Assembly: GCA_029834535.1 (NCBI GenBank) | Contig: JAQMWT010000006.1 | Coordinates: 116,080 to 180,079 of the forward strand | Direction: 5' to 3' | Length of the DNA: 64,000 nucleotides | Origin: Chrysophaeum taylorii | Taxonomy: Eukaryota > Sar > Pelagophyceae > Pelagomonadales > Pelagomonadaceae | Shown: positions 1-64,000 of the stretch, piece by piece | Layout: the number at the start of each line of letters is the position of its first letter | How positions within the stretch are numbered: position 1 is the stretch's first letter | The notes under the pieces: model-generated | Told to the model about the DNA's origin: nothing | What the model saw: only the letters and a program-made list of their open reading frames with translations | Databases searched by the model: none | Made by a program: the position numbers and the translations under genes

Positions 1-516
1 GACGATGATGCTGACTCGGTTGTAGTATCTGTACAACAGATTGTGCTTTTGAAAGTGCCAACCATCGACACTTCTTCAGCCCCTCTGCATTTACCCTCGG
101 ACCGCGACCGGTTCAAATATGGTAAGTTCGCGATTTTCAGGGTGCGAGGACGATCCAACGCGTGGAAGAAGCGTATCTATGTTGCCGAAGTCTATGAAGA
201 ATATGATCATGACAATGATACAGTTGCGCTTCACTACTATACCGATTTGGGACCGCGCGATGATCCTCGTGTTTTTGATCTTACTAAGCCTCTGGCTGAG
301 CGACGTTTAAGACCAGAATACAAGGACCCTGATGGAGGTAGCTTCACACGCCTACGATCAAACATGGAGGGCTGTGAACCCTGTGTGACTGATTTTCGCC
401 CGGATGAAATCGACGTCCTCGTCAGTAACTTCGGCCTCCACAGCAACAAAGTTCCTGCTGATGTAGCTGACCGAGCTTATCGTACCATTCGTGAGCGTGA
501 CCTTCGTCGCCCTTGA
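1..516 (+). pseudogene. 3' end of a Ty3/gypsy pol polyprotein (partial)
   Basis: The frame of base 1 is open from the window edge to a TGA at 514-516. Its translation matches the C-terminal ~150 residues of the Ty3/gypsy polyprotein coded on the minus strand at 41715-45678. Shared blocks are GKF.[VI]FR, KKIYVAEVYE, ALH[YF]Y[TS]DLGP and EIDVL. This tail follows integrase, where many gypsy elements carry a chromodomain; no canonical chromodomain is recognisable here, so it is an unnamed conserved module. The two copies differ at many residues but keep the frame, so they are separate family members under past selection. The 5' part lies outside the window. A TGTGGC at 552, after a purine-rich AGTAGGGGG stretch, resembles the LTR start of the other copy (TGTGGCGGCAAC). 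Confidence 0.8.
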
Positions 517-842
517 AGTCGAGGACGACTTCATCTCAAGTAGGGGGCTCCTGTGGCAGTAACGCCCATCCCCCCACTTGCCTGCCTGCCACTTGACTTA
601 CCCTGATTGTTGCCGTGGTACTGACCTTGCAATTATGGGGGGGGTGTCCCCTTGAGACCCTCACCTGCGCTTCCACTGAACCCAATGTACCAGACATTTG
701 TACTGCTTTCTTGCTGTCTGGTCCCTGCCGCCCTGCCAGTTCCCGTGCTCGCCGCCCGCTACTGCTCAAGCCTCGAACTCTTAGTTTCATTCGCGTTTTG
801 GGGCGAAGGAGGGGTCGTGACCTGAGTGGGGTATTTCTTGCA
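517..842. other. Flank of gypsy copy; probable 3' LTR start, otherwise nothing recognised
   Basis: An LTR-like start (TGTGGCAGTAACGCCC) at 552 aligns with TGTGGCGGCAACTCCC of the gypsy element at 41670 (minus strand). I could not find the outer end of this LTR. Around 720-830 the sequence resembles 27890-27985 (GGGGCGAAGGAGGGG core), a second decayed copy of an unnamed repeat. Confidence 0.4.
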
Positions 843-1110
843 TTAGATGATGTGAACGACCTCGGTGTCTTCATATTCTTCTTCCTCAACATCCATCTCG
901 GGAGAGTCACCGGGGATGGTGCTCTCGGCGTTTTTGAACTCGCTCTTGGCGAGGTCGCTGTACTTGATCCGGGCCATCTCCATTTAAACTTCTTGTTCAT
1001 GCGCAGCAGGGCAACTTTGTCCGTCTCACCTGCGATGAGCAAGGTGTTTCCCTCGGTCAGTACGAGATTTCCCGCGCTCAAGCAGCGCTCACAGAAGCTC
1101 TGGGCGCTAT
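843..1110 (-). pseudogene. Decayed coding fragment with acidic C-terminus, unknown
   Basis: On the minus strand an ATG at 983 opens 46 codons ending at TAA (843-845), with an acidic end (DVEEEEYEDTEVVHII). Directly upstream, one base out of frame at AAATGG, another open stretch reads CERCLSAGNLVLTEGNTLL and continues to about 1110. Together they look like one protein broken by a one-base shift. I recognise no family. The fragment sits between a gypsy copy and a repeat with GAAGTGAATG arrays, so it may be transposon-derived. The opposite strand is also open through 615-1250, but its translation is compositionally unconvincing. Confidence 0.3.
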
Positions 1111-1360
1111 GGGTACAAATCGAAGCCCTTGAGCCTCATCGACATCATCCTCCGCCTCTAAGTACTGCGGCTCCACATACACGTAGACGAGGTACAGGGC
1201 AAGCGTCAGACCGTCAGATTTCAGGCCTCGGTGAAGTGAATGTGAAGTGAATACTAGTTGACAAAATCAAAGTGAAGTGAATGTGAATGTGAATGTGAAG
1301 TGATGTGAATTAGTGAAGTGAGCAAGTGATTGCTTAGTGAATGTGCAACGCTGAATTCTT

Positions 1361-1420
1361 GTCTTGTCTTGTCTTGTCTTGTCTTGTCTTGTCTTGTCTT
1401 GTCTTGTCTTGTCTTGTCTT
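1361..1420 (+). repeat. (GTCTT)12 pentanucleotide microsatellite
   Basis: Twelve perfect GTCTT units. Read on the minus strand they give a KTRQD peptide repeat inside a spurious frame. Confidence 0.95.
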
Positions 1421-1654
1421 TCATTCGCGCGTGTCCGGCCGCCCTAACCGAAGGCCACAATACACAGGTGTGGTCCCAGTAATTATTAGGTATCCCGAAC
1501 AAAAACATCATTATGAAGGCTGCTTCCGTCGTGGCCCAGCGGGTGCGGTGGATCCGAGGCTCTTGACCCCAAAAGTATCGGAGGGGCTCCAACGCTCCCA
1601 AGCCAGGCGCCTCATCGCGAAGGCGCGTTGGTGCCAGGGGTCTGAACTGGCGGT

Positions 1655-1939
1655 GCGTCGCGGAGGCCACGACCTGTCTTCTTCGACCGCCTGGCGAATC
1701 CCGGCATCGCGGTAATTCTGCTTCGGCACGTGCTCCGGGGCCGCTTCACTATCCCGGCCACCCAGCAGATGCACCTCGATGCATATTACAGAGCCGAAAT
1801 TGCGTCTCGGCTGCACGAGCACAGCGAGCGCTTGCTTGATGTGCACACGGAGGCTGCGGAGCTCTGGTTCGACAGCCACCTGTAGTTACTCAAGGAGGTC
1901 ATGGCCGTGAAAAAGGTCGTGCGGGCCCTTGAAATGTAG
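1655..1939 (+). pseudogene. Decayed coding fragment with two in-frame stops
   Basis: One frame reads through 76 codons of protein-like sequence (VFFDRLANPGIAVILLRHVL, MHLDAYYRAEIASRLHEHSE) to a TAG at 1883, then 17 more codons to a second TAG at 1937. Residue use is globular and charged, unlike the alternative frames. No family recognised; gag-like material is possible given the surrounding mobile DNA. It lies inside the candidate element at 1230-2540. Confidence 0.35.
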
Positions 1940-2708
1940 TTCAATGGCAACGTGAGATCCTACGTGGGGCGCCCTCGTCTACCGCCAAAGCGCCAGCATC
2001 ATTTGTCGACGTTGCGGTGCTAGCGGCATCTTGAGTTGCGCGTGCCACTCTCGAGTCGTTCAGATGCGAGGCGACCCCTTGCACCGGTAGCAACCCGTCG
2101 AGACCCTTGACCAGATCCTGTCGCAGCTTGGTGCGAAGCTGGCCCACTTGCCAACGCCGCTGGCAAGGCCATGTTGCCCGCATTCTCAGGAACCGTGACC
2201 TTTAGGAGATGATTTCCTTTTCGTGCACCTTCAAACGTTCCCACGATGCACATACGGCCGGTGTCTCAACGAGGCAATCTGTATTGGTTTTTCTCAGACA
2301 CCCGCCCCTCTTGGCCGGACCAGGGGCCTCAACAACCCTCTCTCCCAACCCGAACCGCGGGTGAAACCACCACACGCCCGGCGCACGCAGCGTTAAAAGA
2401 AAAAAAAAAAAATGTGTTCACTTCACTTTACTTCACTATCGCCAAGTAGGTCGACGTGTTCACTTCACATCACTTCACTAGACTTGCTTAGTGAAGTGAG
2501 CCGTGTTCACTGGGAGGGCTTAGTGAATGTGCTACGCTGCAAGAATTGTGTGTCGGCGGATGTATGCCAAAATACATACATGTAACAACAACAACAACAA
2601 CAACCAGAAGAAGAATAACAAAGGGTGGAGTGTTTCGGGCCATGAAAATTGCTTACCCTTTTAACACGACACAAGATTTTCTCGAATTCCGGAAAGTTCT
2701 GGTTGAGC

Positions 2709-5700
2709 ATGGAGGATCCACGTTACGCACGTTACGTGGCGTCGTGCGAGGATCTCGTATATAATCTGACGGGCAGGCTCGTGCCCGACGGCATCAAGCT
2801 GCTGTCGCTGGTCGGGCGCCACCGGGACAAGATGCGGCGTGGTCCCGAGAAGTTGGCCTCCCTGAAGACGAAGTGGAAGGACGCGCGATCCTATGCGTGC
2901 GCGTTTTTGCCCGGTGTGATCGACGAGTTCCGCGCCCAGCTGAGCCGCGACCAGGAGGAATCGGTGGAGGTGCGCATTTCGTTTAGCGAAGACGGAGACG
3001 GAGCGAGGAGGAGCGAAGACGAAGACGGAATGACGAGAACGGGGCTCGAGCCGTCGTTGGAAAAGGACGCATTCATGCCGGGGGAGGTATTGATGTGCGC
3101 CGACGGGCGCCAGGAAGGCACCTTGGGTTTTGTCGTGTCGGTGCCCGAGGAAGACGACGACAAGTGCTACAAGGCTTTATTTTTCGCGTCGGACGCGAGG
3201 GCCGGAAGAGCTAGCGTCGTTCGGATTGGTGCTATCATTCCAACGTGGCGTGTTCTTTGCGCGATTCAGCATATCGCAGCTCAGGGGTCGCCGCTCGTCG
3301 ACTTGGTCATCGGACCCCCACCGCCGCCCATCGCGAACGACGACCGCTTCGAGGCGCGAGAGTTGTACCCGGCGCAACGAGACGCGGTCAGGCGAGCGAT
3401 CGCGCGTCGAGGGAGGAGAGGCCCGCAGACACTGTTGCTGCACGGGCCGCCGGGGACTGGCAAGACCACGACCAGTGCGCGCATCGTCTTCGAGCTCGTG
3501 CGTCGCCTTGGTGGTGGGGAGAATAAAAAAATTCTCGTGTGCGCGCCTACGAACGTCGCCGTCGAGAACAACGTCTCAAAGTACATCGAGAAGCACGCGC
3601 CCCCTCCTCTTGATGTTCTCTGGCTCGTCGGCGACGACAAGGACGAGGCCTTTCGAGCGACCACCGAACCGGCGCGCAAAGCGGCGCTGGGTCGTCGCGT
3701 CGATCTTTTCGTTCGCGAAGCACTCAAAAAACCGGACCACCTCCTTGGAACGTCATCAGAGGAGGACGACGAGGAGAGGAAAAATCTCGGTGTCGTCGCC
3801 GCGTTAAAGGACGAGAGGCTGCGCGCATTCTTGGAGAGGATGCGGTCGCAGTCGTGGGGAAGGAATCTCGTCAAGGCAGCCGAAGCTTTCTTCATAAATC
3901 GTGCAAAGGTGATCTTTTCGACCGTGTGCGGCGCCGGCCGTCCTCTCCTGAATGGGCTCTCCTTCGAAGACGTGGTCATCGACGAAGCGGCGCAGTGCGA
4001 GGAGGCATTGTCGTTGATCGTGCTTCAGCGGCGCGAAACCCAGCGACTCGTCCTCGTCGGCGATCCAAAGCAGCTTCCGGCGACCGTGTTCTCGTCGTGC
4101 TGCCAGGATGCGGGCTACGCTTCGAGCTTGATGGAGCGGCTGGACTCGCAGGGCTGGAGCCCAGCCCACAGCACCTTTCTAAACATCCAGCATCGCATGC
4201 ATCCCGAGATATCCTTGTGGCCGAATCACCGATTCTACGATGGCTGCCTCGTCGACGGCCCCTGCACCCTGGAGAAGACGACGAAGACGAGCGTCTCCTC
4301 TCCTTCTTCTTCTTCTTCTTCTTCTTCGAAGCAGCAGCAGCAGCAGCCGTTCGTCTTCCTTCACGTGGCCCAAGGCAGCGAGACCCGCGACGAAAAATCG
4401 CTGAGCCCGCAGAATCGAAGCGAGGCCGCCGTCGTGGCCGCGTTGGTCAAAAAAACTTTTCGAGCACCAAAAACAGTCGCGCGCCCACTCCCACTCCCAC
4501 TCCCACTCCCGAGGATGACGATCAGATATCAACCGGTGTCGTGACTCCTTATCGTGCGCAGCGCGAGCTCATCAAACGAGAACTCGGAGAGGATCTCGGA
4601 GGCAAGATCAACGTCGACACGGTCGACAGCTTCCAAGGCCAGGAGAGGGACGTAATTATCGTGAGCGAAGATTCTTTTTTGCGATGTTTTACGAACGAAC
4701 GAACGAACGACTAGGTGTCGACGGTGCGGAGCAACGAGAACGGCGACATTGGGTTCTTGAAAGACGCGCGCCGCATGAATGTCGCGTTGACGCGGGCAAA
4801 GCGGCAGCTGGTGGTGGTCGGGAACAGCGAAACGCTGAGCTTAAGAGACGCGAATTGGCGAAGCCTGGTCGAGAACGCGCGCGAGAGGAAGTGCTTTTTG
4901 CATTTCGATGAAACAGGCGAGCTGCAGAGGACCAAGCCCGTGCGACGAGCCCTCCGTGCAGACAGCATCCAACGCTTCATGCGCGCCGAACCGTCGAAAT
5001 ACTTCGAGGGGCTGCTCTGGACCGCGAGTTTCTGCGGTGATTTCGGGACGCAACTGTCGACGAGAATTGGCGACGAAGACGCGCGAGCCAAGGTGCTCGA
5101 AGCCATCCACTCGCTCCTCGAAGGCCACTGGCCACGCCGGGAGAGGAGAGAGTCTTTTCACAACTCGCGCGCGGGCCGCGCCGTTCACGTGCTCCACGTA
5201 AACCAGCTCGTCGGCATCTTCTGGACGGTCGAGCTCCAAGAGCGGGGTCGCCAGGAGATCCGATTTTGGGGGGTGCTTCCTCTGCAGGATTCGTCTGAAC
5301 GGATGGTGCGTCGGATCGTGCGGTATCGCGAGAGCTTGAGCGACGAATACGCGCGGAAGACGGAGCGACGCGACTCGTTTGAGATCTCGAGGTTCCAGCC
5401 AATCGAGTTTCCACCTCAATCCAACGACGGACCACTCCTCGAGGAGGAGTCTATCGACGAGCAGCCTCTGACCAACGCGAAGGTGATAGAATTACAACCG
5501 CACACGCTCCAGCTGTTGGTTCGAGGAGACTTCTCGGAACAGAAGTGTGGTTTTCGCCTCTCGGCCGAAGAGAAGACTCTTGTCGAAACCGAGGGCAATC
5601 TGTGCGTCGTCGCAAAAATGTCAAGAACGACTCGACACTCGCAGGTTGGTGCTGGCTCGGTCTGGGACTGGCAAGACAAACGTATTGCTCGAGCGAGCTC

Positions 5701-6990
5701 TGCGGCGGGAGACGCGAGCGAGAGAGCTGCTCGACGAGGGTGTTGCCCAGATATTCATCACCGCGAGTCCTAGGCTCTCTACGTGTCTGAAAGAGATGTT
5801 CGACAGTCGATTTTCTTCTTCTTCTTCTTCTTCTTCTTCTTCTTCTTCTGGAAGAATTTTGGAAAATAATCATCGCGTTCGGTTCGTCACCTTCGACGAG
5901 CTCGTCCGTAGCCTTCACGCGAGCGCGTTTGGACGCGACTGCGAATTCGCGACGTCGAATTTCCATTCTTTCTGGCGCACCTTCGACGACAAGCTGACGC
6001 GAAAGTTCTCCGAGCAACTCGTGCGCTCCGAGATTGTGTCGACGATAAAGGGACGTCGCGAGACCCTCGAGAACCGCGAGCCGTGGCTCTCGCGCGAGAC
6101 TTACGTCGAAATCGTGCGCCAATCGCGGCGAGCCGACGAACTGAGCGAGGCCGACGCTCTGTCGGTTTACCGCCTTTTTGAAGCGTACGAGAAAGCCAAG
6201 CGAGGAGCCCTCGACACCAACGACGTCGCGCATAAGCTGTTTCGCTACTTTTTCCGAGACGACGACGACGACGACGACGACGACAATAATCGTCCTTCTC
6301 TACCGGAGAAGTACGACTTTGTCTACGTGGATGAAGTGCAGGATTTGACGCCCGTCCAGCTCGCGCTCCTTCGCGTCCTCGCGAAAGACACCAAGGTACC
6401 TAGACATAATCATGAAATAGAATCGTTGCATTTTGCAGCAGGTCGGGCTCTCGTTCGCGGGCGACTCGGCGCAGACGATTAGCGGAGTTTCGACGTTTCG
6501 GTTCGAGGCTCTCAAGGACTTGTTTTACCACGTTTTCTTTGCCGCCACCGACGACGAGGCTTCAGCCGCCGCCGCCAAAAGAGTGCCCGAGCTCAAGACG
6601 TTGACCCGCAACTACAGAACGCACTCTCGAATCCTCGCGCTCGCGAATAAGCTCACGTCTTTCGTTACGACCTACTTCCCGAAAAGTATCGATCGGCTGC
6701 AACCGGAGGTCTCGCGCGTGAGCGGACCAAAGCCTCTCGTCATCACGTCGGGCGGCGCTGCTTACGTTGGGGAATTCTTCCGCGACGGAACGCCCCGCGA
6801 CTTAGGTGCGGAACAGGTCATTCTGGTGCGTACCAAATCTGAGGTCGACGACCTCGAGAGGAAGGGCGTGCAAGCACTCACCCTGACCGTCCTCGAGTCC
6901 AAGGGCCTCGAGTTCCAAGACTGTCTCCTCCTCAACTTCTGGAAGTCCAGCACCTTTGATTACTGGCGCGTTCTGTACGGCGTCATAACG
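2709..6990 (+). CDS. Double SF1 helicase: UPF1-like plus UvrD/TRANK1-like (3' truncated)
   Basis: The chosen start is ATG 2709, the first Met before a well-formed globular N-terminus. The first half is a UPF1/SEN1-type helicase: Walker [11 protein letters not shown] near 3449, DEAAQCEEA near 3980, GDPKQLP near 4060, TPYRAQ near 4548 and QGQERDVII near 4635, followed after an intron by STVRSN and NVALTRAKR. The second half is UvrD-like as in TRANK1-type proteins: ARSGTGKT near 5655, VDEVQDLT near 6328, GDSAQTISG near 6465, RNYRTH and ESKGLEFQD near 6895. Plants and animals have large proteins of this kind acting on nucleic acids; the substrate here is unknown. The frame switches at an A7 run (4449-4455), where one extra A would restore it, and again near 5590-5650. 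Introns are at 4661-4714 and 6396-6438. Coding similarity stops near 6990, where Ty1/copia debris on the other strand begins, so the C-terminus is lost. Ser (TCT), Gln and Asp (GAC) microsatellites lie in the linkers. Confidence 0.8.
4661..4714 (+). other. 54-nt GT-AG intron in the helicase gene
   Basis: GTGAGC...ACTAG removal joins QGQERDVII to VSTVRSN, the continuous motif expected in UPF1-type helicases. Retaining it gives a stop at the intron end. Confidence 0.85.
6396..6438 (+). other. 43-nt GT-AG intron in the helicase gene
   Basis: GTACCT...TTTGCAG removal joins VLAKDTK to [16 protein letters not shown] in frame, giving the expected UvrD motif order. It is AT-rich compared with its exons. 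Confidence 0.8.
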
Positions 6991-7113
6991 GCTATCTGTG
7001 GTTTTATTCGCGAAGTGCTTGAAGATCTCGTCGTACACCCTCCGACACAACGCTGGTTCGTCAAACTGCAGGTCTGTTTCGTCCGGGTTGAGCTGATAGG
7101 AGAGATGCCACAT
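6975..7113 (-). pseudogene. Coding remnant on the minus strand, probably Ty1/copia
   Basis: A protein-like stretch (MWHLSYQLNPDE, CRRVYDEIFKHFANKTTD) runs on the minus strand up to the broken end of the helicase gene. It lies downstream of, and in the same orientation as, the gag-like sequence at 7357-8000. I cannot assign a domain; it may be a later part of the same retroelement. Confidence 0.3.
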
Positions 7114-7271
7114 TCAATAAAGGCATATGTACATATCAGTTAGGATTGTAAACGACAGCGTTAAATTGCTGTTTTAAGTACGCGACATCGTTAGACGAAA
7201 TCGTTAGACGAAACAGTTTCATAAAAGCTAAAAGCAATGAACATGATAGTGCGCGTTTTGTTAGGAAGGTA

Positions 7272-7335
7272 GTGTTCGTTGTACACATTTGTTATGGGTG
7301 CCCGTGTTCGTTGTACACATTTGTTATGGGTGGCC
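7272..7335 (+). repeat. 32-bp tandem duplication
   Basis: GTGTTCGTTGTACACATTTG and the following 12 bases occur twice head to tail (7272-7303, 7304-7335) in AT-rich non-coding sequence. Confidence 0.85.
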
Positions 7336-7356
7336 AGGCCGCGAGCGCTGGTTTGT

Positions 7357-8000
7357 TCACACTCTCTTGATTGAAAATGTATACAGGAAAGTTGTATACG
7401 TATTTTGATAAGTATGCCAGTCAGCATGAGTTAAAGCGAACATGGACACTGGCGCGTTGATTCTGCCATCAAAGGCAAGTTCGCAAGGATAGGTGATGTT
7501 AAGGTTACGTTCACCCTCCTTGAAGCGATCGTTGATTTCGGGGCGAACCGCACGAACTTCATTATCATAGCAGACAGTGGCCAACTGTGCAACTTCGCGA
7601 TCAAGAAGATGTGGGGACGCTCCAGCAGCGAAATGCCAGACCTGATATTCAGGAGGCAGATCATCAACTGATCCCAGGTTAAATTCCGCCACTTTGGCGT
7701 TTTGCCAATCGAGGAAGACCTGGTCAAGAATCCTATTGCGCAAGACTTCATAGTCAGCGCAGGAGCTTGCGTAGGCTTCGTACGAGTCGTACTCGAAGAG
7801 GGCGTCCGCGTGATGGAAACGGAACATCTAACGAATTTGTCGGATCTGCAACGAAACCTTGCGGCTTTGAAGTTGGAAGTCATTCCCATCATTGAGAAGA
7901 TCAACAACGGGCGCTTCAAGCTTAAGGATGTCTGCACCCGTGACTGCTTTGAACCTGCGGGTTCTGTCAGAGCAGAGTTGAGTTGACTCCTCCTCGACAT
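7357..8000 (-). pseudogene. Ty1/copia-like gag remnant
   Basis: On the minus strand a continuous frame reads from about 8000 to 7357 with one in-frame TAG just before Met at 7827. Protein-like segments include ILKLEAPVVDLLNDGNDFQL upstream of the stop and YEVLRNRILDQVFLDWQNAK downstream. The content and helix-rich composition suit a retroelement gag, and the neighbouring RNase H at 8383-8870 on the same strand is of copia type. The ATG at 8000 is in a different frame for its first codons. The order on the minus strand (RNase H, non-coding gap, then gag-like) is what a tandem pair sharing one LTR would give. The gag assignment is inference. Confidence 0.45.
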
Positions 8001-8009
8001 TCTAGGGGG

Positions 8010-8382
8010 CTCTGTCTATCGGGAGTCTATGTACAATCATCGGTTAGACGATGGAAGATGCATATCTAGCAGCTGACCAAGCTGTGATTCCAAGCAGTGT
8101 GAAGTTCGCACTGACAGGCATTTTCTTTAAGGTTGTGCTCTCTATATTGAGAGAGAGCTTTTTAGTGCATCATCGTTGAGCGTCCAGGTGCACATACCCA
8201 AAATATTCCATAGTGCGCGTGCAATCAGTGCAGTTAGACAGAATACACGCACACCAACACTATTACGACAATACGAAGACATATAGACAGACACACATAG
8301 TCACGCGGTCTTAACGGGTGTGGTGTAGCTATGTACAACCCATGTTAATTAAGCGTATATACAAGCGTGTTGCATGGCGAGG
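8010..8382. other. Non-coding gap, possible shared copia LTR
   Basis: No coding sequence. The stretch is AT-richer than its surroundings, includes a TATA-like element read on the minus strand (CAATATAGAGAGCAC) and lies between the copia RNase H end and the gag-like start. LTR ends were not identified. Confidence 0.3.
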
Positions 8383-8870
8383 CTAGACTGGCGCGGTGAC
8401 AGTCCAATATCCATTGGTTACGTGCATGCAACACAGGATTCTTATGGGACCGCTGGGCCTGGGACTATTTGATTTGGTAAAAAGCAAAGAAGAAGGGTAA
8501 GGAAGAGATCGCATTCTCAACGGGCGGAATAAGAGCGGAGTCTGCAGATTTCTCTGCAAAGCCATCTCAGTCATATGCTTGCGCACACATACCACATCAT
8601 CTGCGCAGGTGTTGAGCGCGATCAACTCACTCTCACGAGTAGAAGTAGCAGTGGTGGACTGGAGCTTGGATTTACACTTGACAAGGCAGACAGATAAATT
8701 GCAGAGCCAGTCGCACTTTCCCTGTCATGTTCGTAAGACGGAGCATTATCAGCATCCACGAAAGCGACGAGCGGGTCAAACATCCCAGAACTGACCTGCT
8801 CTGTAGTGTAGTCCATCATGGTGGCCATATCAGTGCGGTTGCCAATAATAGATCGAAGGTGATCCAACAT
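8383..8870 (-). pseudogene. Ty1/copia pol remnant: RNase H
   Basis: The minus-strand translation shows the copia-type RNase H pattern: FVDADNAPSYEHDRESATGS followed, after a one-base frame switch near 8665, by KSKLQSTTATSTRESELIAL. This matches the family layout (DAD, then S/T-rich segment, then SK.Q...A.ST.E.E..AL). The remainder to 8383 is less certain. The upstream pol domains are absent; the sequence is cut at about 8888 by a Helitron-derived repeat. Confidence 0.6.
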
Positions 8871-8888
8871 CGCACGAGCTTTGGAGTC

Positions 8889-10105
8889 TTAACTACTAAT
8901 CGACAGATGTTTGTTTGTTTGTTTGTTTGTTTGTTTGTTTGTTTGTCTGTCTGTCTTTAAATGTCGACTGCTAAGAGGGGGGGGGTGTGTGGGGGGAGCA
9001 TGGAGGATGTGGGTGGGTTTGTGGGGTATGAGGGATGTGCCTGACGGGCGGAGATAAGTTTGTCTGTCTGTCTTTAATGTCGACTGCTAAGAGGGGGGGG
9101 TGCGTGTGGGGAGCATAAAGTTGTCTGTCTGTCCCTCGATTTAGGGTAAGGAACAGGTAGGCGCGAGAGTAAGGATCAGGTAGGCGCAAGAGCCAGACAG
9201 TGATCCTCCAAGCCGTCTACGGCGACCTCGCAGACTATTTCCACGACCCGCGGCGGCTCTTTCAGCGCGCCATTCTCACGCCCCGTCGAAACGATGTTGT
9301 CGATGCTGACAACGCGCGCATGACCGCGGCCTTTTTTTCCCGGAGACGAGGCGTCGGAGTTCTTTTCGGCTGACTAGGCTGGGTCGGAAGACGACGCCTC
9401 GCTCTTTACAGTAGAGTTTTCAACTCCCTGACAACCAACGGGATGCTGACTTTGAGCGCGAGCTTAATGTCTTCGAAACCTCGACCCGTCGCACGGCCAC
9501 TGCAACGGTACCAGATACGTGATCGATCGTGTCGTTGTCACCGAGGCTCCTCCAACCTGTATCCCTTAAGGCCCGCCTACGCCAAACGATCAACAAGAGC
9601 CAGGGCCAGGCGCCCCGCGAGGTCGGCGTCCTCTTTCCCAAGCCCGTCTTCTGCCACGTCCAGCTCTACGTGGCTCTCTGTCGATCGGCATCCCCGAGGA
9701 TATACTCATCTGGGTCGACGACTCCACCCTACCCCACACGTGCTGCGCAATACCGATAAGCCCCCCCCCGGCGTCTACACGCGCACTATAGGTGAACTTG
9801 CTGGGACCACGTGAACTTACTGGGGTTTGAGATTGGGACTAGGTGAACTGAGTGACCAGGTGAACTTCCTGGGACCAGGTGAACATACTGGGGTTTTTAG
9901 AGTAAAGGGTTTTTAGAGTAAACTCAAAGGTTGGCGGCGCGTGCGGATCAAAGCAGCTTAGATTGGCGGAGGCGAGAGCGACGAGCTCAAAGGAGTTGGT
10001 GTGAGCTAGGTGAACTTACTGACCAGGTGAACTTATACGAAACTTACTGGGGACCAGGTGAACTTACTGGGGTTAGAGATTGGTGAACTTACTGGCCTGC
10101 ACTTG
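8889..10105 (+). mobile_element. Helitron-derived non-autonomous element, copy 1
   Basis: It starts at TTAACTACTAATCGACAG, runs through a (TTTG)n/(TCTG)n tract containing two minus-strand LINE-like 3' fragments (about 8957-9055 and 9075-9115), then holds a deleted copy of the C-terminal helicase region of the Helitron at 15757-22284 (ILQAVYGDLADYF onward, from 9199), and ends with an array of GGTGAACTTACTGGG motifs and the terminus CTGGCCTGCACTTG at 10105. It sits 122 bp upstream of the light-harvesting gene start. Confidence 0.8.
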
Positions 10106-10227
10106 TAATTATTAATGGGTTTTAATCCTCGAAAGAGAGGGTAAGTATCGCTTCAAGATTCGACTTCGTCGCGCGGGTTAGTTGTTGCTGATTGAAGATT
10201 TCGGAGAGCCAGGATCTCGTGTTGAAG

Positions 10228-10816
10228 ATGATCCGCGCCATTGTGCTCCTATCGCCCGTCGTTGTTGCCTTCGTCGCCCCGCCCCCCCACGGCGTCTAGC
10301 TCGGCGCTCCGCGCCGTCGACACCGAGCTCGGCGTAACCGCGCCGTTGGGTTTCTGGGACCCGTTGGGTCTGGCGGCGAAGGGGACAGCTGAAGACTTTG
10401 AACGCCGACGCATCACCGAGCTCAAGCACGGGCGCGTCGCGATGGCCGCTTTCACGGGCTACCTCGTCCCCGAGGTCTTCAAGTTCCCGGGATACCTCTC
10501 GTACACGGCTGACTTGAAGTTCGAGGACGTGCCGAACGGCCTCAACGCGCTCACGGTGGTTCCTGGTCTCGGCTGGGCCCAGATCATCTGTGTCATTGGC
10601 TGGCTCGAGGCGGGACCCTACGCCTCCAGCAAGAGCGAGTTCGCCGGTGACTTCGGCTGGCCTTACTTCGGCCGCAAGCTCACCGACCCGTCCGAGAAGG
10701 CCTTCAAGCTCAACGTCGAGTTGAACAACGGCCGCGCGGCTATGTTCGGTATCATGGGTTTGCTCATGCAAGACGCGATTAACGGCGGGGTCTACATCGG
10801 GCCCTTTGCCGAATAA
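10228..10816 (+). CDS. Fucoxanthin-chlorophyll a/c light-harvesting protein
   Basis: This is a chloroplast antenna protein of the thylakoid membrane, binding chlorophylls and fucoxanthin. From ATG 10228 the reading is MIRAIVLLSPVVVAFVAP, a signal peptide ending in an FVAP-type plastid motif. The frame then breaks at a C7 run (10282-10288): one C fewer joins it to the main frame, giving about 195 residues, the usual size. Helix 1 carries ITELKHGRVAM, helix 3 carries VELNNGRAAM; these Glu and Arg residues form the paired chlorophyll-binding motif of the family. Helix 2 is ALTVVPGLGWAQIICVIGW. The stop is TAA at 10814. No introns are needed. The shift at a homopolymer is probably a sequence error in a functional gene. 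A Helitron derivative occupies the upstream region. The exact subclass (Lhcf or Lhcr) is uncertain. Confidence 0.9.
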
Positions 10817-11127
10817 ATTTCCACCACTCTTCGCTTGAAACAAACTAACAAACAAACCCGCGGAGGAGAAGAAGAGACCGCTGGCGCGCCCTAATTTCAT
10901 CATCATTCATAATCGCCTCCTCTCGCGACCGCCATGTTGTTTGTTGCTTTCCGTTCCGTCATACTCTAGATAGAAAAGGAAGTGGTGAAAAGTGGCTCGA
11001 GCGTGTAACGGGGGCACGCATATGCACGTGCACGAGAGAGTGTCGCGCAGCCCACCTCAGGTTGGCCTAGGTCTGTATGAAGAAGAGCACGTCGAGTTAC
11101 AATAGGATTTGACAACAAAGAAACACA

Positions 11128-11982
11128 TTAGGTTTTGGATCGGCGGACGAAGGCATCAAGGGCCGCGTTGAGGCCAGCCTCGCCGGGCGAGGTGATCCCC
11201 GCGTCGGTGACCGGGGGTGCGTTGGCGAAGAGGCCCCCAACAACCCCCCCGATGATGTCGAAGATGCCGACGACGAGCGCGGCGAAGAGGAAGAGGCTGA
11301 TAGCAGTAGCGATCCACGGGATTTGTTGTGCCTGCGGGGAATTGATGAATGCGTCCAGGAGCTCGTCGTCAGTCATGGCGCCCTTCTCGACCCCCAATTG
11401 ACGGCGGCACCAATCGGCCGGGTCCTGGCCGAAGGATCGTATGCCGTCGGCGAGCTGATTTCGGAGAGATACTTTCGAGAGTTCGTCGAGTTCTCTCTCG
11501 AACTCTGCCCAGAGCAGCGAGGTCGCGTAGCGCGTCTCGTTCGAACCCGCAGCCCTGAGGTCCATCACCGCTTCGATGTCGGTCTTGAGCCACACGGTAA
11601 ACGGATTTTTTTTAATGGATCCGAGCCACGATTCGAGGTCTTCGAGCTCGGACTGATACGCTATTACCTCTTCCTCCCAGTGCCCCGAGCTCTTGCGGGG
11701 GGCTATCGCGACCTGCCACCGCTCCGCGACACTCGACGCCGACAACGTCCGGAACCGCGTCGACTCTACTTGGGTCACCTGCTCGCACCGTGCGTCGAGA
11801 GCTTCCAGCACCGGCACCCACATTGCCCCGACCTCCTCCCAGTACGCCGCGCACTCCAAAGCGCTCGCCTCGTCGACCTCGGCCGAAAATAACCGGTACC
11901 CGCGGGGCCACCGCGCGATTGCAGGGAGGAACCGGAATCCCCCGCTCGTCCCCGCCCAAACCAGCAGCAGCACCCACAACAT
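11128..11982 (-). CDS. Unknown protein with signal peptide and C-terminal membrane segment
   Basis: I prefer the Met at 11982 to the one at 12054, because it starts a clean signal peptide (MLWVLLLVWAGTSGGFRFLP). The GG-F junction followed by Arg-rich sequence resembles the bipartite plastid-targeting presequence of ochrophytes. The mature part (about 284 residues in total) is mostly helical and charged, with a motif-poor middle and a hydrophobic segment near residues 225-255 (IATAISLFLFAALVVGIFDI, then a Gly-rich stretch). No known domain is recognised. It is transcribed towards the light-harvesting gene, with about 310 bp between their stops. Probably a plastid membrane protein; function unknown. 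Confidence 0.65.
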   Translation of the reverse strand: MLWVLLLVWAGTSGGFRFLPAIARWPRGYRLFSAEVDEASALECAAYWEEVGAMWVPVLEALDARCEQVTQVESTRFRTLSASSVAERWQVAIAPRKSSGHWEEEVIAYQSELEDLESWLGSIKKNPFTVWLKTDIEAVMDLRAAGSNETRYATSLLWAEFERELDELSKVSLRNQLADGIRSFGQDPADWCRRQLGVEKGAMTDDELLDAFINSPQAQQIPWIATAISLFLFAALVVGIFDIIGGVVGGLFANAPPVTDAGITSPGEAGLNAALDAFVRRSKT

Positions 11983-12183
11983 CTTCTCCTCAACCCGCAA
12001 CGGAACGTCACTTAGGGTTCTGGATTGATAATTCGAGGTGGGGGCCTCGCCCATATATTAATGCGCAATATAAAATTCTAAGATTATTAATGGGGGCGCG
12101 AGTTGCGCACTCGTCGCGTGGAAGAGGAAATAAAATTAAGACCTGCGATCAATCAGATCGTGTGGTTAGGTTCGACGCGAAGA

Positions 12184-13236
12184 TCAAGATGGTCCTTGCT
12201 TGGTGGGTAGGGCGTCGTCGAGGAGGCCGTCGTTGAGGGCGCAGGCGCCAAAAATCGCCGCGCCGCCGAGGGCCTGGGTGAAGGTAAAAGTCTCGCCGAG
12301 GAGCGCAAAGGCGAAGAGCGCCGCCCAGAGCGGCTCGGAGGTGAGGATAATAGACGCGTCCGAGGGCGAGACTTGCTTAAAGGCCACTGCCTGGAGCCAG
12401 ATGGTAAAGGCGGTGGAAACCACGCTCAACCACGCTATCGAGGCGAGCGTGGACGGGGAGTGAATCGCCTCACCCCAAAACGGGGTCTCGAGGAGATGCC
12501 AGTCGGTGGCAAACCCCGCCGCCACCACAGAGACAGCGGCGATCGCGACGCACTGCGCGGCAGCCAGCGGGAGAGCCGCGTCCGGTTCCTCGTCCATGAC
12601 GGCGCCGAGTTCTACGTAGGACGCGCCGAACCCCACGGCCTGGCCGAGGGCGACCACCTCGCCCCAGCCGCTCAGGTGAACGTCGGGGCTGAGGGTGAGC
12701 ATTCCAACCCCGGCGACGGCGAGCGCGACGGCCGCGAGAGGCCTGCGACAGTCGCCGCCCGAACCGGCAAAGATCGACCACGCGGCCACGACCACCGACT
12801 GCAGCGAGCACTCGAACGCAGTGGTCGAGGCCATCGCCCCCGCGTGGAGAGCGTATGCCTGCGCCGCGTAGCCGAGGGCGCACCATAGACCAATTCTGAA
12901 CCCCGTCGAAAGGACTTCCTTTCGCGCGCCGACGAGAAACGGCAACAGGGCGATAGAGGCGACCACGAATCGCGTCGCCACCAAAAGTGCCGCCGCAGCC
13001 TCGCTCTGGTCGCTCAACGCCCCCATCGCATGCTTGATGACCGCGAAGTTCCCACCCCAGCACACCGTGATGCCCACGATGGCTGCCTTCCACGGACCCT
13101 CCTCGGGCAATTTCGCAACGCTCTCCGAGCTCTCGAGCGGCCGAGCAATCCTCAACCGGGCATGCTTGGACGCCGGGGTCACGAACCCGCCGACGCTCAC
13201 GACCAACGAGATCAGCGATATCAGCGAAAACATCAT
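12184..13236 (-). CDS. EamA/DMT-family transporter, probably plastid-targeted
   Basis: A drug/metabolite transporter of about 350 residues. The start at 13236 is chosen because it begins MMFSLISLISLVVSVGGFVT, a signal peptide with a GG-F junction like ochrophyte plastid presequences; the frame is open further upstream without support. The mature protein shows about ten hydrophobic helices in two EamA repeats: the first begins AAIVGITVCWGGNFAVIKHA, the second includes ASIAWLSVVSTAFTIWLQAV and ends in SEPLWAALFAFALLGE, a conserved EamA signature. The family exports or exchanges small metabolites; the substrate cannot be told. It lies 200 bp upstream of, and parallel to, the unknown membrane protein gene. 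Confidence 0.8.
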   Translation of the reverse strand: MMFSLISLISLVVSVGGFVTPASKHARLRIARPLESSESVAKLPEEGPWKAAIVGITVCWGGNFAVIKHAMGALSDQSEAAAALLVATRFVVASIALLPFLVGARKEVLSTGFRIGLWCALGYAAQAYALHAGAMASTTAFECSLQSVVVAAWSIFAGSGGDCRRPLAAVALAVAGVGMLTLSPDVHLSGWGEVVALGQAVGFGASYVELGAVMDEEPDAALPLAAAQCVAIAAVSVVAAGFATDWHLLETPFWGEAIHSPSTLASIAWLSVVSTAFTIWLQAVAFKQVSPSDASIILTSEPLWAALFAFALLGETFTFTQALGGAAIFGACALNDGLLDDALPTKQGPS

Positions 13237-13414
13237 CGATCGGCGCTGATTGATTCGTGCTTCTTCTTTTGGTTGTATGTTGGCGTGTCCTTGTACTGGG
13301 GGCACCTGGCAACCCAGATTGAAGAAACTTCCAACGGCACAACCTTCCGTTCACTTCAACTATGACCTCACCCCCCCACAAAGATACGCGACAAAAATTT
13401 CCGTAGTCAAGACT

Positions 13415-13534
13415 TCCTAACTACTAATCGACAGATGTTTCACCCATGCTCCCCACACACCCCCCCCTCTTAGCAGTCGACATTTAAAGACAAATGGTTC
13501 ACCCCCCTCTTAGCAGTCGACATTTAAAGACAGA
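13415..13534 (+). mobile_element. 5' end fragment of a Helitron derivative with LINE-like 3' pieces
   Basis: TCCTAACTACTAATCGACAG at 13415 is the common 5' terminus of the Helitron-derived family. It is followed at once by two plus-strand 3' ends of the LINE-like repeat (CCCCCTCTTAGCAGTCGACA then TTTAAAGACA). Confidence 0.7.
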
Positions 13535-14570
13535 CAAGTGCAGGCCAGTAAGTTCACCTAGTCCCAATCTCTAACCCCAGTAAGTTCACCTGATCCCGTT
13601 AAGTTCACCTAGTCCCAATCTCTAACCTCAGTAAATTCGGCGTAAACCCACTCGTGCTCACATCCACTCACCCCACTCTCCTTTGAACTCGTCGCTCTCA
13701 CCCCCGCCAATATAAGCTGCTTTGATCCGCACACGCCGCTAACCTTTGAGTTTACTCTAAAAACCCCAGTAAGCTCACTTGGTCTCAGTAAGTTCACCTG
13801 GTCACTTAGTTCACATTGTCCCAATCTCTAACCCTAGTAAGTTCACCTGGTCCCAGTAAGTTCACCTACAGTGCGCGTGTAGACGCCGGGAGGGGGCTTA
13901 TCGGTATTGCGCAGCACGTGTGGGGTAGGGTGGAGTCGTCGACTCAGAAGAGCATATTCTCGGGGTTGCCGATCGACAGAGAGCCACGTAGAGCTGGACG
14001 TGACAGAAGACGGGCTTGTGGGCAAGAGGACGCCCACCTCGCGGGGCGTCTGGCCCTGGCTCTTGTTGATCGTTTGGCGTAGGCGGGCCTCAAGGGATAC
14101 AGGTTGGAGGAGCCTCGGTGACAACGACACGATCGATCATGTATCTAGTACCGTTGCAGTGGCCGTGCGACGGGTCGAGATTGCGAAGACCTTAAGCTCG
14201 CGCTCAAAGCCAGCATGCCGTTGGTTGTCAGGGAGTCGAAAACTCGACTGTAAAGAGCGAGGCGTCGTCTTCCGACCCAACCTAGTCTGCCTAAAAGAAC
14301 TCCGACGCCTCGTCTCCGGGAAAAAAAGGCCGCGGTCATGCGCGCGTTGTCAGCATCGACAACATCGTTTCGACGGGGCGTGAGAATGGCGCGCTGGCTG
14401 AAAGAGCCGCCGCGGCTCGTGGAAATAGTCTGCGAGGTCGCCATAGACGGCTTGGAGGATCACTGTCTGGCTCTCGTGCCTACCTGATCCTTACTCTCGC
14501 GCCTACCTGATCCTTACCCTAAATCGAGGGACAGACAGACAAACAAACATCTGTCGATTAGTAGTTAGGA
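13535..14570 (-). mobile_element. Helitron-derived non-autonomous element, copy 2
   Basis: Reverse orientation: 3' terminus (reads CAAGTGCAGGCCAGTAAG on the plus strand) at 13535, motif arrays CCCAGTAAGTTCACC, a deleted helicase C-terminus, and the 5' terminus ending GTAGTTAGGA at 14570. It carries the same internal deletions as the other derivatives. Confidence 0.8.
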
Positions 14571-15363
14571 CAGCGCAAGCGGGGCCCGTCCTCTCTTCGC
14601 CTGCCCCACGCCTCGGCGATGACCCCGACTAGGTCCCGCGTACTTATCTCCGCCCGTCAGGCACATCCTTCATACCCCACAAACCCACCCACATCCTTCA
14701 TGCTCCCCACACGCACCCCCCCCTCTTAGCAGTCGACATTTAAAGACAAACAGCGCAAGTCCACTCCGAATACCTCGCTCACGCCCGCGGCATCGACGCC
14801 ATCATCCCCCAGCCGGGTACAGCACCACCGCCTGGCTTCTTGGGCCCTGTCGAACAGCGGCTACGTAGCTACGGCACCGTCGCCGGCCTCGTCTTTGGTG
14901 CCTTCGGTGAGGCCAGCGCGGCGTGCCACGCTCTCGCCCAAACATGCGCAGAGCGCATCGCTGCGCGAACCTGGGTGACAAGCGGCTGCGCCAACTTCAC
15001 AGAGGCAGAGGCGGCCCAAACTCGCCGCATCTACCGTGAGTGGGGGATCGCCAACGCATTAGGCCGGGCTCGCTGCGCCCTCACCGCCCTCACCCATGTC
15101 GCCGCCTCGGGGAACCCCACCCAGGTCGCCCGATCCCAGCAGGACGTCACCCTTCGTCGCACATACGTCCGGCGGCAGCATGCGTACGACCTACGGGCGG
15201 GGCCCGTCCTCTCTTCGCCTGCCCCACGCCTCGGCGATGACCCCGACTAGGTCCCGCGTACTTATCTCCGCCCGTCAGGCACATCCCTCATACCCCACAA
15301 ACCCACCCACATCCTCCATGCTCCCCACACCCCCCCCCCCCTCTTAGCAGTCGACATTTAAAG
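14571..15363 (+). mobile_element. LINE-like repeat: two 5'-truncated copies
   Basis: Two copies lie head to tail. The first (14571-14751) holds only the 3' end; the second (14752-15363) holds a coding tail to TAG 15250 that matches the frame at 34387-35732 (FGAFGEASAACHALAQTCAE). Both end in GCTCCCCACAC, a C-run, CTCTTAGCAGTCGACATTTA and an AGACA/AACA tail. Variable 5' ends with a fixed 3' end and a microsatellite tail are the hallmark of target-primed reverse transcription. Confidence 0.65.
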
Positions 15364-15756
15364 ACTGATAAACGTCTGTCAGTCTTTAAATGTCGACTGC
15401 TAAGAGGGGGGTGTGTGTGGGGAGCATGAAGGATGTGGGTGGGTTTGTCTTTAAACGTCGACTGCTAAGAGGGGGGTGTGTTTGGGGAGCATGAAGGATG
15501 TGGGTGTTTGTCTGTCTGTTTGTTTGTCTATAAATGTCGACTGCTAAGAGGTCTGTTTGTTTGGTCTTTAAATGTCGACTGCTAAGAGGGGGGGGTGTGT
15601 GTGGGGAGCATGAAAGATGTGGGTGGGTTTGTGGGGTATGAGGGATGTGCCTGACGGGCGGAGATAAGTACGCGGGACCTAGTCGGGGTCATCGCCGAGG
15701 CGTGGGGCAGGCGAAGTCTGTTTGTTTGTCTGTTTGTCTTTAAATGTTTGTCTGTT
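15364..15756 (-). repeat. Array of minus-strand LINE-like 3' ends in a TCTG/TTTG tract
   Basis: At least four fragments of different length (from about 15375, 15452, 15534 and 15570) start with the reverse complement of the LINE-like 3' end (TTTAAATGTCGACTGCTAAG) and are separated by GTTTGTCTGTTTG tracts. The longest ends in GGGGCAGGCGAAG near 15715. They abut the 5' region of the Helitron. Confidence 0.7.
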
Positions 15757-15850
15757 TGTCCCTCGATTTATGGTAAGGATCAAAAGGATTAGGAAACGAC
15801 GGTTGCTTTTTTCTGTACCCCAAGACGACGGTTGCTTTTTTCTGTACCCA

Positions 15851-18800
15851 ATGTGCTTTGGGTGGGACGCGCACGCGCACGTCGCCGCGAAGAGAGAGGA
15901 GCTTCACGAGCTTCGAGCGCGGTATCGCCATGCTTTCGGGGTCATGTGCGACGACGCGACATCGAGCGACGTTGACAGGCTCGCGCCCGGGCGACTCGCA
16001 GCGTGCTTCGCGATGGAGGCGCAGAAGGAGGACGAGTGGGACCCTGTACGTCGGGCGCTGACTCGGAAGATCAAGATACGGGAACTCAAGGTGGAGGCGG
16101 TGCGAGCGCGGATGGCTGAGCGGAAACGGGTTGGGGTCAAGAAAAAGCAAGGGCGTGACCTCAACGCTCTTCAGCGAGAGATCGACGCCTTCGAGCAGGA
16201 GCTCGCAGGCCTCAAGGCCCGGCTGGACGACCACCTGGGCGCCGCCGCCGAGCAGCTGCATCAACGCACCGTTTGGTTAGAGATCGAAGGCCCGAACGCA
16301 CCGTCGACCAGCTTGAAGCCGCCTACGACATGCGCCAGATGCTCCTCCGTTGCTCTCGACGCCGAGTGTTGGATGTCTCTGGCGCGTTCGCCCATTGGGT
16401 CGAGGTGAACACTCGCTCACGTGGACCTTGGCTGATCTCTCCGTTGCGGGGCAAGGAGCTCGACCGATCGCTCGCCGCCGACGCCGCCGCTCGCGCCATG
16501 CGCGTGCTCAACATGTTGCCGATCATCGAGGAGGATGACGACGACGACATCGTGGTCCCCGGGCCGCCCGACGACGTATCGATCTGCGAGCGCGGCCAGC
16601 ACTGTGATGGCGGCTGGGAAGAGCAGAAAAGTGATGGCGACGGGGTCGGCACTCACACTGCGCCGTCACCCGCAGCTTCCGCCGACCGTATCCGGCCACG
16701 AGAGCTCGCTCTAGCCATGCGGATCGGGTTCAACGACCTCGGCGCCATCCAGCGCGCCGCCACAATGTTGGTTGCCCGCGTCCCTCAACGACTGAATGTC
16801 GACGTAGCGTTCTATAAGCTCATAGAGCACGTCCAAAGCCTACCCGTGCGACCACCCAAGCTTCTCGGTGGAGCTCGAACGAGACCTGCGGGCCGAGGCG
16901 GTGGTCGAGGTGCGCGAGGCGGTGGTCGTGGTCGTGTAGCACATGGCGAAGGAAGCGTTGGCGCGCAGGACCGACGCGCCTTGGCGCCCTTGGACAACAA
17001 CGTGCGACCGCCGGCATTCGACTACTCGACTCAGCAGCTACCGCGGGGCGTCAGGATCCCATCCAGGCAACCAGTGGCACACCGGCCCCAGAGTGACGCG
17101 CTGAGGATGAAGCTGTGGGCCGAGCGCGATTTACTGTGCTTGGGCGGCGGAGGAGTCGGCTGTGCCGTCTGCGGACCATGCTCTCCAGGCGCCTGCTGCG
17201 GCAGAAGGCTGTGCCCGCATCACCCTTCTTACGAAAGCCTCAAGAGGTGGAATCGATTGCATTCCCAAGGTGGTGACCAACGACATGCTCGAGTCAGCGC
17301 CCAGGCTGCGCGCCAGCGGACAGCGCGGGCGCTTGAGGACGGGGACGAGCGAGATGCTCGAGTCCGCGCCGACGCCGCGCGCCACCGGACAGCGCGGGCG
17401 CTTGAGGACGGGGACGAGCGAGATGCTCGAGTCCGCGCCGACGCCGCGCGCCACCGGACAGCGCGGGCGCGAGAAAACGTCGACCAAAGAAGTGCTCGAA
17501 TCGGTGCCCAGGCTGCGCGCCAGCGGTCAGACCGACAAGGTCAAATCAACCGTCGACGCCGAAGCAGTGTCAGTGTCGCCGGCCAGCACACGATCGACGA
17601 GTTTGACGAGGGCAAAGTCGAGAAACACGACTGCGGATACATGTCCAAGCTCTGTTCGCACTGCAACGCGCTGTACTTTGAAGGGGAGGCCACTCAAGCC
17701 GTGTTCACGAAGTGCCGCGCCAATGGCACTGTGGTGCTGCCGCGGATTCCGGAGCCGCCTAATGAGATCCAGGCCCTCTTCAAAGGCAACACGGCGCAGT
17801 CCCCCGACTTCCTCGCCAACATCCGGTCGTACAACTGCGCGCTGAACTTCGCGTCGCTCAAATGCACGGACGAGCGCCTTATGGCCCGCGGGCAGGCGAA
17901 CCACCGCTGCCCGATTTCCGCATTGCGCATCTCCGGCCAAGTCAACGTCTTTCTCGGTCCAGTCCGCGCCGCCGACGGAGCAGATCCAGTCTGCGCCCAG
18001 GTCTACTTGCTTGACCCCCAATCACAGTTGGATCATCGTGCCCGTAATGCGCGGCTCGACCGAGAGGTGCTCGGCGTGCTTCAGGATTACATTCTGCGAC
18101 GCAACCGGTTTTGCCGTGAGTTCGTCCAGCTCGACCGGGATTTTCGCATCAACCGTGCGAATGTCGCCGACGCGCGGATCGTGTTCCATGCGGAGGAACG
18201 TGCCGGCAATGTCCACGAACGCCGCGCGAACGCGCCGACGGCGGAAGAGGTCGCCTTCGTATACCACGGCGATGCGACCGCAGTCGCCAAGTCGAGGGAC
18301 ATTGTCGTCAAGCACCGGCCGGACCATGGCGGTTCCTTGGTCACCATCAGCAATTTGCATCGATGGCGCGACCCTCTCCACTACGTGCTCCTGTACCTCG
18401 ACGGCGCGACGGAAGGCTTCCACCTGGGGATTCGACGCGTCAATCCAGAGAACGGCATTTCGACCGACAAGAAGGTGACCGAGATGGACTTCTATGCGTA
18501 CAGGATCCAAGTGCGTGCTGACGACAGCGCTGGCGGAGGAGAGAACGACATGGATGTCGATCAACGCAACCATCCAGCTCGCGAGTTCTCGGCCTTGCAC
18601 CTCAGCAGGCTCCTCTTTCAGGAGTACCTCCTCGACGCGCACACGAAGGTGGAGGCCTCGCGCCTCGACTTTCTTCGTAACAACCAGCACCAACTCCGCG
18701 CCGATCTCTACCACGGACTCGAAGATGCGGTGGCGAGCGGCAACGAAAGAGATGCCGGCAAGTTTTTCCTTCTGCCGTCGTCGTTCAAGGGTGGGCCGCG

Positions 18801-21800
18801 CGAAATGCGGGCGGCGTACCAGGATTCCATGGCCATAGTGCGCGAATACGGCAAGCCGGACTTCTTCATCACGTTCACGACCAACCCCAAGTGGGATGAG
18901 ATCCAGCGCGAGCTCGAACCGAACCAGAGCGCGAAGGACCGACCGGATTTGGTCTGTCGGGTGTTCCACGTCAAGCTCAAGGAGCTCCTCTCGGACATCT
19001 TCGACAAGGGCGTTCTCGGCAAGGCCGTGGCGTACAGCTACTCGATCGAGTATCAGAAACGAGGGCTCCCGCACGCGCACATTTTGCTGATTCTGGATCG
19101 CGACTCCAAGATATCGCCCGAGGACATAGACAAGTACGTGTGCACCGAGATCCCGGACCCAGAGACGCAGCCTGAACTCCACCGCATCGTCGTCAGCAAC
19201 CTCATCCACAACCCGTGCTGTGAGCACGGCGACCGTCAAGCGTCGTGCATTAAGGACGGCATCTGCTCGAAGAGCTTCCCCAAGGATTTTAAGCCGCAGA
19301 CCACGGTTCCAGAGGACGGGTACGCGGTCTATCGGCGCCGCAGCCCCGACCAGGGCGGCCGCACTGTTACGAAGCAAATCCGCGGCCGAGACGTCCCGTT
19401 GGATAACCGTTGGGTTGTCCCATACAACCCTTACCTCGCGAAGAAGTACGAGGCGCATATCAACGTCGAGTTTTGCGCCTCGGTCAAATCGGTCAAGTAC
19501 ATCCACAAGTACGTCTACAAGGGCCACGACGAGGCGACCGTGTCCATCGAGACCCCCCAAGCGCGGGACGAGATCGACGAGTTCGTCAACGGTCGGTACG
19601 TTTGCGCGACCGAGGCTGCCTGGCATTTTTCAGCGTCCGCACACGCCCTTCGTGTCGCAGCTCACGAGCTCACGACTATCCCTCGCAGGCGGCTCTACGG
19701 CTTCGAGACCCACGGTCATTATCCGCCGGTCGAGCGCCTCGCCGTGCACCTGGAAAATGGGCAGCGCATCGTTTGGGAGGATTCGGACGACCCTGTCGTA
19801 AGAGCGGAGCGGGCGCGAATCGCGGCCGCGGTGCCTCCGGAAACGACGTTGACGGCGTGGTTCAACATTAACCGCCACTACAAGAATCTCTGGCTCCACT
19901 CAGGGGGGGGACCAGGATGTTTTCGACGAATCCCTCGCTCGCGGCGAACGGGATTCACGGAAATATTTTTACCACGAGATGCCGAAAAATTTTACCTTCG
20001 AGAAGACGGGGACGACAGCGACGTGGAAGCCTCGGAAGCAGGGCGACACCCGCCGCCGCGAGCGCCTCGGCTTGGACCTCCACGACTTCTCCTGCGACAA
20101 GGTCGCACGCGTCTACTCGGTGTCGCCCAAGGACCGCGAGTGCTTCTACTTGCGGATCCTGCTCTCACACGTCCAGGGCGCGACCTCATTCGAAGATCTG
20201 CGCGAGTTCGGAGGCATCGTCTATCCAACGTATGTTGCCGCCTGCCGCGCGCGAGGCCTCACACAAGACGACGACGAGTGGGACGAGTGCCTTCGCGAGG
20301 CCGCCAACTTTCTTATTGGGGCGTCGTTGCGACGGCTCTTCGCGACCATCCTCTCGACCTGCGAGCCCTCGGATCCGTTCGGGCTTTGGACGACGCACAC
20401 AGAGGCGCTGTGCGATGACATTCTCCACAGGCATCGAGTGAGCCACCAGAACCCGAACCTCCAGCTCAACGCCGAAATTGAGAACGAGGCGCTGCTCGAT
20501 GTTGAGTCGATGCTCGACGCCGTCGGCTGCACGCTTCCGAACGAATTTCCCGAGCGACGACAGGTGGCGAACGTCACTTGCCGACAGGTCGTCGACGAGC
20601 TCATCTTCAGCGACTCGACCGAGAAAAGGCAGGCGCTGTGCAGCCAAGTCATCGCGAACGTCGCCAGCATGCGGCAAAGGAACCCAGACCAATTTCGGCT
20701 CTATGAGGAGATCTGTAGGGACATCGACAGTGGTACCGGCCGAGTGTACTTCGTCGACGCGCCCGCCGGCACTGGAAAGACCTTCTTGAGCACGACGCTG
20801 CTCGCGTACGTCCGCAAGAGCCAAAACGTCGCGCTCGCGACTGCGGGCTCCGGGATCGCCGCTACGCTTCTTCCCGGCGGACGGACATCGCACTCGCGTT
20901 ACAAAATTCCACTCGACCCCGACGAGTTGTCGTTCTGCAACATTACGCAGCGAGTACACGATCAGACGCGGGCCGTCATTGCCGAGGCCAACTTGCTGCT
21001 TTGGGACGAGGTTCCGATGACGAACAAGCTCTGTTTCGAGGCCCTCGACCGCACGCTCCAGCGCGTGTTCGAGTGCGCCCAGCCGTTCGGTGGCAAGGTC
21101 GTTGTCTTTTTGGGCGACTTTCGCCAATGTCTGCCCGTCCTCAAGCACGCCCGCCAGTTCCAGATCGTGGACGCAACGCTGAAGAAGTCTCGACGGATTT
21201 GGCCCCACGTCCGCATCCGCTACCTTACGAAGAACATGCGCTTCGAGCTTTCGGGTGGCCTCGATGCCAGGCAGCTCGCTGAATTTTCCGACTTTCTCCT
21301 CAAGGTCAGAAACGGTTTGGTTCCTACTGTCCCGAGCTTGGGACGGGACTGGATCAAGATCGACGATTACGTTCGCTGCGTCGAGCGCGAGCCAGAGTTG
21401 ATCCAAGCCGTCTACGGCGACCTCGCAGACAATTTCCAAGACCCGCGGTGGCTTTTCCAGCGCGCCATTCTTACGCCCCGAAACGATGTTGTCGATTCTG
21501 TCAACGCGCGCATGACCGCGGCCTTTCCCGGAGACGAGGCGACGGAGTTCTTTTCAGCCGACGAGGTTGGGAAGGACGACGACCCCTCGCTCTTTCCAGT
21601 CGAGTTTCTCAACTCCCTAACAATCAACGGCATGCCGCCGCACAAGCTCGCGCTCAAAGTCGGCATGCCGGTGATGTTGCTTCGCAATCTCGACCCGTCG
21701 CACGGCCACTGCAACGGCACCCGATACATCATCGAGCGTATCGTCTCGCCGAGGCTCCTCTAACTCGCCCATTGGGTGGACGGCGAGAAAAAAACCCTCA

Positions 21801-22117
21801 TGGTCCCGCGCATCACCCTCACCACGAAGCAGGGCGACCTCCCCTTCGAGCTGCGCCGACGCCAGTTTCCGTTAAGGCCGGCGTTCGCCATGACGATCAA
21901 CAAGAGCCAGGGCCAGACGCTTCGCAAGGTCGGCGTCCTCTTGCCCAAGCCCGTCTTCGGCCACGGCCAGCTCTACGTGGCTCTCAGCCGAGTTGGCAAG
22001 CCCGAGGACATCGTCTTCTGGGTCGACGACTCCACCCTACCCCACGTAGCGCAATACCGACAACGCCACCCTGGCGTCTACACGCGCAACGTGGTTTACC
22101 ATGACGTCCTCCGGTAG
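15851..22117 (+). pseudogene. Helitron Rep (HUH)/Pif1-like helicase protein, broken frames
   Basis: This protein nicks and rolls out the element (HUH Rep) and unwinds it (SF1B helicase). Order: N-terminal coiled coil from Met 15851; basic Arg/Ala repeats (17277-17530); Helitron-like N domain; HUH motif GLPHAHILLIL near 19065-19097; catalytic tyrosine block YIHKYVYKG at 19498-19524; Pif1-type helicase with Walker A DAPAGTGKTF near 20757, Walker B LLWDEVP near 20995 and LGDFRQCLPVL near 21112; C-terminal INKSQGQT and YVALSRV. Breaks: one base missing near 16285; one base too many in a G8 run (19903-19910), where seven G restores HSGGDQDVF; an in-frame TAA at 21761-21763, after which the frame stays open to 22117. 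With so few lesions it decayed recently, or is partly misread. Confidence 0.85.
17277..17530 (+). repeat. 69-bp tandem repeats coding for 23-residue basic units
   Basis: About 3.5 units, two of them near identical and starting near 17342 and 17411, code for EDGDERDARVRADAARHRTA plus RAL. The repeat is in frame in the Helitron protein, upstream of the Rep domain. Basic Arg/Ala repeats at this position are common in Helitron proteins. Confidence 0.85.
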
Positions 22118-22299
22118 CCGCACTACCCTTATTAGGACGAGTGTTGTTCGCGAGGGACCGGGTCGAAGTCAAGGCAGCAGCGCAGCACGAAACTTTGCGG
22201 GGTTTGAGAACCAAGTGAATGTGGCGTTAACTCAAAGGTGAATGTGGGGTTGGAAATCTGAGCAAACTTACTGGCCTGCACTTGTATTATTTTTAGGGA

Positions 22300-22410
22300 A
22301 AAGTCAAGTTTCCAACCACCATATAAGTTTGGTCACCGTAAACCTTCAACAAGTTTGGTCACTTAAGTTTGGTCAATCCGTCTCTTGGTTGACTAAACTT
22401 GTACTCTTAG
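22300..22410 (+). repeat. AAGTTTGGTCA array, left end of a possible DNA transposon
   Basis: AAGTTTGGTCA occurs at least three times in direct orientation just after the Helitron 3' end. The reverse complement TGACCAAACTT is clustered at 24595-24745 and again near 25880, suggesting inverted subterminal arrays of one element of about 2.5 kb, later split by the Helitron derivative at 24773-25837. Confidence 0.5.
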
Positions 22411-23189
22411 AGAGCAAACATACGGTTCGATGACAAAACAAGGCCCGTCGTGATCAAGCTTTCAGCGGTTCTGCACGTCGCGCTGTGACTCCGGATCGTC
22501 CCTTCGACTTCGAAACGAACACGGTATCGATGCGGGCTTCGCTCAGGTCGAGCGGGAGCGTGGTGGTAACACGCCGACGTCGGTTGACCACGACGCCGAG
22601 AAAGAAAACAAGAAGTCGCGTGCCCAGGCGAAGGTAAACGACTATGAGAGATCGCCGAGTACGCTGTCGCAGCTCAGAGCGCGCAAATACGAGGCTCCAC
22701 TTTACTCGATCTGACCAAGATGCCAAGTTCAGCAGGTGTGTTCTCGAGGCCGACTTGCAGCAGATGATGTTCGACATGGGCGGCAAGTTGACGGCGTGTA
22801 CAACATGGTCTACAGCGCGACAGCGCTGTCGTTCAAGTGCTATATGCAAGATGCAGCGTTTATGTGCGTGCTGCTCGTTGTGATGTGCAAGTAGAAAATA
22901 CCGTCACGTGTGCTAAAAGGCACACCTGCTCCGAACCTTCTTGCCGACAAAGATCCAGCTATCGCGCGAAGCACTTCTGCGAGGCCGTGTCGGTCCTCAT
23001 CAAGGGCTTTATGGAGGGCAAGTCAGGCGGCTCGCTGGCCGGTTAGCACCCGGAAAGTCCGTGTTGGGATGGGGTTCGCTCGGTTGGGCAGAGCGCGACG
23101 GACAGGTCGATTGTTCGTGGACCAACACGTCCGCGGCCTGCGACGCTTTTGCACGACCTCGCACAAGACCGCGCAGTGGCGGTCCACCA
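22411..23189. other. No gene recognised
   Basis: Several short open frames occur on both strands, but none shows protein-like composition or a domain. It lies inside the candidate element bounded by AAGTTTGGTCA arrays. Confidence 0.4.
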
Positions 23190-23320
23190 TCAACGAGTCC
23201 GTCCTCTTCCCTCGCCTCTGCCCCACAACCGCGTGATTTGCCTCCGTGATTCCGCACCGGCTCCTGCCGGTCCGGCCTGGCTCCCATGCTCGGGAGAGGT
23301 CTGAAGTTAGTTAGTTAGTT
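23190..23320 (+). mobile_element. (TTAG)n-tailed retroposon, copy 1
   Basis: The 3' part GGCTCCCATGCTCGGGAGAG followed by GTCTGAAG and TTAG repeats is shared with 32555-32925 and 56327-56420. The 5' limit is uncertain. The short fixed 3' end with a simple tail suggests a non-LTR retroposon. Confidence 0.55.
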
Positions 23321-23791
23321 ATTCAGTCTGTCAGGCGGCTCTTCTCGGCATATGCGTTTGATAGACATCTGCAACAGTGTCATCCGCTAAAGGCACGAGA
23401 TGACGAACCGGGATCGTTCGCTGTAGTCTGTCATAAACATCGAACTAATAAGGCGCATCCGAATAATCTTGGGCGACGGAACAGCGTGGTATCAGCGTTG
23501 TCTTGCGCAGGCCTTGTTTGTATATGTTGCTCTGCGAGTGTTCGCATGTTGATGCGTGTGTATGGTCAAACTTGGAGGCACTCAATTTGGTGTGATCAAA
23601 TTTCGAACAATCACATCAAACTTGTCATATTTTAGACTCGTACTGATGACTGGGTTAGAATTACAGGGGTGGTGTCGGCGATCTTCCGGAACGAGGCTGT
23701 CGACGTCTTGACATCCCTTCGCGCCGCAGCTTGTATTTGCCGACTTTCTCGTACAGTGCTCGACGGTGCAGCAGCAGCCCCCGGGGAGATC

Positions 23792-23909
23792 TTGCGGCAG
23801 GGCGGGGTTGTCGAGATGCGCGAGGAGGAGGAGGATAAGGAGGTGTTCTCTTGCGGCAGGGCGGGGTTGTCGAGATGCGCGAGGAGGAGGAGGATAAGGA
23901 GGTGTTCTC
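23792..23909 (+). repeat. 59-bp tandem duplication
   Basis: Two perfect copies (23792-23850, 23851-23909) of a unit starting TTGCGGCAGGGCGGGGTTGT and ending GGAGGTGTTCTC. No coding role seen. Confidence 0.95.
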
Positions 23910-24052
23910 TTACGGTCGTGCGAGTTGTTTATGCTGGCGTAACGGCACGTGCTCGCGTTGCCGTCCCATGATCAAGCTGGACAGCTAACTCCGGATCGGG
24001 TACGCGACGGTGAGGAACTCCTGAACGTGATCCTGTACGGTCCCGCACAAGT

Positions 24053-24337
24053 GTGGGACTACAATCTTTGGGTGCTCGAGGGGCGTTGCTCGCGCATTTT
24101 CTCGAGGTCGTCGAGTTTCGCGTTCTCGACCCCGAGTCGATTATCAAAGACGCGCTCCCTCTCGAGTTTTGGGATGCAGAATGGGGTGATCCGTCTCACG
24201 CAGACCGTGTAAGTCTGGTGTCCTATGTCCGCTTGTTGTTGAAGAATGACGCACGACCACGGCAACACCACCGTGGTGAGTCGCGGTTTGGGTGGCTTCT
24301 ACGAACGATGGAAGGTACGAGAATGGGCCCAGCTTAA
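24053..24337 (+). pseudogene. Coding fragment of unknown family inside a relic element
   Basis: A 94-codon open stretch with protein-like content (FLEVVEFRVLDPESIIKDAL, EFWDAEWGDPSHADRVSLVS). No start or upstream continuation is convincing. It lies between the CAAACTT arrays and is probably a remnant of that transposon's protein. No family recognised. Confidence 0.3.
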
Positions 24338-24554
24338 GTACGCCAAGCCGTGGGAATCTGCTCTCGGGGCCGCGTGTCGCTGCCCGCTCTCCTCGCGTAT
24401 CGCCGTGCTGTCTTAGGACGGACCTCCTTCTAAGGCGGTCATGGGGGGGTGTCCATGCCGCGCGTGTAACGCCACGGTAGATTCTGCGTAGCTGCAGCAC
24501 CTAGCTCTCGTTTTTAAAGCATTTTCGCACCAAAAGCGCTCACGCGCCCCCTTA

Positions 24555-25781
24555 AAAAGCCTCCTTAAGTTTGATTTTAAAAGCCGAAGTTTGGTCAATA
24601 CTGTGGAAGTTTGAGGAGTAGTGATCAAACTTGTTGACCAAACTTACAAGGAAATTAATCAAACTTGAAGGGTTGATTGATCAAACTTAATGCAACTTCG
24701 GAGTGACCAAACTTAACTGACCAAACTTCTATGGAAAGTGACCACACATGTGAGTTTTTCCTTAATCATACACAAGTGCAGGCCAGTAAGTTCACCTAGT
24801 CTCAATCTCTTACCCCAGTATGTCCTCCTGGTCCCGTTACGTTCGTCAGTAAGTTCACCTCCCAATCTCTAACCCCAGTAAGTTCAGCGTAAGCCCACTC
24901 GTGCTCACACCCACTCACCCCACTCTCCTTCGAGCTCGTCGCTCTCACCTCCGCCAATCTAAGCTGCTTTGATCCGTACACGCCGCTAGCCTTTGCGTTC
25001 ACTCTAAAAACCCCAGTAAGTTCATTTGGTCCCAGTAAGTTCACCTGGTCACTAAGTTCACCTAGAGCCAATCTCTAACCCCACTAAGTCCACCTGGTCC
25101 CAGTAAGTTCAACTACAGTGCGCGTGTAGACGCCGGGAGGGGGCTTATCGGTATTGCGCAGCACGTGTGGGGTAGGGTGGAGTCGTCGACTCAGAAGAGG
25201 ATATCCTCGGGGTTGCCGATCGACAGAGAGCCACGTAGAGCTGGACGTGGCAGAAGACGGGCTTGTGGGCAAGAGGACGCCGACCTCGCGGGGCGTCTGG
25301 CCCTGGCTCTTGGTGATCGTTTGGCGTCGGCGGGCCTTACGGGATACAGGTTGGAGGAGCCTCGGTGACAACGACACGATCGATCATGTATCTGGTACCG
25401 TTGCAGTGGCCGTGCGACGGGTCGAGGTTGCGAAGACTTTAAGCTCGCGATCAAAGTCAGCATGCCGTTGGTTGTCAGGGAGTTCAAAACTCGACTGTAA
25501 AGAGCGAGGCGTCGGCTTCCGACCCAACCTAGTCGGCCGAAAAGAACTCCGACGCCTCGTCTTCGGGAAAAAAAGGCCGCGGTCATGCGCGCGTTGTCAG
25601 CATCGACAACATCGTTTCGACGGGGCGTGAGAATGGCGCGCTGAAAGAGCCGCCGCGGGTCGTGGAAATAGTCTGCGAGGTCGCCGTAGACGGCTTGGTG
25701 GATCACTGTCTGGCTCTCGCGCCTACCTGATCCTTACTCTCGCGCCTACATGATCCTTACCCTAAATCGAGGGACAAACAA

Positions 25782-25816
<35 letters not shown>

Positions 25817-25890
25817 TCTGTCGATTAGTAGTTAGGATCAAAATCGAGCAAACATGAAAGAAATTCACCACACTTTTTGACCAAACTTGA
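24555..25890 (-). repeat. CAAACTT array, right end of the possible DNA transposon
   Basis: CAAACTT/TGACCAAACTT occurs many times at 24560-24745 and again near 25875 (TTTTTGACCAAACTTGACAG), on both sides of the Helitron derivative inserted at 24773-25837. This continues the inverted arrangement relative to 22300-22410. A few direct AAGTTTG copies are mixed in, and isolated copies occur near 23575-23635. Confidence 0.5.
24773..25837 (-). mobile_element. Helitron-derived non-autonomous element, copy 3
   Basis: Full layout on the minus strand: 3' terminus at 24773 (CAAGTGCAGGCCAGTAAG on plus), motif arrays, deleted helicase end, CAGA/CAAA tract and 5' terminus ...GTAGTTAGGA at 25837. Flanks are ...CATACA and TCAAAATCG. 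Confidence 0.8.
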
Positions 25891-25899
25891 CAGATCCCT

Positions 25900-27159
25900 T
25901 ATTTTTATTGTCTTCAAGGCGCGCTTTTTGAGCGAAGCGTTGGATCACTCGTATGGCGTTTGGCGTGAACTCGAGAACGCGGCGGCTTGCCATTCTCGAG
26001 TGCCGGGAGCGTCACGGTTGTCGACGTTGCGACATCGTTCAAGCATGAGAGCACGCCGCAATGCGTGAGCGAAACATTAACCCAGACACCGTCGCGCTCC
26101 CCGTCACAAGTGCCACACCTTTTTGTGTTGTGCGTCTTCCTGCGGTTGTCTGCTGATGTGACGTCGAGATGCTTTTCTCCCCGATGCTTCTTTCGAGGGA
26201 ACCTCGGAGGATGATGGCAGGAGTGCGCTCACCACCGCCGCACGCAGACAATATGATCATTTAAAGCTGTTGAAGCGCCGCCGCAGCCTCGATCGGTTCG
26301 CCTCAGAGGTTATCGAGCTGCACGAGAAGTGTTGCGCACACACTGGGCCATGGTGCCGGCACGTTTTTCGACTCGCGGCAACACAAGGAAGAAGAAATCT
26401 TGCTGCAAGGGCTGCGGTGGGCTGCGCGCCGTAGTACGTGTTCAGCACAATATAAATTCTGATCAACGCGCCAAAAGTGTCATCGCCCACGCCAAAGTAG
26501 CTGTTCAGTGGGATTTGCTCGATTTTCTCTCAACGAACTGTGCTTCTATGCGATCAATGCAATGAAAACTACCTCGTCGGTTTAAAAGGATATTCTACCC
26601 CAGAACCCCAGCCTGCGGTTTGCTCGTGCCGATGTGGCAGAACCGGGAGCAGACCATCGCGTCGGCGCAGGTGCGTGCCCAACTTGCACTCTTCACCTTC
26701 GTTATCGCCAAGAAGCTCAAGCGAGCGCGAGAGCGACAACGTTAGCACTTTCATGCTCTCGGTGCTGCCGGCCAACTGGGTGCCGGGATCCGGCACCCTC
26801 GAACGTCTCCGCTCGGTGATAAGGGTCAGACCGTCGTCGCCGCGCATCCCGAGCTAAGGGTGTGAACCAAGCGTCGCCTATGGACGCGTTAAAGAATTCG
26901 AGGGAAGAGTGCACCGTTGTGACGCGCATAGAACCCAGCAATAATGTTCCAGCCATCGACTTCGCATACAGTCCAGTGCTATGGATCAACGCCGAGGGCT
27001 CGAAGAAAAGAGTGTTTAGCCTTGGATCGAACGCGGCGCTGGCGGCCGTTGTCAAAGGTTTATTATTAAGTGTGGTGAAGGCGCGCGGCAGGCATTTCGC
27101 GGCAATGAAGGGCAACCATGGTTTTCCTTCACGTCCAAGCAGACCTCCTGCGCCGTTAA
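25900..27159. other. Relic coding sequence, frames badly broken
   Basis: Short protein-like pieces occur on the plus strand (for example LKRRRSLDRFASEVIELHEK near 26265-26325), but no frame stays open. The stretch precedes the intact-looking C-terminal piece at 27160-27333, so it is probably the same decayed transposon protein. No domain is recognised. Confidence 0.3.
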
Positions 27160-27333
27160 ATCACTGCGGGCGAATACTACAAGGACCTCAACGATGGACG
27201 TTCACATTTCCGATATTCGTGCATCGATAATGTGTTCAACGCCGTGACAAAAAAAGTCAAGGACATCGCCGAGAAGTACAACCGAGGCTCGCACGCGTGT
27301 TCTTGCGCCCAGGTCGACGTCAAGAATGCCTAA
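27160..27333 (+). pseudogene. C-terminal coding relic ending in a Cys/His-bearing tail
   Basis: 57 codons to TAA 27331-27333, containing ITAGEYYKDLNDGRSHFRYS and IAEKYNRGSHACSCAQVDVK. The clean codon pattern and natural stop mark it as the end of a former gene. The upstream part is frame-broken. Unknown family, probably transposon-derived. Confidence 0.35.
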
Positions 27334-28222
27334 TGGTGGTTGATTCTAAACTCGGCAGATAACGTGTAAAATTCGCGTCAACAGTCACCACAACAAATTT
27401 TCTCATGAGTACCGCATCGGCGCGGTGTCGAATGGTCGACGTACAACGCCGCGTTACGAAGGCCGCACTTTGCTTACCTCTATTAGGCTCTCTATGGTCG
27501 TCAAGTTTTCAGCGTTACATCTTCTAGCTTACTCTCCATCGCAGAGACCACCCGCTGGAAACGGTTTGCTTTGCCGACATTCATTTTCCGAGATTTTGAT
27601 GAATTCTGGTAGCGCCTTTTTGGGAGGCGGTTCAGCGCCGGATGCAACGAGAATGCGTTTGCTTTTCGCTATCTATTTGAAACCGCCTCGCTTTCGGAAT
27701 CGAGAGCGTCGGCGACCGAGGCGTCTCCCATTGTCCGATAGTGCTCAGCGTTTCGTATTAAACAACATCTCCTCGTAAAGACGCCTCACTTCACGACGCG
27801 AGTCCTGTGATATCGTTCTAAGTAAACACATCACTCTTTGTGGCGATTGGTGGAGTAAACGCCACGTAACTGCAAGCGCTGCGCGCGCCGGTCCCCGCCG
27901 CCTCGCCAATTTCCGTGCCCGCCGTCCGTTACTTTTCAGGTCTTAGGCTCATTCGCGGGTTGGGGCGAAGGAGGGGCCAGTTGCTCGTCGTCCACTTTTT
28001 CTTTGGTGTTGTTCACGCCAGCATTGGCGTCTCAACCGGCGCGCTCCTCCTCCCCCCCCCCGACGGCGCCTCTCCCCCCCCCTCTTCATCGACACCTCTA
28101 CATAGTACGGCTCCACCACTTGGGCTCATCAGAGACTGAATACGGGGTGAAGCGAAGACGTAATGGGTGGAGTGAAATAAAGTGAAGTGAATGAAGGGAA
28201 CGAGGGTTTGTTGTTGTTGGGA
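27334..28222. other. No gene recognised; partial repeat similarity
   Basis: 27890-27985 resembles 720-830 and 28060-28200 has GTGAAGTGAATG motifs like 1230-1345, so this is a decayed copy of the repeat seen at the start of the window. C-runs near 28055 and 28075. Confidence 0.35.
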
Positions 28223-28330
28223 GAAGACGCTTTTCGCGAAATGATACAAAGGGTTTGGCAAAAAGCAATAGACCCGGTGGAAAACGTCACACCGAAATAT
28301 TGGGATTTCAACGGCGACGAGGTCCGTTAA
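28223..28330 (+). pseudogene. Short protein-like fragment, unknown
   Basis: 35 codons ending at TAA 28328 (AFREMIQRVWQKAIDPVENV, KYWDFNGDEVR). It reads like genuine protein but has no start and no continuation found. Following sequence to 28650 has only low-complexity frames. Could be an exon or a relic. Confidence 0.2.
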
Positions 28331-28949
28331 CAATGTTCTTTTGCTGCTTCTGCCGCGAGCGCGGCGCAAGCGCGCCGGCGACACCGGTAGGTTTGCGTTG
28401 GTGTCGTGTTACTTTGGCCGCAGTCGGCGCCACCTGTGGCAACGCCGCTTCCTGGGGAACAGGAGCAGCCGGAGCGACAAGAAACGACGAAGGAGAGCAT
28501 TCCGGACGCCGTGGCGCGGCCGGCTCCCGTGACCCCGACGAGGTACGCTTGGTAAAGCTATGTAACCCCGTTATAGTGCTCGTATCGACAGCCTGGGCTT
28601 CGAAGACGAGGGCGAGGACGAGCACGAGCACGACACCCCCTCCTAGGCCGGCCTTTCCCTAAAGGGATGACGAAGAAGTCGTCGTTATTTACAGTAGGAC
28701 TCTTAAATAAATTCGTCGCATCGCTTCTTCTGTCTCGGAGGTGGCAGGGCCGTTGCGCTCGGAGACAGGGTGGGATTTATCCTCGGCGCGGCTGCTTTTT
28801 TTTTCACCCTGTCGTCGTCGTCGTCGTCTTCGTCGTCCTAAAGGGTCGTCTTTCCAATTAAATTTCATTTCATTTGATTTGATTTGACTTCACTTTTCAT
28901 TATATTCGTTTTGCGAAGAAAAAAAGTTGTGTAACCCTCGTGTTGAACG

Positions 28950-29411
28950 ATGCGGTGCCTGCTGTCTGGAAACAGAGTTCTGACGCTGGTGGCCCTGCGT
29001 CAAGCGGCCGTCCAGCGCGCGACGTTGAGCTCGCAGGCGGCCTTGGCGGACATCGTCGTGACGCCGTCGGCCGCGCGGCGCATCGGACAGCTGCTGAACG
29101 CGGACGGCGAAGCCCAGCGGCTGCGGCTCGGGGTCGACGGGGGCGGGTGCTCGGGGTTTAAGTACACGTTTACGACCGAGCCCGTGAGCCAGGACCTGGG
29201 CGAGAGCGATTTTGTGTTCGAGCGCGACGGCCAAGCCGTGGTCGTGGACGACGCCTCGCTCGAGTTCGTCAAGGGCGCCACCGTCGACTACAAGGACGAG
29301 ATGATTCGGTCGGCTTTTGTCGTCCTCAACAACCCCCAGTCCGAGTCGGCCTGCGGCTGCGGCTCTTCCTTCGCTCTCAAGAACTTCGAGGAGAACCCCG
29401 CGATCGACTAA
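28950..29411 (+). CDS. ISCA2: Mitochondrial iron-sulfur cluster assembly protein ISCA2-type
   Basis: 153 residues. ISCA2 works with ISCA1 and IBA57 late in mitochondrial assembly of [4Fe-4S] clusters. Residues 1-30 (MRCLLSGNRVLTLVALRQAA...) are basic, hydroxylated and lack acids, typical of a mitochondrial targeting peptide. The A-type (Fe-S biogenesis) fold follows: VTPSAARRIGQLL, then LGVDGGGCSGFKY with Cys67 and the C-terminal CGCGSSF with Cys135 and Cys137, the three conserved cysteines. The length is normal for ISCA2. No intron. It lies 105 bp upstream of and parallel to the proteasome gene. The choice of ISCA2 over ISCA1 rests on the GVDGGGCSG and ESACGCGSSF contexts. Confidence 0.9.
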   Translation: MRCLLSGNRVLTLVALRQAAVQRATLSSQAALADIVVTPSAARRIGQLLNADGEAQRLRLGVDGGGCSGFKYTFTTEPVSQDLGESDFVFERDGQAVVVDDASLEFVKGATVDYKDEMIRSAFVVLNNPQSESACGCGSSFALKNFEENPAID

Positions 29412-29515
29412 GACTAAGGCGCCCCCTCCACCTTATTATCCCCATACCACCACCACCACCACCTGCCTTCTTAGTTCCTCAACGGATGCACTAACGGGTA
29501 AGGAGCTTCCGAGCG

Positions 29516-30355
29516 ATGCGTCTCGAGTCAATTCTGGACCTGGGGAAGAAGAAGGTGGCGGCGGCGACGGATGAATTGGGATTCGCCCTCGCCGGCGTGA
29601 AGGACCCGGCAGCCTACAGCGCGGCGAACTTTAGCGCGAGCTACGGGGCCACGCAGGACGTCAAGTTCGCCAAGGGGACGACGACCCTCGCGTTCAAATT
29701 TGACGGCGGCGTGATCGTCTCGGTGGACTCGCGGTCGACGATGGGGAACTACATCGCCTCCCAGACGGTGAAAAAAGTAATCGAGATCAACCCCTTCCTC
29801 TTAGGAACGATGGCCGGGGGTGCCGCCGACTGTTCGTTTTGGGAGCGGAACCTGGGAACGCAGTGCCGGATGTACGAGCTCCGGAACAAGAAGCGCGTCT
29901 CCGTGGCTGCCGCCTCCAAGATGCTCGCGAACACCATGTACCGCTACCGCGGCCGCGGCCTCTCGATGGGGACCATGATCTGCGGCTGGGACGCGAGCGG
30001 TCCCAAGCTATACTACGTCGACGACGACGGCACCCGCCTCGAGGGCGACGTGTTCTGCGTGGGATCGGGATCGACTTACGCCTACGGCGTCATCGACTCC
30101 CACCTCCGCCGCGACCTTACTGTCGACGAGGCGGTCGACCTTGGCCGTCGCGCCATCGCCGGCGCCGCGCACCGCGACGCTATGTCGGGCGGCTGGAACA
30201 ATCTCTACCACGTTACCGAGGATGGCTGGCGCTTTTTGGGTGCGGTCGACACCAACGATCTCTACTACAAGTACATCTACAAGGCCAATCCGGGCGATGA
30301 TGTCGTCGTCCAGGAGGAAGAAAAAACACCCGCCGTCCCGATGGAAGAAGAGTAA
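29516..30355 (+). CDS. PSMB5: 20S proteasome subunit beta-5 (chymotrypsin-like)
   Basis: 279 residues, catalytic N-terminal nucleophile subunit of the proteasome core. A 54-residue propeptide ends in AKG, and cleavage would expose Thr55 (TTTLAFKF). The Asp and Lys of the active site are in [20 protein letters not shown]. The following [43 protein letters not shown] and YAYGVID are beta-5 hallmarks. An acidic tail ([13 protein letters not shown]) extends the C-terminus. No intron. A Helitron derivative begins 18 bp after the stop, so the 3' UTR and terminator must lie inside or very near the mobile element. Confidence 0.95.
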
Positions 30356-30373
30356 TGACGCCTCTCGTTATCA

Positions 30374-31368
30374 TCCTAACTACTAATCGACAGATGTTTG
30401 TCTGTCTGTTTGTCTGTTTGTTTGTCCCTCGATTTAGGGTAAGGATCAGGTAGCCGCGAGAGTAAGGATCAGGTAGGCGCGAGAGCCAGACAGTGATCCT
30501 CCAAGCCGTCTACGGCGACCTCGCAGACTATTTCCACGACCCGCGGCGGCTCTTTTAGCCAGCGCGCCATTCTCACGCCCCGTCGAAACGATGTTGTCGA
30601 TGCTGACAACGCGCGCATGACCGCGGCCTTTTTTTCCCGGAGACGAGGCGTCGGAGTTCTTTTCGGCTGACTAGGCTGGGTCGGAAGACGACGCCTCGCT
30701 CTTTACTGTAGAGTTTTCAACTCCCTGACAACCAACGGCATGCTGACTTTGATCGCGAGCTTGATGTCTTCGCAACCTCGACCCGTCGCACGGCCACTGC
30801 AACGGTACCAGATACATGATCGATCGTGTCGTTGTCACCGAGGCTCCTCCAACCTGTATCGCTTAAGGCCCGCCTACGCCAAACGATCAACAAGAGCCAG
30901 GGCCAGACGCCCCGCGAGGTCGGCGTCCTCTTGGCGAAGCCCGTCTTCTGCCACGTCCAGCTCTACGTGGCTCTCTGTCGATCGGCAACCCCGAGGATAT
31001 CCTCTTCTGAGTCGACGACTCCACCCTACCCCACACGTGCTGCGCAATACCGATAAGCCCCCTCCCGGCGTGTACACGCGCACTGTAGTTGAACTTACTG
31101 GGACCAGGTGAACTTACTGGGGTTTGAGATTGGGACTAGGTGAACTTAGTGACCAGGTGAACTTACTGGGACCAAGTGAACTTACTGGGGTTTTTAGAGT
31201 GGACGCAAAGGCTAGCGGCGTGTACGGATCAAAGCAGCTTAGATTGGCGGAGGTGAGAGCGACGAGCTCGAAGGAGAGTGGGGTGAGCGGGTGTGAGCAC
31301 GAGTGGGCTTACACCAAACTTACTGGGGTTAGAGATTGGGACTAGGTGAACTTACTGGCCTGCACTTG
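30374..31368 (+). mobile_element. Helitron-derived non-autonomous element, copy 4
   Basis: From 5' terminus TCCTAACTACTAATCGACAG to 3' terminus ...CTGGCCTGCACTTG at 31368, where the next copy begins without a spacer. Contains CCCTCGATTTAGGGTAAGG, the deleted helicase C-terminus and the GGTGAACTTACTGGG array. Confidence 0.85.
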
Positions 31369-32476
31369 TCCTAACTACTAATCGACAGATGTTTGTTTGT
31401 TTGTTTGTCTTTAAATGTCGACTGCTAAGAGGGGGGTGTGTGTGGGGAGTGTCTGCTTGTTTGTCTTTAAATGTCGACTGCTAAGAGGGGGGGTGTGTGT
31501 GGGGAGCATGAAGGATGTGGGTCTGTTTGTCTGTCCCTAGATTTAGGGTAAGGATCAGTTAGGGGTGAGAGTAAGGATCAGGTAGGCGCGAGAGCCAGAC
31601 AGTGATCCTCCAAGCCGTCTACGGCGACCTCGCAGACTATTTCCACGACCCGCGGCGGCTCTTTTAGCCAGCGCGCCATTCTCACGCCCCGTCGAAACGA
31701 TGTTGTCGATGCTGACAACGCGCGCATGACCGCGGCCTTTTTTTCCCGGAGACGAGGCGTCGGAGTTCTTTTCGGCCGACTAGGTTGGGTCGGAAGACGA
31801 CGCCTCGCTCTTTACAGTCGAGTTTTCAACTCCCTGACAACCAACGGCATGCTGACTTTGATCGCGAGCTTAAAGTCTTCGCAACCTCGACCCGTCGCAC
31901 GGCCTCTGCAACGGCACCGGATACATCATCGATCGCGTCGTGTCACCGAGGCTCCTCGAACCTGTATCCCTTAAGGCCCGCCGACGCCAAACGATCGACA
32001 AGAGCCAGGGCCAGACGCCCCGCGAGGTCGGCGTCCTCTTTCCCAAGCCCGTCTTCTGCCACGTCCAGCTCTACGTGGCTCTCTGTCGATCGGCAACCCC
32101 GAGGATATCCTCTTCTGAGTCGACGACTCCACCCTACCCCACACGTGCTGCGCAATACCGATAAGCCCCCTCCCGGCGTGTACACGCGCACTGTAGTTGA
32201 ACTTACTGGGACCAGGTGAACTTACTGGGGTTTGAGATTGGGACTAGGTGAACTTAGTGACCAGGTGAACTTACTGGGACCAAGTGAACTTACTGGGGTT
32301 TTTAGAGTGAACGCAAAGGCTAGCGGCGTGTACGGATCAAAGCAGCTTAGATTGGCGGAGGTGAGAGCGACGAGCTCGAAGGAGAGTGGGGTGAGCGGGT
32401 GTGAGCACGAGTGGGCTTACACCAAACTTACTGGGGTTAGAGATTGGGACTAGGTGAACTTACTGGCCTGCACTTG
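31369..32476 (+). mobile_element. Helitron-derived non-autonomous element, copy 5
   Basis: Joined head to tail to copy 4. The 5' microsatellite carries two minus-strand LINE-like 3' ends (about 31408-31450 and 31465-31520). The helicase remnant and 3' arrays are nearly identical to copy 4. Confidence 0.85.
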
Positions 32477-33537
32477 TCCTAACTACTAATCGACAGATGT
32501 TTGTTTGTTTGTCTGTCTGTCTGTTTGTTTGTCTTTAAATGTCGACTGCTAAGAACCCTTACCCTGATCGCCGACTGCGGTTGCGATGGAGGACGGTGCC
32601 TCTTGAATCCTGAGCCTTGCGAGGGCATCCGCCCTCCCGGCGTAGGTTGGCACCTATTCGCCTCCCGGGCGGGCCGGTTGGCAGCGGGAACGTTCGCAGT
32701 GGGAAGGGGTATGGCCGAGGGGCGAATACGGAAGGTTATCGACGAGTTGGTTGTCAGTCACATTGCGGTCTCCTCGTCGCATGGCGACAAGCTTGATGGT
32801 CACTCTCCGCCGACCGACCTTTCGGCGCTCCTCGTCTACAGGCCCGTGATTCCGGGCTGGCTCCTGTCGGTCCGGCCTGGCTCCCATGCTCGGGAGAGGT
32901 CTGAAGTTAGTTAGTTAGTTAGTTAGCTAAGAGGGGGGGGTGTGTGTGGGGAGCATGAAGGATGTGGGTGTTTGTCCCTCGAATTAGGGTAAGGGTCAGG
33001 TAGGCGCGAGATTAAGGATCAGGTAGGCGCGAGAGCCAGACAGTGATCCTCCAAGCCGTCTACGGCGACCTCGCAGACTATTTCCACGACCCGCGGCGGC
33101 GCTTTCAGCGCGCCATTCTCACGCCCCGTCGAAACGATGTTGTCGATGCTGACAACGCGCGCATGACCGCGGCCTTTTTTTCCCGGAGACGAGGCGTCGG
33201 AGTTCTTTTCGGCCGACTAGGTTGGGTCGGAAGACGACGCCTCGCTCTTTACAGTCGAGTTTTCAACTCCCTGACAACCAACGGCATGCTGACTTTGATC
33301 GCGAGCTTAATGTCTTCGCAACCTCGACCCGTCGCACGGCCACTGCAACGGTACCAGATACATGATCGATCGTGTCGTTGTCACCGAGGCTCCTCCAACC
33401 TGTATCGCTTAAGGCCCGCCTACGCCAAACGATCAACAAGAGCCAGGGCCAGACGTCCCGCGAGGTCGGCGTGGAACCAGACCTGAACTTACTAGGGTTA
33501 GAGATTGGGAGTAGGTGAACTTACTGGCCCGCACTTG
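32477..33537 (+). mobile_element. Helitron-derived non-autonomous element, copy 6 (nested insertions, deleted 3' half)
   Basis: Joined head to tail to copy 5. Its TCTG/TTTG tract contains a minus-strand LINE-like 3' end, itself split by the TTAG-tailed retroposon at 32555-32925. The helicase remnant is cut at about 33473 and joined to the last GAACTTACT motifs; the terminus reads CCCGCACTTG at 33537. Confidence 0.8.
32555..32925 (+). mobile_element. (TTAG)n-tailed retroposon, copy 2, with target duplication
   Basis: 371 bp ending TCTGAAG(TTAG)n. It interrupts the LINE-like 3' end and is flanked by a 7-bp duplication GCTAAGA (32548-32554 and 32926-32932). The fixed 3' end is shared with 23190-23320 and 56327-56420. 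One plus frame is open for most of it but looks non-coding. Confidence 0.75.
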
Positions 33538-33606
33538 TCCTAACTACTAATCGACAGATGTTTGTTTGTTTGTTTATTTGTTTGTCTGTCTGTCTTTAAA
33601 TGTCGA
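33538..33606 (+). mobile_element. Helitron derivative 5' end fragment
   Basis: TCCTAACTACTAATCGACAG, TTTG/TCTG tract and TTTAAATGTCGA, then a direct change to the 3' terminus of a minus-strand copy at 33607. Confidence 0.75.
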
Positions 33607-34338
33607 CAAGTGCAAGCCAGTAAGTTCACCCCAATCTCAAACCCCAGTAAGTTCACATGGTCCCAGTAAGTTCACCTATAGTGCGCGTGTAGACGCCGGA
33701 AAGGGGGCTTATCGGTATTGCGCAGCACGTGTGGGGTAGGGTGGAGTCGTCGACCCAGATGAGTATATCCTCGGGGATGCCGATCGACAGAGAGCCACGT
33801 AGAGCTGGACGTGGCAGAAGACGGGCTTGGGAAAGAGGACGCCGACCTCGCGGGGCGTCTGGCCCTGGCTCTTGTTGATCGTTCGGCGTAGGCGGGCCTT
33901 AAGGGATACAGGTTGGAAGAGCCTCGGTGACAACGACACGATCGATCATGTATCTGGTACCGTTGCAGTGGCCGTGCGACGGGTCGAGGTTTCGAAGACC
34001 TTAAGCTCGCGATCAAAGTCAGCATCCCGTTGGTTGTCAGGGAGTTGAAAACTCTACTGTAAAGAGCGAGGCGTCGTCTTCCGACCCAGCCTAGTCAGCC
34101 GAAAAGAACTCCGACGCCTCGTCTCCGGGAAAAAAAGGCCGCGGTCATGCGCGCGTTGTCAGCATCGACAACATCGTTTCGACGGGGCGTGAGAATGGCG
34201 CGCTGAAAGAGCCGCCGCGGGTCGTGGAAATAGTCTGCGAGGTCGCCGTAGACGGCTTGGAGGATCACTGTCTGGCTCTCGCGCCTACCTGATGCTTACT
34301 CTCGCGCCTACCTGATCCTTACCCTAAATCGAGGGACA
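33607..34338 (-). mobile_element. Helitron-derived non-autonomous element, copy 7 (5' end lost)
   Basis: 3' terminus at 33607 (CAAGTGCAAGCCAGTAAG on plus), a shortened motif array, and the deleted helicase remnant to CCTAAATCGAGGGACA near 34338. The 5' terminus is replaced by a LINE-like 3' end (34345-34385). Confidence 0.8.
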
Positions 34339-34386
34339 CACACCCCCCCCTCTTAGCAGTCGACATTTAAAGACAGACAGACAGCT

Positions 34387-35732
34387 CGGGCCACTGCACC
34401 CCAGCGCCTTGCGGCCGCCCTTCCCATCACCGAAGCACTTCGAGTAGCGGCGTCCTCATGGGATCGCTTCTCGACCACGTTCATCAGCTCGTGGCCCAGC
34501 TCTGGCCTTCAAATCCCCAACCGCTGCTGGGCTGAGATGTGTGCCCAGTACTTTGGCTACCCCTCTCCAGCTTGTTTGGGCCTCGTGGGCACTCGCATTC
34601 TGGGCACTGACGTCGTTCTCGACGCTCACGGCAAGGTGCTTCTCACGCAGGCCAACCTTGTCAACCGCGGAGGAGCGCGGACCACCTGGCATGACGGCCA
34701 GCTCGACTGCGTCCACGGCAGCGTCAAAGAGGCCGGCATCCCAGCCCTGTCCGAGGTTTTCGGCATCTTTGCTGACGTCGTCGCCCCTACCATCAGGGTC
34801 GGATAAGAAAACGAGACTAGCCCGCGCCGCAACGACGGGTCCTACAACGCGTGGGCTTTTTCCTTTTTTTGCGTGAGGGGACGAAAGGATGCCGACTTCA
34901 CTATGGGGACTAATTCCATCGCGACGATCTCGCGGCGTGGCGGCACATACTGCTTGAGTACAAATGAACATAGCTCAGCGATCCGTTGAGTATGTCTTAG
35001 TACAAACTGAAACATAGTTAACGGCTCGTACGAACTTTCTTATCCGACCCTGCTACCATTCGCACGCGCCTCTACGGCCGGTACCGAGGCAATCTCGCCC
35101 GACGTCAAGTCGTCCCAGACATCCTCACCACGCTCGACAACAAGGAGCAACTCTACGACATCGAAACCCTCGCTTGGGGTTCGTTGTACACCGCCCACGC
35201 CCTCCATCCCTCCCACCCGTCGCCTGTCGATCGGCGCGCAGCGCAAGTCCACTCCGAATACCTCGCTCACGCCCGCGGCATCGACGCCATCATCCCCCAG
35301 CCGGGTACAGCACCACCGCCTGGCTTCTTGGGCCCTGTCGAACAGCGGCTACGTAGCTACGGCACCGTCGCCGGCCTCGTCTTTGGTGCCTTCGGTGAGG
35401 CCAGCGCGGCGTGCCACGCTCTCGCCCAAACATGCGCAGAGCACATCGCCGCGCGAACCTGGGTGACAAGCGGCTGCGCCAACTTCACAGAGGCAGAGGC
35501 GGCCCAAACTCGCCGCATCTACCGTGAGTGGGGGATCGCCAACGCATTAGGCCGGGCTCGCTGTGCCCTCACCGCCTCACCATGTCGCCGCCTCGGGGAA
35601 CCCCACCAGGTCGCCCGATCCCAGCAGGACGTCACCCTTCGTCGCACATACGTCCGGCGGCAGCATGCGTACGACCTACGGGCGGGGCCCGTCCTCTCTG
35701 CCTGCCCCACGCCTCGCGATGACCCCGACTAG
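34387..35732 (+). pseudogene. C-terminal part of a LINE-like element protein, split by a MITE
   Basis: The frame is open from the microsatellite border at 34387 to the MITE at 34794 (ATAPQRLAAALPITEALRVA, VLLTQANLVNRGGARTTWHD). It resumes at 35060 (RTRLYGRYRGNLARRQVVPD, LYDIETLAWGSLYTAHALHP, VFGAFGEASAACHALAQTCA). Removing the MITE plus one 7-bp duplication joins both parts in frame. A small indel near 35575 shifts the last part; the related copy at 14840-15250 keeps it to the stop. No reverse transcriptase motif remains. The layout recalls the tails of non-LTR element proteins after RT, but this is inference; the family is unnamed here. Confidence 0.5.
34794..35052. mobile_element. MITE copy 1 (259 bp, 14-bp TIR)
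   Basis: The termini CAGGGTCGGATAAG and CTTATCCGACCCTG are perfect inverted repeats. The flanking 7-bp duplication is CTACCAT (34787-34793 and 35053-35059). The interior is nearly identical to copy 2 at 41052-41311. No coding capacity. Confidence 0.92.
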
Positions 35733-35941
35733 GTCCCGCGTATATCTCCGCCCGTCAGGCCATCCATACCCCACAAACCCACCCACAAGCTCATGCACAC
35801 ACCCCCCCTCTTAGCAGTCGACATTTAAAGACAGACACAGACAGACACATCCTTCATGCTCCCCACACACACCCCCCCCTCTTAGCAGTCGACATTTAAA
35901 GACAGACAAACAGACAAACATCTGTCGATTAGTAGTTAGGA
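35733..35941. repeat. LINE-like 3' ends and a Helitron derivative 5' fragment
   Basis: The 3' end of the LINE-like copy (CTCTTAGCAGTCGACATTTA near 35810) is followed by a second, 5'-truncated 3' end (to about 35898), an AGACA/AACA tract and the minus-strand Helitron-derivative 5' terminus ending GTAGTTAGGA at 35941. Confidence 0.7.
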
Positions 35942-36979
35942 CAAGTGCAGGCCAGTAAGTTCGCCAGTAAGTTCACCTGGTCCCAATCTCTAACCCCAGT
36001 AAGTTCACCTGGTCCCAGTAAGTTCACCTAGTCCCAATCTCTAACCCCAGTAAGTTCGGCGTAAGCCCACTCGTGCTCACATCCACTCACCCCACTCTCC
36101 TTCGAGCTCGTCGCTCTCACCTCCGCCAATCTAAGCTGCTTTTATCCGTACACGCCGCTGCCGATCATCACAAAACCCAGTAAGTTCACTTGGTCCCAGT
36201 AAGTTCACCTGGTCACTAACTTCACCTAGTCCCAATCTCAAACCCCAGTAAGTTCACCTGGTCCCAGTAAGTTCACCTACAGTGCGCGTGTAGACGCCGG
36301 GAGGGGGCTTATAGGTATTGCGCAGCACGTGTGGGGTAGGGTGGAGTCGTCGACTCAGAAGAGGATATCCTCGGGGTTGCCGATCGACAGAGAGCCACGT
36401 AGAGCTGGACGTGGCAGAAGACGGGCTTCGCCAAGAGGACGCCGACCTCGCGGGGCGTCTGGCCCTGGCTCTTGGTGATCGTTCGGCGTCGGCGGGCCTT
36501 ACGGGATACAGGTTGGAGGAGCCTCGGTGACAACGACACGATCGATCATGTATCTGGTACCGTTGCAGTGGCCACGCGACGGGTCGAGATTGCGAAGACA
36601 TTAAGCTCGCGATCAAAGTCAGCATGCCGTTGGTTGTCAGGGAGTTGAAAACTCTACTGTAAAGAGCGAGGCGTCGTCTTCCGACCCAGCCTAGTCAGCC
36701 GAAAAGAACTCCGACGCCTCGTCTCCGGGAAAAAAAGGCCGCGGTCATGCGCGCGTTGTCAACATCGACAACATCGTTTCGACGGGGCGTCAGAATGGCG
36801 CGCTGAAAGAGCCGCCGCGGGTCGTGGAAATAGTCTGCGAGGTCGCCGTAGACGGCTTGGAGGATCACTGTCTGGCTCTCGCGCCTACCTGATCCTTACT
36901 CTCGCGCCTATCTGATCCTTACCCTAAATCGAGGGACAGACAAACAGACAGACAAACATCTGTCGATTAGTAGTTAGGA
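35942..36979 (-). mobile_element. Helitron-derived non-autonomous element, copy 8
   Basis: Head-to-tail with the preceding 5' fragment (junction 35941/35942). Complete layout on the minus strand, ending GTAGTTAGGA at 36979 directly beside the first copy of the coiled-coil gene block. Confidence 0.85.
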
Positions 36980-36980
36980 C

Positions 36981-37867
36981 AGCGGTGCCGTTAGAGAGGG
37001 TGTTCGTACCGTGCATAATAAAGGGCCACGATGAGGGTGGAGTTCTGCTTCTCGCGGGAGTAAAATCCCGCTCAAGTTCACACCAAGGCCCCGCCTTGTT
37101 GCGGGTGCCACGGCCACTTGTTCTTCTTCGCATTCGCCGCCTTCTCCTCCTTCTTGGCGTCCGCGTAGAGATCAAGGATTTTGGTACCGAAGGGCACGGC
37201 GAGGATCATGTACGTCAGCAGGTCCAGGCGCCTGTCGAGCTTGTTGAGCTCGTCCTTGAGCTCTTTGAGCTCGTCCTTGACCTCGTCGAAGCGCTTGTCG
37301 ACCTCGTCCTTGAAATCGTCGAAGCGCGCGTAGACTTCCTTTCGAGAGGGCGGGAGCAATTCTTTGCGTTTCTCCTCCGCGAGCAGGCGTTCGTACTCGG
37401 CCTTTTGCCTGGCTGACTCGAACCCTTCGGCTTTGGACTCGAAAAATGACGTTTCGGAGATGGCGGCGGCGGCCTCCACACCCTGGACAGCCGACACCGC
37501 CACGAGGCCCGCGATCACCATCGCGCTCGCCGTCTTCGCCGCGCCCTGGCGTACGAGAGGCGCACGACCGACACGAGGCTCGCGCGGTCCTCCTAGATCG
37601 ACCGCGGAAGCTAAAGCGAGAGCTAGTAGTGCAACGACCCGCGTCATCGCGCACCTCCTGCCTGCCTACTGTACTACTGCCCCCTGCTTACCCTGAATCT
37701 ATTGACCGCCGCCGACATACTATGTTTTGGCTTCTGGTCTGGGGACCCCTAATGATTGTCCTCCACCACCTGTGGCGTAAGGAGAATTTTTAGGGGCTAC
37801 CTGGCGTGCCTTCGAATCCTGGCTCGCCGATCGCGTCCGTGCCCTTGGTGGGATCACTGGACGAGGA
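36981..37867. repeat. Duplicated block, copy A
   Basis: The block from GCGGTGCCGTTAGAGAGGGT (3' side of the gene) through the gene to GGCTTCTGGTCTGGGG and GGATCACTGGACGAGGA is repeated at 40265-41430 (copy B) and, up to CCCCTAATGATTGTCC, at 47077-47840 (copy C). The copies are nearly identical, so the duplications are recent. Confidence 0.9.
37078..37647 (-). CDS. Coiled-coil protein with plastid-type presequence, copy A
   Basis: 189 residues. Signal peptide MTRVVALLALALASA, a basic stretch (GGPREPRVGRAPLVRQ), then a second hydrophobic segment (ASAMVIAGLVAVSAVQGVEA) ending in an Ala-rich site: a tripartite arrangement suggesting thylakoid or plastid membrane targeting (inference). A long charged coiled coil follows (SARQKAEYERLLAEEKRKEL, then KDEVDKRFDEVKDELKELKD), then a short hydrophobic segment (LTYMILAVPFGTKILDLY) and a basic tail. 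Copy A has one DKRFDEV unit. Its stop is seven codons later than in copies B and C because TAA has become CAA (HPQQGGALV). No family recognised. Three copies in 10 kb differ mainly in the heptad repeat number. Confidence 0.65.
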   Translation of the reverse strand: MTRVVALLALALASAVDLGGPREPRVGRAPLVRQGAAKTASAMVIAGLVAVSAVQGVEAAAAISETSFFESKAEGFESARQKAEYERLLAEEKRKELLPPSRKEVYARFDDFKDEVDKRFDEVKDELKELKDELNKLDRRLDLLTYMILAVPFGTKILDLYADAKKEEKAANAKKNKWPWHPQQGGALV

Positions 37868-40264
37868 TAGGGTCGGATAAGGAACTCGGGGGTCCCGCGC
37901 CGGGGCCGAAAATCCCCAAGGATTGGCGGGCTTTTTTGTCCGTCGCCAAGTTGACCCAAAATGGTGCCGATTTTATCTTGGAACGAAGTCCGTAGCTGCC
38001 GATTTGGCGAATCTACTTGGGAGTGAGGTATTTTGGCGCCTCGGTGGAGGCGGGGGCCTAGGTGGCTCTACTCTGCACGACGCCATCGGCTCCAAATACA
38101 ACAACCGGCGCATCGGGAATGTCCGTAGGCCCAATGAGGGTCGTGTGGGCGCTTAGACGGCGCCTTTTGTTCGCTGGGGCCAGTTCTAGTGTCCTCGTCT
38201 TTCCGGGCGTCCTCGGGAGACCGGCGTCGGGGCCCGCGAACGCAGCTATGCGTAGTCGTCGTCGTCGACGTCCATCGCGTCCTCCTCCTCCTCCTCGTCG
38301 TCGTCGTCGTCGTATTCGTTGTCCTCGGACACGAAGCGCCAGGAAGCCGGCTTGGAGCCGTTGAAGAAGGTGGGGCGGTTCGTGAGGAGCCACCCGCTGA
38401 AACCGTCGTCATAGGAAACGAAGATCCAACCCAGCCCGAGTTTCTTGCGACCGTCCTTGGAGTTTTCGTCGAATACCGCCTCGATGGTGCCGGGCATCCA
38501 GTAGCAGCCCGGGTGCCCCGACAACTCCCAGAGAACCTCGACGCTTGACCCGACCAACGCCACGTCAATCGTCGGTACCTTCGAGCGGCCACTCGTCGAC
38601 GTCACCGTATCCCACGGCGAGGGCGACGGCGGCCTCGTGAAGGACACCCATCTCGGAGCGCAGGTCGCGAATGAAGCGTGCGGACGGGAGCTCCATGTCG
38701 CGCACTCGCTCCGGGCCAACGACCGCCTCGACGACCGAGACCAGGACCTCGGGGATTTCCGCAGGCGCAACCCGCGAGGCGAGCAGTTTCATACACAGCA
38801 CCCTGAGCTTCGAGTCCCACGGAGTACCCTTGCCGGATCCCTTGCCGGACGGCTTCCGCGGTACCCACACTTCGGCGTTCTGCTTCTCGAGGACCGCGAC
38901 CCGCTCCCGCAGCCGCTCGATCTCCTCCTCCCGGGCCTGGACGCGGTCCTCGGCAGCCGCGAGCTTTATCTCCATTTGCTTCGCTTCCTGGTTGAGGGCG
39001 GCGTAATTGTTCTTGAGTTGTCGCATGGCCCGAGGGTCCGATTTCTTCAGTCGGTTCCTCTCCCGAAACTCGGCCGCCGCCGCAGCCTGTCTCGCCGCCT
39101 CGTTCGACTGGGCCTTGGTCGCGTTGAGCTCGTCGATGGCTCGCTGCAGCCTCGCGGCATCGCGGTCGCGCTGCTTCTCATTGGAGGCCTGGTGGCGTTC
39201 GATGCGGACCTGGAGCCGTGCCTCCCGACGTGCGGCATCCCGGACCTCGTCCTCGTACTTCCACTTGGCCTCGAGACGCGCCGCGTCTGCCTTGGCGGCC
39301 GCCATTTCCGCGGCGAAGGCGTCGGCGTGGGCTTCTTTCGTCTCGCGTTCGGCGGTGACAGAGCGAGAGTGCTGAGCCGTCTTGGCCGCCGTGAGCTTGT
39401 CGACCGTGCTCCGGAGTTTCGACACCTCCTTCTCGAGCTCCGAGATCCGCACATTCGAGTCCGACGACGACGACAGTGTGGAGATAACCGATGACCCACT
39501 CGATCCAAGCGTCGGACGCGCTGGCCGTCCGGGTGGTAGTCGCCGAATCGGGGGTGTCGTTCTCCTTGTCGGGCTTGGCCTTGACGTGGGAGAACGGGAC
39601 GCGGATCTCTCCCTGCTGAATCGTTTTCACGTCGTATGACTCGACCCGACACACAGTGTTGTTGTAGATTAGGCCCAGGACAACGCCGTTGCCGCCCTGG
39701 ATGTTGTGCCCCGCCGAGAAGTCGTGCTCGATGAGGACCTCGTCCCCGCTCCGGATGGTTGTCTTGAGAGTCCTAGTTAGCGACGCGGAGATCCGGGCGA
39801 GAACGGCCGTCGCGCCCTTCGTCGTGTGTAGCTTGCTCGGGGTGAAGTCGTCCCGGCACATTTTCGAGCACACGTAGAACTTGTCGGGCAGCTCGCCCTC
39901 GATATTCAGGAGTCGCTCCAGGTCGAGCGGCTGGCCCCTGGCCGTCTCGTCGGCGTCGAGCCTCGCTACGCAGCACACGCACTCTCCCCTCAAGAGGTTT
40001 TTTCGCCGTTGACGTTTGGCAGCGGGTTTTTTCGACACTTTCGTCAACTCAGCCGGGACCGAAGGGTCCACAGGGGTTACAGAAGGACCCGGGGCCGACT
40101 CTTTGCTCGTTTCGGCCGATTCCATGGGCGGAACGCCGATTTTGTGATTTTGCAGGCTATGTTTGAAACATAGCCTAAGACAATCCACTTTTGAATGAGG
40201 GTTTCTCGTTTGGTGTTCGAAATGTAGGCTAGGGCCTAGTTTTGAGCTTTCTTATCCGACCCTA
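37868..40264 (-). mobile_element. 2.4-kb TIR element carrying one gene
   Basis: Bounded by TAGGGTCGGATAAG (37868-37881) and CTTATCCGACCCTA (40251-40264), the same 14-bp inverted repeat as the 260-bp MITEs. The right end shares 18 bp with them (CTTTCTTATCCGACCCTA). The flanks do not show a target duplication (ACGAGGA against GTTAGAG) but belong to copies A and B of the same host block, which suggests recombination after insertion. The interior encodes the protein at 38246-40125. Confidence 0.75.
38246..40125 (-). CDS. Cys-cluster, coiled-coil, tudor-like protein of the TIR element
   Basis: Read from Met 40125 (MESAETSKESAPG). Order: basic low-complexity region; Cys cluster (GECVCCVARLDAD ... 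FYVCSKMCRDDF); a beta-rich block resembling a chromatin-reader or KOW fold (SGDEVLIEHDFSAGHNIQGG, VCRVESYD); frame switch near 39500; long coiled coil (ISELEKEVSKLRSTVDKLTA to IERLRERVAVLEKQN); helical block (SARFIRDLRSEMGVLHEAAV); frame switch near 38585; a tudor/agenet-like block (VEVLWELSGHPGCYWMPGTI, GWIFVSYDDGFSGWLLTNRP); acidic tail (EEEEEDAMDVDDDDYA). No DDE catalytic motif is visible. The Cys cluster plus coiled coil resembles N-terminal parts of large transposases, so this could be a deletion derivative or a gene cargo. The family is not recognised. Confidence 0.55.
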
Positions 40265-40370
40265 GTTAGAGAGGGTGTTCGTACCGTGCATAATAAAGGG
40301 GCACGATGAGGGTGGAGTTCTGCTTCTCGCGGGAGTAAAATCCCGCTCAAGTTCACACCAAGGCCCCGCC

Positions 40371-40943
40371 TTATTGCGGGTGCCACGGCCACTTGTTCTT
40401 CTTCGCATTCGCCGCCTTCTCCTCCTTCTTGGCGTCCGCGTAGAGATCAAGGATTTTGGTACTGAAGGGCACGGCGAGGATCATGTACGTCTGCAGGTCC
40501 AGGCGCCTGTCGACCTTGTTGAGCTCGTCCTTGAGCTCTTTGAGCTCGTCCTTGACCTCGTCGAAGCGCTTGTCGACCTCGTCGAAGCGCTTGTCGACCT
40601 CGTCCTTGAAATCGTCGAAGCGCGCGTAGACTTCCTTTCGAGAGGGCGGGAGCAGTTCTTTGCGTTTCTCCTCCGCGAGCAGGCGTTCGTACTCGGCCTT
40701 TTGCCTGGCTGACTCGAACCCTTCGGCTTTGGACTCGAAAAACGACGTTTCGGAGATGGCGGCGGCGGCCTCCACACCCTGGACAGCCGACACCGCCACG
40801 AGGCCCGCGATCACCATCGCGCTCGCCGTCTTCGCCGCGCCCTGGCGTACGAGAGGCGCACGACCGACACGAGGCTCGCGCGGTCCTCCTAGATCGACCG
40901 CGGAAGCTAAAGCGAGAGCTAGTAGTGCAACGACCCGCGTCAT
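40371..40943 (-). CDS. Coiled-coil protein with plastid-type presequence, copy B
   Basis: 190 residues, nearly identical to copy A. It has two DKRFDEV units (KDEVDKRFDEVDKRFDEVKD) where A has one, TAA after KNKWPWHPQ, and small substitutions (NKVDRRLDLQ, VPFSTKILD). The same 3' flank begins ATTGCGGGTGCCACGGC. A MITE (41052-41311) lies in its upstream flank. An intact frame in all three copies suggests the protein is under selection or the duplications are very young. Confidence 0.65.
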   Translation of the reverse strand: MTRVVALLALALASAVDLGGPREPRVGRAPLVRQGAAKTASAMVIAGLVAVSAVQGVEAAAAISETSFFESKAEGFESARQKAEYERLLAEEKRKELLPPSRKEVYARFDDFKDEVDKRFDEVDKRFDEVKDELKELKDELNKVDRRLDLQTYMILAVPFSTKILDLYADAKKEEKAANAKKNKWPWHPQ

Positions 40944-41051
40944 CGCGCACCTCCTGCCTGCCTACTGTACTACTGCCCCCTGCTTACCCTGAATCTATTG
41001 GCCGCCGCCGACATACTATGTTTTGGCTTCTGGTCTGGGGACCCCTAATGA

Positions 41052-41311
41052 TAGGGTCGGATAAGAAAACGAGACTAGCCCACGCCGAAACGACGGGTCC
41101 TACAACGCGTGGGCTTTTTTCCTTTTTTTGCGTAAGGGGACGAAAGGATGCCGACTTCACTATGGGGACTAGTTCCATCGCGACGATCTCGCGGCGTGGC
41201 GGCACATACTGCTTGAGTACAAATGAACATAGCTCAGCGATCCGTTGAGTATGTCTTAGCGCAAACTGAAACATAGTTAACGGCTCGTACGAACTTTCTT
41301 ATCCGACCCTA
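41052..41311. mobile_element. MITE copy 2 (260 bp, 14-bp TIR)
   Basis: TAGGGTCGGATAAG and CTTATCCGACCCTA with 7-bp duplication CTAATGA (41045-41051 and 41312-41318). The empty site is seen in block A (GGACCCCTAATGATTGTCC near 37745), which proves the insertion and its exact limits. Confidence 0.95.
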
Positions 41312-41430
41312 CTAATGATTGTCCTCCACCACCTGTGGCGTAAGGAGAATTTTTAGGGGCTACCTGGCGTGCCTTCGAATCCTGGCTCGCCGATCGCGTC
41401 CGTGCCCTTGGTGGGATCACTGGACGAGGA

Positions 41431-41670
41431 TGGCCGTTCTCCCGCCACGCGACCACAAACAACTCCCGCGCCTGGTCCTCTAACTTGAGGACCGGCTGTT
41501 GCTTTATGATCAAGGATATATCGAAAATAGGAAATCAGGGTGACATGCGTCACGGAAAAGGAAGATGATGTCATAGAGAACACTGACATCATCGGAACGG
41601 AGTAGGGTGCCCCTGATAAGGGGGGGGCTAGAAGAGGGGTAAGCCTTAGGAGGCGGGAGTTGCCGCCACA
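41431..41670 (-). repeat. 3' LTR of the gypsy element
   Basis: TG...CA limits, placed after the pol stop and a purine-rich tract. The junction with host block B (GGATCACTGGACGAGGA) fixes its outer end. There is no second LTR in the window to confirm it, only a partial match at 552. Confidence 0.6.
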
Positions 41671-41714
41671 GGACTCACTCCCCTGGTAAGAATTCGAGCT
41701 GCCCCAGCGAGGTG

Positions 41715-44700
41715 CTAGCGCGAGGAGCGCGGCTTCGCCTTACGAGCATCTCGTGAACGAATCTTCTGGTAAACGCGGGTGATGATCGGTTCAGGAACTC
41801 GACCACTGCGTAAAGTAAACTTGGGTATCAACACATCAATCTCGTGCGGAGCGAAATCCGTGACACAAGGAGTTGTGTTGGAGGAAATTCGGGACTTGTC
41901 GGTGAAACTTCGACCTTCAACGTCCTTGAACTCGGGCTTGAGCTTGCGGTGCGAAAGGTGAGAGGTCGGTTTGAAATAAGCGACATCATCGTTCGGACCC
42001 AAATCAGAATAGAAATGTAGAGCAACACGATCATTTTGGTAATCGTAAGGCTCGTAAACTTCGGCAACATAAATCTTCTTGCGCCAATCAGAGCGCTTCC
42101 GGTCAGGAATCCGGAAAACAACAAACTTACCGTGCTGATAATCATCACGGAAGGTTTCTTCGGGTTTGCGGATGGTTTGATCAACGATCGGAGGTACCAT
42201 CACCGGCGTGATCTGACTGACATGAACCCGTCGTTCTTCGGGTGGAGAGTCGAGAGACTCAATCCTATAGGTGACCGGGGAAAGGCGTTCCTTGATAATA
42301 AACGGTCCTCGCCATTCCGGTCGAAGTTTGTTCTGAAGGAAAGGAATGTAGAGCAAAACGTGCGATCCTTCCTTGTATTCAACATCAACATGATCAGCAT
42401 TGTAGGCCAATCGTTGTTTCTTCAAAGCTTTATCACGAGCCTCGCGGACGATCTTTGTATAATATTTCAATCGTTCACGAGTTTCGGCAACTGCATCAGA
42501 GCGAGTCTTCGGCAATAATCGTGTATCAAAATCCATGAGCGTGTAGTCAGTCGGTAGCATCGGCTGACGGTTCAGGCGCGGCATAAAGGGAGAAATCTGC
42601 GTGCCTGGAATAAACTTGCGGTTGTAGCAAAACGCAATATAATGAGCAAAGTCAGGGCAATCCGGGATGTTCCGGCCTTGAAGGCAAGCACGGAGGAAGG
42701 CCTTGATAAATCGGTTGACACGCTCAGCCGGGTTCGACTGGGCATGATAAGGAATCGTAGTTTGGTATCGTGTGTTAAAGAGATGGCAAAACTCGCGCAT
42801 CAATTTGTTCACGAACTCTTTACCGTTGTCGGTACGAATCATCTGGGGCAAGTAGCCCTTGAGAAGGATGTTAATGACAAAAGACTCGAGGACAGACTCA
42901 GCAGTCTTATCGTTCAAAACATCCAGAATCAAGAAATGCGAGAACGGATCAAAAAATACTAGAAGATACGTCTCGGGACCAGCGCTGGGCAAGGGTCCAA
43001 ATAAATCCATGCAAAGAACAGCACCATCACCGTCGTAGACGGGATGCTGCAAGAGTCCAGCTCGTTTCGGCTCAGGCGTACGAGCTTTCTGGCAAACTAA
43101 GCATTCAGCAATGAAGACTCCAACTTCGTTCGACATGTGAGGCCACCAAAATCGTTCTTGGATAGCCTGGACGGTACTGTGACGTCCCATATGACCACCG
43201 TTAACCGGAGTGTCATGATAGAGTCGAATAATGCGCTTGCGCAACGTAGCAGGTGCAACAATCATCGGGTGCGAATCAGCAGAAATGCGGTAAAGAACAT
43301 CTTTAACGACTTCGAATCGTTTGTTCGCTCGGGAACGTCGCGGCGTCTGACCTTGGGCCATTCGGTAGCGAATATCCTCGCAAGTAGCATCAGATTCTTG
43401 CTCACGTGCGATCTCAGCGAGCGTCATATTATCGGGTATCTTATCGATATAATCTTTGTAAGCGGCTGCGTCCTTGAAGATCTGTGGCTCATCACGCGCA
43501 CGGTTCTTCCGACGTTGTCTCGTAGCGTGAGACGTAGCCAATTTCATCGGATCCTTTTCAGGGTCTTCGTCTTCGTCTTCCGGCAGTTCGGTCGTAATAA
43601 ACGACATTATGAAGTGGCAGCCGGAGACGGGAACTCCTCGGTCATCAACAGGTCGGGGAAGCTCTTGGAACACTAAATACGCGTGGTTCAAAGGTTCTCC
43701 AAACTCGTCAGTCTCGATGACATGATCTATCGGATTGCGGGAGAGACAGTCAGGGATACTCATTCCCGGTGACTTTCCCGGCTTGTAACCAAGTTCAGGG
43801 TAAAATTGGCGAGGCGCATCGCCCAACGAGCAAGCTGCCCAGACGAGTGCGTCGCCTTACGTAAAAACGTCAAATTTCGGTGATCGGTCTCCAAAACAGT
43901 ACGGTGCCCTTCGATGTAGGCTCGAAAGTGCTCTAGAGAAAGTATAGCTGCCAACAGCTCTAGCCGACGGGGCTCATAATTCCGCATCTCCTTCGGCACA
44001 GCTCGGCTCCAGTATTCAATTACTCGTTCTTCTCGAGTCACTCTTCCGGCATCGTCCTTGACTTCGACAATCTGGAAGAGATATGCTCCAAGTCCATCCT
44101 TGGAAGCATCGGATCGGATCTGAAAAGGCAGATCATAATCGGCGTGGTAGACTCCACGGGAATCAACCAAAGCTTCAATAATCGTATCCCAAGCTTTCTG
44201 ACACTCGGGCGTCCACTCGAACTTTACACCTTCGAGGCATAATCGTCTCAACGGTTCCACAATCTTCGAGTAGCCCTTCACATATCGCCGGCAGTAATTA
44301 CTCATGCCGATGAAAGAGCGTATCTGGGTTTTCGGGGAAGTATTCGGTAAAGTACCTGGAATCGGCATCTTCTGCAGTGCTTCCAGCGTCTTCGGATTCG
44401 GCTTCAAGCCTTCTGGGGTAAAAAATGTGTCCCGGAAATTCTATATCATCCTTGAGAAGGTGGAACTTCGCGGTTCGAAAGCTGTACCCTCTCTGTGCCA
44501 AATGACACATCACTTCGATCAAAACTTGTAAATGTCGATGAAGATCGTCGGATCCCATCATAATATCGTCAACAAACGCAACCAAGTCTTGATACATCCA
44601 CTTCGAAAGGTCGCTCGCCATTTGCTTGCAGAAGAGAGCTCCGGCCGTCTTCACCCCTAGAGGTAATCGCAAGAAACTATGAGCGCCAAGTGGGCTAACC

Positions 44701-45678
44701 ATCGTGACAGCGTCCTGCGCTGCCGGATCCAGACGAAGGTTGTGGTATCCCCATCTAATATCAATGCATGTCCGCCATCGTCTCATCGCGAGAAAGGCTA
44801 AAGCATCATCTTGTCGAATGTTTGGCCAACTGTCATTGACCAATTGATCGTTGAGCTGACGTAAGTCAACTGCAGCACGGAACGCGTTTGACGTTCCAAT
44901 CTCAGCTCCTTTCTTCGGAAGCATCAACACAGGAAAGCCCCAAGGTGAGTTGGCCGGACGAATGACTCCATCCCGGCACCACTCGCTGATCTGCTTGCGG
45001 AGACAATCGAGTTTCGCAGGCGTCAATCGGTAGGGCGTCATCTTAATCGGTCGCGGATTCGCGTCTTTGAATCGTAGAGACACAGGAGGCGAGTCCACAG
45101 GTCTCATAATCGGGTCGAAAAAGGCCCAAGAATATTGCACACAGTGACGGAGCATCAATTTCGCCTCGTCATCTAAGTGCGGATTGTCAGGAATTCCCAG
45201 CTCCTGCACAACCTTGTCAACTTCTTCCTTCGTAGGAATTTGAACTTTCATCGCTTCGTTGTCCTTGACATGCTCAGGAGTCTGCGGCAGTGGTGCACCC
45301 TCGGCATCGCGCGGCGCATTTTTTCCATGGCACATCGAACTTTTTCTCGTATTTTTGTTTCACTTCCGGGTGGCTTTTGTTGATCCTCTCGCCTTTGACA
45401 CGAACACTCGGCTCGCTCTTAATGTTCGGTTCCTGATCTCGCTCAGGATTTGGCGGAACGTCTAAATTTGGTTGTCGGGGGGGGGCAGCAGAAGAAGCAT
45501 GAGACGTCCCCGGCTCATCTGTTGCAGGCGGAATGAACGGTACCTCTGGAGGTTTCCATTTGGTGAGATCTTGAAGATCATCATTCGACACCCATCTTAC
45601 GACACGTGTGCGCGTGTTTAACAGCGGAACTTGTACGTGACGAAGGGTGGTGTCATCAATTTGTAAAAAAATAATCAA
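41715..45678 (-). pseudogene. Ty3/gypsy pol: RT, RNase H, integrase
   Basis: Four overlapping open stretches form one polyprotein. A linker (45274-45678; VPLLNTRTRVVRWVSNDDLQ) is followed by RT (DCLRKQISEWCRDGVIRPAN, RAAVDLRQLND, FLRLPLGVKTAGALF and the catalytic FVDDIM near 44570), RNase H (QIRSDASKDGLGAYLFQI, LETDHRNLTFL) and integrase with an H-H-C-C zinc finger (CLVCQKA) and the acidic triad in CMDLFGPLP, RTDNGKEFV and NPAERVNRF. The last ~130 residues match 1-516. Frame switches occur at A6 (near 45318), T6 (near 44425) and TTGG (near 43795), each one base, and at the linker start. These could be sequence errors; residues are otherwise well kept. Confidence 0.85.
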
Positions 45679-46807
45679 ACGGTCGGTCTGCAGGACTCAA
45701 CGCTGACGGCAAAGCTTCGCCGCTCAGGTGAAATTCCTTGGTCACAGAGTTGTGCAGATCGAGCATTAATAAGGCTATCGTGTCAGGTGGCACGACGGAC
45801 GCCAAGTGTTTCAACGAGGTCGTCTTGGATAAGCCGGCCCAATCAAAACCAGGGGGCATCGTCAGCAACTCCGAAGTCATTTTCATATTCAGAGGTCTGT
45901 AATCGGAACGGTGCGATCCTACGCGAAGCGGGACACGCGTAACGGTGTAAGCTGCGTCTGTCGCGGCTCGTGATGATCCTAAATTGTTCATCTGAAGTAA
46001 ATGTCGTTCGTCGGCGTAGCCAAGTGCTGCGGCGAACTCTTGCTGCATATTCTTGCAAGTCTTTGGAACTGCGCGCAAATGGAGCGGATGGCTGGAAACC
46101 AACAATCGCACGCGACAGCTCATCAAACTGGGCGTTATGTCGTAAAAATTGACGACGTATACGTACGGGTGCAAACGTGCAACGTAAGAAATAATCGAAG
46201 CCTCCTGCTCTATCAACCACATGAAGAAACCTGCCATCTTGCATAATTTCATCGTCCAGTGGGTAGCGGTAACTCCTTTCCCAACATCTCTGGAGGTCAA
46301 GTTGCACAGAGCGGAGTGTACGCAGGGTGGCGACGCGACACACATCGACGACGACCATTCCGCGTAGGGTAAATAGGATTCGATCAACCGCAAGGTTGTA
46401 ACATAGCGACCACACAGTGTGTGCTGCACCACAGGAATATTCGTAAAGTTCTTGGGGTGGATCTGGTTGGCGGTGTCCGACGCATCGAGTGCTAGCACGA
46501 CTCGAAACGACGTGCCACACGTTTCGTTGGCTCGTTGGAGACCTAAAGTAATGCCTCCGGCTCCACTGAACAGCATCACCACCTTGCGATAAGTGATTGG
46601 AAGCCATTGAACCTTTTCATATCGGCGGCGGATCTCCGCTTCGGTGATCTCGCGGCATTTCTTTTCATCTTCTTCCGACCTTCGAGCGAAATCGTTGCTG
46701 CCTTCAAGTCGTTTGAGGGTGGACTTGTCCGCCATAGCGGTCGTAGCGTCCTTCTGCACCGTGCTCAGCAACATCGGCGGTCTTGGGAGATCTTTAATCG
46801 TGCTCAA
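45656..46807 (-). CDS. Cytosine-5 DNA methyltransferase domain of the gypsy element
   Basis: 383 residues. Motif I VVMLFSGAGGITLGL (about 76-90) binds S-adenosylmethionine; motif IV has the catalytic Cys in CVASPPCVHSAL (Cys162); an IEQEAS segment (about 199-204) stands where ENV usually is; MSCRVRLLVSS (about 229-239) corresponds to the QxRxR motif; VPPDTIALLML lies where motif X is expected. The C-terminus runs into the pol linker: the DNMT frame stops in FDYFFTN at an A7/T7 run (45664-45670), and one base would fuse it to FLQIDDTTLRHVQ and so to pol. The frame is open upstream to the truncation point at 46820, so an N-terminal part is missing. Such enzymes methylate DNA; in a retrotransposon it may affect silencing of the element or host DNA. 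Confidence 0.85.
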   Translation of the reverse strand: MSTIKDLPRPPMLLSTVQKDATTAMADKSTLKRLEGSNDFARRSEEDEKKCREITEAEIRRRYEKVQWLPITYRKVVMLFSGAGGITLGLQRANETCGTSFRVVLALDASDTANQIHPKNFTNIPVVQHTLCGRYVTTLRLIESYLPYAEWSSSMCVASPPCVHSALCNLTSRDVGKGVTATHWTMKLCKMAGFFMWLIEQEASIISYVARLHPYVYVVNFYDITPSLMSCRVRLLVSSHPLHLRAVPKTCKNMQQEFAAALGYADERHLLQMNNLGSSRAATDAAYTVTRVPLRVGSHRSDYRPLNMKMTSELLTMPPGFDWAGLSKTTSLKHLASVVPPDTIALLMLDLHNSVTKEFHLSGEALPSALSPADRPFDYFFTN

Positions 46808-46820
46808 ACGAGCGTAAACT

Positions 46821-47061
46821 GGGACCAGGTGAACATACTGGGGTTTTTAGAGTAAAGGGTTTTTAGAGTAAACTCAAAGGGTGGCGGCGCGTGCGGATCA
46901 AAGCAGCTTAGATTGGCGGAGGCGAGAGCGACGAGCTCAAAGGAGTTGGTGTGAGCTAGGTGAACTTACTGACCAGGTGAACTTATACGAAACTTACTGG
47001 GACAAGGTGAACTTACTGGGGTTAGAGATTGGGACTAGGTGAACTTATGGGCCTGCACTTG
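46821..47061 (+). mobile_element. Helitron derivative 3' end fragment
   Basis: GGGACCAGGTGAACATACTG onward, then the array and the terminus GGGCCTGCACTTG at 47061. It closely resembles the 3' part of copy 1 (9860-10105), including the GGCGCGTGCGGATCAAAGCA stretch. It truncates the gypsy element. Confidence 0.8.
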
Positions 47062-47191
47062 TAATTATTATTTTACAGCGGTGCCGTTAGAGAGGGTGTT
47101 CGTACCGTGCATAATAAAGGGGCACGATGAGGGTGGAGTTCTGCTTCTCGCGGGAGTAAAATCCCGCTCAAGTTCACACCAAGGCCCCGCC

Positions 47192-47722
47192 TTATTGCGG
47201 GTGCCACGGCCACTTGTTCTTCTTCGCATTCGCCGCCTTCTCCTCCTTCTTGGCGTCCGCGTAGAGATCAAGGATTTTGGTACTGAAGGGCACGGCGAGG
47301 ATCATGTACGTCAGCAGGTCCAGGCGCCTGTTGACCTCGTCGAAGCGCTTGTCGACCTCGTCGAAGCGCTTGTCGACCTCGTCCTTGAAATCGTCGAAGC
47401 GCGCGTAGACTTCCTTTCGAGAGGGCGGGAGCAGTTCTTTGCGTTTCTCCTCCGCGAGCAGGCGTTCGTACTCGGCCTTTTGCCTGGCTGACTCGAACCC
47501 TTCGGCTTTGGACTCGAAAAACGACGTTTCGGAGATGGCGGCGGCGGCCTCCACACCCTGGACAGCCGACACCGCCACGAGGCCCGCGATCACCATCGCG
47601 CTCGCCGTCTTCGCCGCGCCCTGGCGTACGAGAGGCGCACGACCGACACGAGGCTCGCGCGGTCCCCCTAGATCGACCGCTGAAGCTAAAGCGAGAGCTA
47701 GTAGTGCAACGACCCGCGTCAT
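47192..47722 (-). CDS. Coiled-coil protein with plastid-type presequence, copy C
   Basis: 177 codons from ATG 47722. Same presequence and tail as copies A and B, but the coiled coil is shortened: KDEVDKRFDEVDKRFDEVNR runs straight into RRLDLLTYMILAVPFSTK, with the KDELKELKDELNK segment missing. The duplicated block around it ends at CCCCTAATGATTGTCC near 47840, earlier than in A and B. Frame intact. Confidence 0.65.
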   Translation of the reverse strand: MTRVVALLALALASAVDLGGPREPRVGRAPLVRQGAAKTASAMVIAGLVAVSAVQGVEAAAAISETSFFESKAEGFESARQKAEYERLLAEEKRKELLPPSRKEVYARFDDFKDEVDKRFDEVDKRFDEVNRRLDLLTYMILAVPFSTKILDLYADAKKEEKAANAKKNKWPWHPQ

Positions 47723-47840
47723 CACGCACCTCCTGCCTGCCTACTGTACTACTACTGCCCCTTGCTTACCCTGAATCTATTGGCCGCCGCCGACATACTA
47801 TGTTTTGGCTTCTGCTGGTCTGGGGACCCCTAATGATTGT

Positions 47841-48372
47841 CCGAGAATACATTGGCTTCAGATGCATTGAAATTGAGAACGTGTGAACGCGAATTCGCCC
47901 TTACCCTACATTGAACCGTGTTGAAGTTCCGAGGAACGGAGAGAGAGTTGGGCAGACCTATGCCCAAGTCGGAGATCCTGCGAACGACTTGAGAACATTG
48001 GTTGCACGATATAATCTTTCTCGTTTTTTGACCCTGCGCGTCCTTCGGGAATGTGACGCGCGGACGATTCTCGCTCCGAGGTACTGCAACGGTTTAGGTT
48101 CGAAGGGTCAACCCGTTCTCTACGGACGCGGATACGAATACGGCCGGAATCTCAGACGGTTCGGTCAAAACGGGCTCTCTCCCGGAACGTATGGACCACT
48201 CGAAATCAGCCCCGTGCAAAGGAAGGCGTAGTCGACCGCCACGATGAGAGAAGGGAGAACCGCGAGGCCTCTCCAACGAGTGAGCGCCCAGGCAGGCTTC
48301 GTACGCCGGGCATAGGGAAAAAAGGGAGGGGGTAATAACGACGTGGGTGTCTGATGGGTGGAGCCCCGTCCG
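47841..48372. other. No confident gene
   Basis: An open plus frame at 47911-48231 (LVARYNLSRFLTLRVLREC, FGQNGLSPGTYGPLEI) has mixed composition and no domain; it may be chance or an exon of an unknown gene. The rest is intergenic between block C and the DUF760 gene. Confidence 0.3.
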
Positions 48373-48860
48373 TCATCGGAGCAGGCCGGAGGTTGGTTGG
48401 TTGGTTAAAAACGAAGAAGGAAGCGAGCGGGGACAGGCGTTGGCCGCGTCGGCCGCGGGATCGAGGAGCTGCTGTTGGAGCTGGTGGTCGCGGACCTCGA
48501 GCTCGCGGAGGTTGTAGCCGATGACGAGCTGCCACACATGCAGAGCTGGGCCATCGCCTGGCCGGACTGCTGAAGAACGACACCAGGTTCGACGGTGGCG
48601 GCGTCCATCCCCCGCGTGATAGCGTACGCAAGCTTCTTCATGCCGTCCAAGACGTCGGGGGTGACGTCGTTGGTGAGCTCGCCCAACTGCTCCTGCGGCA
48701 TGCTGCGGATGTAGGCGAGAAGGTCGCGTCTCGCCGTGGCCGTCTTCTCGGTGTCGACAAGCGCGAGTGCTCGTCGGAGTTCGGTGACCTCATTCCTCTT
48801 GCTCGGCCATTCGAATCGACGAAGCTCAAGCCGCGGCGCGTCGTCGACATCTGGACCCAC
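48373..48860 (-). CDS. DUF760-family protein (probably plastid), 5' end uncertain
   Basis: The frame reads LRRFEWPSKRNEVTELRRAL then RDLLAYIRSMPQEQLGELTN, DVLDGMKKLAYAITRG and VVLQQSGQAMAQLCM, the pattern of DUF760 proteins of cyanobacteria and plastids. At CATGTGTGG (near 48533) two extra bases (TG) break the frame; without them it continues WQLVIGYNLRELEVRDHQLQ and ends at TGA 48373-48375. I infer a dinucleotide slip or sequence error. Upstream of 48860 the frame is open but not convincing; an upstream exon with a transit peptide is likely (a GT...CCAG intron ending just before ATGTCGACGACG is possible). Function of the family is unknown. Confidence 0.65.
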
Positions 48861-48869
48861 GACACATGA

Positions 48870-50560
48870 ATAATTGAGATGAATGGGGATACGTGTAAAC
48901 CTTTTGAGGAAGGCGTCTCAACCGCCCGCCATAACGTGGTTCGCGTAGTTGGAATAGTTCACCCCTTAGAGAACTCCTACTTTTAAAGAAAGAACATCGT
49001 GTCTGTCGTCCGGCGGGCGGAGCCCGGCGGGGGGCCGGGCGGTGGGGCTCGGGCTCCGCCCGGGTTTCCGCGAGTCGCCGCCCCACCCGCCCTCGGCCCA
49101 CGCCGGGTGGGCGAGTGCTCGGCCGAGGCAACCAAAGCCTCTTACTACGCGACTGCGGGTAGCAAGGGCTCGGACAGGGGCTCGGACTCCGACGTGGGAA
49201 GACGCCGAGGGGAGCGCCGCGGCTCTGGAGCGGGCTTAGCCAGCATGCGACGCGGTGCGCACTGTGCTCGGAAGTTCTGGAAGTCCGAGGGATTCGACGC
49301 GTGTTTGAGCTCGCGCTCTCTCGAGCTCTGTTTCGGCGTCGTCTTACGGAGCGACTCTCCATCCGTTCGAAGATGCTGCGTTACCCTCTAGCGCTTCCGC
49401 TTCTAGCCCTTCTTGTCGATTTCCAGAACCTCTGTCAGCACATCAATGCCCAAATCTGGATATGCGGTCCCGAAACGGTCCTAGACCGTCGAGAGTCGCT
49501 CGGTACCGCGTTTTTGCCCGTCGTCCGCGTCAGCGACTCTAATTCTTTCTACGTGGCCATGGCAGCGAACCAGTTGAACATCCGATGAGCGCGGGTCTTG
49601 TCCTGGCTCTTCTTCAAGTTTGCTGGGATGCTGCCACCAAGCCCTGTTCTTCGTACGAGGAACTCCTGGGCGCGCTCGCGCCGCGATCGATTCGACGACC
49701 GTCGCCGTTGGTGGTCCCCGCGTGGGTATAAGAAGAGCGCGAGGTCGCACTGGTGGAGCTTTTGAAGCCGGGCGATACGGAGCCGCAGCAGCAGGTGCGG
49801 GCGTATTGGCATTGTCCCCTGCAGCCTCTCCGCGCGAGCCGAGCCCGCCGCTACCCGTCGTCGCGCGCGCTCTCGATCCGTCGCTATTGATCGTCGCGGC
49901 CCCGGCGCCGCGGCCGGCGATCTGGTTGGCGACGGTGTGATGGTGTGCTCGCACCTGGGAGCCAGCCTCGGCAAGTGTCGGCCTTGGCGCGGGCCTAGAC
50001 AATCTCCTCGACGGGCCAGAGGACGACAGCCTAATCCGCGAGTAGCGAAAACGATACGGACGATGAGGCAGATCCGGAGAAGCCACGCACATTTTTACTG
50101 CTACACAGAGGTACAGGGGTGACACGGGGTTGGGGGACTGAGCTGGATCCTCGCCAATGTCCGGACGAAGATCCCGCGCCGGACGTTCGTTTTCGCGCCC
50201 CGCCACCAGATGCTAGAGTCCGCGCGGGAGTCGCGGTCGAAGCAGGCGAAGAAGAGCCTGGTCTCCGCCGAGCCAATCGCCTTATACTTGACGGAGGAGA
50301 AGAAGGTCATGACGAAGCCGAGTAGTGTTGGTCACGCACGGGGCCAACGCGGAGCCGCTGGCCCGCTGATCTGCAAGGCTAGGTGTGCACAAAACTAGAC
50401 TTCGACGACAAACATTAGCGTGAATTTTGCGAGCGTCCACGGGCTCGATCTCCCTACTTGCATACACGGACTCATGCATGCATGAATGCCGGTCACCTCC
50501 CATCCCATCCCATCCCATCCCATCCATCCATCGCGCTAGGCGGACGTCGCTCCTCTGCCC
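48870..50560. other. GC-rich stretch without a confidently assigned gene
   Basis: Minus-strand ATG 50310 opens MTFFSSVKYKAIGSAETRLF and WWRGAKTNVRRGIFVRTLAR, which reads like a first exon; a 241-codon minus frame (49481-50206) follows but is Pro/Ala/Arg-rich. On the plus strand an ATG at 49372 (MLRYPLALPLLALLVDFQNL) resembles a signal peptide in a 71-codon frame ending at 49588. No domain is recognised in any of them. A (CATCC)n microsatellite lies near 50495-50535. Confidence 0.25.
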
Positions 50561-50577
50561 GCGCGTCGAGCACAACG

Positions 50578-51866
50578 TCACGCAGAATGGCTGTCGTTAT
50601 CTATACCTCGCCCGCCACTTGTAGGGAGGGCCCTAGGAGGAGGGCTCCGGAGCGAGGCGCGGAGGTGCCAGGCGGCCACGGTGGCCGCTGCCCAGCAGGT
50701 CGCCGCGAGGTAGAATGCAACGTCGTATCCGTCCGACCGGGCGTCGCGGAGCGCACCGGCGACGATCGGACCCACCAAGAGACCGGGGGCCATGGCGGAG
50801 TAGGCGAGGCCCGAGGCCCTGGCGAGCGAACCGCCCTCGAGGCACGCTCTCGCGAGAGGCGTCGTGAGTCCGACGCACGCGCCCGCCGTGGACCCGACGA
50901 GCATGCCGTAGCAATATAGGCCCACCCTCGAGGCTACGATCGACGGAAGGGCTGCGTCCGCAAGAGCGGTGGCGCTGGTCGCACCGAGGAGCGCGACCGG
51001 CAAGCCAATCGCGTCGGCGGCGGCGAGCGCGGCGACGCGGCCCCCAGGCCCCCGACCCCAATGGCCACCACGGCGCCGGCCGCGGCCGCGGGGGTGTGGC
51101 CCCTCTCGCGCGCGTAGGACACGAGATGCACGAACGGAATCTCCCAGCCAAAGGCGTAGAGGGCCGTGCAAGCGACGAGACGACGGACTCCGCGCGGCGC
51201 GTCGCGATCGACTGCTCTTCGCCGTGCCTCGAGCGCGGGTGCTACGAGCTCGACGAACGCAAAGGTCGAGAGCGCAAGGACGAAGAAGGCGAGGCGCCAG
51301 CCCGTTGCCACGAGCCAAGCAGTCAAGAGCCCCAACGCGATCGTCCCAAAGCCCGAGCCGGCCGTCGCGATCCCCGAGGCCAACGCCGCGCGCGGGTGGC
51401 CCTCGAAATGCTGCGCGACGGCCACCGGGCACGGCGGGAAGCAGAACGAGTGGCCGAGGCCCACCAGAACTCCGAAGGTCAGGTAGAGGTGCCAGGCGCG
51501 CGTCGCGACACCCGAGAGCCCGAGCCCGAGCGCCGCGACGCCCGCGCCACCGGCGACCGTGCGCCACGCGCCGGCAGCGTCCTGCGCGAAAGCACTGAGC
51601 GGCGCGCCGAGAAGCATCAGCCCTGTCGAGACCGAGCCCGCGCCCCCAATGAGTGCTCGCGACGTCGTCTCGAGGCCGTTGGACTCGACGAGCTCGGCGG
51701 CGATGATGCCGTAGCAGTAGTGGAGACCGGGTCCGTGAGCCATCGTCACAAACGAGGCGCCTACGGCGGCCCACCGCCGGCACCCCCTGCTCTTGTTGTT
51801 TGCACAGCACGTGCCCTCATCATCATCATCATCAGGGTCCACTTCGTCGACACCGACAAGTTCCAT
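50578..51866 (-). CDS. Major facilitator superfamily transporter (monocarboxylate-transporter-like)
   Basis: About 425 residues in 12 hydrophobic helices. Start ATG 51866 (MELVGVDEVDPDDDDDEG), acidic cytosolic N-terminus. Helix 1 region AVGASFVTMAHGPGLHYCYG and SFCFPPCPVAVAQHFEGHPR (helix 4-5 loop) fit MCT/oxalate-antiporter type MFS proteins; the second half has GLYCYGMLVGSTAGACVGLT and a membrane-spanning end. The frame breaks at a G5 run near 51045: one extra G would continue GVGGLGGRVAALAAADAIGL in the second frame to TAG 50578. The substrate is unknown. An inverted, damaged copy lies at 62743-63990. A Helitron derivative starts 36 bp upstream of the start codon. Confidence 0.75.
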
Positions 51867-51901
51867 GTTGCAGTCAGTTCATACATACTCTTTAAGAAAT
51901 A

Positions 51902-52953
51902 CAAGTGCAGGCCAGTAAGTTCACCTAGTCCCAATCTCTAACCCCAGTAAGTTCACCTGGTTCCCAGTAAGTTTCATATAAGTTCACCTGGTCAGTAAGT
52001 TCACCTAGCTCACACCAACTCCTTTGAGCTCGTCGCTCTCGCCTCCGCCAATCTAAGCTGCTTCGATCCGCACGCGCCGCCTACCTTTGAGTGAGTTTAC
52101 TCTAAAAACCCTTTGCTCTAAAACCCCAGTATGTTCACCTGGTCCCAGTAAGTTCACCTGGTCACTATATTCACCTATCCCAATCTCAAACCCCAGTTAG
52201 TTCACCTGGTCCCAGTAAGTTCACCTACAGTGCGCGTGTAGACGCCGGGAGGGGGCTTATCGGTATTGCGGAGCACGTGTGAGGTAGGGTGGAGTCGTCG
52301 ACTCAGAAGAGCATATTCTCGGGGTTGCCGATCGACAGAGAGCCACGTAGAGCTGGACGTGACAGAAGACGGGCTTGTGGGCAAGAGGACGCCGACCTCG
52401 CGGGGCGTCTGGCCCTGGCTCTTGGTGATCGTTTGGCGTCGGCGGGCCTTACGGGATACAGGTTGGAGGAGCCTCGGTGACAACGACACGATCGATCATG
52501 TATCTGGTACCGTTGCAGTGGCCGTGCGACGGGTCGAGGTTGCGAAGACTTTAAGCTCGCGATCAAAGTCAGCATGCCGTTGGTTGTCAGGGAGTTCAAA
52601 ACTCGACTGTAAAGAGCGAGGCGTCGGCTTCCGACCCAACCTAGTCGGCCGAAAAGAACTCCGACGCCTCGTCTTCGGGAAAAAGGCCGCGGTCATTCAT
52701 GCGCGCGTTGTCAGCATCGACAACATCGTCTCAACGGGGCGTGAGAATGGCGCGCTGGCTAAAAGAGCCGCCGCGGGTCGTGGAAATAGTCTGCGAGGTC
52801 GCCGTAGACGGCTTGGAGGATCACTGTCTGGCTCTCGCTTCTACCTGATCCTTTACTCTCGCGCCTAACCCGATCCTTACCCTAAATCGAGGGACAAACA
52901 GACAAACAAACAAACAGACAGACAGACAAACATCTGTCGATTAGTAGTTAGGA
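51902..52953 (-). mobile_element. Helitron-derived non-autonomous element, copy 9
   Basis: Complete on the minus strand, 51902 to 52953, between the MFS start and the 3' end of the channel gene. The same insertion is present in the inverted copy (61711-62707), so it predates the duplication. Confidence 0.85.
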
Positions 52954-53092
52954 AATCCGTTGGTGTTTTATGATGTCCCGCGCAGGCGGCTGGACACCAC
53001 CACACCTTTAGTAGTAAGGAGGTGTTTTCCGCCGCGCCACCTCCAGAGTTTTGTGGCGGCGATGGCTCCCACCACCACCACCGGTATTATTA

Positions 53093-55578
53093 TTAAAGAA
53101 CAAGATTATTATTATTAGTAGTAATACAATTATTATTTGGCGGCGAGGGAAGAATCGAGGGAGGTGGGGTCCCCACGCGGCGGATCTCGTCGTGGAGGGA
53201 TTTGAGATGGGTCGCGATGGCGGGGTGGGCAGCGAGGTAGGCTTTGCGCTGGTCGGGTGGCTTTGCGAGGAGGCCGTGAACGATGAAGAAGGCGAGGGCG
53301 TCGATGATGGACGTCGGGTCAGATACGAACCTCGGGGGAACCTCGGGGGTCTCGGGGACGGGCCAGAAGCGGGAGGATTCGTCTTCGTGGTCGCTCTCGG
53401 CAGCGTCGATGATATTTTGTGCGGGCTGGCGGCGGCGGCCTCTGGTCTTGCGGTTGAGGGTTGCGGGCTCGCCGTTTCCGCCAGACGTCGGCGAGCGGAG
53501 GGAGGCAACCCACGCCCTGTTATTATGACCCCCACCCCGGCGGCGGTGGCGGCGGTGGCGGCGGGAGGAAAAGAAGAGGAAGAAGCGGCGGCCTTGTACT
53601 CGTGGTCGATCATGTGGTCGAGTCGCGCCAATCGGATTATGGAGCGCTTGACGTGCTGATAGCAGCCGTAAACTCTAACGTGGTGGGCGAAGATGGGAAA
53701 GCTGCCGGAATTGACGACGTCGACAAAGCGGCGTCCGCTCAAAACGTGAACCTGGGTGAGGGCGGCGACGATGGCCGTGTAGTGTCGAGGAATGGGCCTC
53801 TTGGGTCCAACCGTGAGCATGCAGATGTCGTCGCCGATGACCTCGTCGATGCCCTTGATCTCGATAGAAGTGAGAACTTCGCGGACGGAATTACGACCAA
53901 AGACAAGACATCTCCCCGAGTGGACGACGTACATGTGAGTATTGAGGGATAAGGAAGCGTGGACGATCGTGTCGCGCGGCATGAACAACTGCGTCTCGAG
54001 CATCGACGCGAGCGTGACGACGAATTCGTCGCGCTCGTGAAGGATGGCTGCTAATTTTCGCTCCGGTCGAAGGATAGATGTCCGCGAGCCGTCCTCTTCC
54101 AAAAGGCCGAGGCGATCGGCGGAAACTTTTGTTTCGAGCTCGCCCGTGTCGTCGTATCGGAGATCGAAAGCTAGGAGATCGGAACCGAACGACGTGACGA
54201 CGGCCGCGCGATACCCCCTCGTGCCCGGCGAGGGTGGCTGGACGATGACCCGCGTTCTGTTCGCGCGCATCGGACACGCCGTGTTGGTGAGGGCGTACTG
54301 GAAGAAGGGCAGACCCTTCACAACCCTCGAGAGCGTGAACTGCGCGACGACGAGCTTCAAGCCGGGCGAGAGCCGCGAGAGGAGCCCGCGATAGTAATTC
54401 TCGCGGAACACCGTCTCCGAAAAGATCATGTACTCGCGCAGCTTTGTGCGGGTTTCGGTGGGCATGTGTTGCTCGTCCAAGTAGTCGTTGAGGGAGTCGA
54501 GCGTCAGCCGAAAGTCGTTGCGCACGGGCTGAAGGTTGGTGATGACGTTGCAGAGGTCGCCGACCAGAAACGCCAGAGTGTAGCAGCCGACGACGCCGAT
54601 CCCGATCGAAAAAATTGCCTCGCTTAGGTTTTCGCTCCGCATGTCCGAGTTGAGGGTCGCCACGGCGAACTCGACGGCCGACGTGTACTGGCCCCAAACG
54701 CCAACGTGCCAGCGAGTGATCGCGACGTTCGGGCACGTCGCGTCGCCGACTCGGTCGCAATCCTCGGCACCCTCGAGTATAATTTCGTCGATAAGCCGGA
54801 GGGCACAGGCCGCCCAATGAAATATCAAGAACAACACCAACACGTACTTGATGATGGCCTGGGTCCCCGCGCGCAGCGTGATCCGCTTCCCGACGCGCGC
54901 CATGATCCTCGGGTTCTTGAACACCCGCAACATCTTCATTAGCCGCACGAGCCGCACGAGCCGCAGATACCCCGCGCGCCGCGTCAGGCCTGGCAACATG
55001 TCGTACGGCAGGATACCCAACACATCCAAAGTCAACCAGCTCTTCGCGTACCGTTTCGCGATCTTTCCGTGGTCCACCACCCACTCGCCCCTCTTCGCGT
55101 CGAAGAAGGCCGTGTTGAACTCCATCACCAAATCCACCACGAACAGCGCGTCCACGATGCGGTTCAAGCTGTAGAGCGCGATGTGCTTCCGGTACACCCG
55201 CGTCTTCGGCCGGCCAAGCTTTTCGACCGGAAATTCGGATACGAACGACAGTTCGAACGGCGTAACGATCAACACGTACAGAATCAACGCCAGCAACACC
55301 AGGTCCCATTTGACGCGCCATCCCGCGTGCGGGTTCAGCACCCCCGTCGTCGCAGGAAACGTCACCTGGTTCTCGGCGAGCTGCTTCTGCGGCTTTCGAG
55401 GTGGCCGAACACGCCACGATTTTCGACGAATCGTGAGGTGGTCCCCTGTGGGCGGCCACTGCCCGTCGTGATGCAGTTCCGACGTCGCACGCTGCACCAT
55501 GGGCGTCAACGGCGAAAACATCGCGCGCCGCCGCATCGATGCGGTCCGTTCCAACGCTAGCTCCGGCCGACGACGCAT
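53093..55578 (-). CDS. Cyclic-nucleotide-gated/HCN-type ion channel
   Basis: About 800 residues. Start chosen at ATG 55578. S1 is near residues 91-110 (LVLLALILYVLIVTPFELSF), S2 RIVDALFVVDLVMEFNTAFF, S3 LTLDVLGILPYDMLPG, S4 the Arg-rich YLRLVRLVRLMKMLRVFKNP, S5 IKYVLVLFLIFHWAACALRL, pore YTSAVEFAVATLNSDM and S6 FSIGIGVVGCYTLAFLVGDL, followed by a C-linker and a cyclic-nucleotide-binding-like domain (HMYVVHSGRCLVF, GIDEVIGDDICML). The usual TVGYGD-type filter is absent at the pore (ATLNSDM). A GT-AG intron at 53517-53599 changes the C-terminal frame to one that clearly codes (SIIDALAFFIVHGLLAKPPD, ATHLKSLHDEIRRVGTPPP) and ends at TAA 53093; without splicing the frame runs into Ser/Pro-rich sequence. 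A decayed inverted copy lies at about 59945-61575. Confidence 0.8.
53517..53599 (-). other. 83-nt GT-AG intron in the channel gene
   Basis: Minus strand GTACAAGG...ATAACAG with a pyrimidine-rich middle. Splicing joins HMIDHE to AWVASLRSPT and opens a coding frame to 53093 supported by globular composition. Confidence 0.65.
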
Positions 55579-55599
55579 TATTAATCTTGTGGTCGTCAC

Positions 55600-56326
55600 A
55601 AAACAAGGACCTCTTCACTCTTGCCACACGACACCAAAAAGTTGTGGGGTTTTTAAGGTCTTGATGAAGGGTTTGATGTGCCTTTCCATTCAGGTCTTCG
55701 GGGGGTAAAGCCCAAGCCGAGAGGGCTGCCGGAAAGGCGGGGGTCATCATCGCCGAGCCGCGGCCTAGGAGAAGGGAGTCCCGTCGGTCGCGCGCATTTT
55801 GTTGTTGCCGTCGGACCTATGTGCGACGAAGTGTGCCGTCCTGCTGGGCGCTGGGTTCCAGGGCTGCCCGAGGCGGCGATCCAAGGTGGAGGTTTTTTTT
55901 AATAGACTGCTGCTGAAAAGGGGGAGTGAGGGTTTTTTATTAGTCGAGTTTTATATACTTGTTTAAAACCCACTTCCTTGCTCTCCGACGTCGAGAGCGA
56001 GATCTCCGGAGTATAATTTTTAGCGAGCGATGGCCCCTCCTCCTCCTCCTCCTCCTCCTCCTCCAGGGTCGCTGTTCGATTCCTGTTCGGGCCCTCCTCG
56101 ACTCCCGCCAGCTCCAAGTCACCAGCCTCGAGACATACCCAGGCCACCCCGTCTTGGTGGGGCTTCTCTTCGTGCTCCATTTACGCCCACCCGGCCTCGA
56201 TCCTTGACCGCCTCGTCCCAATAAAGGCCACAATCAAGGCTCAAATCGAGACCGACTTTGGCGCGACACCAACAGCAGCGACTCCTACGGGTTTCCTTCC
56301 TTTTCTCGGGCTTTGTGTTGGGGAGG
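55600..56326 (-). other. No gene confirmed; acidic minus-strand frame
   Basis: A minus frame (55899-56180) starts MEHEEKPHQDGVAWVCLEAG and has a Glu run from (CTC)n; no domain seen. This stretch is part of the left arm of the inverted duplication (matches about 59480-59940). Confidence 0.25.
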
Positions 56327-56420
56327 TGTCCGTCCTCGTCTCTCGCCTCTGCCCCAACTGCCTGGCTCCCATGCTTGGGAGAGGTCTGAAATTGGTTAGT
56401 TAGTTAGTTAGTTAGTTAGT
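56327..56420 (+). mobile_element. (TTAG)n-tailed retroposon, copy 3
   Basis: CTGGCTCCCATGCTTGGGAG, AGGTCTGAAATTGG and a TTAG tract. The right arm of the inverted duplication keeps a blurred copy of the body (GGCCTCTCGCCAACCATGGG near 59412) but no TTAG tail. Confidence 0.6.
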
Positions 56421-56869
56421 GTGGGGAGGTCACGGCACAGGCGTCGCCGGCTCTCCGTGTCAGCATCTTGCGCGTCTTCGGTGGAGAAGTCGTCGTCGTC
56501 GTCGACGCGGTGTTCTTCTCTTCCGAAAATGACGTGGCGTGACGAGGGTTTTGTGGGATCCGAAGTGTTCCGCATGGGATCCCAAGGCATCCGAACATAA
56601 GAAATTTTGTACATTTCCGAAGACACAGAAAATTTGGCGAGCAAGTTGAACGACGACGCCTCGCGTCTCGGGTGGCTGGGTGGATGTGTAACTCAACTAT
56701 AATCGACGGAGGCGGTGGGTGGTGCGACAGAACAGAACCCAGAGCGAGGGTGTGTACGCACAAATACAAAAGCGACGGCGGCAACGGAAACATAGTCCAC
56801 CAACCGGGTGGTGTATGTTTATAGTCGGAGGAGAACATCGAGAGAAGGAAGGGCGCCAGAGACAATCAA

Positions 56870-57382
56870 TCAGGCGCGGAGTTCGTTCATAGCGAGGAGG
56901 CAGCGTGCAGCGTGCGCGAGAGCATCGTTGACGCCGGCGAGCGCGACTTCGTCGGGCTGCTGGAGACCATCGTCGGCGAGGTAGTGCTGCTGGCGATATC
57001 GCGCCACCTTGTCGAAGGCCTTGTCGACGCACAGCAGTCGTTTCCGCGCGATGGGTTCGCGCTTCTTGCGTCGGACGAGCGGACGCAGTGACAGAAGGTC
57101 CTCGACGTCCTCGGACGCTGGAGCGCCAACCACCTTACAGTAGCAGACGCCGCGCCAATTATTGCCGCGGTCGTAGGATCGGTGGTACCCAAAGTTGTTC
57201 AACTGTCGCTGAAAGCTCGAAAATTTGCACGTTCGGTAGTACCGCGGCAGGACGCCTTCGAGGGCGTCCCTATCCCCGATTACGATCGCCCCCCGGTCCC
57301 ACCACACGATCTCGGGGACCTCCTCGAACATCTTCTTCAGCTGCCGCATGAAGCTCGTCGTCGCTCTCCCGTTGTCCTCCAT
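56870..57382 (-). CDS. Small heat-shock-factor-type transcription factor
   Basis: 170 residues from ATG 57382 (MEDNGRATTSF); the open frame extends upstream without support. The HSF DNA-binding domain fills residues 12-90: FMRQLKKMFEEVPEIVWWDR, GVLPRYYRTCKFSSFQRQLN (recognition helix with FSSFQRQLNNFGY) and NWRGVCYCKVVG. The C-terminal half has basic residues (RPLVRRKKREPIARKR) that could act as a nuclear signal and a helical end without an obvious HR-A/B oligomerisation coil, so it is shorter than classical HSFs; stramenopiles have many such reduced HSFs. No intron. It lies in the unique spacer between the arms of the inverted duplication and is transcribed divergently from the GT90 gene. 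Confidence 0.85.
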   Translation of the reverse strand: MEDNGRATTSFMRQLKKMFEEVPEIVWWDRGAIVIGDRDALEGVLPRYYRTCKFSSFQRQLNNFGYHRSYDRGNNWRGVCYCKVVGAPASEDVEDLLSLRPLVRRKKREPIARKRLLCVDKAFDKVARYRQQHYLADDGLQQPDEVALAGVNDALAHAARCLLAMNELRA

Positions 57383-57938
57383 GCTGGCCCGAAACGTCCT
57401 GTTCGGGCTGGATGTGTGACGAATCTCGACCTTGCTGCAGACCACGTCGGCAGGCTGACGAAGTAAGGACCGTTCAACGGATTTATTTGGATTTTCTTTC
57501 TTTGTAAGAAGATCCGTCTTTGTATTCTTACTTTTACTATTCGCCCCAACCAAAAAAAAAAAATAAAATAATACGGCCGCCAATTTTTTTTAATCAGCTC
57601 GGAGAGGAGGAGAGAGAGGCCCGCACCTCCAGGTACTACCTGCCATGCGTTTCTGCGAACGTCGCCGCGGTCCCTATGAACGTTGCGCAGGAAGGAAGCG
57701 GGAGAGGAGGAGGTCGGATGTTGCGCACAGTGGAGAAGACAGTAGTCTGCGCGCTGTTTTTATTGCAAGTGTTGCATGCAGCAGATAATAATGTTTCTCA
57801 TTAGTTTTTCGAACGAGTACAACGAGCGTAACTCGAAGGATAGATCCGAGAAGTCTCGTAATTAAGTTACACTACATTACATTTACATTTCCCCCTTCCT
57901 TTTTTTACACGAAAAAAAAAAAATCGTATTTTATTATC
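57383..57938. other. Divergent promoter region between HSF and GT90 genes
   Basis: AT-rich with A-runs near 57552 and 57912; no gene seen. It holds the upstream regions of both divergently transcribed genes. No individual sites can be defended. Confidence 0.4.
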
Positions 57939-59118
57939 ATGATGATGCTAACCGTGGTGCTGTTGCTGGCGTCGGCCGCCGTGGGCGATGAGCTCATTGG
58001 CGCCGTCCACGCCGAGCTGAGACGAAGCATGCAGTTGTACGACGCAGCCAACACCACCGAGCAGGCCGAAGCGGTGTTGGTGGCAATGATGGCCAAGCAC
58101 CAGTCAAGTATCCTTGTGAGCCTGAACGGACGGCTGTTCGCGCACGAAAAATTTCTCGAGTCCGACAAGCGCACGAAGACGGCGAAGATGCTGGCTTCGT
58201 ACGCCGACAAGGTCGGCAGATTGCCAAACGCAGCTGTTCTCGTTAGTAGCAAATCGACGGGCGGATCGACGTCGTGCTCGCCGTGTCTCTTCCCTCAGCT
58301 CGTCATCGCCAAGAAGGAGGGCTACGCACAACCGGGGATCCTGATTCCGAATCCATTTTTTGGAGAGTACGACGAGTGGAGCGCGATGTCCGCGTCACTG
58401 GACGCAGCGCGATTAGAACGCGACTGGGAAACGCGCGAGCCCAAAGTGTTCTGGCGCGGTCGGGTCGCGATGAAGCGGGACCATGTGAGATGCGAAGCTG
58501 ATTCGGGCAACCTCGCGCGGCTCGCGGCGGCCTCCCTCGCTGTCGAGGACGCGAGATTCGACGTAAAAATCACGGCGAACTCCACTTTTCCCGACCTTGT
58601 CGATGCCGAAACGATGCAAGCTGCATGCTCTGACGTCGACCGGGCGATGGTTGACCTCGTCCGCAACCCAGTTATCGACCCCAAATGGTACCGCCGCACC
58701 TACTACGCCCACGCCCAGGTCCTCCTCAATCTCCCCGGGAGCACCCACCTCCTCGCGCAACTTGAATCACCTCTGGTTTATGGGCAGCGTCGTCTTCAAC
58801 TGGGGCCCCGCCGACGTCGTCGAATGGTGCGCGTCAAAATGTTCCGTATTCGAAGTTTGTCCAGGTACTACCCGCGCTCCGACATCGCCACACGCACCTC
58901 GCCGTCAACAAATCCACCGCGCCGCACCTCCTTACCGCGATCCAGCGAGCCCGTCGCTCCCGACCGCGCGCGCGTCCGAGCGTCGAGGATGCCCGGTCGC
59001 CGTCCCTGGCACCATGCGCAAGCTTTCCGCGTCCGCGGGCAGTGCGCGTGACTTCTTGTTCAACTCCAACCCGCACGTGATTCGCGCAGTTAACAACCGC
59101 ACCTGCGAACTGCCATGA
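57939..59118 (+). CDS. Glycosyltransferase family 90 (CAP10-type) protein, frame-broken
   Basis: GT90 enzymes transfer glucose or xylose to proteins or glycans in the secretory pathway. The start MMMLTVVLLLASAAVG is a signal peptide. Family signatures are GILIPNPFFGEYDEWSAM, EPKVFWRGRVAMKRDHVR, and WYRRTYYAHAQVLLNLPGST. The main frame then leaves the family pattern near 58745; shifting by one base at CACCCACC restores SSRNLNHLWFMGSVVFNWGP and VVEWCASKCSVF, the region holding the nucleotide-sugar site. Further on another switch or a GT-AG intron near 58865 is possible (HLAVNKSTAPHLLTAIQRAR in the third frame). The second frame ends at TGA 59116-59118, and is open again to 59262. I count it as a gene with one to three sequence or splice ambiguities. 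Confidence 0.65.
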
Positions 59119-59944
59119 ACACCTGAGTTATTACGCAACGCATTAGCCTCCGACTACGAAACGCACCAACCCTCCGGCGGCATAATCTCGGCGTTCTGTC
59201 GACACCACCGCGCATCGTCGACCTCGTCACATCCCGCCCAGCTGCCACCACCCCGTAGATGAAGTCGACAATGTAATTTTACGTGATAATGAACTGCGCA
59301 CGAGAGTGTTCGGAACGCCTTGTGGGATGCCATATCACAAAACCCTCGTCACGTACTCGAAAACACGTGTCACTACCCGCAGGCCTGAGCCGGCGGCGCA
59401 CCTGGCCTCGGGCCTCTCGCCAACCATGGGCGGGGCAGAAGAGGACCTGTCCCAAAGCCAGCAGGAAGTCGCTGCCGTGTCGTCGCGATAAAAAGTCGAG
59501 CCTTGATCGAGGCGATGGATCGGGCCGGTCGAGCGTATTGGAGCACGAAGCCACCAAGGCTGAGGTGACCTGGGCGAGGCTGACAGAGCTGTCGAGAGAA
59601 CCCCAGCTGGAATCAGCGACCTGGAGGAGGAGGACGAGGAGAGGCCAAGCCGGGATCTCGCGTCGAAGAGGCCCAGGAAATGAGTTTCGCTGAAGTATGC
59701 CCGAACTCATAAAAACATCCACCTCCCTTTTCAGCAGCATTGTAAAACAGCCTCACGTGGATCTTCATCACCCACGCATGGCAGGACATCCAATCGCTCA
59801 TGGCGACAGCCAATGTCCATTGAACCACCTCGCAGGCACGGCTCGGTGTTCACCCTCCGGCGGCCGCCGACACCCAGAGATGAAGCATCAAACCAAATTG
59901 CTCACCCAAGCGGTGGTCGTGTACAAGTGAGAGATCAGCGACCT

Positions 59945-61575
59945 GGGTACTTCGGCCGGAGAAGCATTTGGAAAACGCATCGCTGTTTCGCCCGTAATTC
60001 CGGCGTTTGGTGCTATCGGCACCGGGCATGGCCGCCCACGGGGACGACGGTGTCCCGACCGGCCACGTCGAAGCCGCAGCTTTCGCCGGTTTCGGGTGAC
60101 CTCGGCTGAGAACAGGCCCACGCAGCAGGAGCTGTGTTGCTGGCACTGCGTGTTAGACAAATCGAAGCTGGTCGCCGGCGACTACCGGAAGGTACCGAGC
60201 TCGCTGCAACTTTGTCAGAACGCGCGTTCATCGGTAGGCTCGACATTAATTCAGCACGGCCCCTTGGCAGCGGCGGCATGAACGCAGCGTCGCGGCCGAC
60301 TACGCCAGATCAGACGACAACTGTATTGAAATATCACCGCACCGTACGGCTATTGTTACCATCGTGGCACGCAGCAGTTATCTACGCTTGTCCCTCGTGC
60401 GGCTGTGTTTGCTTGGTGTTCAAAACCTGGGATAATGGCAGCAGCGTCGAGATCACGCGCGCAGGAGACAGGCCGTCATCAATTGTGTGTTAGTGACGTT
60501 TAGCCTCCATCGACGGGTCCACGAGGGTGCCGAAGACACGACAGTCGGCTGGCGCTGACGTGCACCCGGCAGCGGCTGGCTCAGGCTGTGACCTGGCAGT
60601 CGGCGACTGCCTTCCCGTGCCCTGCGCTCGCTGCTCAGCTCCCGGCAGCTCCACAAGCGTTAACCGGAGACAATGAGCAGAGTGTGGCTCTGACAGATCG
60701 TTCTCAGCGTTGAAAAGTCTGCCCTTCGCACCTTTGGCTTTGATGACATGCGCGCGAACAATCACTGCCGATTCAATACCAACGACGTCATAAATAGACC
60801 GATTCGATCTCCTTTGATCTCGATCTTGCAGGCTCGGCACAAGGACGATCGCCTCGGCGCTGGAAGAGGACAGCTCGCAGACATCAGCCGTACATCCTTC
60901 ACGGCTAGGTCACGCCGTGGTGCAGAGGCGGTATTCATGCCACTCTGACATCACTCGCAGCCTGCCATCCTTGAGAAGATATGCGATCAGTAATCATCAC
61001 TGCATCGAGATCAAGAGCATCGGCGCTCGGCGTCGACATCTGCATATGCCGGTTGAACAGAAGAACGATGCGGCGCGTCACGCCTCAGGATTCCGTTTTG
61101 AGCAGACACTACCCTGTCGGCGAAAATCCGACGCTCGCTGCTGGGCCTGCGATCGGCCGACTGCTATCACGTCAACCTCCGGGAACTGACTCATTCCGTC
61201 GACCACGAGTAAGACGCTGGCTCTGCTCCTCCGCCACCTGCCGCTGCCCGCTTTGAGATGATTTGCCTCCTCCGCTTCACGCCGGCGTCTGGCGAGCCAC
61301 GGCAGAGCCGCCAGCCGCAGCTATGTCATCATTTGCCTGTTCCACAGGCCATATTCTTAACGATCCCAAAACTCCCAAGTTCCCAGTGTATCCTGACGGC
61401 ATCAGCGCCACCTTCTAATTCACAGCCTCCTACTTCGACCAGCAAGCGCCACCTCGCTGCCCACCCCGCCATCGCGACCATATCAATAAATCACGACGAG
61501 ATCACCAGCGTAGGGACCCCCTCACCGATTCTTTGCCGCCAAAAATGACGTTTCGTGCGCTGACGACGGTGATGG
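59945..61575 (+). pseudogene. Relic of the cyclic-nucleotide-gated channel gene
   Basis: No frame is open, but the nucleotide sequence tracks the channel gene from its start (CGGCCGGAG near 59958) through the S1 region (GTGTTGCTGGCACTGCG near 60133), S5 (CAGGCCGTCATCAATTGTGT near 60470; GAGGGTGCCGAAGACA near 60523), the linker (GAAGAGGACAGCTCGCAGAC near 60862), the intron region (near 61205) and the C-terminus (61440-61540). Estimated identity is well below that of the MFS part of the same arm. Confidence 0.8.
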
Positions 61576-61710
61576 CTGGCGACCAATACCATTGGTAGAA
61601 CCGCCGCCGCAATGGCTCTGGAGGTGGCGCGGCAGAAAAATACCTCCTTACTACAAAGGTGGTGGTGTCCAGCCGCCTGCGCGGACATCATAGCTACCAA
61701 CGGGACTGGC

Positions 61711-62707
61711 TACTAATCGACAGATGTTTGTCTGTCTGTCTGTTGTTTGTTTGTCTGTTTGTCCCTCGATTTAGGGTAGGGATCAGGTTAGGCGCGAGAT
61801 GAGATCAGGTAGAAGCGAGAGCCAGACAGTGATCCTCAAGCCGTCTACGGCGACCTCGCCAGACTATTTCCACGACCCGCGGCGGCTCTTTTAGCCAGCG
61901 CGCCATTCTCACGCCCCGTTGAGACGATGTTGTCGATGCTGACAACGCGCGAATGACCAGCCTTTTCCCGAAGACGAGGCGTCAGAGTTCTTTTCGGCCG
62001 ACTAGGTTGGGTCGGAAGCCGACGCCTCGCTCTCTGAGTCGAGTTTTGAACTCCTGACAACCAACGGCATGCTGACTTTGATCGCGAGCTTAAAGTCTTC
62101 GCAACCTCGACCCGTCGCAGCCACAGCAACGGTACCAGATACATGATCGATGTCGTTGTCACCGAGGCTCCTCCAACCTGTATCCGTAAGGCCCGCCGAC
62201 GCCAAACGATCACCAAGAGCCAGGGCCAGACGCCCCGCGAGGTCGGCGTCCTCTTGCCTAAGCCGTCTTCTGTCACGTCCAGCTCTACGTGGCTCTCTGT
62301 CGATCGGCAACCCCAGAATATGCTCTTCTGAGTCGACGACTCCACCCCTCACACGTGCTCCGCAATACCGATAAGCCCCTCCCGGCGTCTACACGCGCAC
62401 TGTAGTGAACTTTACGAGGACCAGGTGAACTAACTGGGGTTTGAGATTAGGGATAAGTGAATATGGTGACCAGGTGAGCATGGGGACCAGACATAGGATT
62501 TTGACAAGGGGTTTTAGAGTAAACTCACTCAAAGGTAGGCGGCGCGTGCGGATCAGAAGCAGCTTAGGCGGAGGCGAGAGCGACGAGCTCAAGGAGTTGG
62601 TGTGAGCTAGGTGAAACTGACCAGGTGAACTTATGAACTTACTGGGAACCAGGTGAACTTACTGGGGTTAGAGATTGGGACTAGGTGAACTTACTGGCCT
62701 GCACTTG
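61711..62707 (+). mobile_element. Helitron-derived non-autonomous element, copy 10
   Basis: From TACTAATCGACAG to ...CTGGCCTGCACTTG at 62707, in the position mirroring copy 9. It has many one-to-few-base deletions relative to copy 9, for example in the helicase remnant. Confidence 0.85.
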
Positions 62708-62742
62708 TATTTCTTAAGAGTATGTGTATGAACTGCTGCAAC

Positions 62743-63990
62743 ATGGAACTTGTCGGTGTCGACGAAATTGGACCCTGATGATGATGAGGGCACGTGCTGT
62801 GCAAACAACAAGAGCAGGGGTGCCGGCGGTGGGCCGCCGTAGGCGCGTTTGTGACGATGGCTCACGGACCCGGTCTCCACTACTGCTACGCATCATCGCC
62901 GCCGAGCTCGTCGAGTCCAACGGCCTCGAGACGACGTCGCGAGCACTCATTGAGGCGCGGGCTCGATCTCGACAGGGCTGATGCTTCTCGGCGCGCCGCT
63001 CAGTGCTCGCGCAGGACGCTGCCGGCGCGTAGCGCGATCGCCAGTGGCGAGGCTGTCGCGGCGGGCTCGGGCTCTCGGGAGGTGTGCGACGCGCGCCTGG
63101 CACCTCTACCTGACCTTCGGGTTCTGGTGGGCCTCCGGCCACTCGTTCTGCTTCCGCCGTGCCCGGTGGCCGTCGCGCAGCGTTTCGAGGGCCACGCGCG
63201 CGGCGTTGGCCCTCGGGGATCGCTGACGGCCGGCTCGGCTTTGGGACGATCGCGTTGGGCTCTTGACTGCTTGGCTCTGGCAACAGGCTGGCGCCTCGCC
63301 TTCTTCGTCCTTGCGCTCTCGACCTTTGCGTTCGTCGAGCTCATAGCACCCGCGCTCGAGGCACGGCGAAGAGCAGTCGATCGTGGCAGCGCCCAGCGCG
63401 GAGTCAGAAGCCGTCTCGTCTTGCACGCCCTCTACGCGTGCGGCTGGGAGATTCCGTTCGTGCATCTCGTGTTCACGCGCGAGAGGGCCACACCCCCGCG
63501 GCCGCGGCCGGCGCCGTGGTGGCCATTGGGGTCGGGGGCCTGGGGGGCGCGTCGCCGCGCTGCCGCGCCAGCGATTGGCTTGCCGGTCGCGCTCCTCGGT
63601 GCGACCAGCGCCACCGCTCTTGCGGACCGCAGCCTTCCGTCGATCGTAGCCTCGAGGGTGGGCCTATATTGCTACGGCATGCTCGTCGGGTCCACAGCGG
63701 GCGCGTGCGTCGGACTCACGACGCACTCGCTGAAGCGTGCCTCGAGGCGGTTCGCTCGCCAGGGCCTCGGGCCTCGCCTGCGCCATGGCCCCGGTCTCTT
63801 GGTGGGTCCGATCGTCCATGATGCGCTCCGCGACGCAGTCCAACGGATACGACGTTGCATTCTACCTCGCGGCGACGCGGCAGCGGCCACGCGACCGCCT
63901 GGCACTCGCATAAGCTCCGGGCCGCCATGCCGAGGCCCTCCCTACAAGCGGGCAGGCGAGGTATAGATAACGACAGCCATTCTGCGTGAC
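62743..63990 (+). pseudogene. Inverted damaged copy of the MFS transporter gene
   Basis: Starts with ATGGAACTTGTCGGTGTCGA like the gene at 51866 and follows it to its end, with frequent short deletions (for example CAGTGCTCGCGCAGG for CAGTGCTTTCGCGCAGG) that break the frame many times. Segments such as GLPVALLGATSATAL and GLYCYGMLVGSTAGACVGLT survive. The sequence continues past the stop to the window end (TCTGCGTGACGTTTGCTC against TCTGCGTGACGTTGTGCTC). Confidence 0.85.
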
Positions 63991-64000
63991 GTTTGCTCGA

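Follow-up and report, generated by a model that had tools for sequence, protein, structure and literature searches.

A Ty3/gypsy retrotransposon family with a cytosine-5 methyltransferase domain in its Pol frame in the pelagophyte Chrysophaeum taylorii

Retrotransposon DNA methyltransferases (DNMTs) that can methylate CG de novo were reported in 2018 from two host lineages (de Mendoza et al. 2018, PMC5890265). As described there, the dinoflagellate families SymbioDIRS-Dnmt3 and SymbioLINE-Dnmt place many DNMT copies per genome within retrotransposons, the SymbioDIRS enzyme lying in the RT ORF. The same report describes KnitGypsy-Dnmt3 of the charophyte Klebsormidium nitens, an LTR Gypsy element with an intronless cytosine-5 methyltransferase (C5-MTase) in its Pol ORF that is under purifying selection and keeps its catalytic residues; this DNMT belongs to Dnmt3 and the repeats are DIRS-like (PMC5890265). 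A DNMT inside gypsy Pol is thus already known from KnitGypsy-Dnmt3. What is new here is an orphan DNMT type that occurs clade-wide, together with a dissimilar DNMT in a copia element.

The element studied here lies in a window of 64,000 nucleotides, the whole stretch of DNA that was analysed. Set beside the published description of KnitGypsy-Dnmt3, it shares the DNMT within the Pol ORF of a Gypsy element, purifying selection and retained catalytic residues; on that description it differs in having a plain LTR pair and no DIRS-like repeats. Its motif VI reads EQ, not the ENV of Dnmt3 enzymes. The numerous DNMT copies embedded in retrotransposons recall both dinoflagellate families as reported. 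SymbioDIRS-Dnmt3 is described with a tyrosine recombinase and SymbioLINE-Dnmt with a LINE backbone lacking LTRs, whereas the present element has LTRs and an rve DDE-type integrase.

All parts of the window element are on the reverse strand. The first-pass annotation set its limits at 41431 and 46820; the latter holds, whereas 41431 falls inside an LTR and the true end is 41334. The 3′ LTR (TGTGGCG...CGCCACA, 337 nt, 41334..41670) has ends identical to those of the LTRs of two longer copies, on contigs C477 and C5, and matches the C477 LTR at 94% over 295 nt. Next comes GGTGGTGGAGGA, a sequence that both the C477 and the C5 copy have directly inside the 5′ LTR, at the primer-binding-site position. 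The short stretch between the integrase stop and the LTR (41671..41714) contains a purine-rich tract, on direct reading a putative polypurine tract. Beyond it lie the integrase ORF (41715..43826; H2C2, rve core and C-terminal domain, Pfam E 1.8e-18, 2.9e-12 and 1.7e-7), the RNase H region ORF (43760..44407; PF17917 E 3.9e-26, PF17919 E 8.1e-23), the reverse transcriptase ORF (44298..45335; RVT_1 E 2.7e-13, final ~33 residues out of frame), a DNMT–RT linker ORF (45274..45678) with no Pfam match above cut-off, and the DNMT ORF (45656..46807; PF00145 E 1.3e-5, 25.3 bits against a cut-off of 22). Within the last, the C5-MTase domain (45725..46585) carries motifs I FSGAGG, IV ASPPC, VI IEQ, VIII RVR and X VPP, in agreement with the enzyme class first assigned from FSGAGG and SPPC. 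An N-terminal extension (46586..46774) corresponds to residues 1–76 of the C477 model, where pLDDT is mostly <50. A spacer remnant upstream of the DNMT (46775..46820) marks the 5′ truncation point of the window copy. Its 46 nt match L063:5101-5146 and L062:516-561, where their distance from the DNMT is ~480 nt greater; relative to L062 and L063, these ~480 nt are absent from the window copy at 46775-46791.

In the window the DNMT, linker and RT occupy three different frames, so that two frame changes separate DNMT from RT and not the single-base break originally proposed. The proposed fusion itself is nevertheless found. A second contig (C268, L002) represents the same locus, with 2 gaps and no mismatches over 4145 aligned columns, and has a single open frame of 848 codons spanning the DNMT and RT motifs. 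Because this version has both in one frame, the DNMT/linker and linker/RT breaks in the window are probably assembly or sequencing errors. The linker is in frame with DNMT and RT alike in L063, L065 and L002. The RT/RNase H and RNase H/integrase breaks look like decay of the window copy, and C268 shares the out-of-frame RT tail with 100% identity up to residue 345.

Searches of the genome returned 1073 DNMT and 1388 RT candidates. All 107 scored DNMT candidates, all 117 scored RT candidates (most reaching residue 312 only) and all 63 scored integrase candidates were matches. At least 68 of the 117 RT matches have a listed DNMT match on their own strand no more than 4 kb upstream, and the spacing is 324–346 nt in 55 of these 68. 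The upstream DNA was read for eight of the remaining 49; seven contain a broken or truncated DNMT and one, L073, has none. L073 has neither DNMT nor protease-like sequence, its gag-like sequence joining the linker directly, and may be read as a deletion derivative, not a DNMT-free sublineage. DNMT, RT and integrase lie within one open frame at C5:548425 (frame 3063) and C5:524367 (frame 3067).

Copies with both LTRs, which the first-pass annotation proposed to seek, are present on C477 and C5. The LTRs of the C477 copy (L063:1-9900; TG...CA, 336 and 335 nt) differ solely by one C in a C-run, and GCACA flanks the copy at both ends as a ~5-nt target duplication. The near-identical LTRs and the GCACA at either side indicate recent insertion. 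The terminal pair is the sole direct repeat of ≥80 nt in this copy, and no inverted repeats of ≥80 nt were found in it. The C5 copy also has an LTR pair; its flanks differ, and target duplication is therefore seen in one of the two copies examined. Compared with solved proteins, the C5 RT–RNase H–integrase region best matches Ty3 Gag-Pol (7q5b, E 1.7e-69), then Ty3 RT (4ol8, 1.6e-48), and a profile with its RT part built from relatives again gave 7q5b as the best solved match. Together with the RT–RNase H–integrase order of the window ORFs and the TG...CA LTR pair, these matches bear out the Ty3/gypsy identity. Reading upstream of the DNMT in longer copies by eye, we found LDTG with LLGGRDI further on, and a gag-like region that includes a zinc-finger-like motif; Pfam gave no gag or protease match, and both assignments are by eye. 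The DNMT had been thought to sit in place of gag and protease. Since the window copy is 5′-truncated and longer copies have gag- and protease-like sequence upstream, that placement is not supported.

Across 36 aligned rows (35 loci, L001 and L002 being one), G82, G84, G85, D108, P161, C162, E200, R232, R234 and P340 are invariant. The motif VI variant IEQEAS, noted at the outset as unusual, is real and kept, with Glu in 36/36 rows and the following Gln in 13 of 14 aligned rows; in Dnmt3, motif VI is ENV. The spacing from Cys to Glu is 38, equal to Cys81–Glu119 of M.HhaI, whose catalytic cysteine we take to be Cys81. One row of family A3 (L079) scores 38.5 bits with PF00145 (cut-off 22). The domain is under purifying selection: dN/dS is 0.24 (435 pairs, 30 A1 rows), a value in which decayed copies are under-represented because the rows chosen are stop-free and, except L063 and L065, those nearest the window. 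Between A1 and A2, dN is 0.143 and dS is near saturation.

A first AlphaFold run on 14 close copies without distant relatives gave a pLDDT of 32. The second, from an alignment of copies and four relatives that included no known MTase, gave a best model of mean pLDDT 68.6 (57.9–62.5 for the other four). In this model the domain has a C5-MTase fold, with M.HaeIII, DNMT1, M.HhaI and DNMT3 as the best VIA structure matches and scores tied among DNMT1, DNMT3 and bacterial enzymes. Sequence identity to solved M.HaeIII, M.HhaI, DNMT1 and DNMT3A/B is 11–17%, and the present domain differs from these in its EQ motif VI and its setting in a retroviral-type polyprotein. No DNMT homologue was found at E ≤ 0.01 with single-sequence or first-alignment queries, none in IMG/VR contigs, and none outside its own RT clade. 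We considered a DNMT2 origin and did not adopt it, the hints being weak. The best Foldseek row is human DNMT2 (E 6.7e-12); the DNMT profile weakly matched one prophage C5-MTase and four DNMT2 sequences in the PDB (E 0.07–0.41), followed by two unrelated monooxygenases (0.71, 0.93); and hhalign gave P 2.4e-4 over motifs I–VIII against the host DNMT2-like L031, versus 0.28 against the DNMT5-like L032. DNMT2 is absent from the best 50 VIA rows listed, which does not exclude such an origin.

Relatives were reached only through an RT–RNase H–integrase search and not by DNMT query. Among 40 RT relatives, the DNMT HMM matched P0002 (5e-62), P0006 (2e-45), P0005 (9e-29; E-values for 40 sequences) and, in its C-terminal part only, P0001 (7e-11). 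It gave no match in the other 36, among them the clade members P0003 and P0004, which start too near the RT to show the domain. The domain order of the element is repeated in P0002, P0005 and P0006, which at 22–30% identity retain the Cys, the Glu, the motif II Asp and both Arg. P0002 and P0006 have SPSC; P0005 has TPDC and is missing the motif I glycines, and activity may thus be lost in one or more relatives. All four matched relatives miss the PF00145 cut-off (13.3 bits for P0002, no match for P0001, P0005 and P0006). Support for the DNMT-bearing clade in the RT tree is 100/100; P0006, with its short RT, was dropped from the first tree and kept in a second from which six long-branch rows were dropped. 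P0003 and P0004 carry bacterial MAG labels and are probably misbinned eukaryotic DNA. One member of the DNMT-bearing gypsy clade is in a pelagophyte, and the others come from an MMETSP source and contigs. The simplest history is a single acquisition no later than the base of the clade, not a recent capture in the present host. The presence of the domain in relatives from other protists suggests that the capacity of such elements to set epigenetic marks of their own is old. Because the orphan enzyme is kept across the whole gypsy clade, it looks like a core function, not a curiosity.

DNMT, RT, RNase H and integrase thus occur in one frame, in high copy number and with invariant catalytic residues, and the domain is common to one RT clade. 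The reading we consider probable is a singly acquired Gag–protease–C5-MTase–RT–RNase H–integrase Gag-Pol family that is predicted to methylate its own cDNA. The element protease would free the MTase or leave it joined to RT, the MTase would be packaged with RT in the virus-like particle, and it would methylate cytosines in newly made double-stranded cDNA before or during integration. To a 5mC-reading host, cDNA marked in this way might resemble self. The mark might instead seed methylation at the new insertion, which a host DNMT5-type enzyme would keep, the copies staying quiet and tolerated until released. Cytosine methylation often silences transposons; an enzyme-bearing element would therefore turn a host weapon into its own tool. 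CpG decay is absent from the window element (CpG o/e 1.22, against 1.21 elsewhere in the window), and across 29 copies C>T differences show no excess at CG (CG 0.018, CHG 0.021, CHH 0.024).

A considerably less probable reading is an active methyltransferase that works, in the manner of DNMT2, on RNA, either the genomic RNA of the element or the tRNA primer. The motif IV SPPC is shared with L031 (SPPCQPHTRQ), the PDB, hhalign and Foldseek hits to DNMT2 point the same way, and RNA is discussed as a possible target in the account of SymbioLINE (de Mendoza 2018, PMC5890265). Fold matches to the DNA enzymes M.HaeIII, DNMT1, M.HhaI and DNMT3 are, however, equal or better, and the motif VIII–IX region is modelled like that of enzymes with a DNA target-recognition part, which would favour DNA. 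It is unlikely that the domain transfers no methyl group and persists as a nucleic-acid-binding module, a chaperone or targeting part of Pol. Some retroelements do retain inactive enzymatic folds, and P0005 lacks the SAM-loop glycines; yet the active-site Cys, the Glu and both Arg, none of which binding alone needs, are invariant in 36/36 rows and kept in three distant relatives. We hold it equally doubtful that the enzyme acts in trans, silencing competing elements or host defence loci and not marking its own cDNA. An arms race between elements would give a second abundant DNMT family such as the Ty1/copia one in this genome, whereas a Pol-embedded enzyme would be expected in particles with cDNA rather than free in the nucleus. 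Chance landing next to a DNMT gene of the host or of a virus, or an assembly join, is conceivable from the window alone given its frame breaks, but is refuted by the 107 scored matches, the near-constant spacing, the fused frames and a domain order shared with P0002, P0005 and P0006, which make the domain part of the element as first proposed.

Outside the elements, one DNMT5-like (L032) and one DNMT2-like (L031) C5-MTase were recognised in the genome; matches on C260 and C57 were rejected as extra host DNMTs, both being family A3. DNMT5 is a maintenance enzyme, as work on Cryptococcus established. If the host itself lacks a de novo enzyme, where its de novo methylation comes from can be put to the test. 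A tentative and rather improbable proposal is that a deep Ty3/gypsy clade has retained a C5-MTase in Pol throughout its spread over distantly related protists, and that in hosts like this one its elements supply de novo 5mC that host DNMT5 copies; the parasite would write methylation and the host maintain it.

The copia family (family B; L047 and L082, C96) is abundant, with 83 match rows at 74 places. Its domains follow the copia order, with rve (E 0.0029, short of the cut-off) ahead of RVT_2 (E 3.5e-39), and it has a DNMT with motifs LPCQ and ENV; this DNMT shows no profile similarity to that of the gypsy family (hhalign P 0.32). Both families are high copy, and in both the DNMT lies, by eye, downstream of a protease-like stretch. 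If these are acquisitions of dissimilar DNMTs at this position, they would be convergent solutions to one need. Of the 28 loci L033–L060, all except L040, L041, L051, L053 and L060 contain both of the family B motifs searched for (23 loci). By profile span, 56 PF00145 matches were assigned to family B, 30 of which coincide with a family B place or have one no more than 1.5 kb away.

The cytosine-5 methyltransferase (DNMT) of the window belongs to its Ty3/gypsy element and is not a neighbouring gene, as the first-pass annotation had held. Two other copies of this family (family A), both on contig C5, encode DNMT, RT and integrase in one frame of 3063 and 3067 codons. Of the 117 RT matches listed, 68 have a listed DNMT no more than 4 kb upstream on their own strand, the DNMT being drawn from the family A DNMT matches or from weak PF00145 matches, and the DNMT-to-RT distance is 324-346 nt in 55 of these 68. 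We read the upstream region of eight of the 49 RT matches without a listed DNMT and found a frameshifted or truncated DNMT in seven. The sole exception among the eight, L073 (G000:C105:118593-119992), has no DNMT upstream of its RT and is probably a deletion derivative. We note that gag-like, zinc-finger-like sequence is joined directly to the DNMT-RT linker there, and that protease-like sequence is missing along with the DNMT.

Genome searches placed the family A DNMT in at least 107 places (107/107 scored match; 1073 candidates), the RT in at least 117 (117/117; 1388 candidates) and the integrase in at least 63 (63/63; 1641 candidates). These counts are lower bounds, yet some contigs duplicate one another (C6 and C268 represent one locus), and they are not exact copy numbers. 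Contigs C6 and C268, each about 180 kb, were compared over 4.1 kb and show no mismatches and two gaps there. Probably either a contig was duplicated or both haplotypes were assembled, and the copy numbers may be too high for that reason. The proposed search for copies with both LTRs was successful on C477 and C5. The C477 copy has LTRs of 336 and 335 nt, differing by one C within a C-run, and GCACA flanks it on both sides; because of these two features it is, on sequence grounds, a recent insertion. Its frame is missing most of RNase H and integrase. The C5 copy has both LTRs and 5-nt flanks that do not match.

The DNMT had been suggested to occupy the place expected for gag and protease. This was not borne out, as gag- and protease-like sequence (LDTG, then LLGGRDI) is recognisable by eye upstream of the DNMT in family A, a region without Pfam support. 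Also by eye, the gag of two longer copies differs upstream of the protease-like region: where L063 (the C477 copy) carries a zinc-finger-like motif and a capsid-like stretch, L062 has a different acidic stretch. The closest solved protein to the family A RT-RNase H-integrase is Ty3 Gag-Pol (7q5b, E 1.7e-69).

The family A DNMT used alone as a query found no homologue. The RT-RNase H-integrase query returned 40 proteins (7992 candidates scored), four of which are matched by a DNMT-domain HMM (E-values for 40 sequences): P0002 (JGI contig, 2057 aa, E 5e-62), P0006 (ENA contig, 2160 aa, E 2e-45), P0005 (MMETSP, 2018 aa, E 9e-29) and, in its C-terminal part only, P0001 (MMETSP1165, taxid 284809, the pelagophyte Chrysocystis, E 7e-11). 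The remaining 36 gave E > 1. In all four the DNMT domain lies upstream of RT. In P0002, P0005 and P0006 it is 22-30% identical to that of family A, with SPSC or TPDC instead of SPPC; the Glu-Gln of motif VI is retained in all three, which are the relatives that cover it. An RT tree of 36 rows, with six long-branch rows excluded and P0006 included, unites these four, family A, family A3, P0003 and P0004 in one clade on a long stem with 100/100 support (100% of 200 bootstrap trees). The first tree, with the six rows in and P0006 out, gave the same clade. P0003 and P0004 are short proteins whose coverage excludes the region upstream of RT; all six clade rows whose upstream part can be tested have a DNMT domain. 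A single ancient acquisition of the DNMT is the simplest, unproven, reading of these sequences.

A second DNMT-bearing family was found in the same genome. A PF00145 search gave 121 matches, 56 with a different profile span; family B lies at or near 30 of these 56, and its motif pair occurs in 23 of the 28 loci L033-L060. Its DNMT as a query gave 83 match rows in 74 places and has no profile similarity to that of family A. By its domains family B is Ty1/copia. A copy on C96 (G000:C96:63096-69842; L047:487-3423 with L082:1-3810) has a single 1952-codon frame containing a protease-like stretch (by eye), a DNMT that matches PF00145 at E 4.2e-8 and has motif X besides LPCQ and ENV, an rve match that is weak and stays below the cut-off (E 0.0029), and RVT_2 (E 3.5e-39). 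The DNMT thus sits between the protease-like stretch and integrase. Among the matches read, the only non-element C5-MTases are L031 and L032, which from their motifs we take to be DNMT2-like and DNMT5-like, respectively; intron-split genes could escape this search. L032 as a query found no second copy in the genome. An ORF beside the DNMT2-like gene (L031:691-2316, minus strand) resembles, judged by eye, a light-harvesting protein of the fucoxanthin-chlorophyll type; a chromist alga as the host would be consistent with this.

Searches for prior reports surfaced de Mendoza 2018 (PMC5890265) and follow-ups. In the text available from PMC9998398, PMC12344493, PMC6338049 and PMC12477816, no particular stramenopile gypsy or copia element with a C5-MTase is described; one general sentence in PMC6338049 places stramenopiles among groups with DAM- and DCM-encoding Ty3/Gypsy and DIRS elements, and PMC12344493 has “Copia” where the 2018 paper has “Gypsy”. 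For family A, the one-frame domain order, selection and active-site conservation are established. The DNMT would be packaged together with RT and would methylate the element cDNA. De Mendoza et al. (PMC5890265) report a retrotransposon DNMT that methylates CG sites de novo, and they propose that the cDNA is marked. CpG is not depleted in family A copies (o/e 1.22, compared with 1.21 for the remainder of the window) and C-to-T differences among copies show no CG excess (CG 0.018, CHG 0.021, CHH 0.024), which argues against a strong in vivo mark. Young copies or little deamination could mask a footprint.

The window copy itself (41334-46820, minus strand) is damaged. It comprises the DNMT ORF (45656-46807), linker, RT, RNase H, integrase and a 337-nt 3′ LTR, all on the minus strand, without gag, protease or 5′ LTR. 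Its 5′ side stops at 46820, within the spacer that precedes the DNMT in other copies, and about 480 nt of this spacer is absent. The reading frame shifts four times: between DNMT and linker, linker and RT, RT and RNase H, and RNase H and integrase. A one-base correction had been predicted to fuse the DNMT to pol; two frame changes lie between DNMT and RT, and the common frame is nevertheless found on C268, where the same locus (4145 aligned columns identical except for two gaps) has DNMT and RT motifs in a single 848-codon frame. Because of this, the first two breaks are probably errors; the last two are probably true decay. At 41322-41334 the 3′ LTR continues into GGTGGTGGAGGA, which is found just inside the 5′ LTR of other copies; an LTR end of 99 nt recurs at 37770-37868 (region 37749-37868), again running into this sequence. 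The locus seems, from these junctions, to have recombined or been duplicated. A block present in three copies (36990-37868, 40265-41431 and 47086-47814; >90% identity over most of the block) flanks the element on both sides. Two of the three, at 40371-40943 and 47192-47725, code for a signal-peptide-like protein whose KRFDEVD-type repeats vary in number. A second repeat pair of about 1 kb (36013-36986 and 51910-52960, about 15.95 kb apart) contains an abundance of CAGTAAGTTCACCTGGTC-like words, and the window has many more pieces of it elsewhere.
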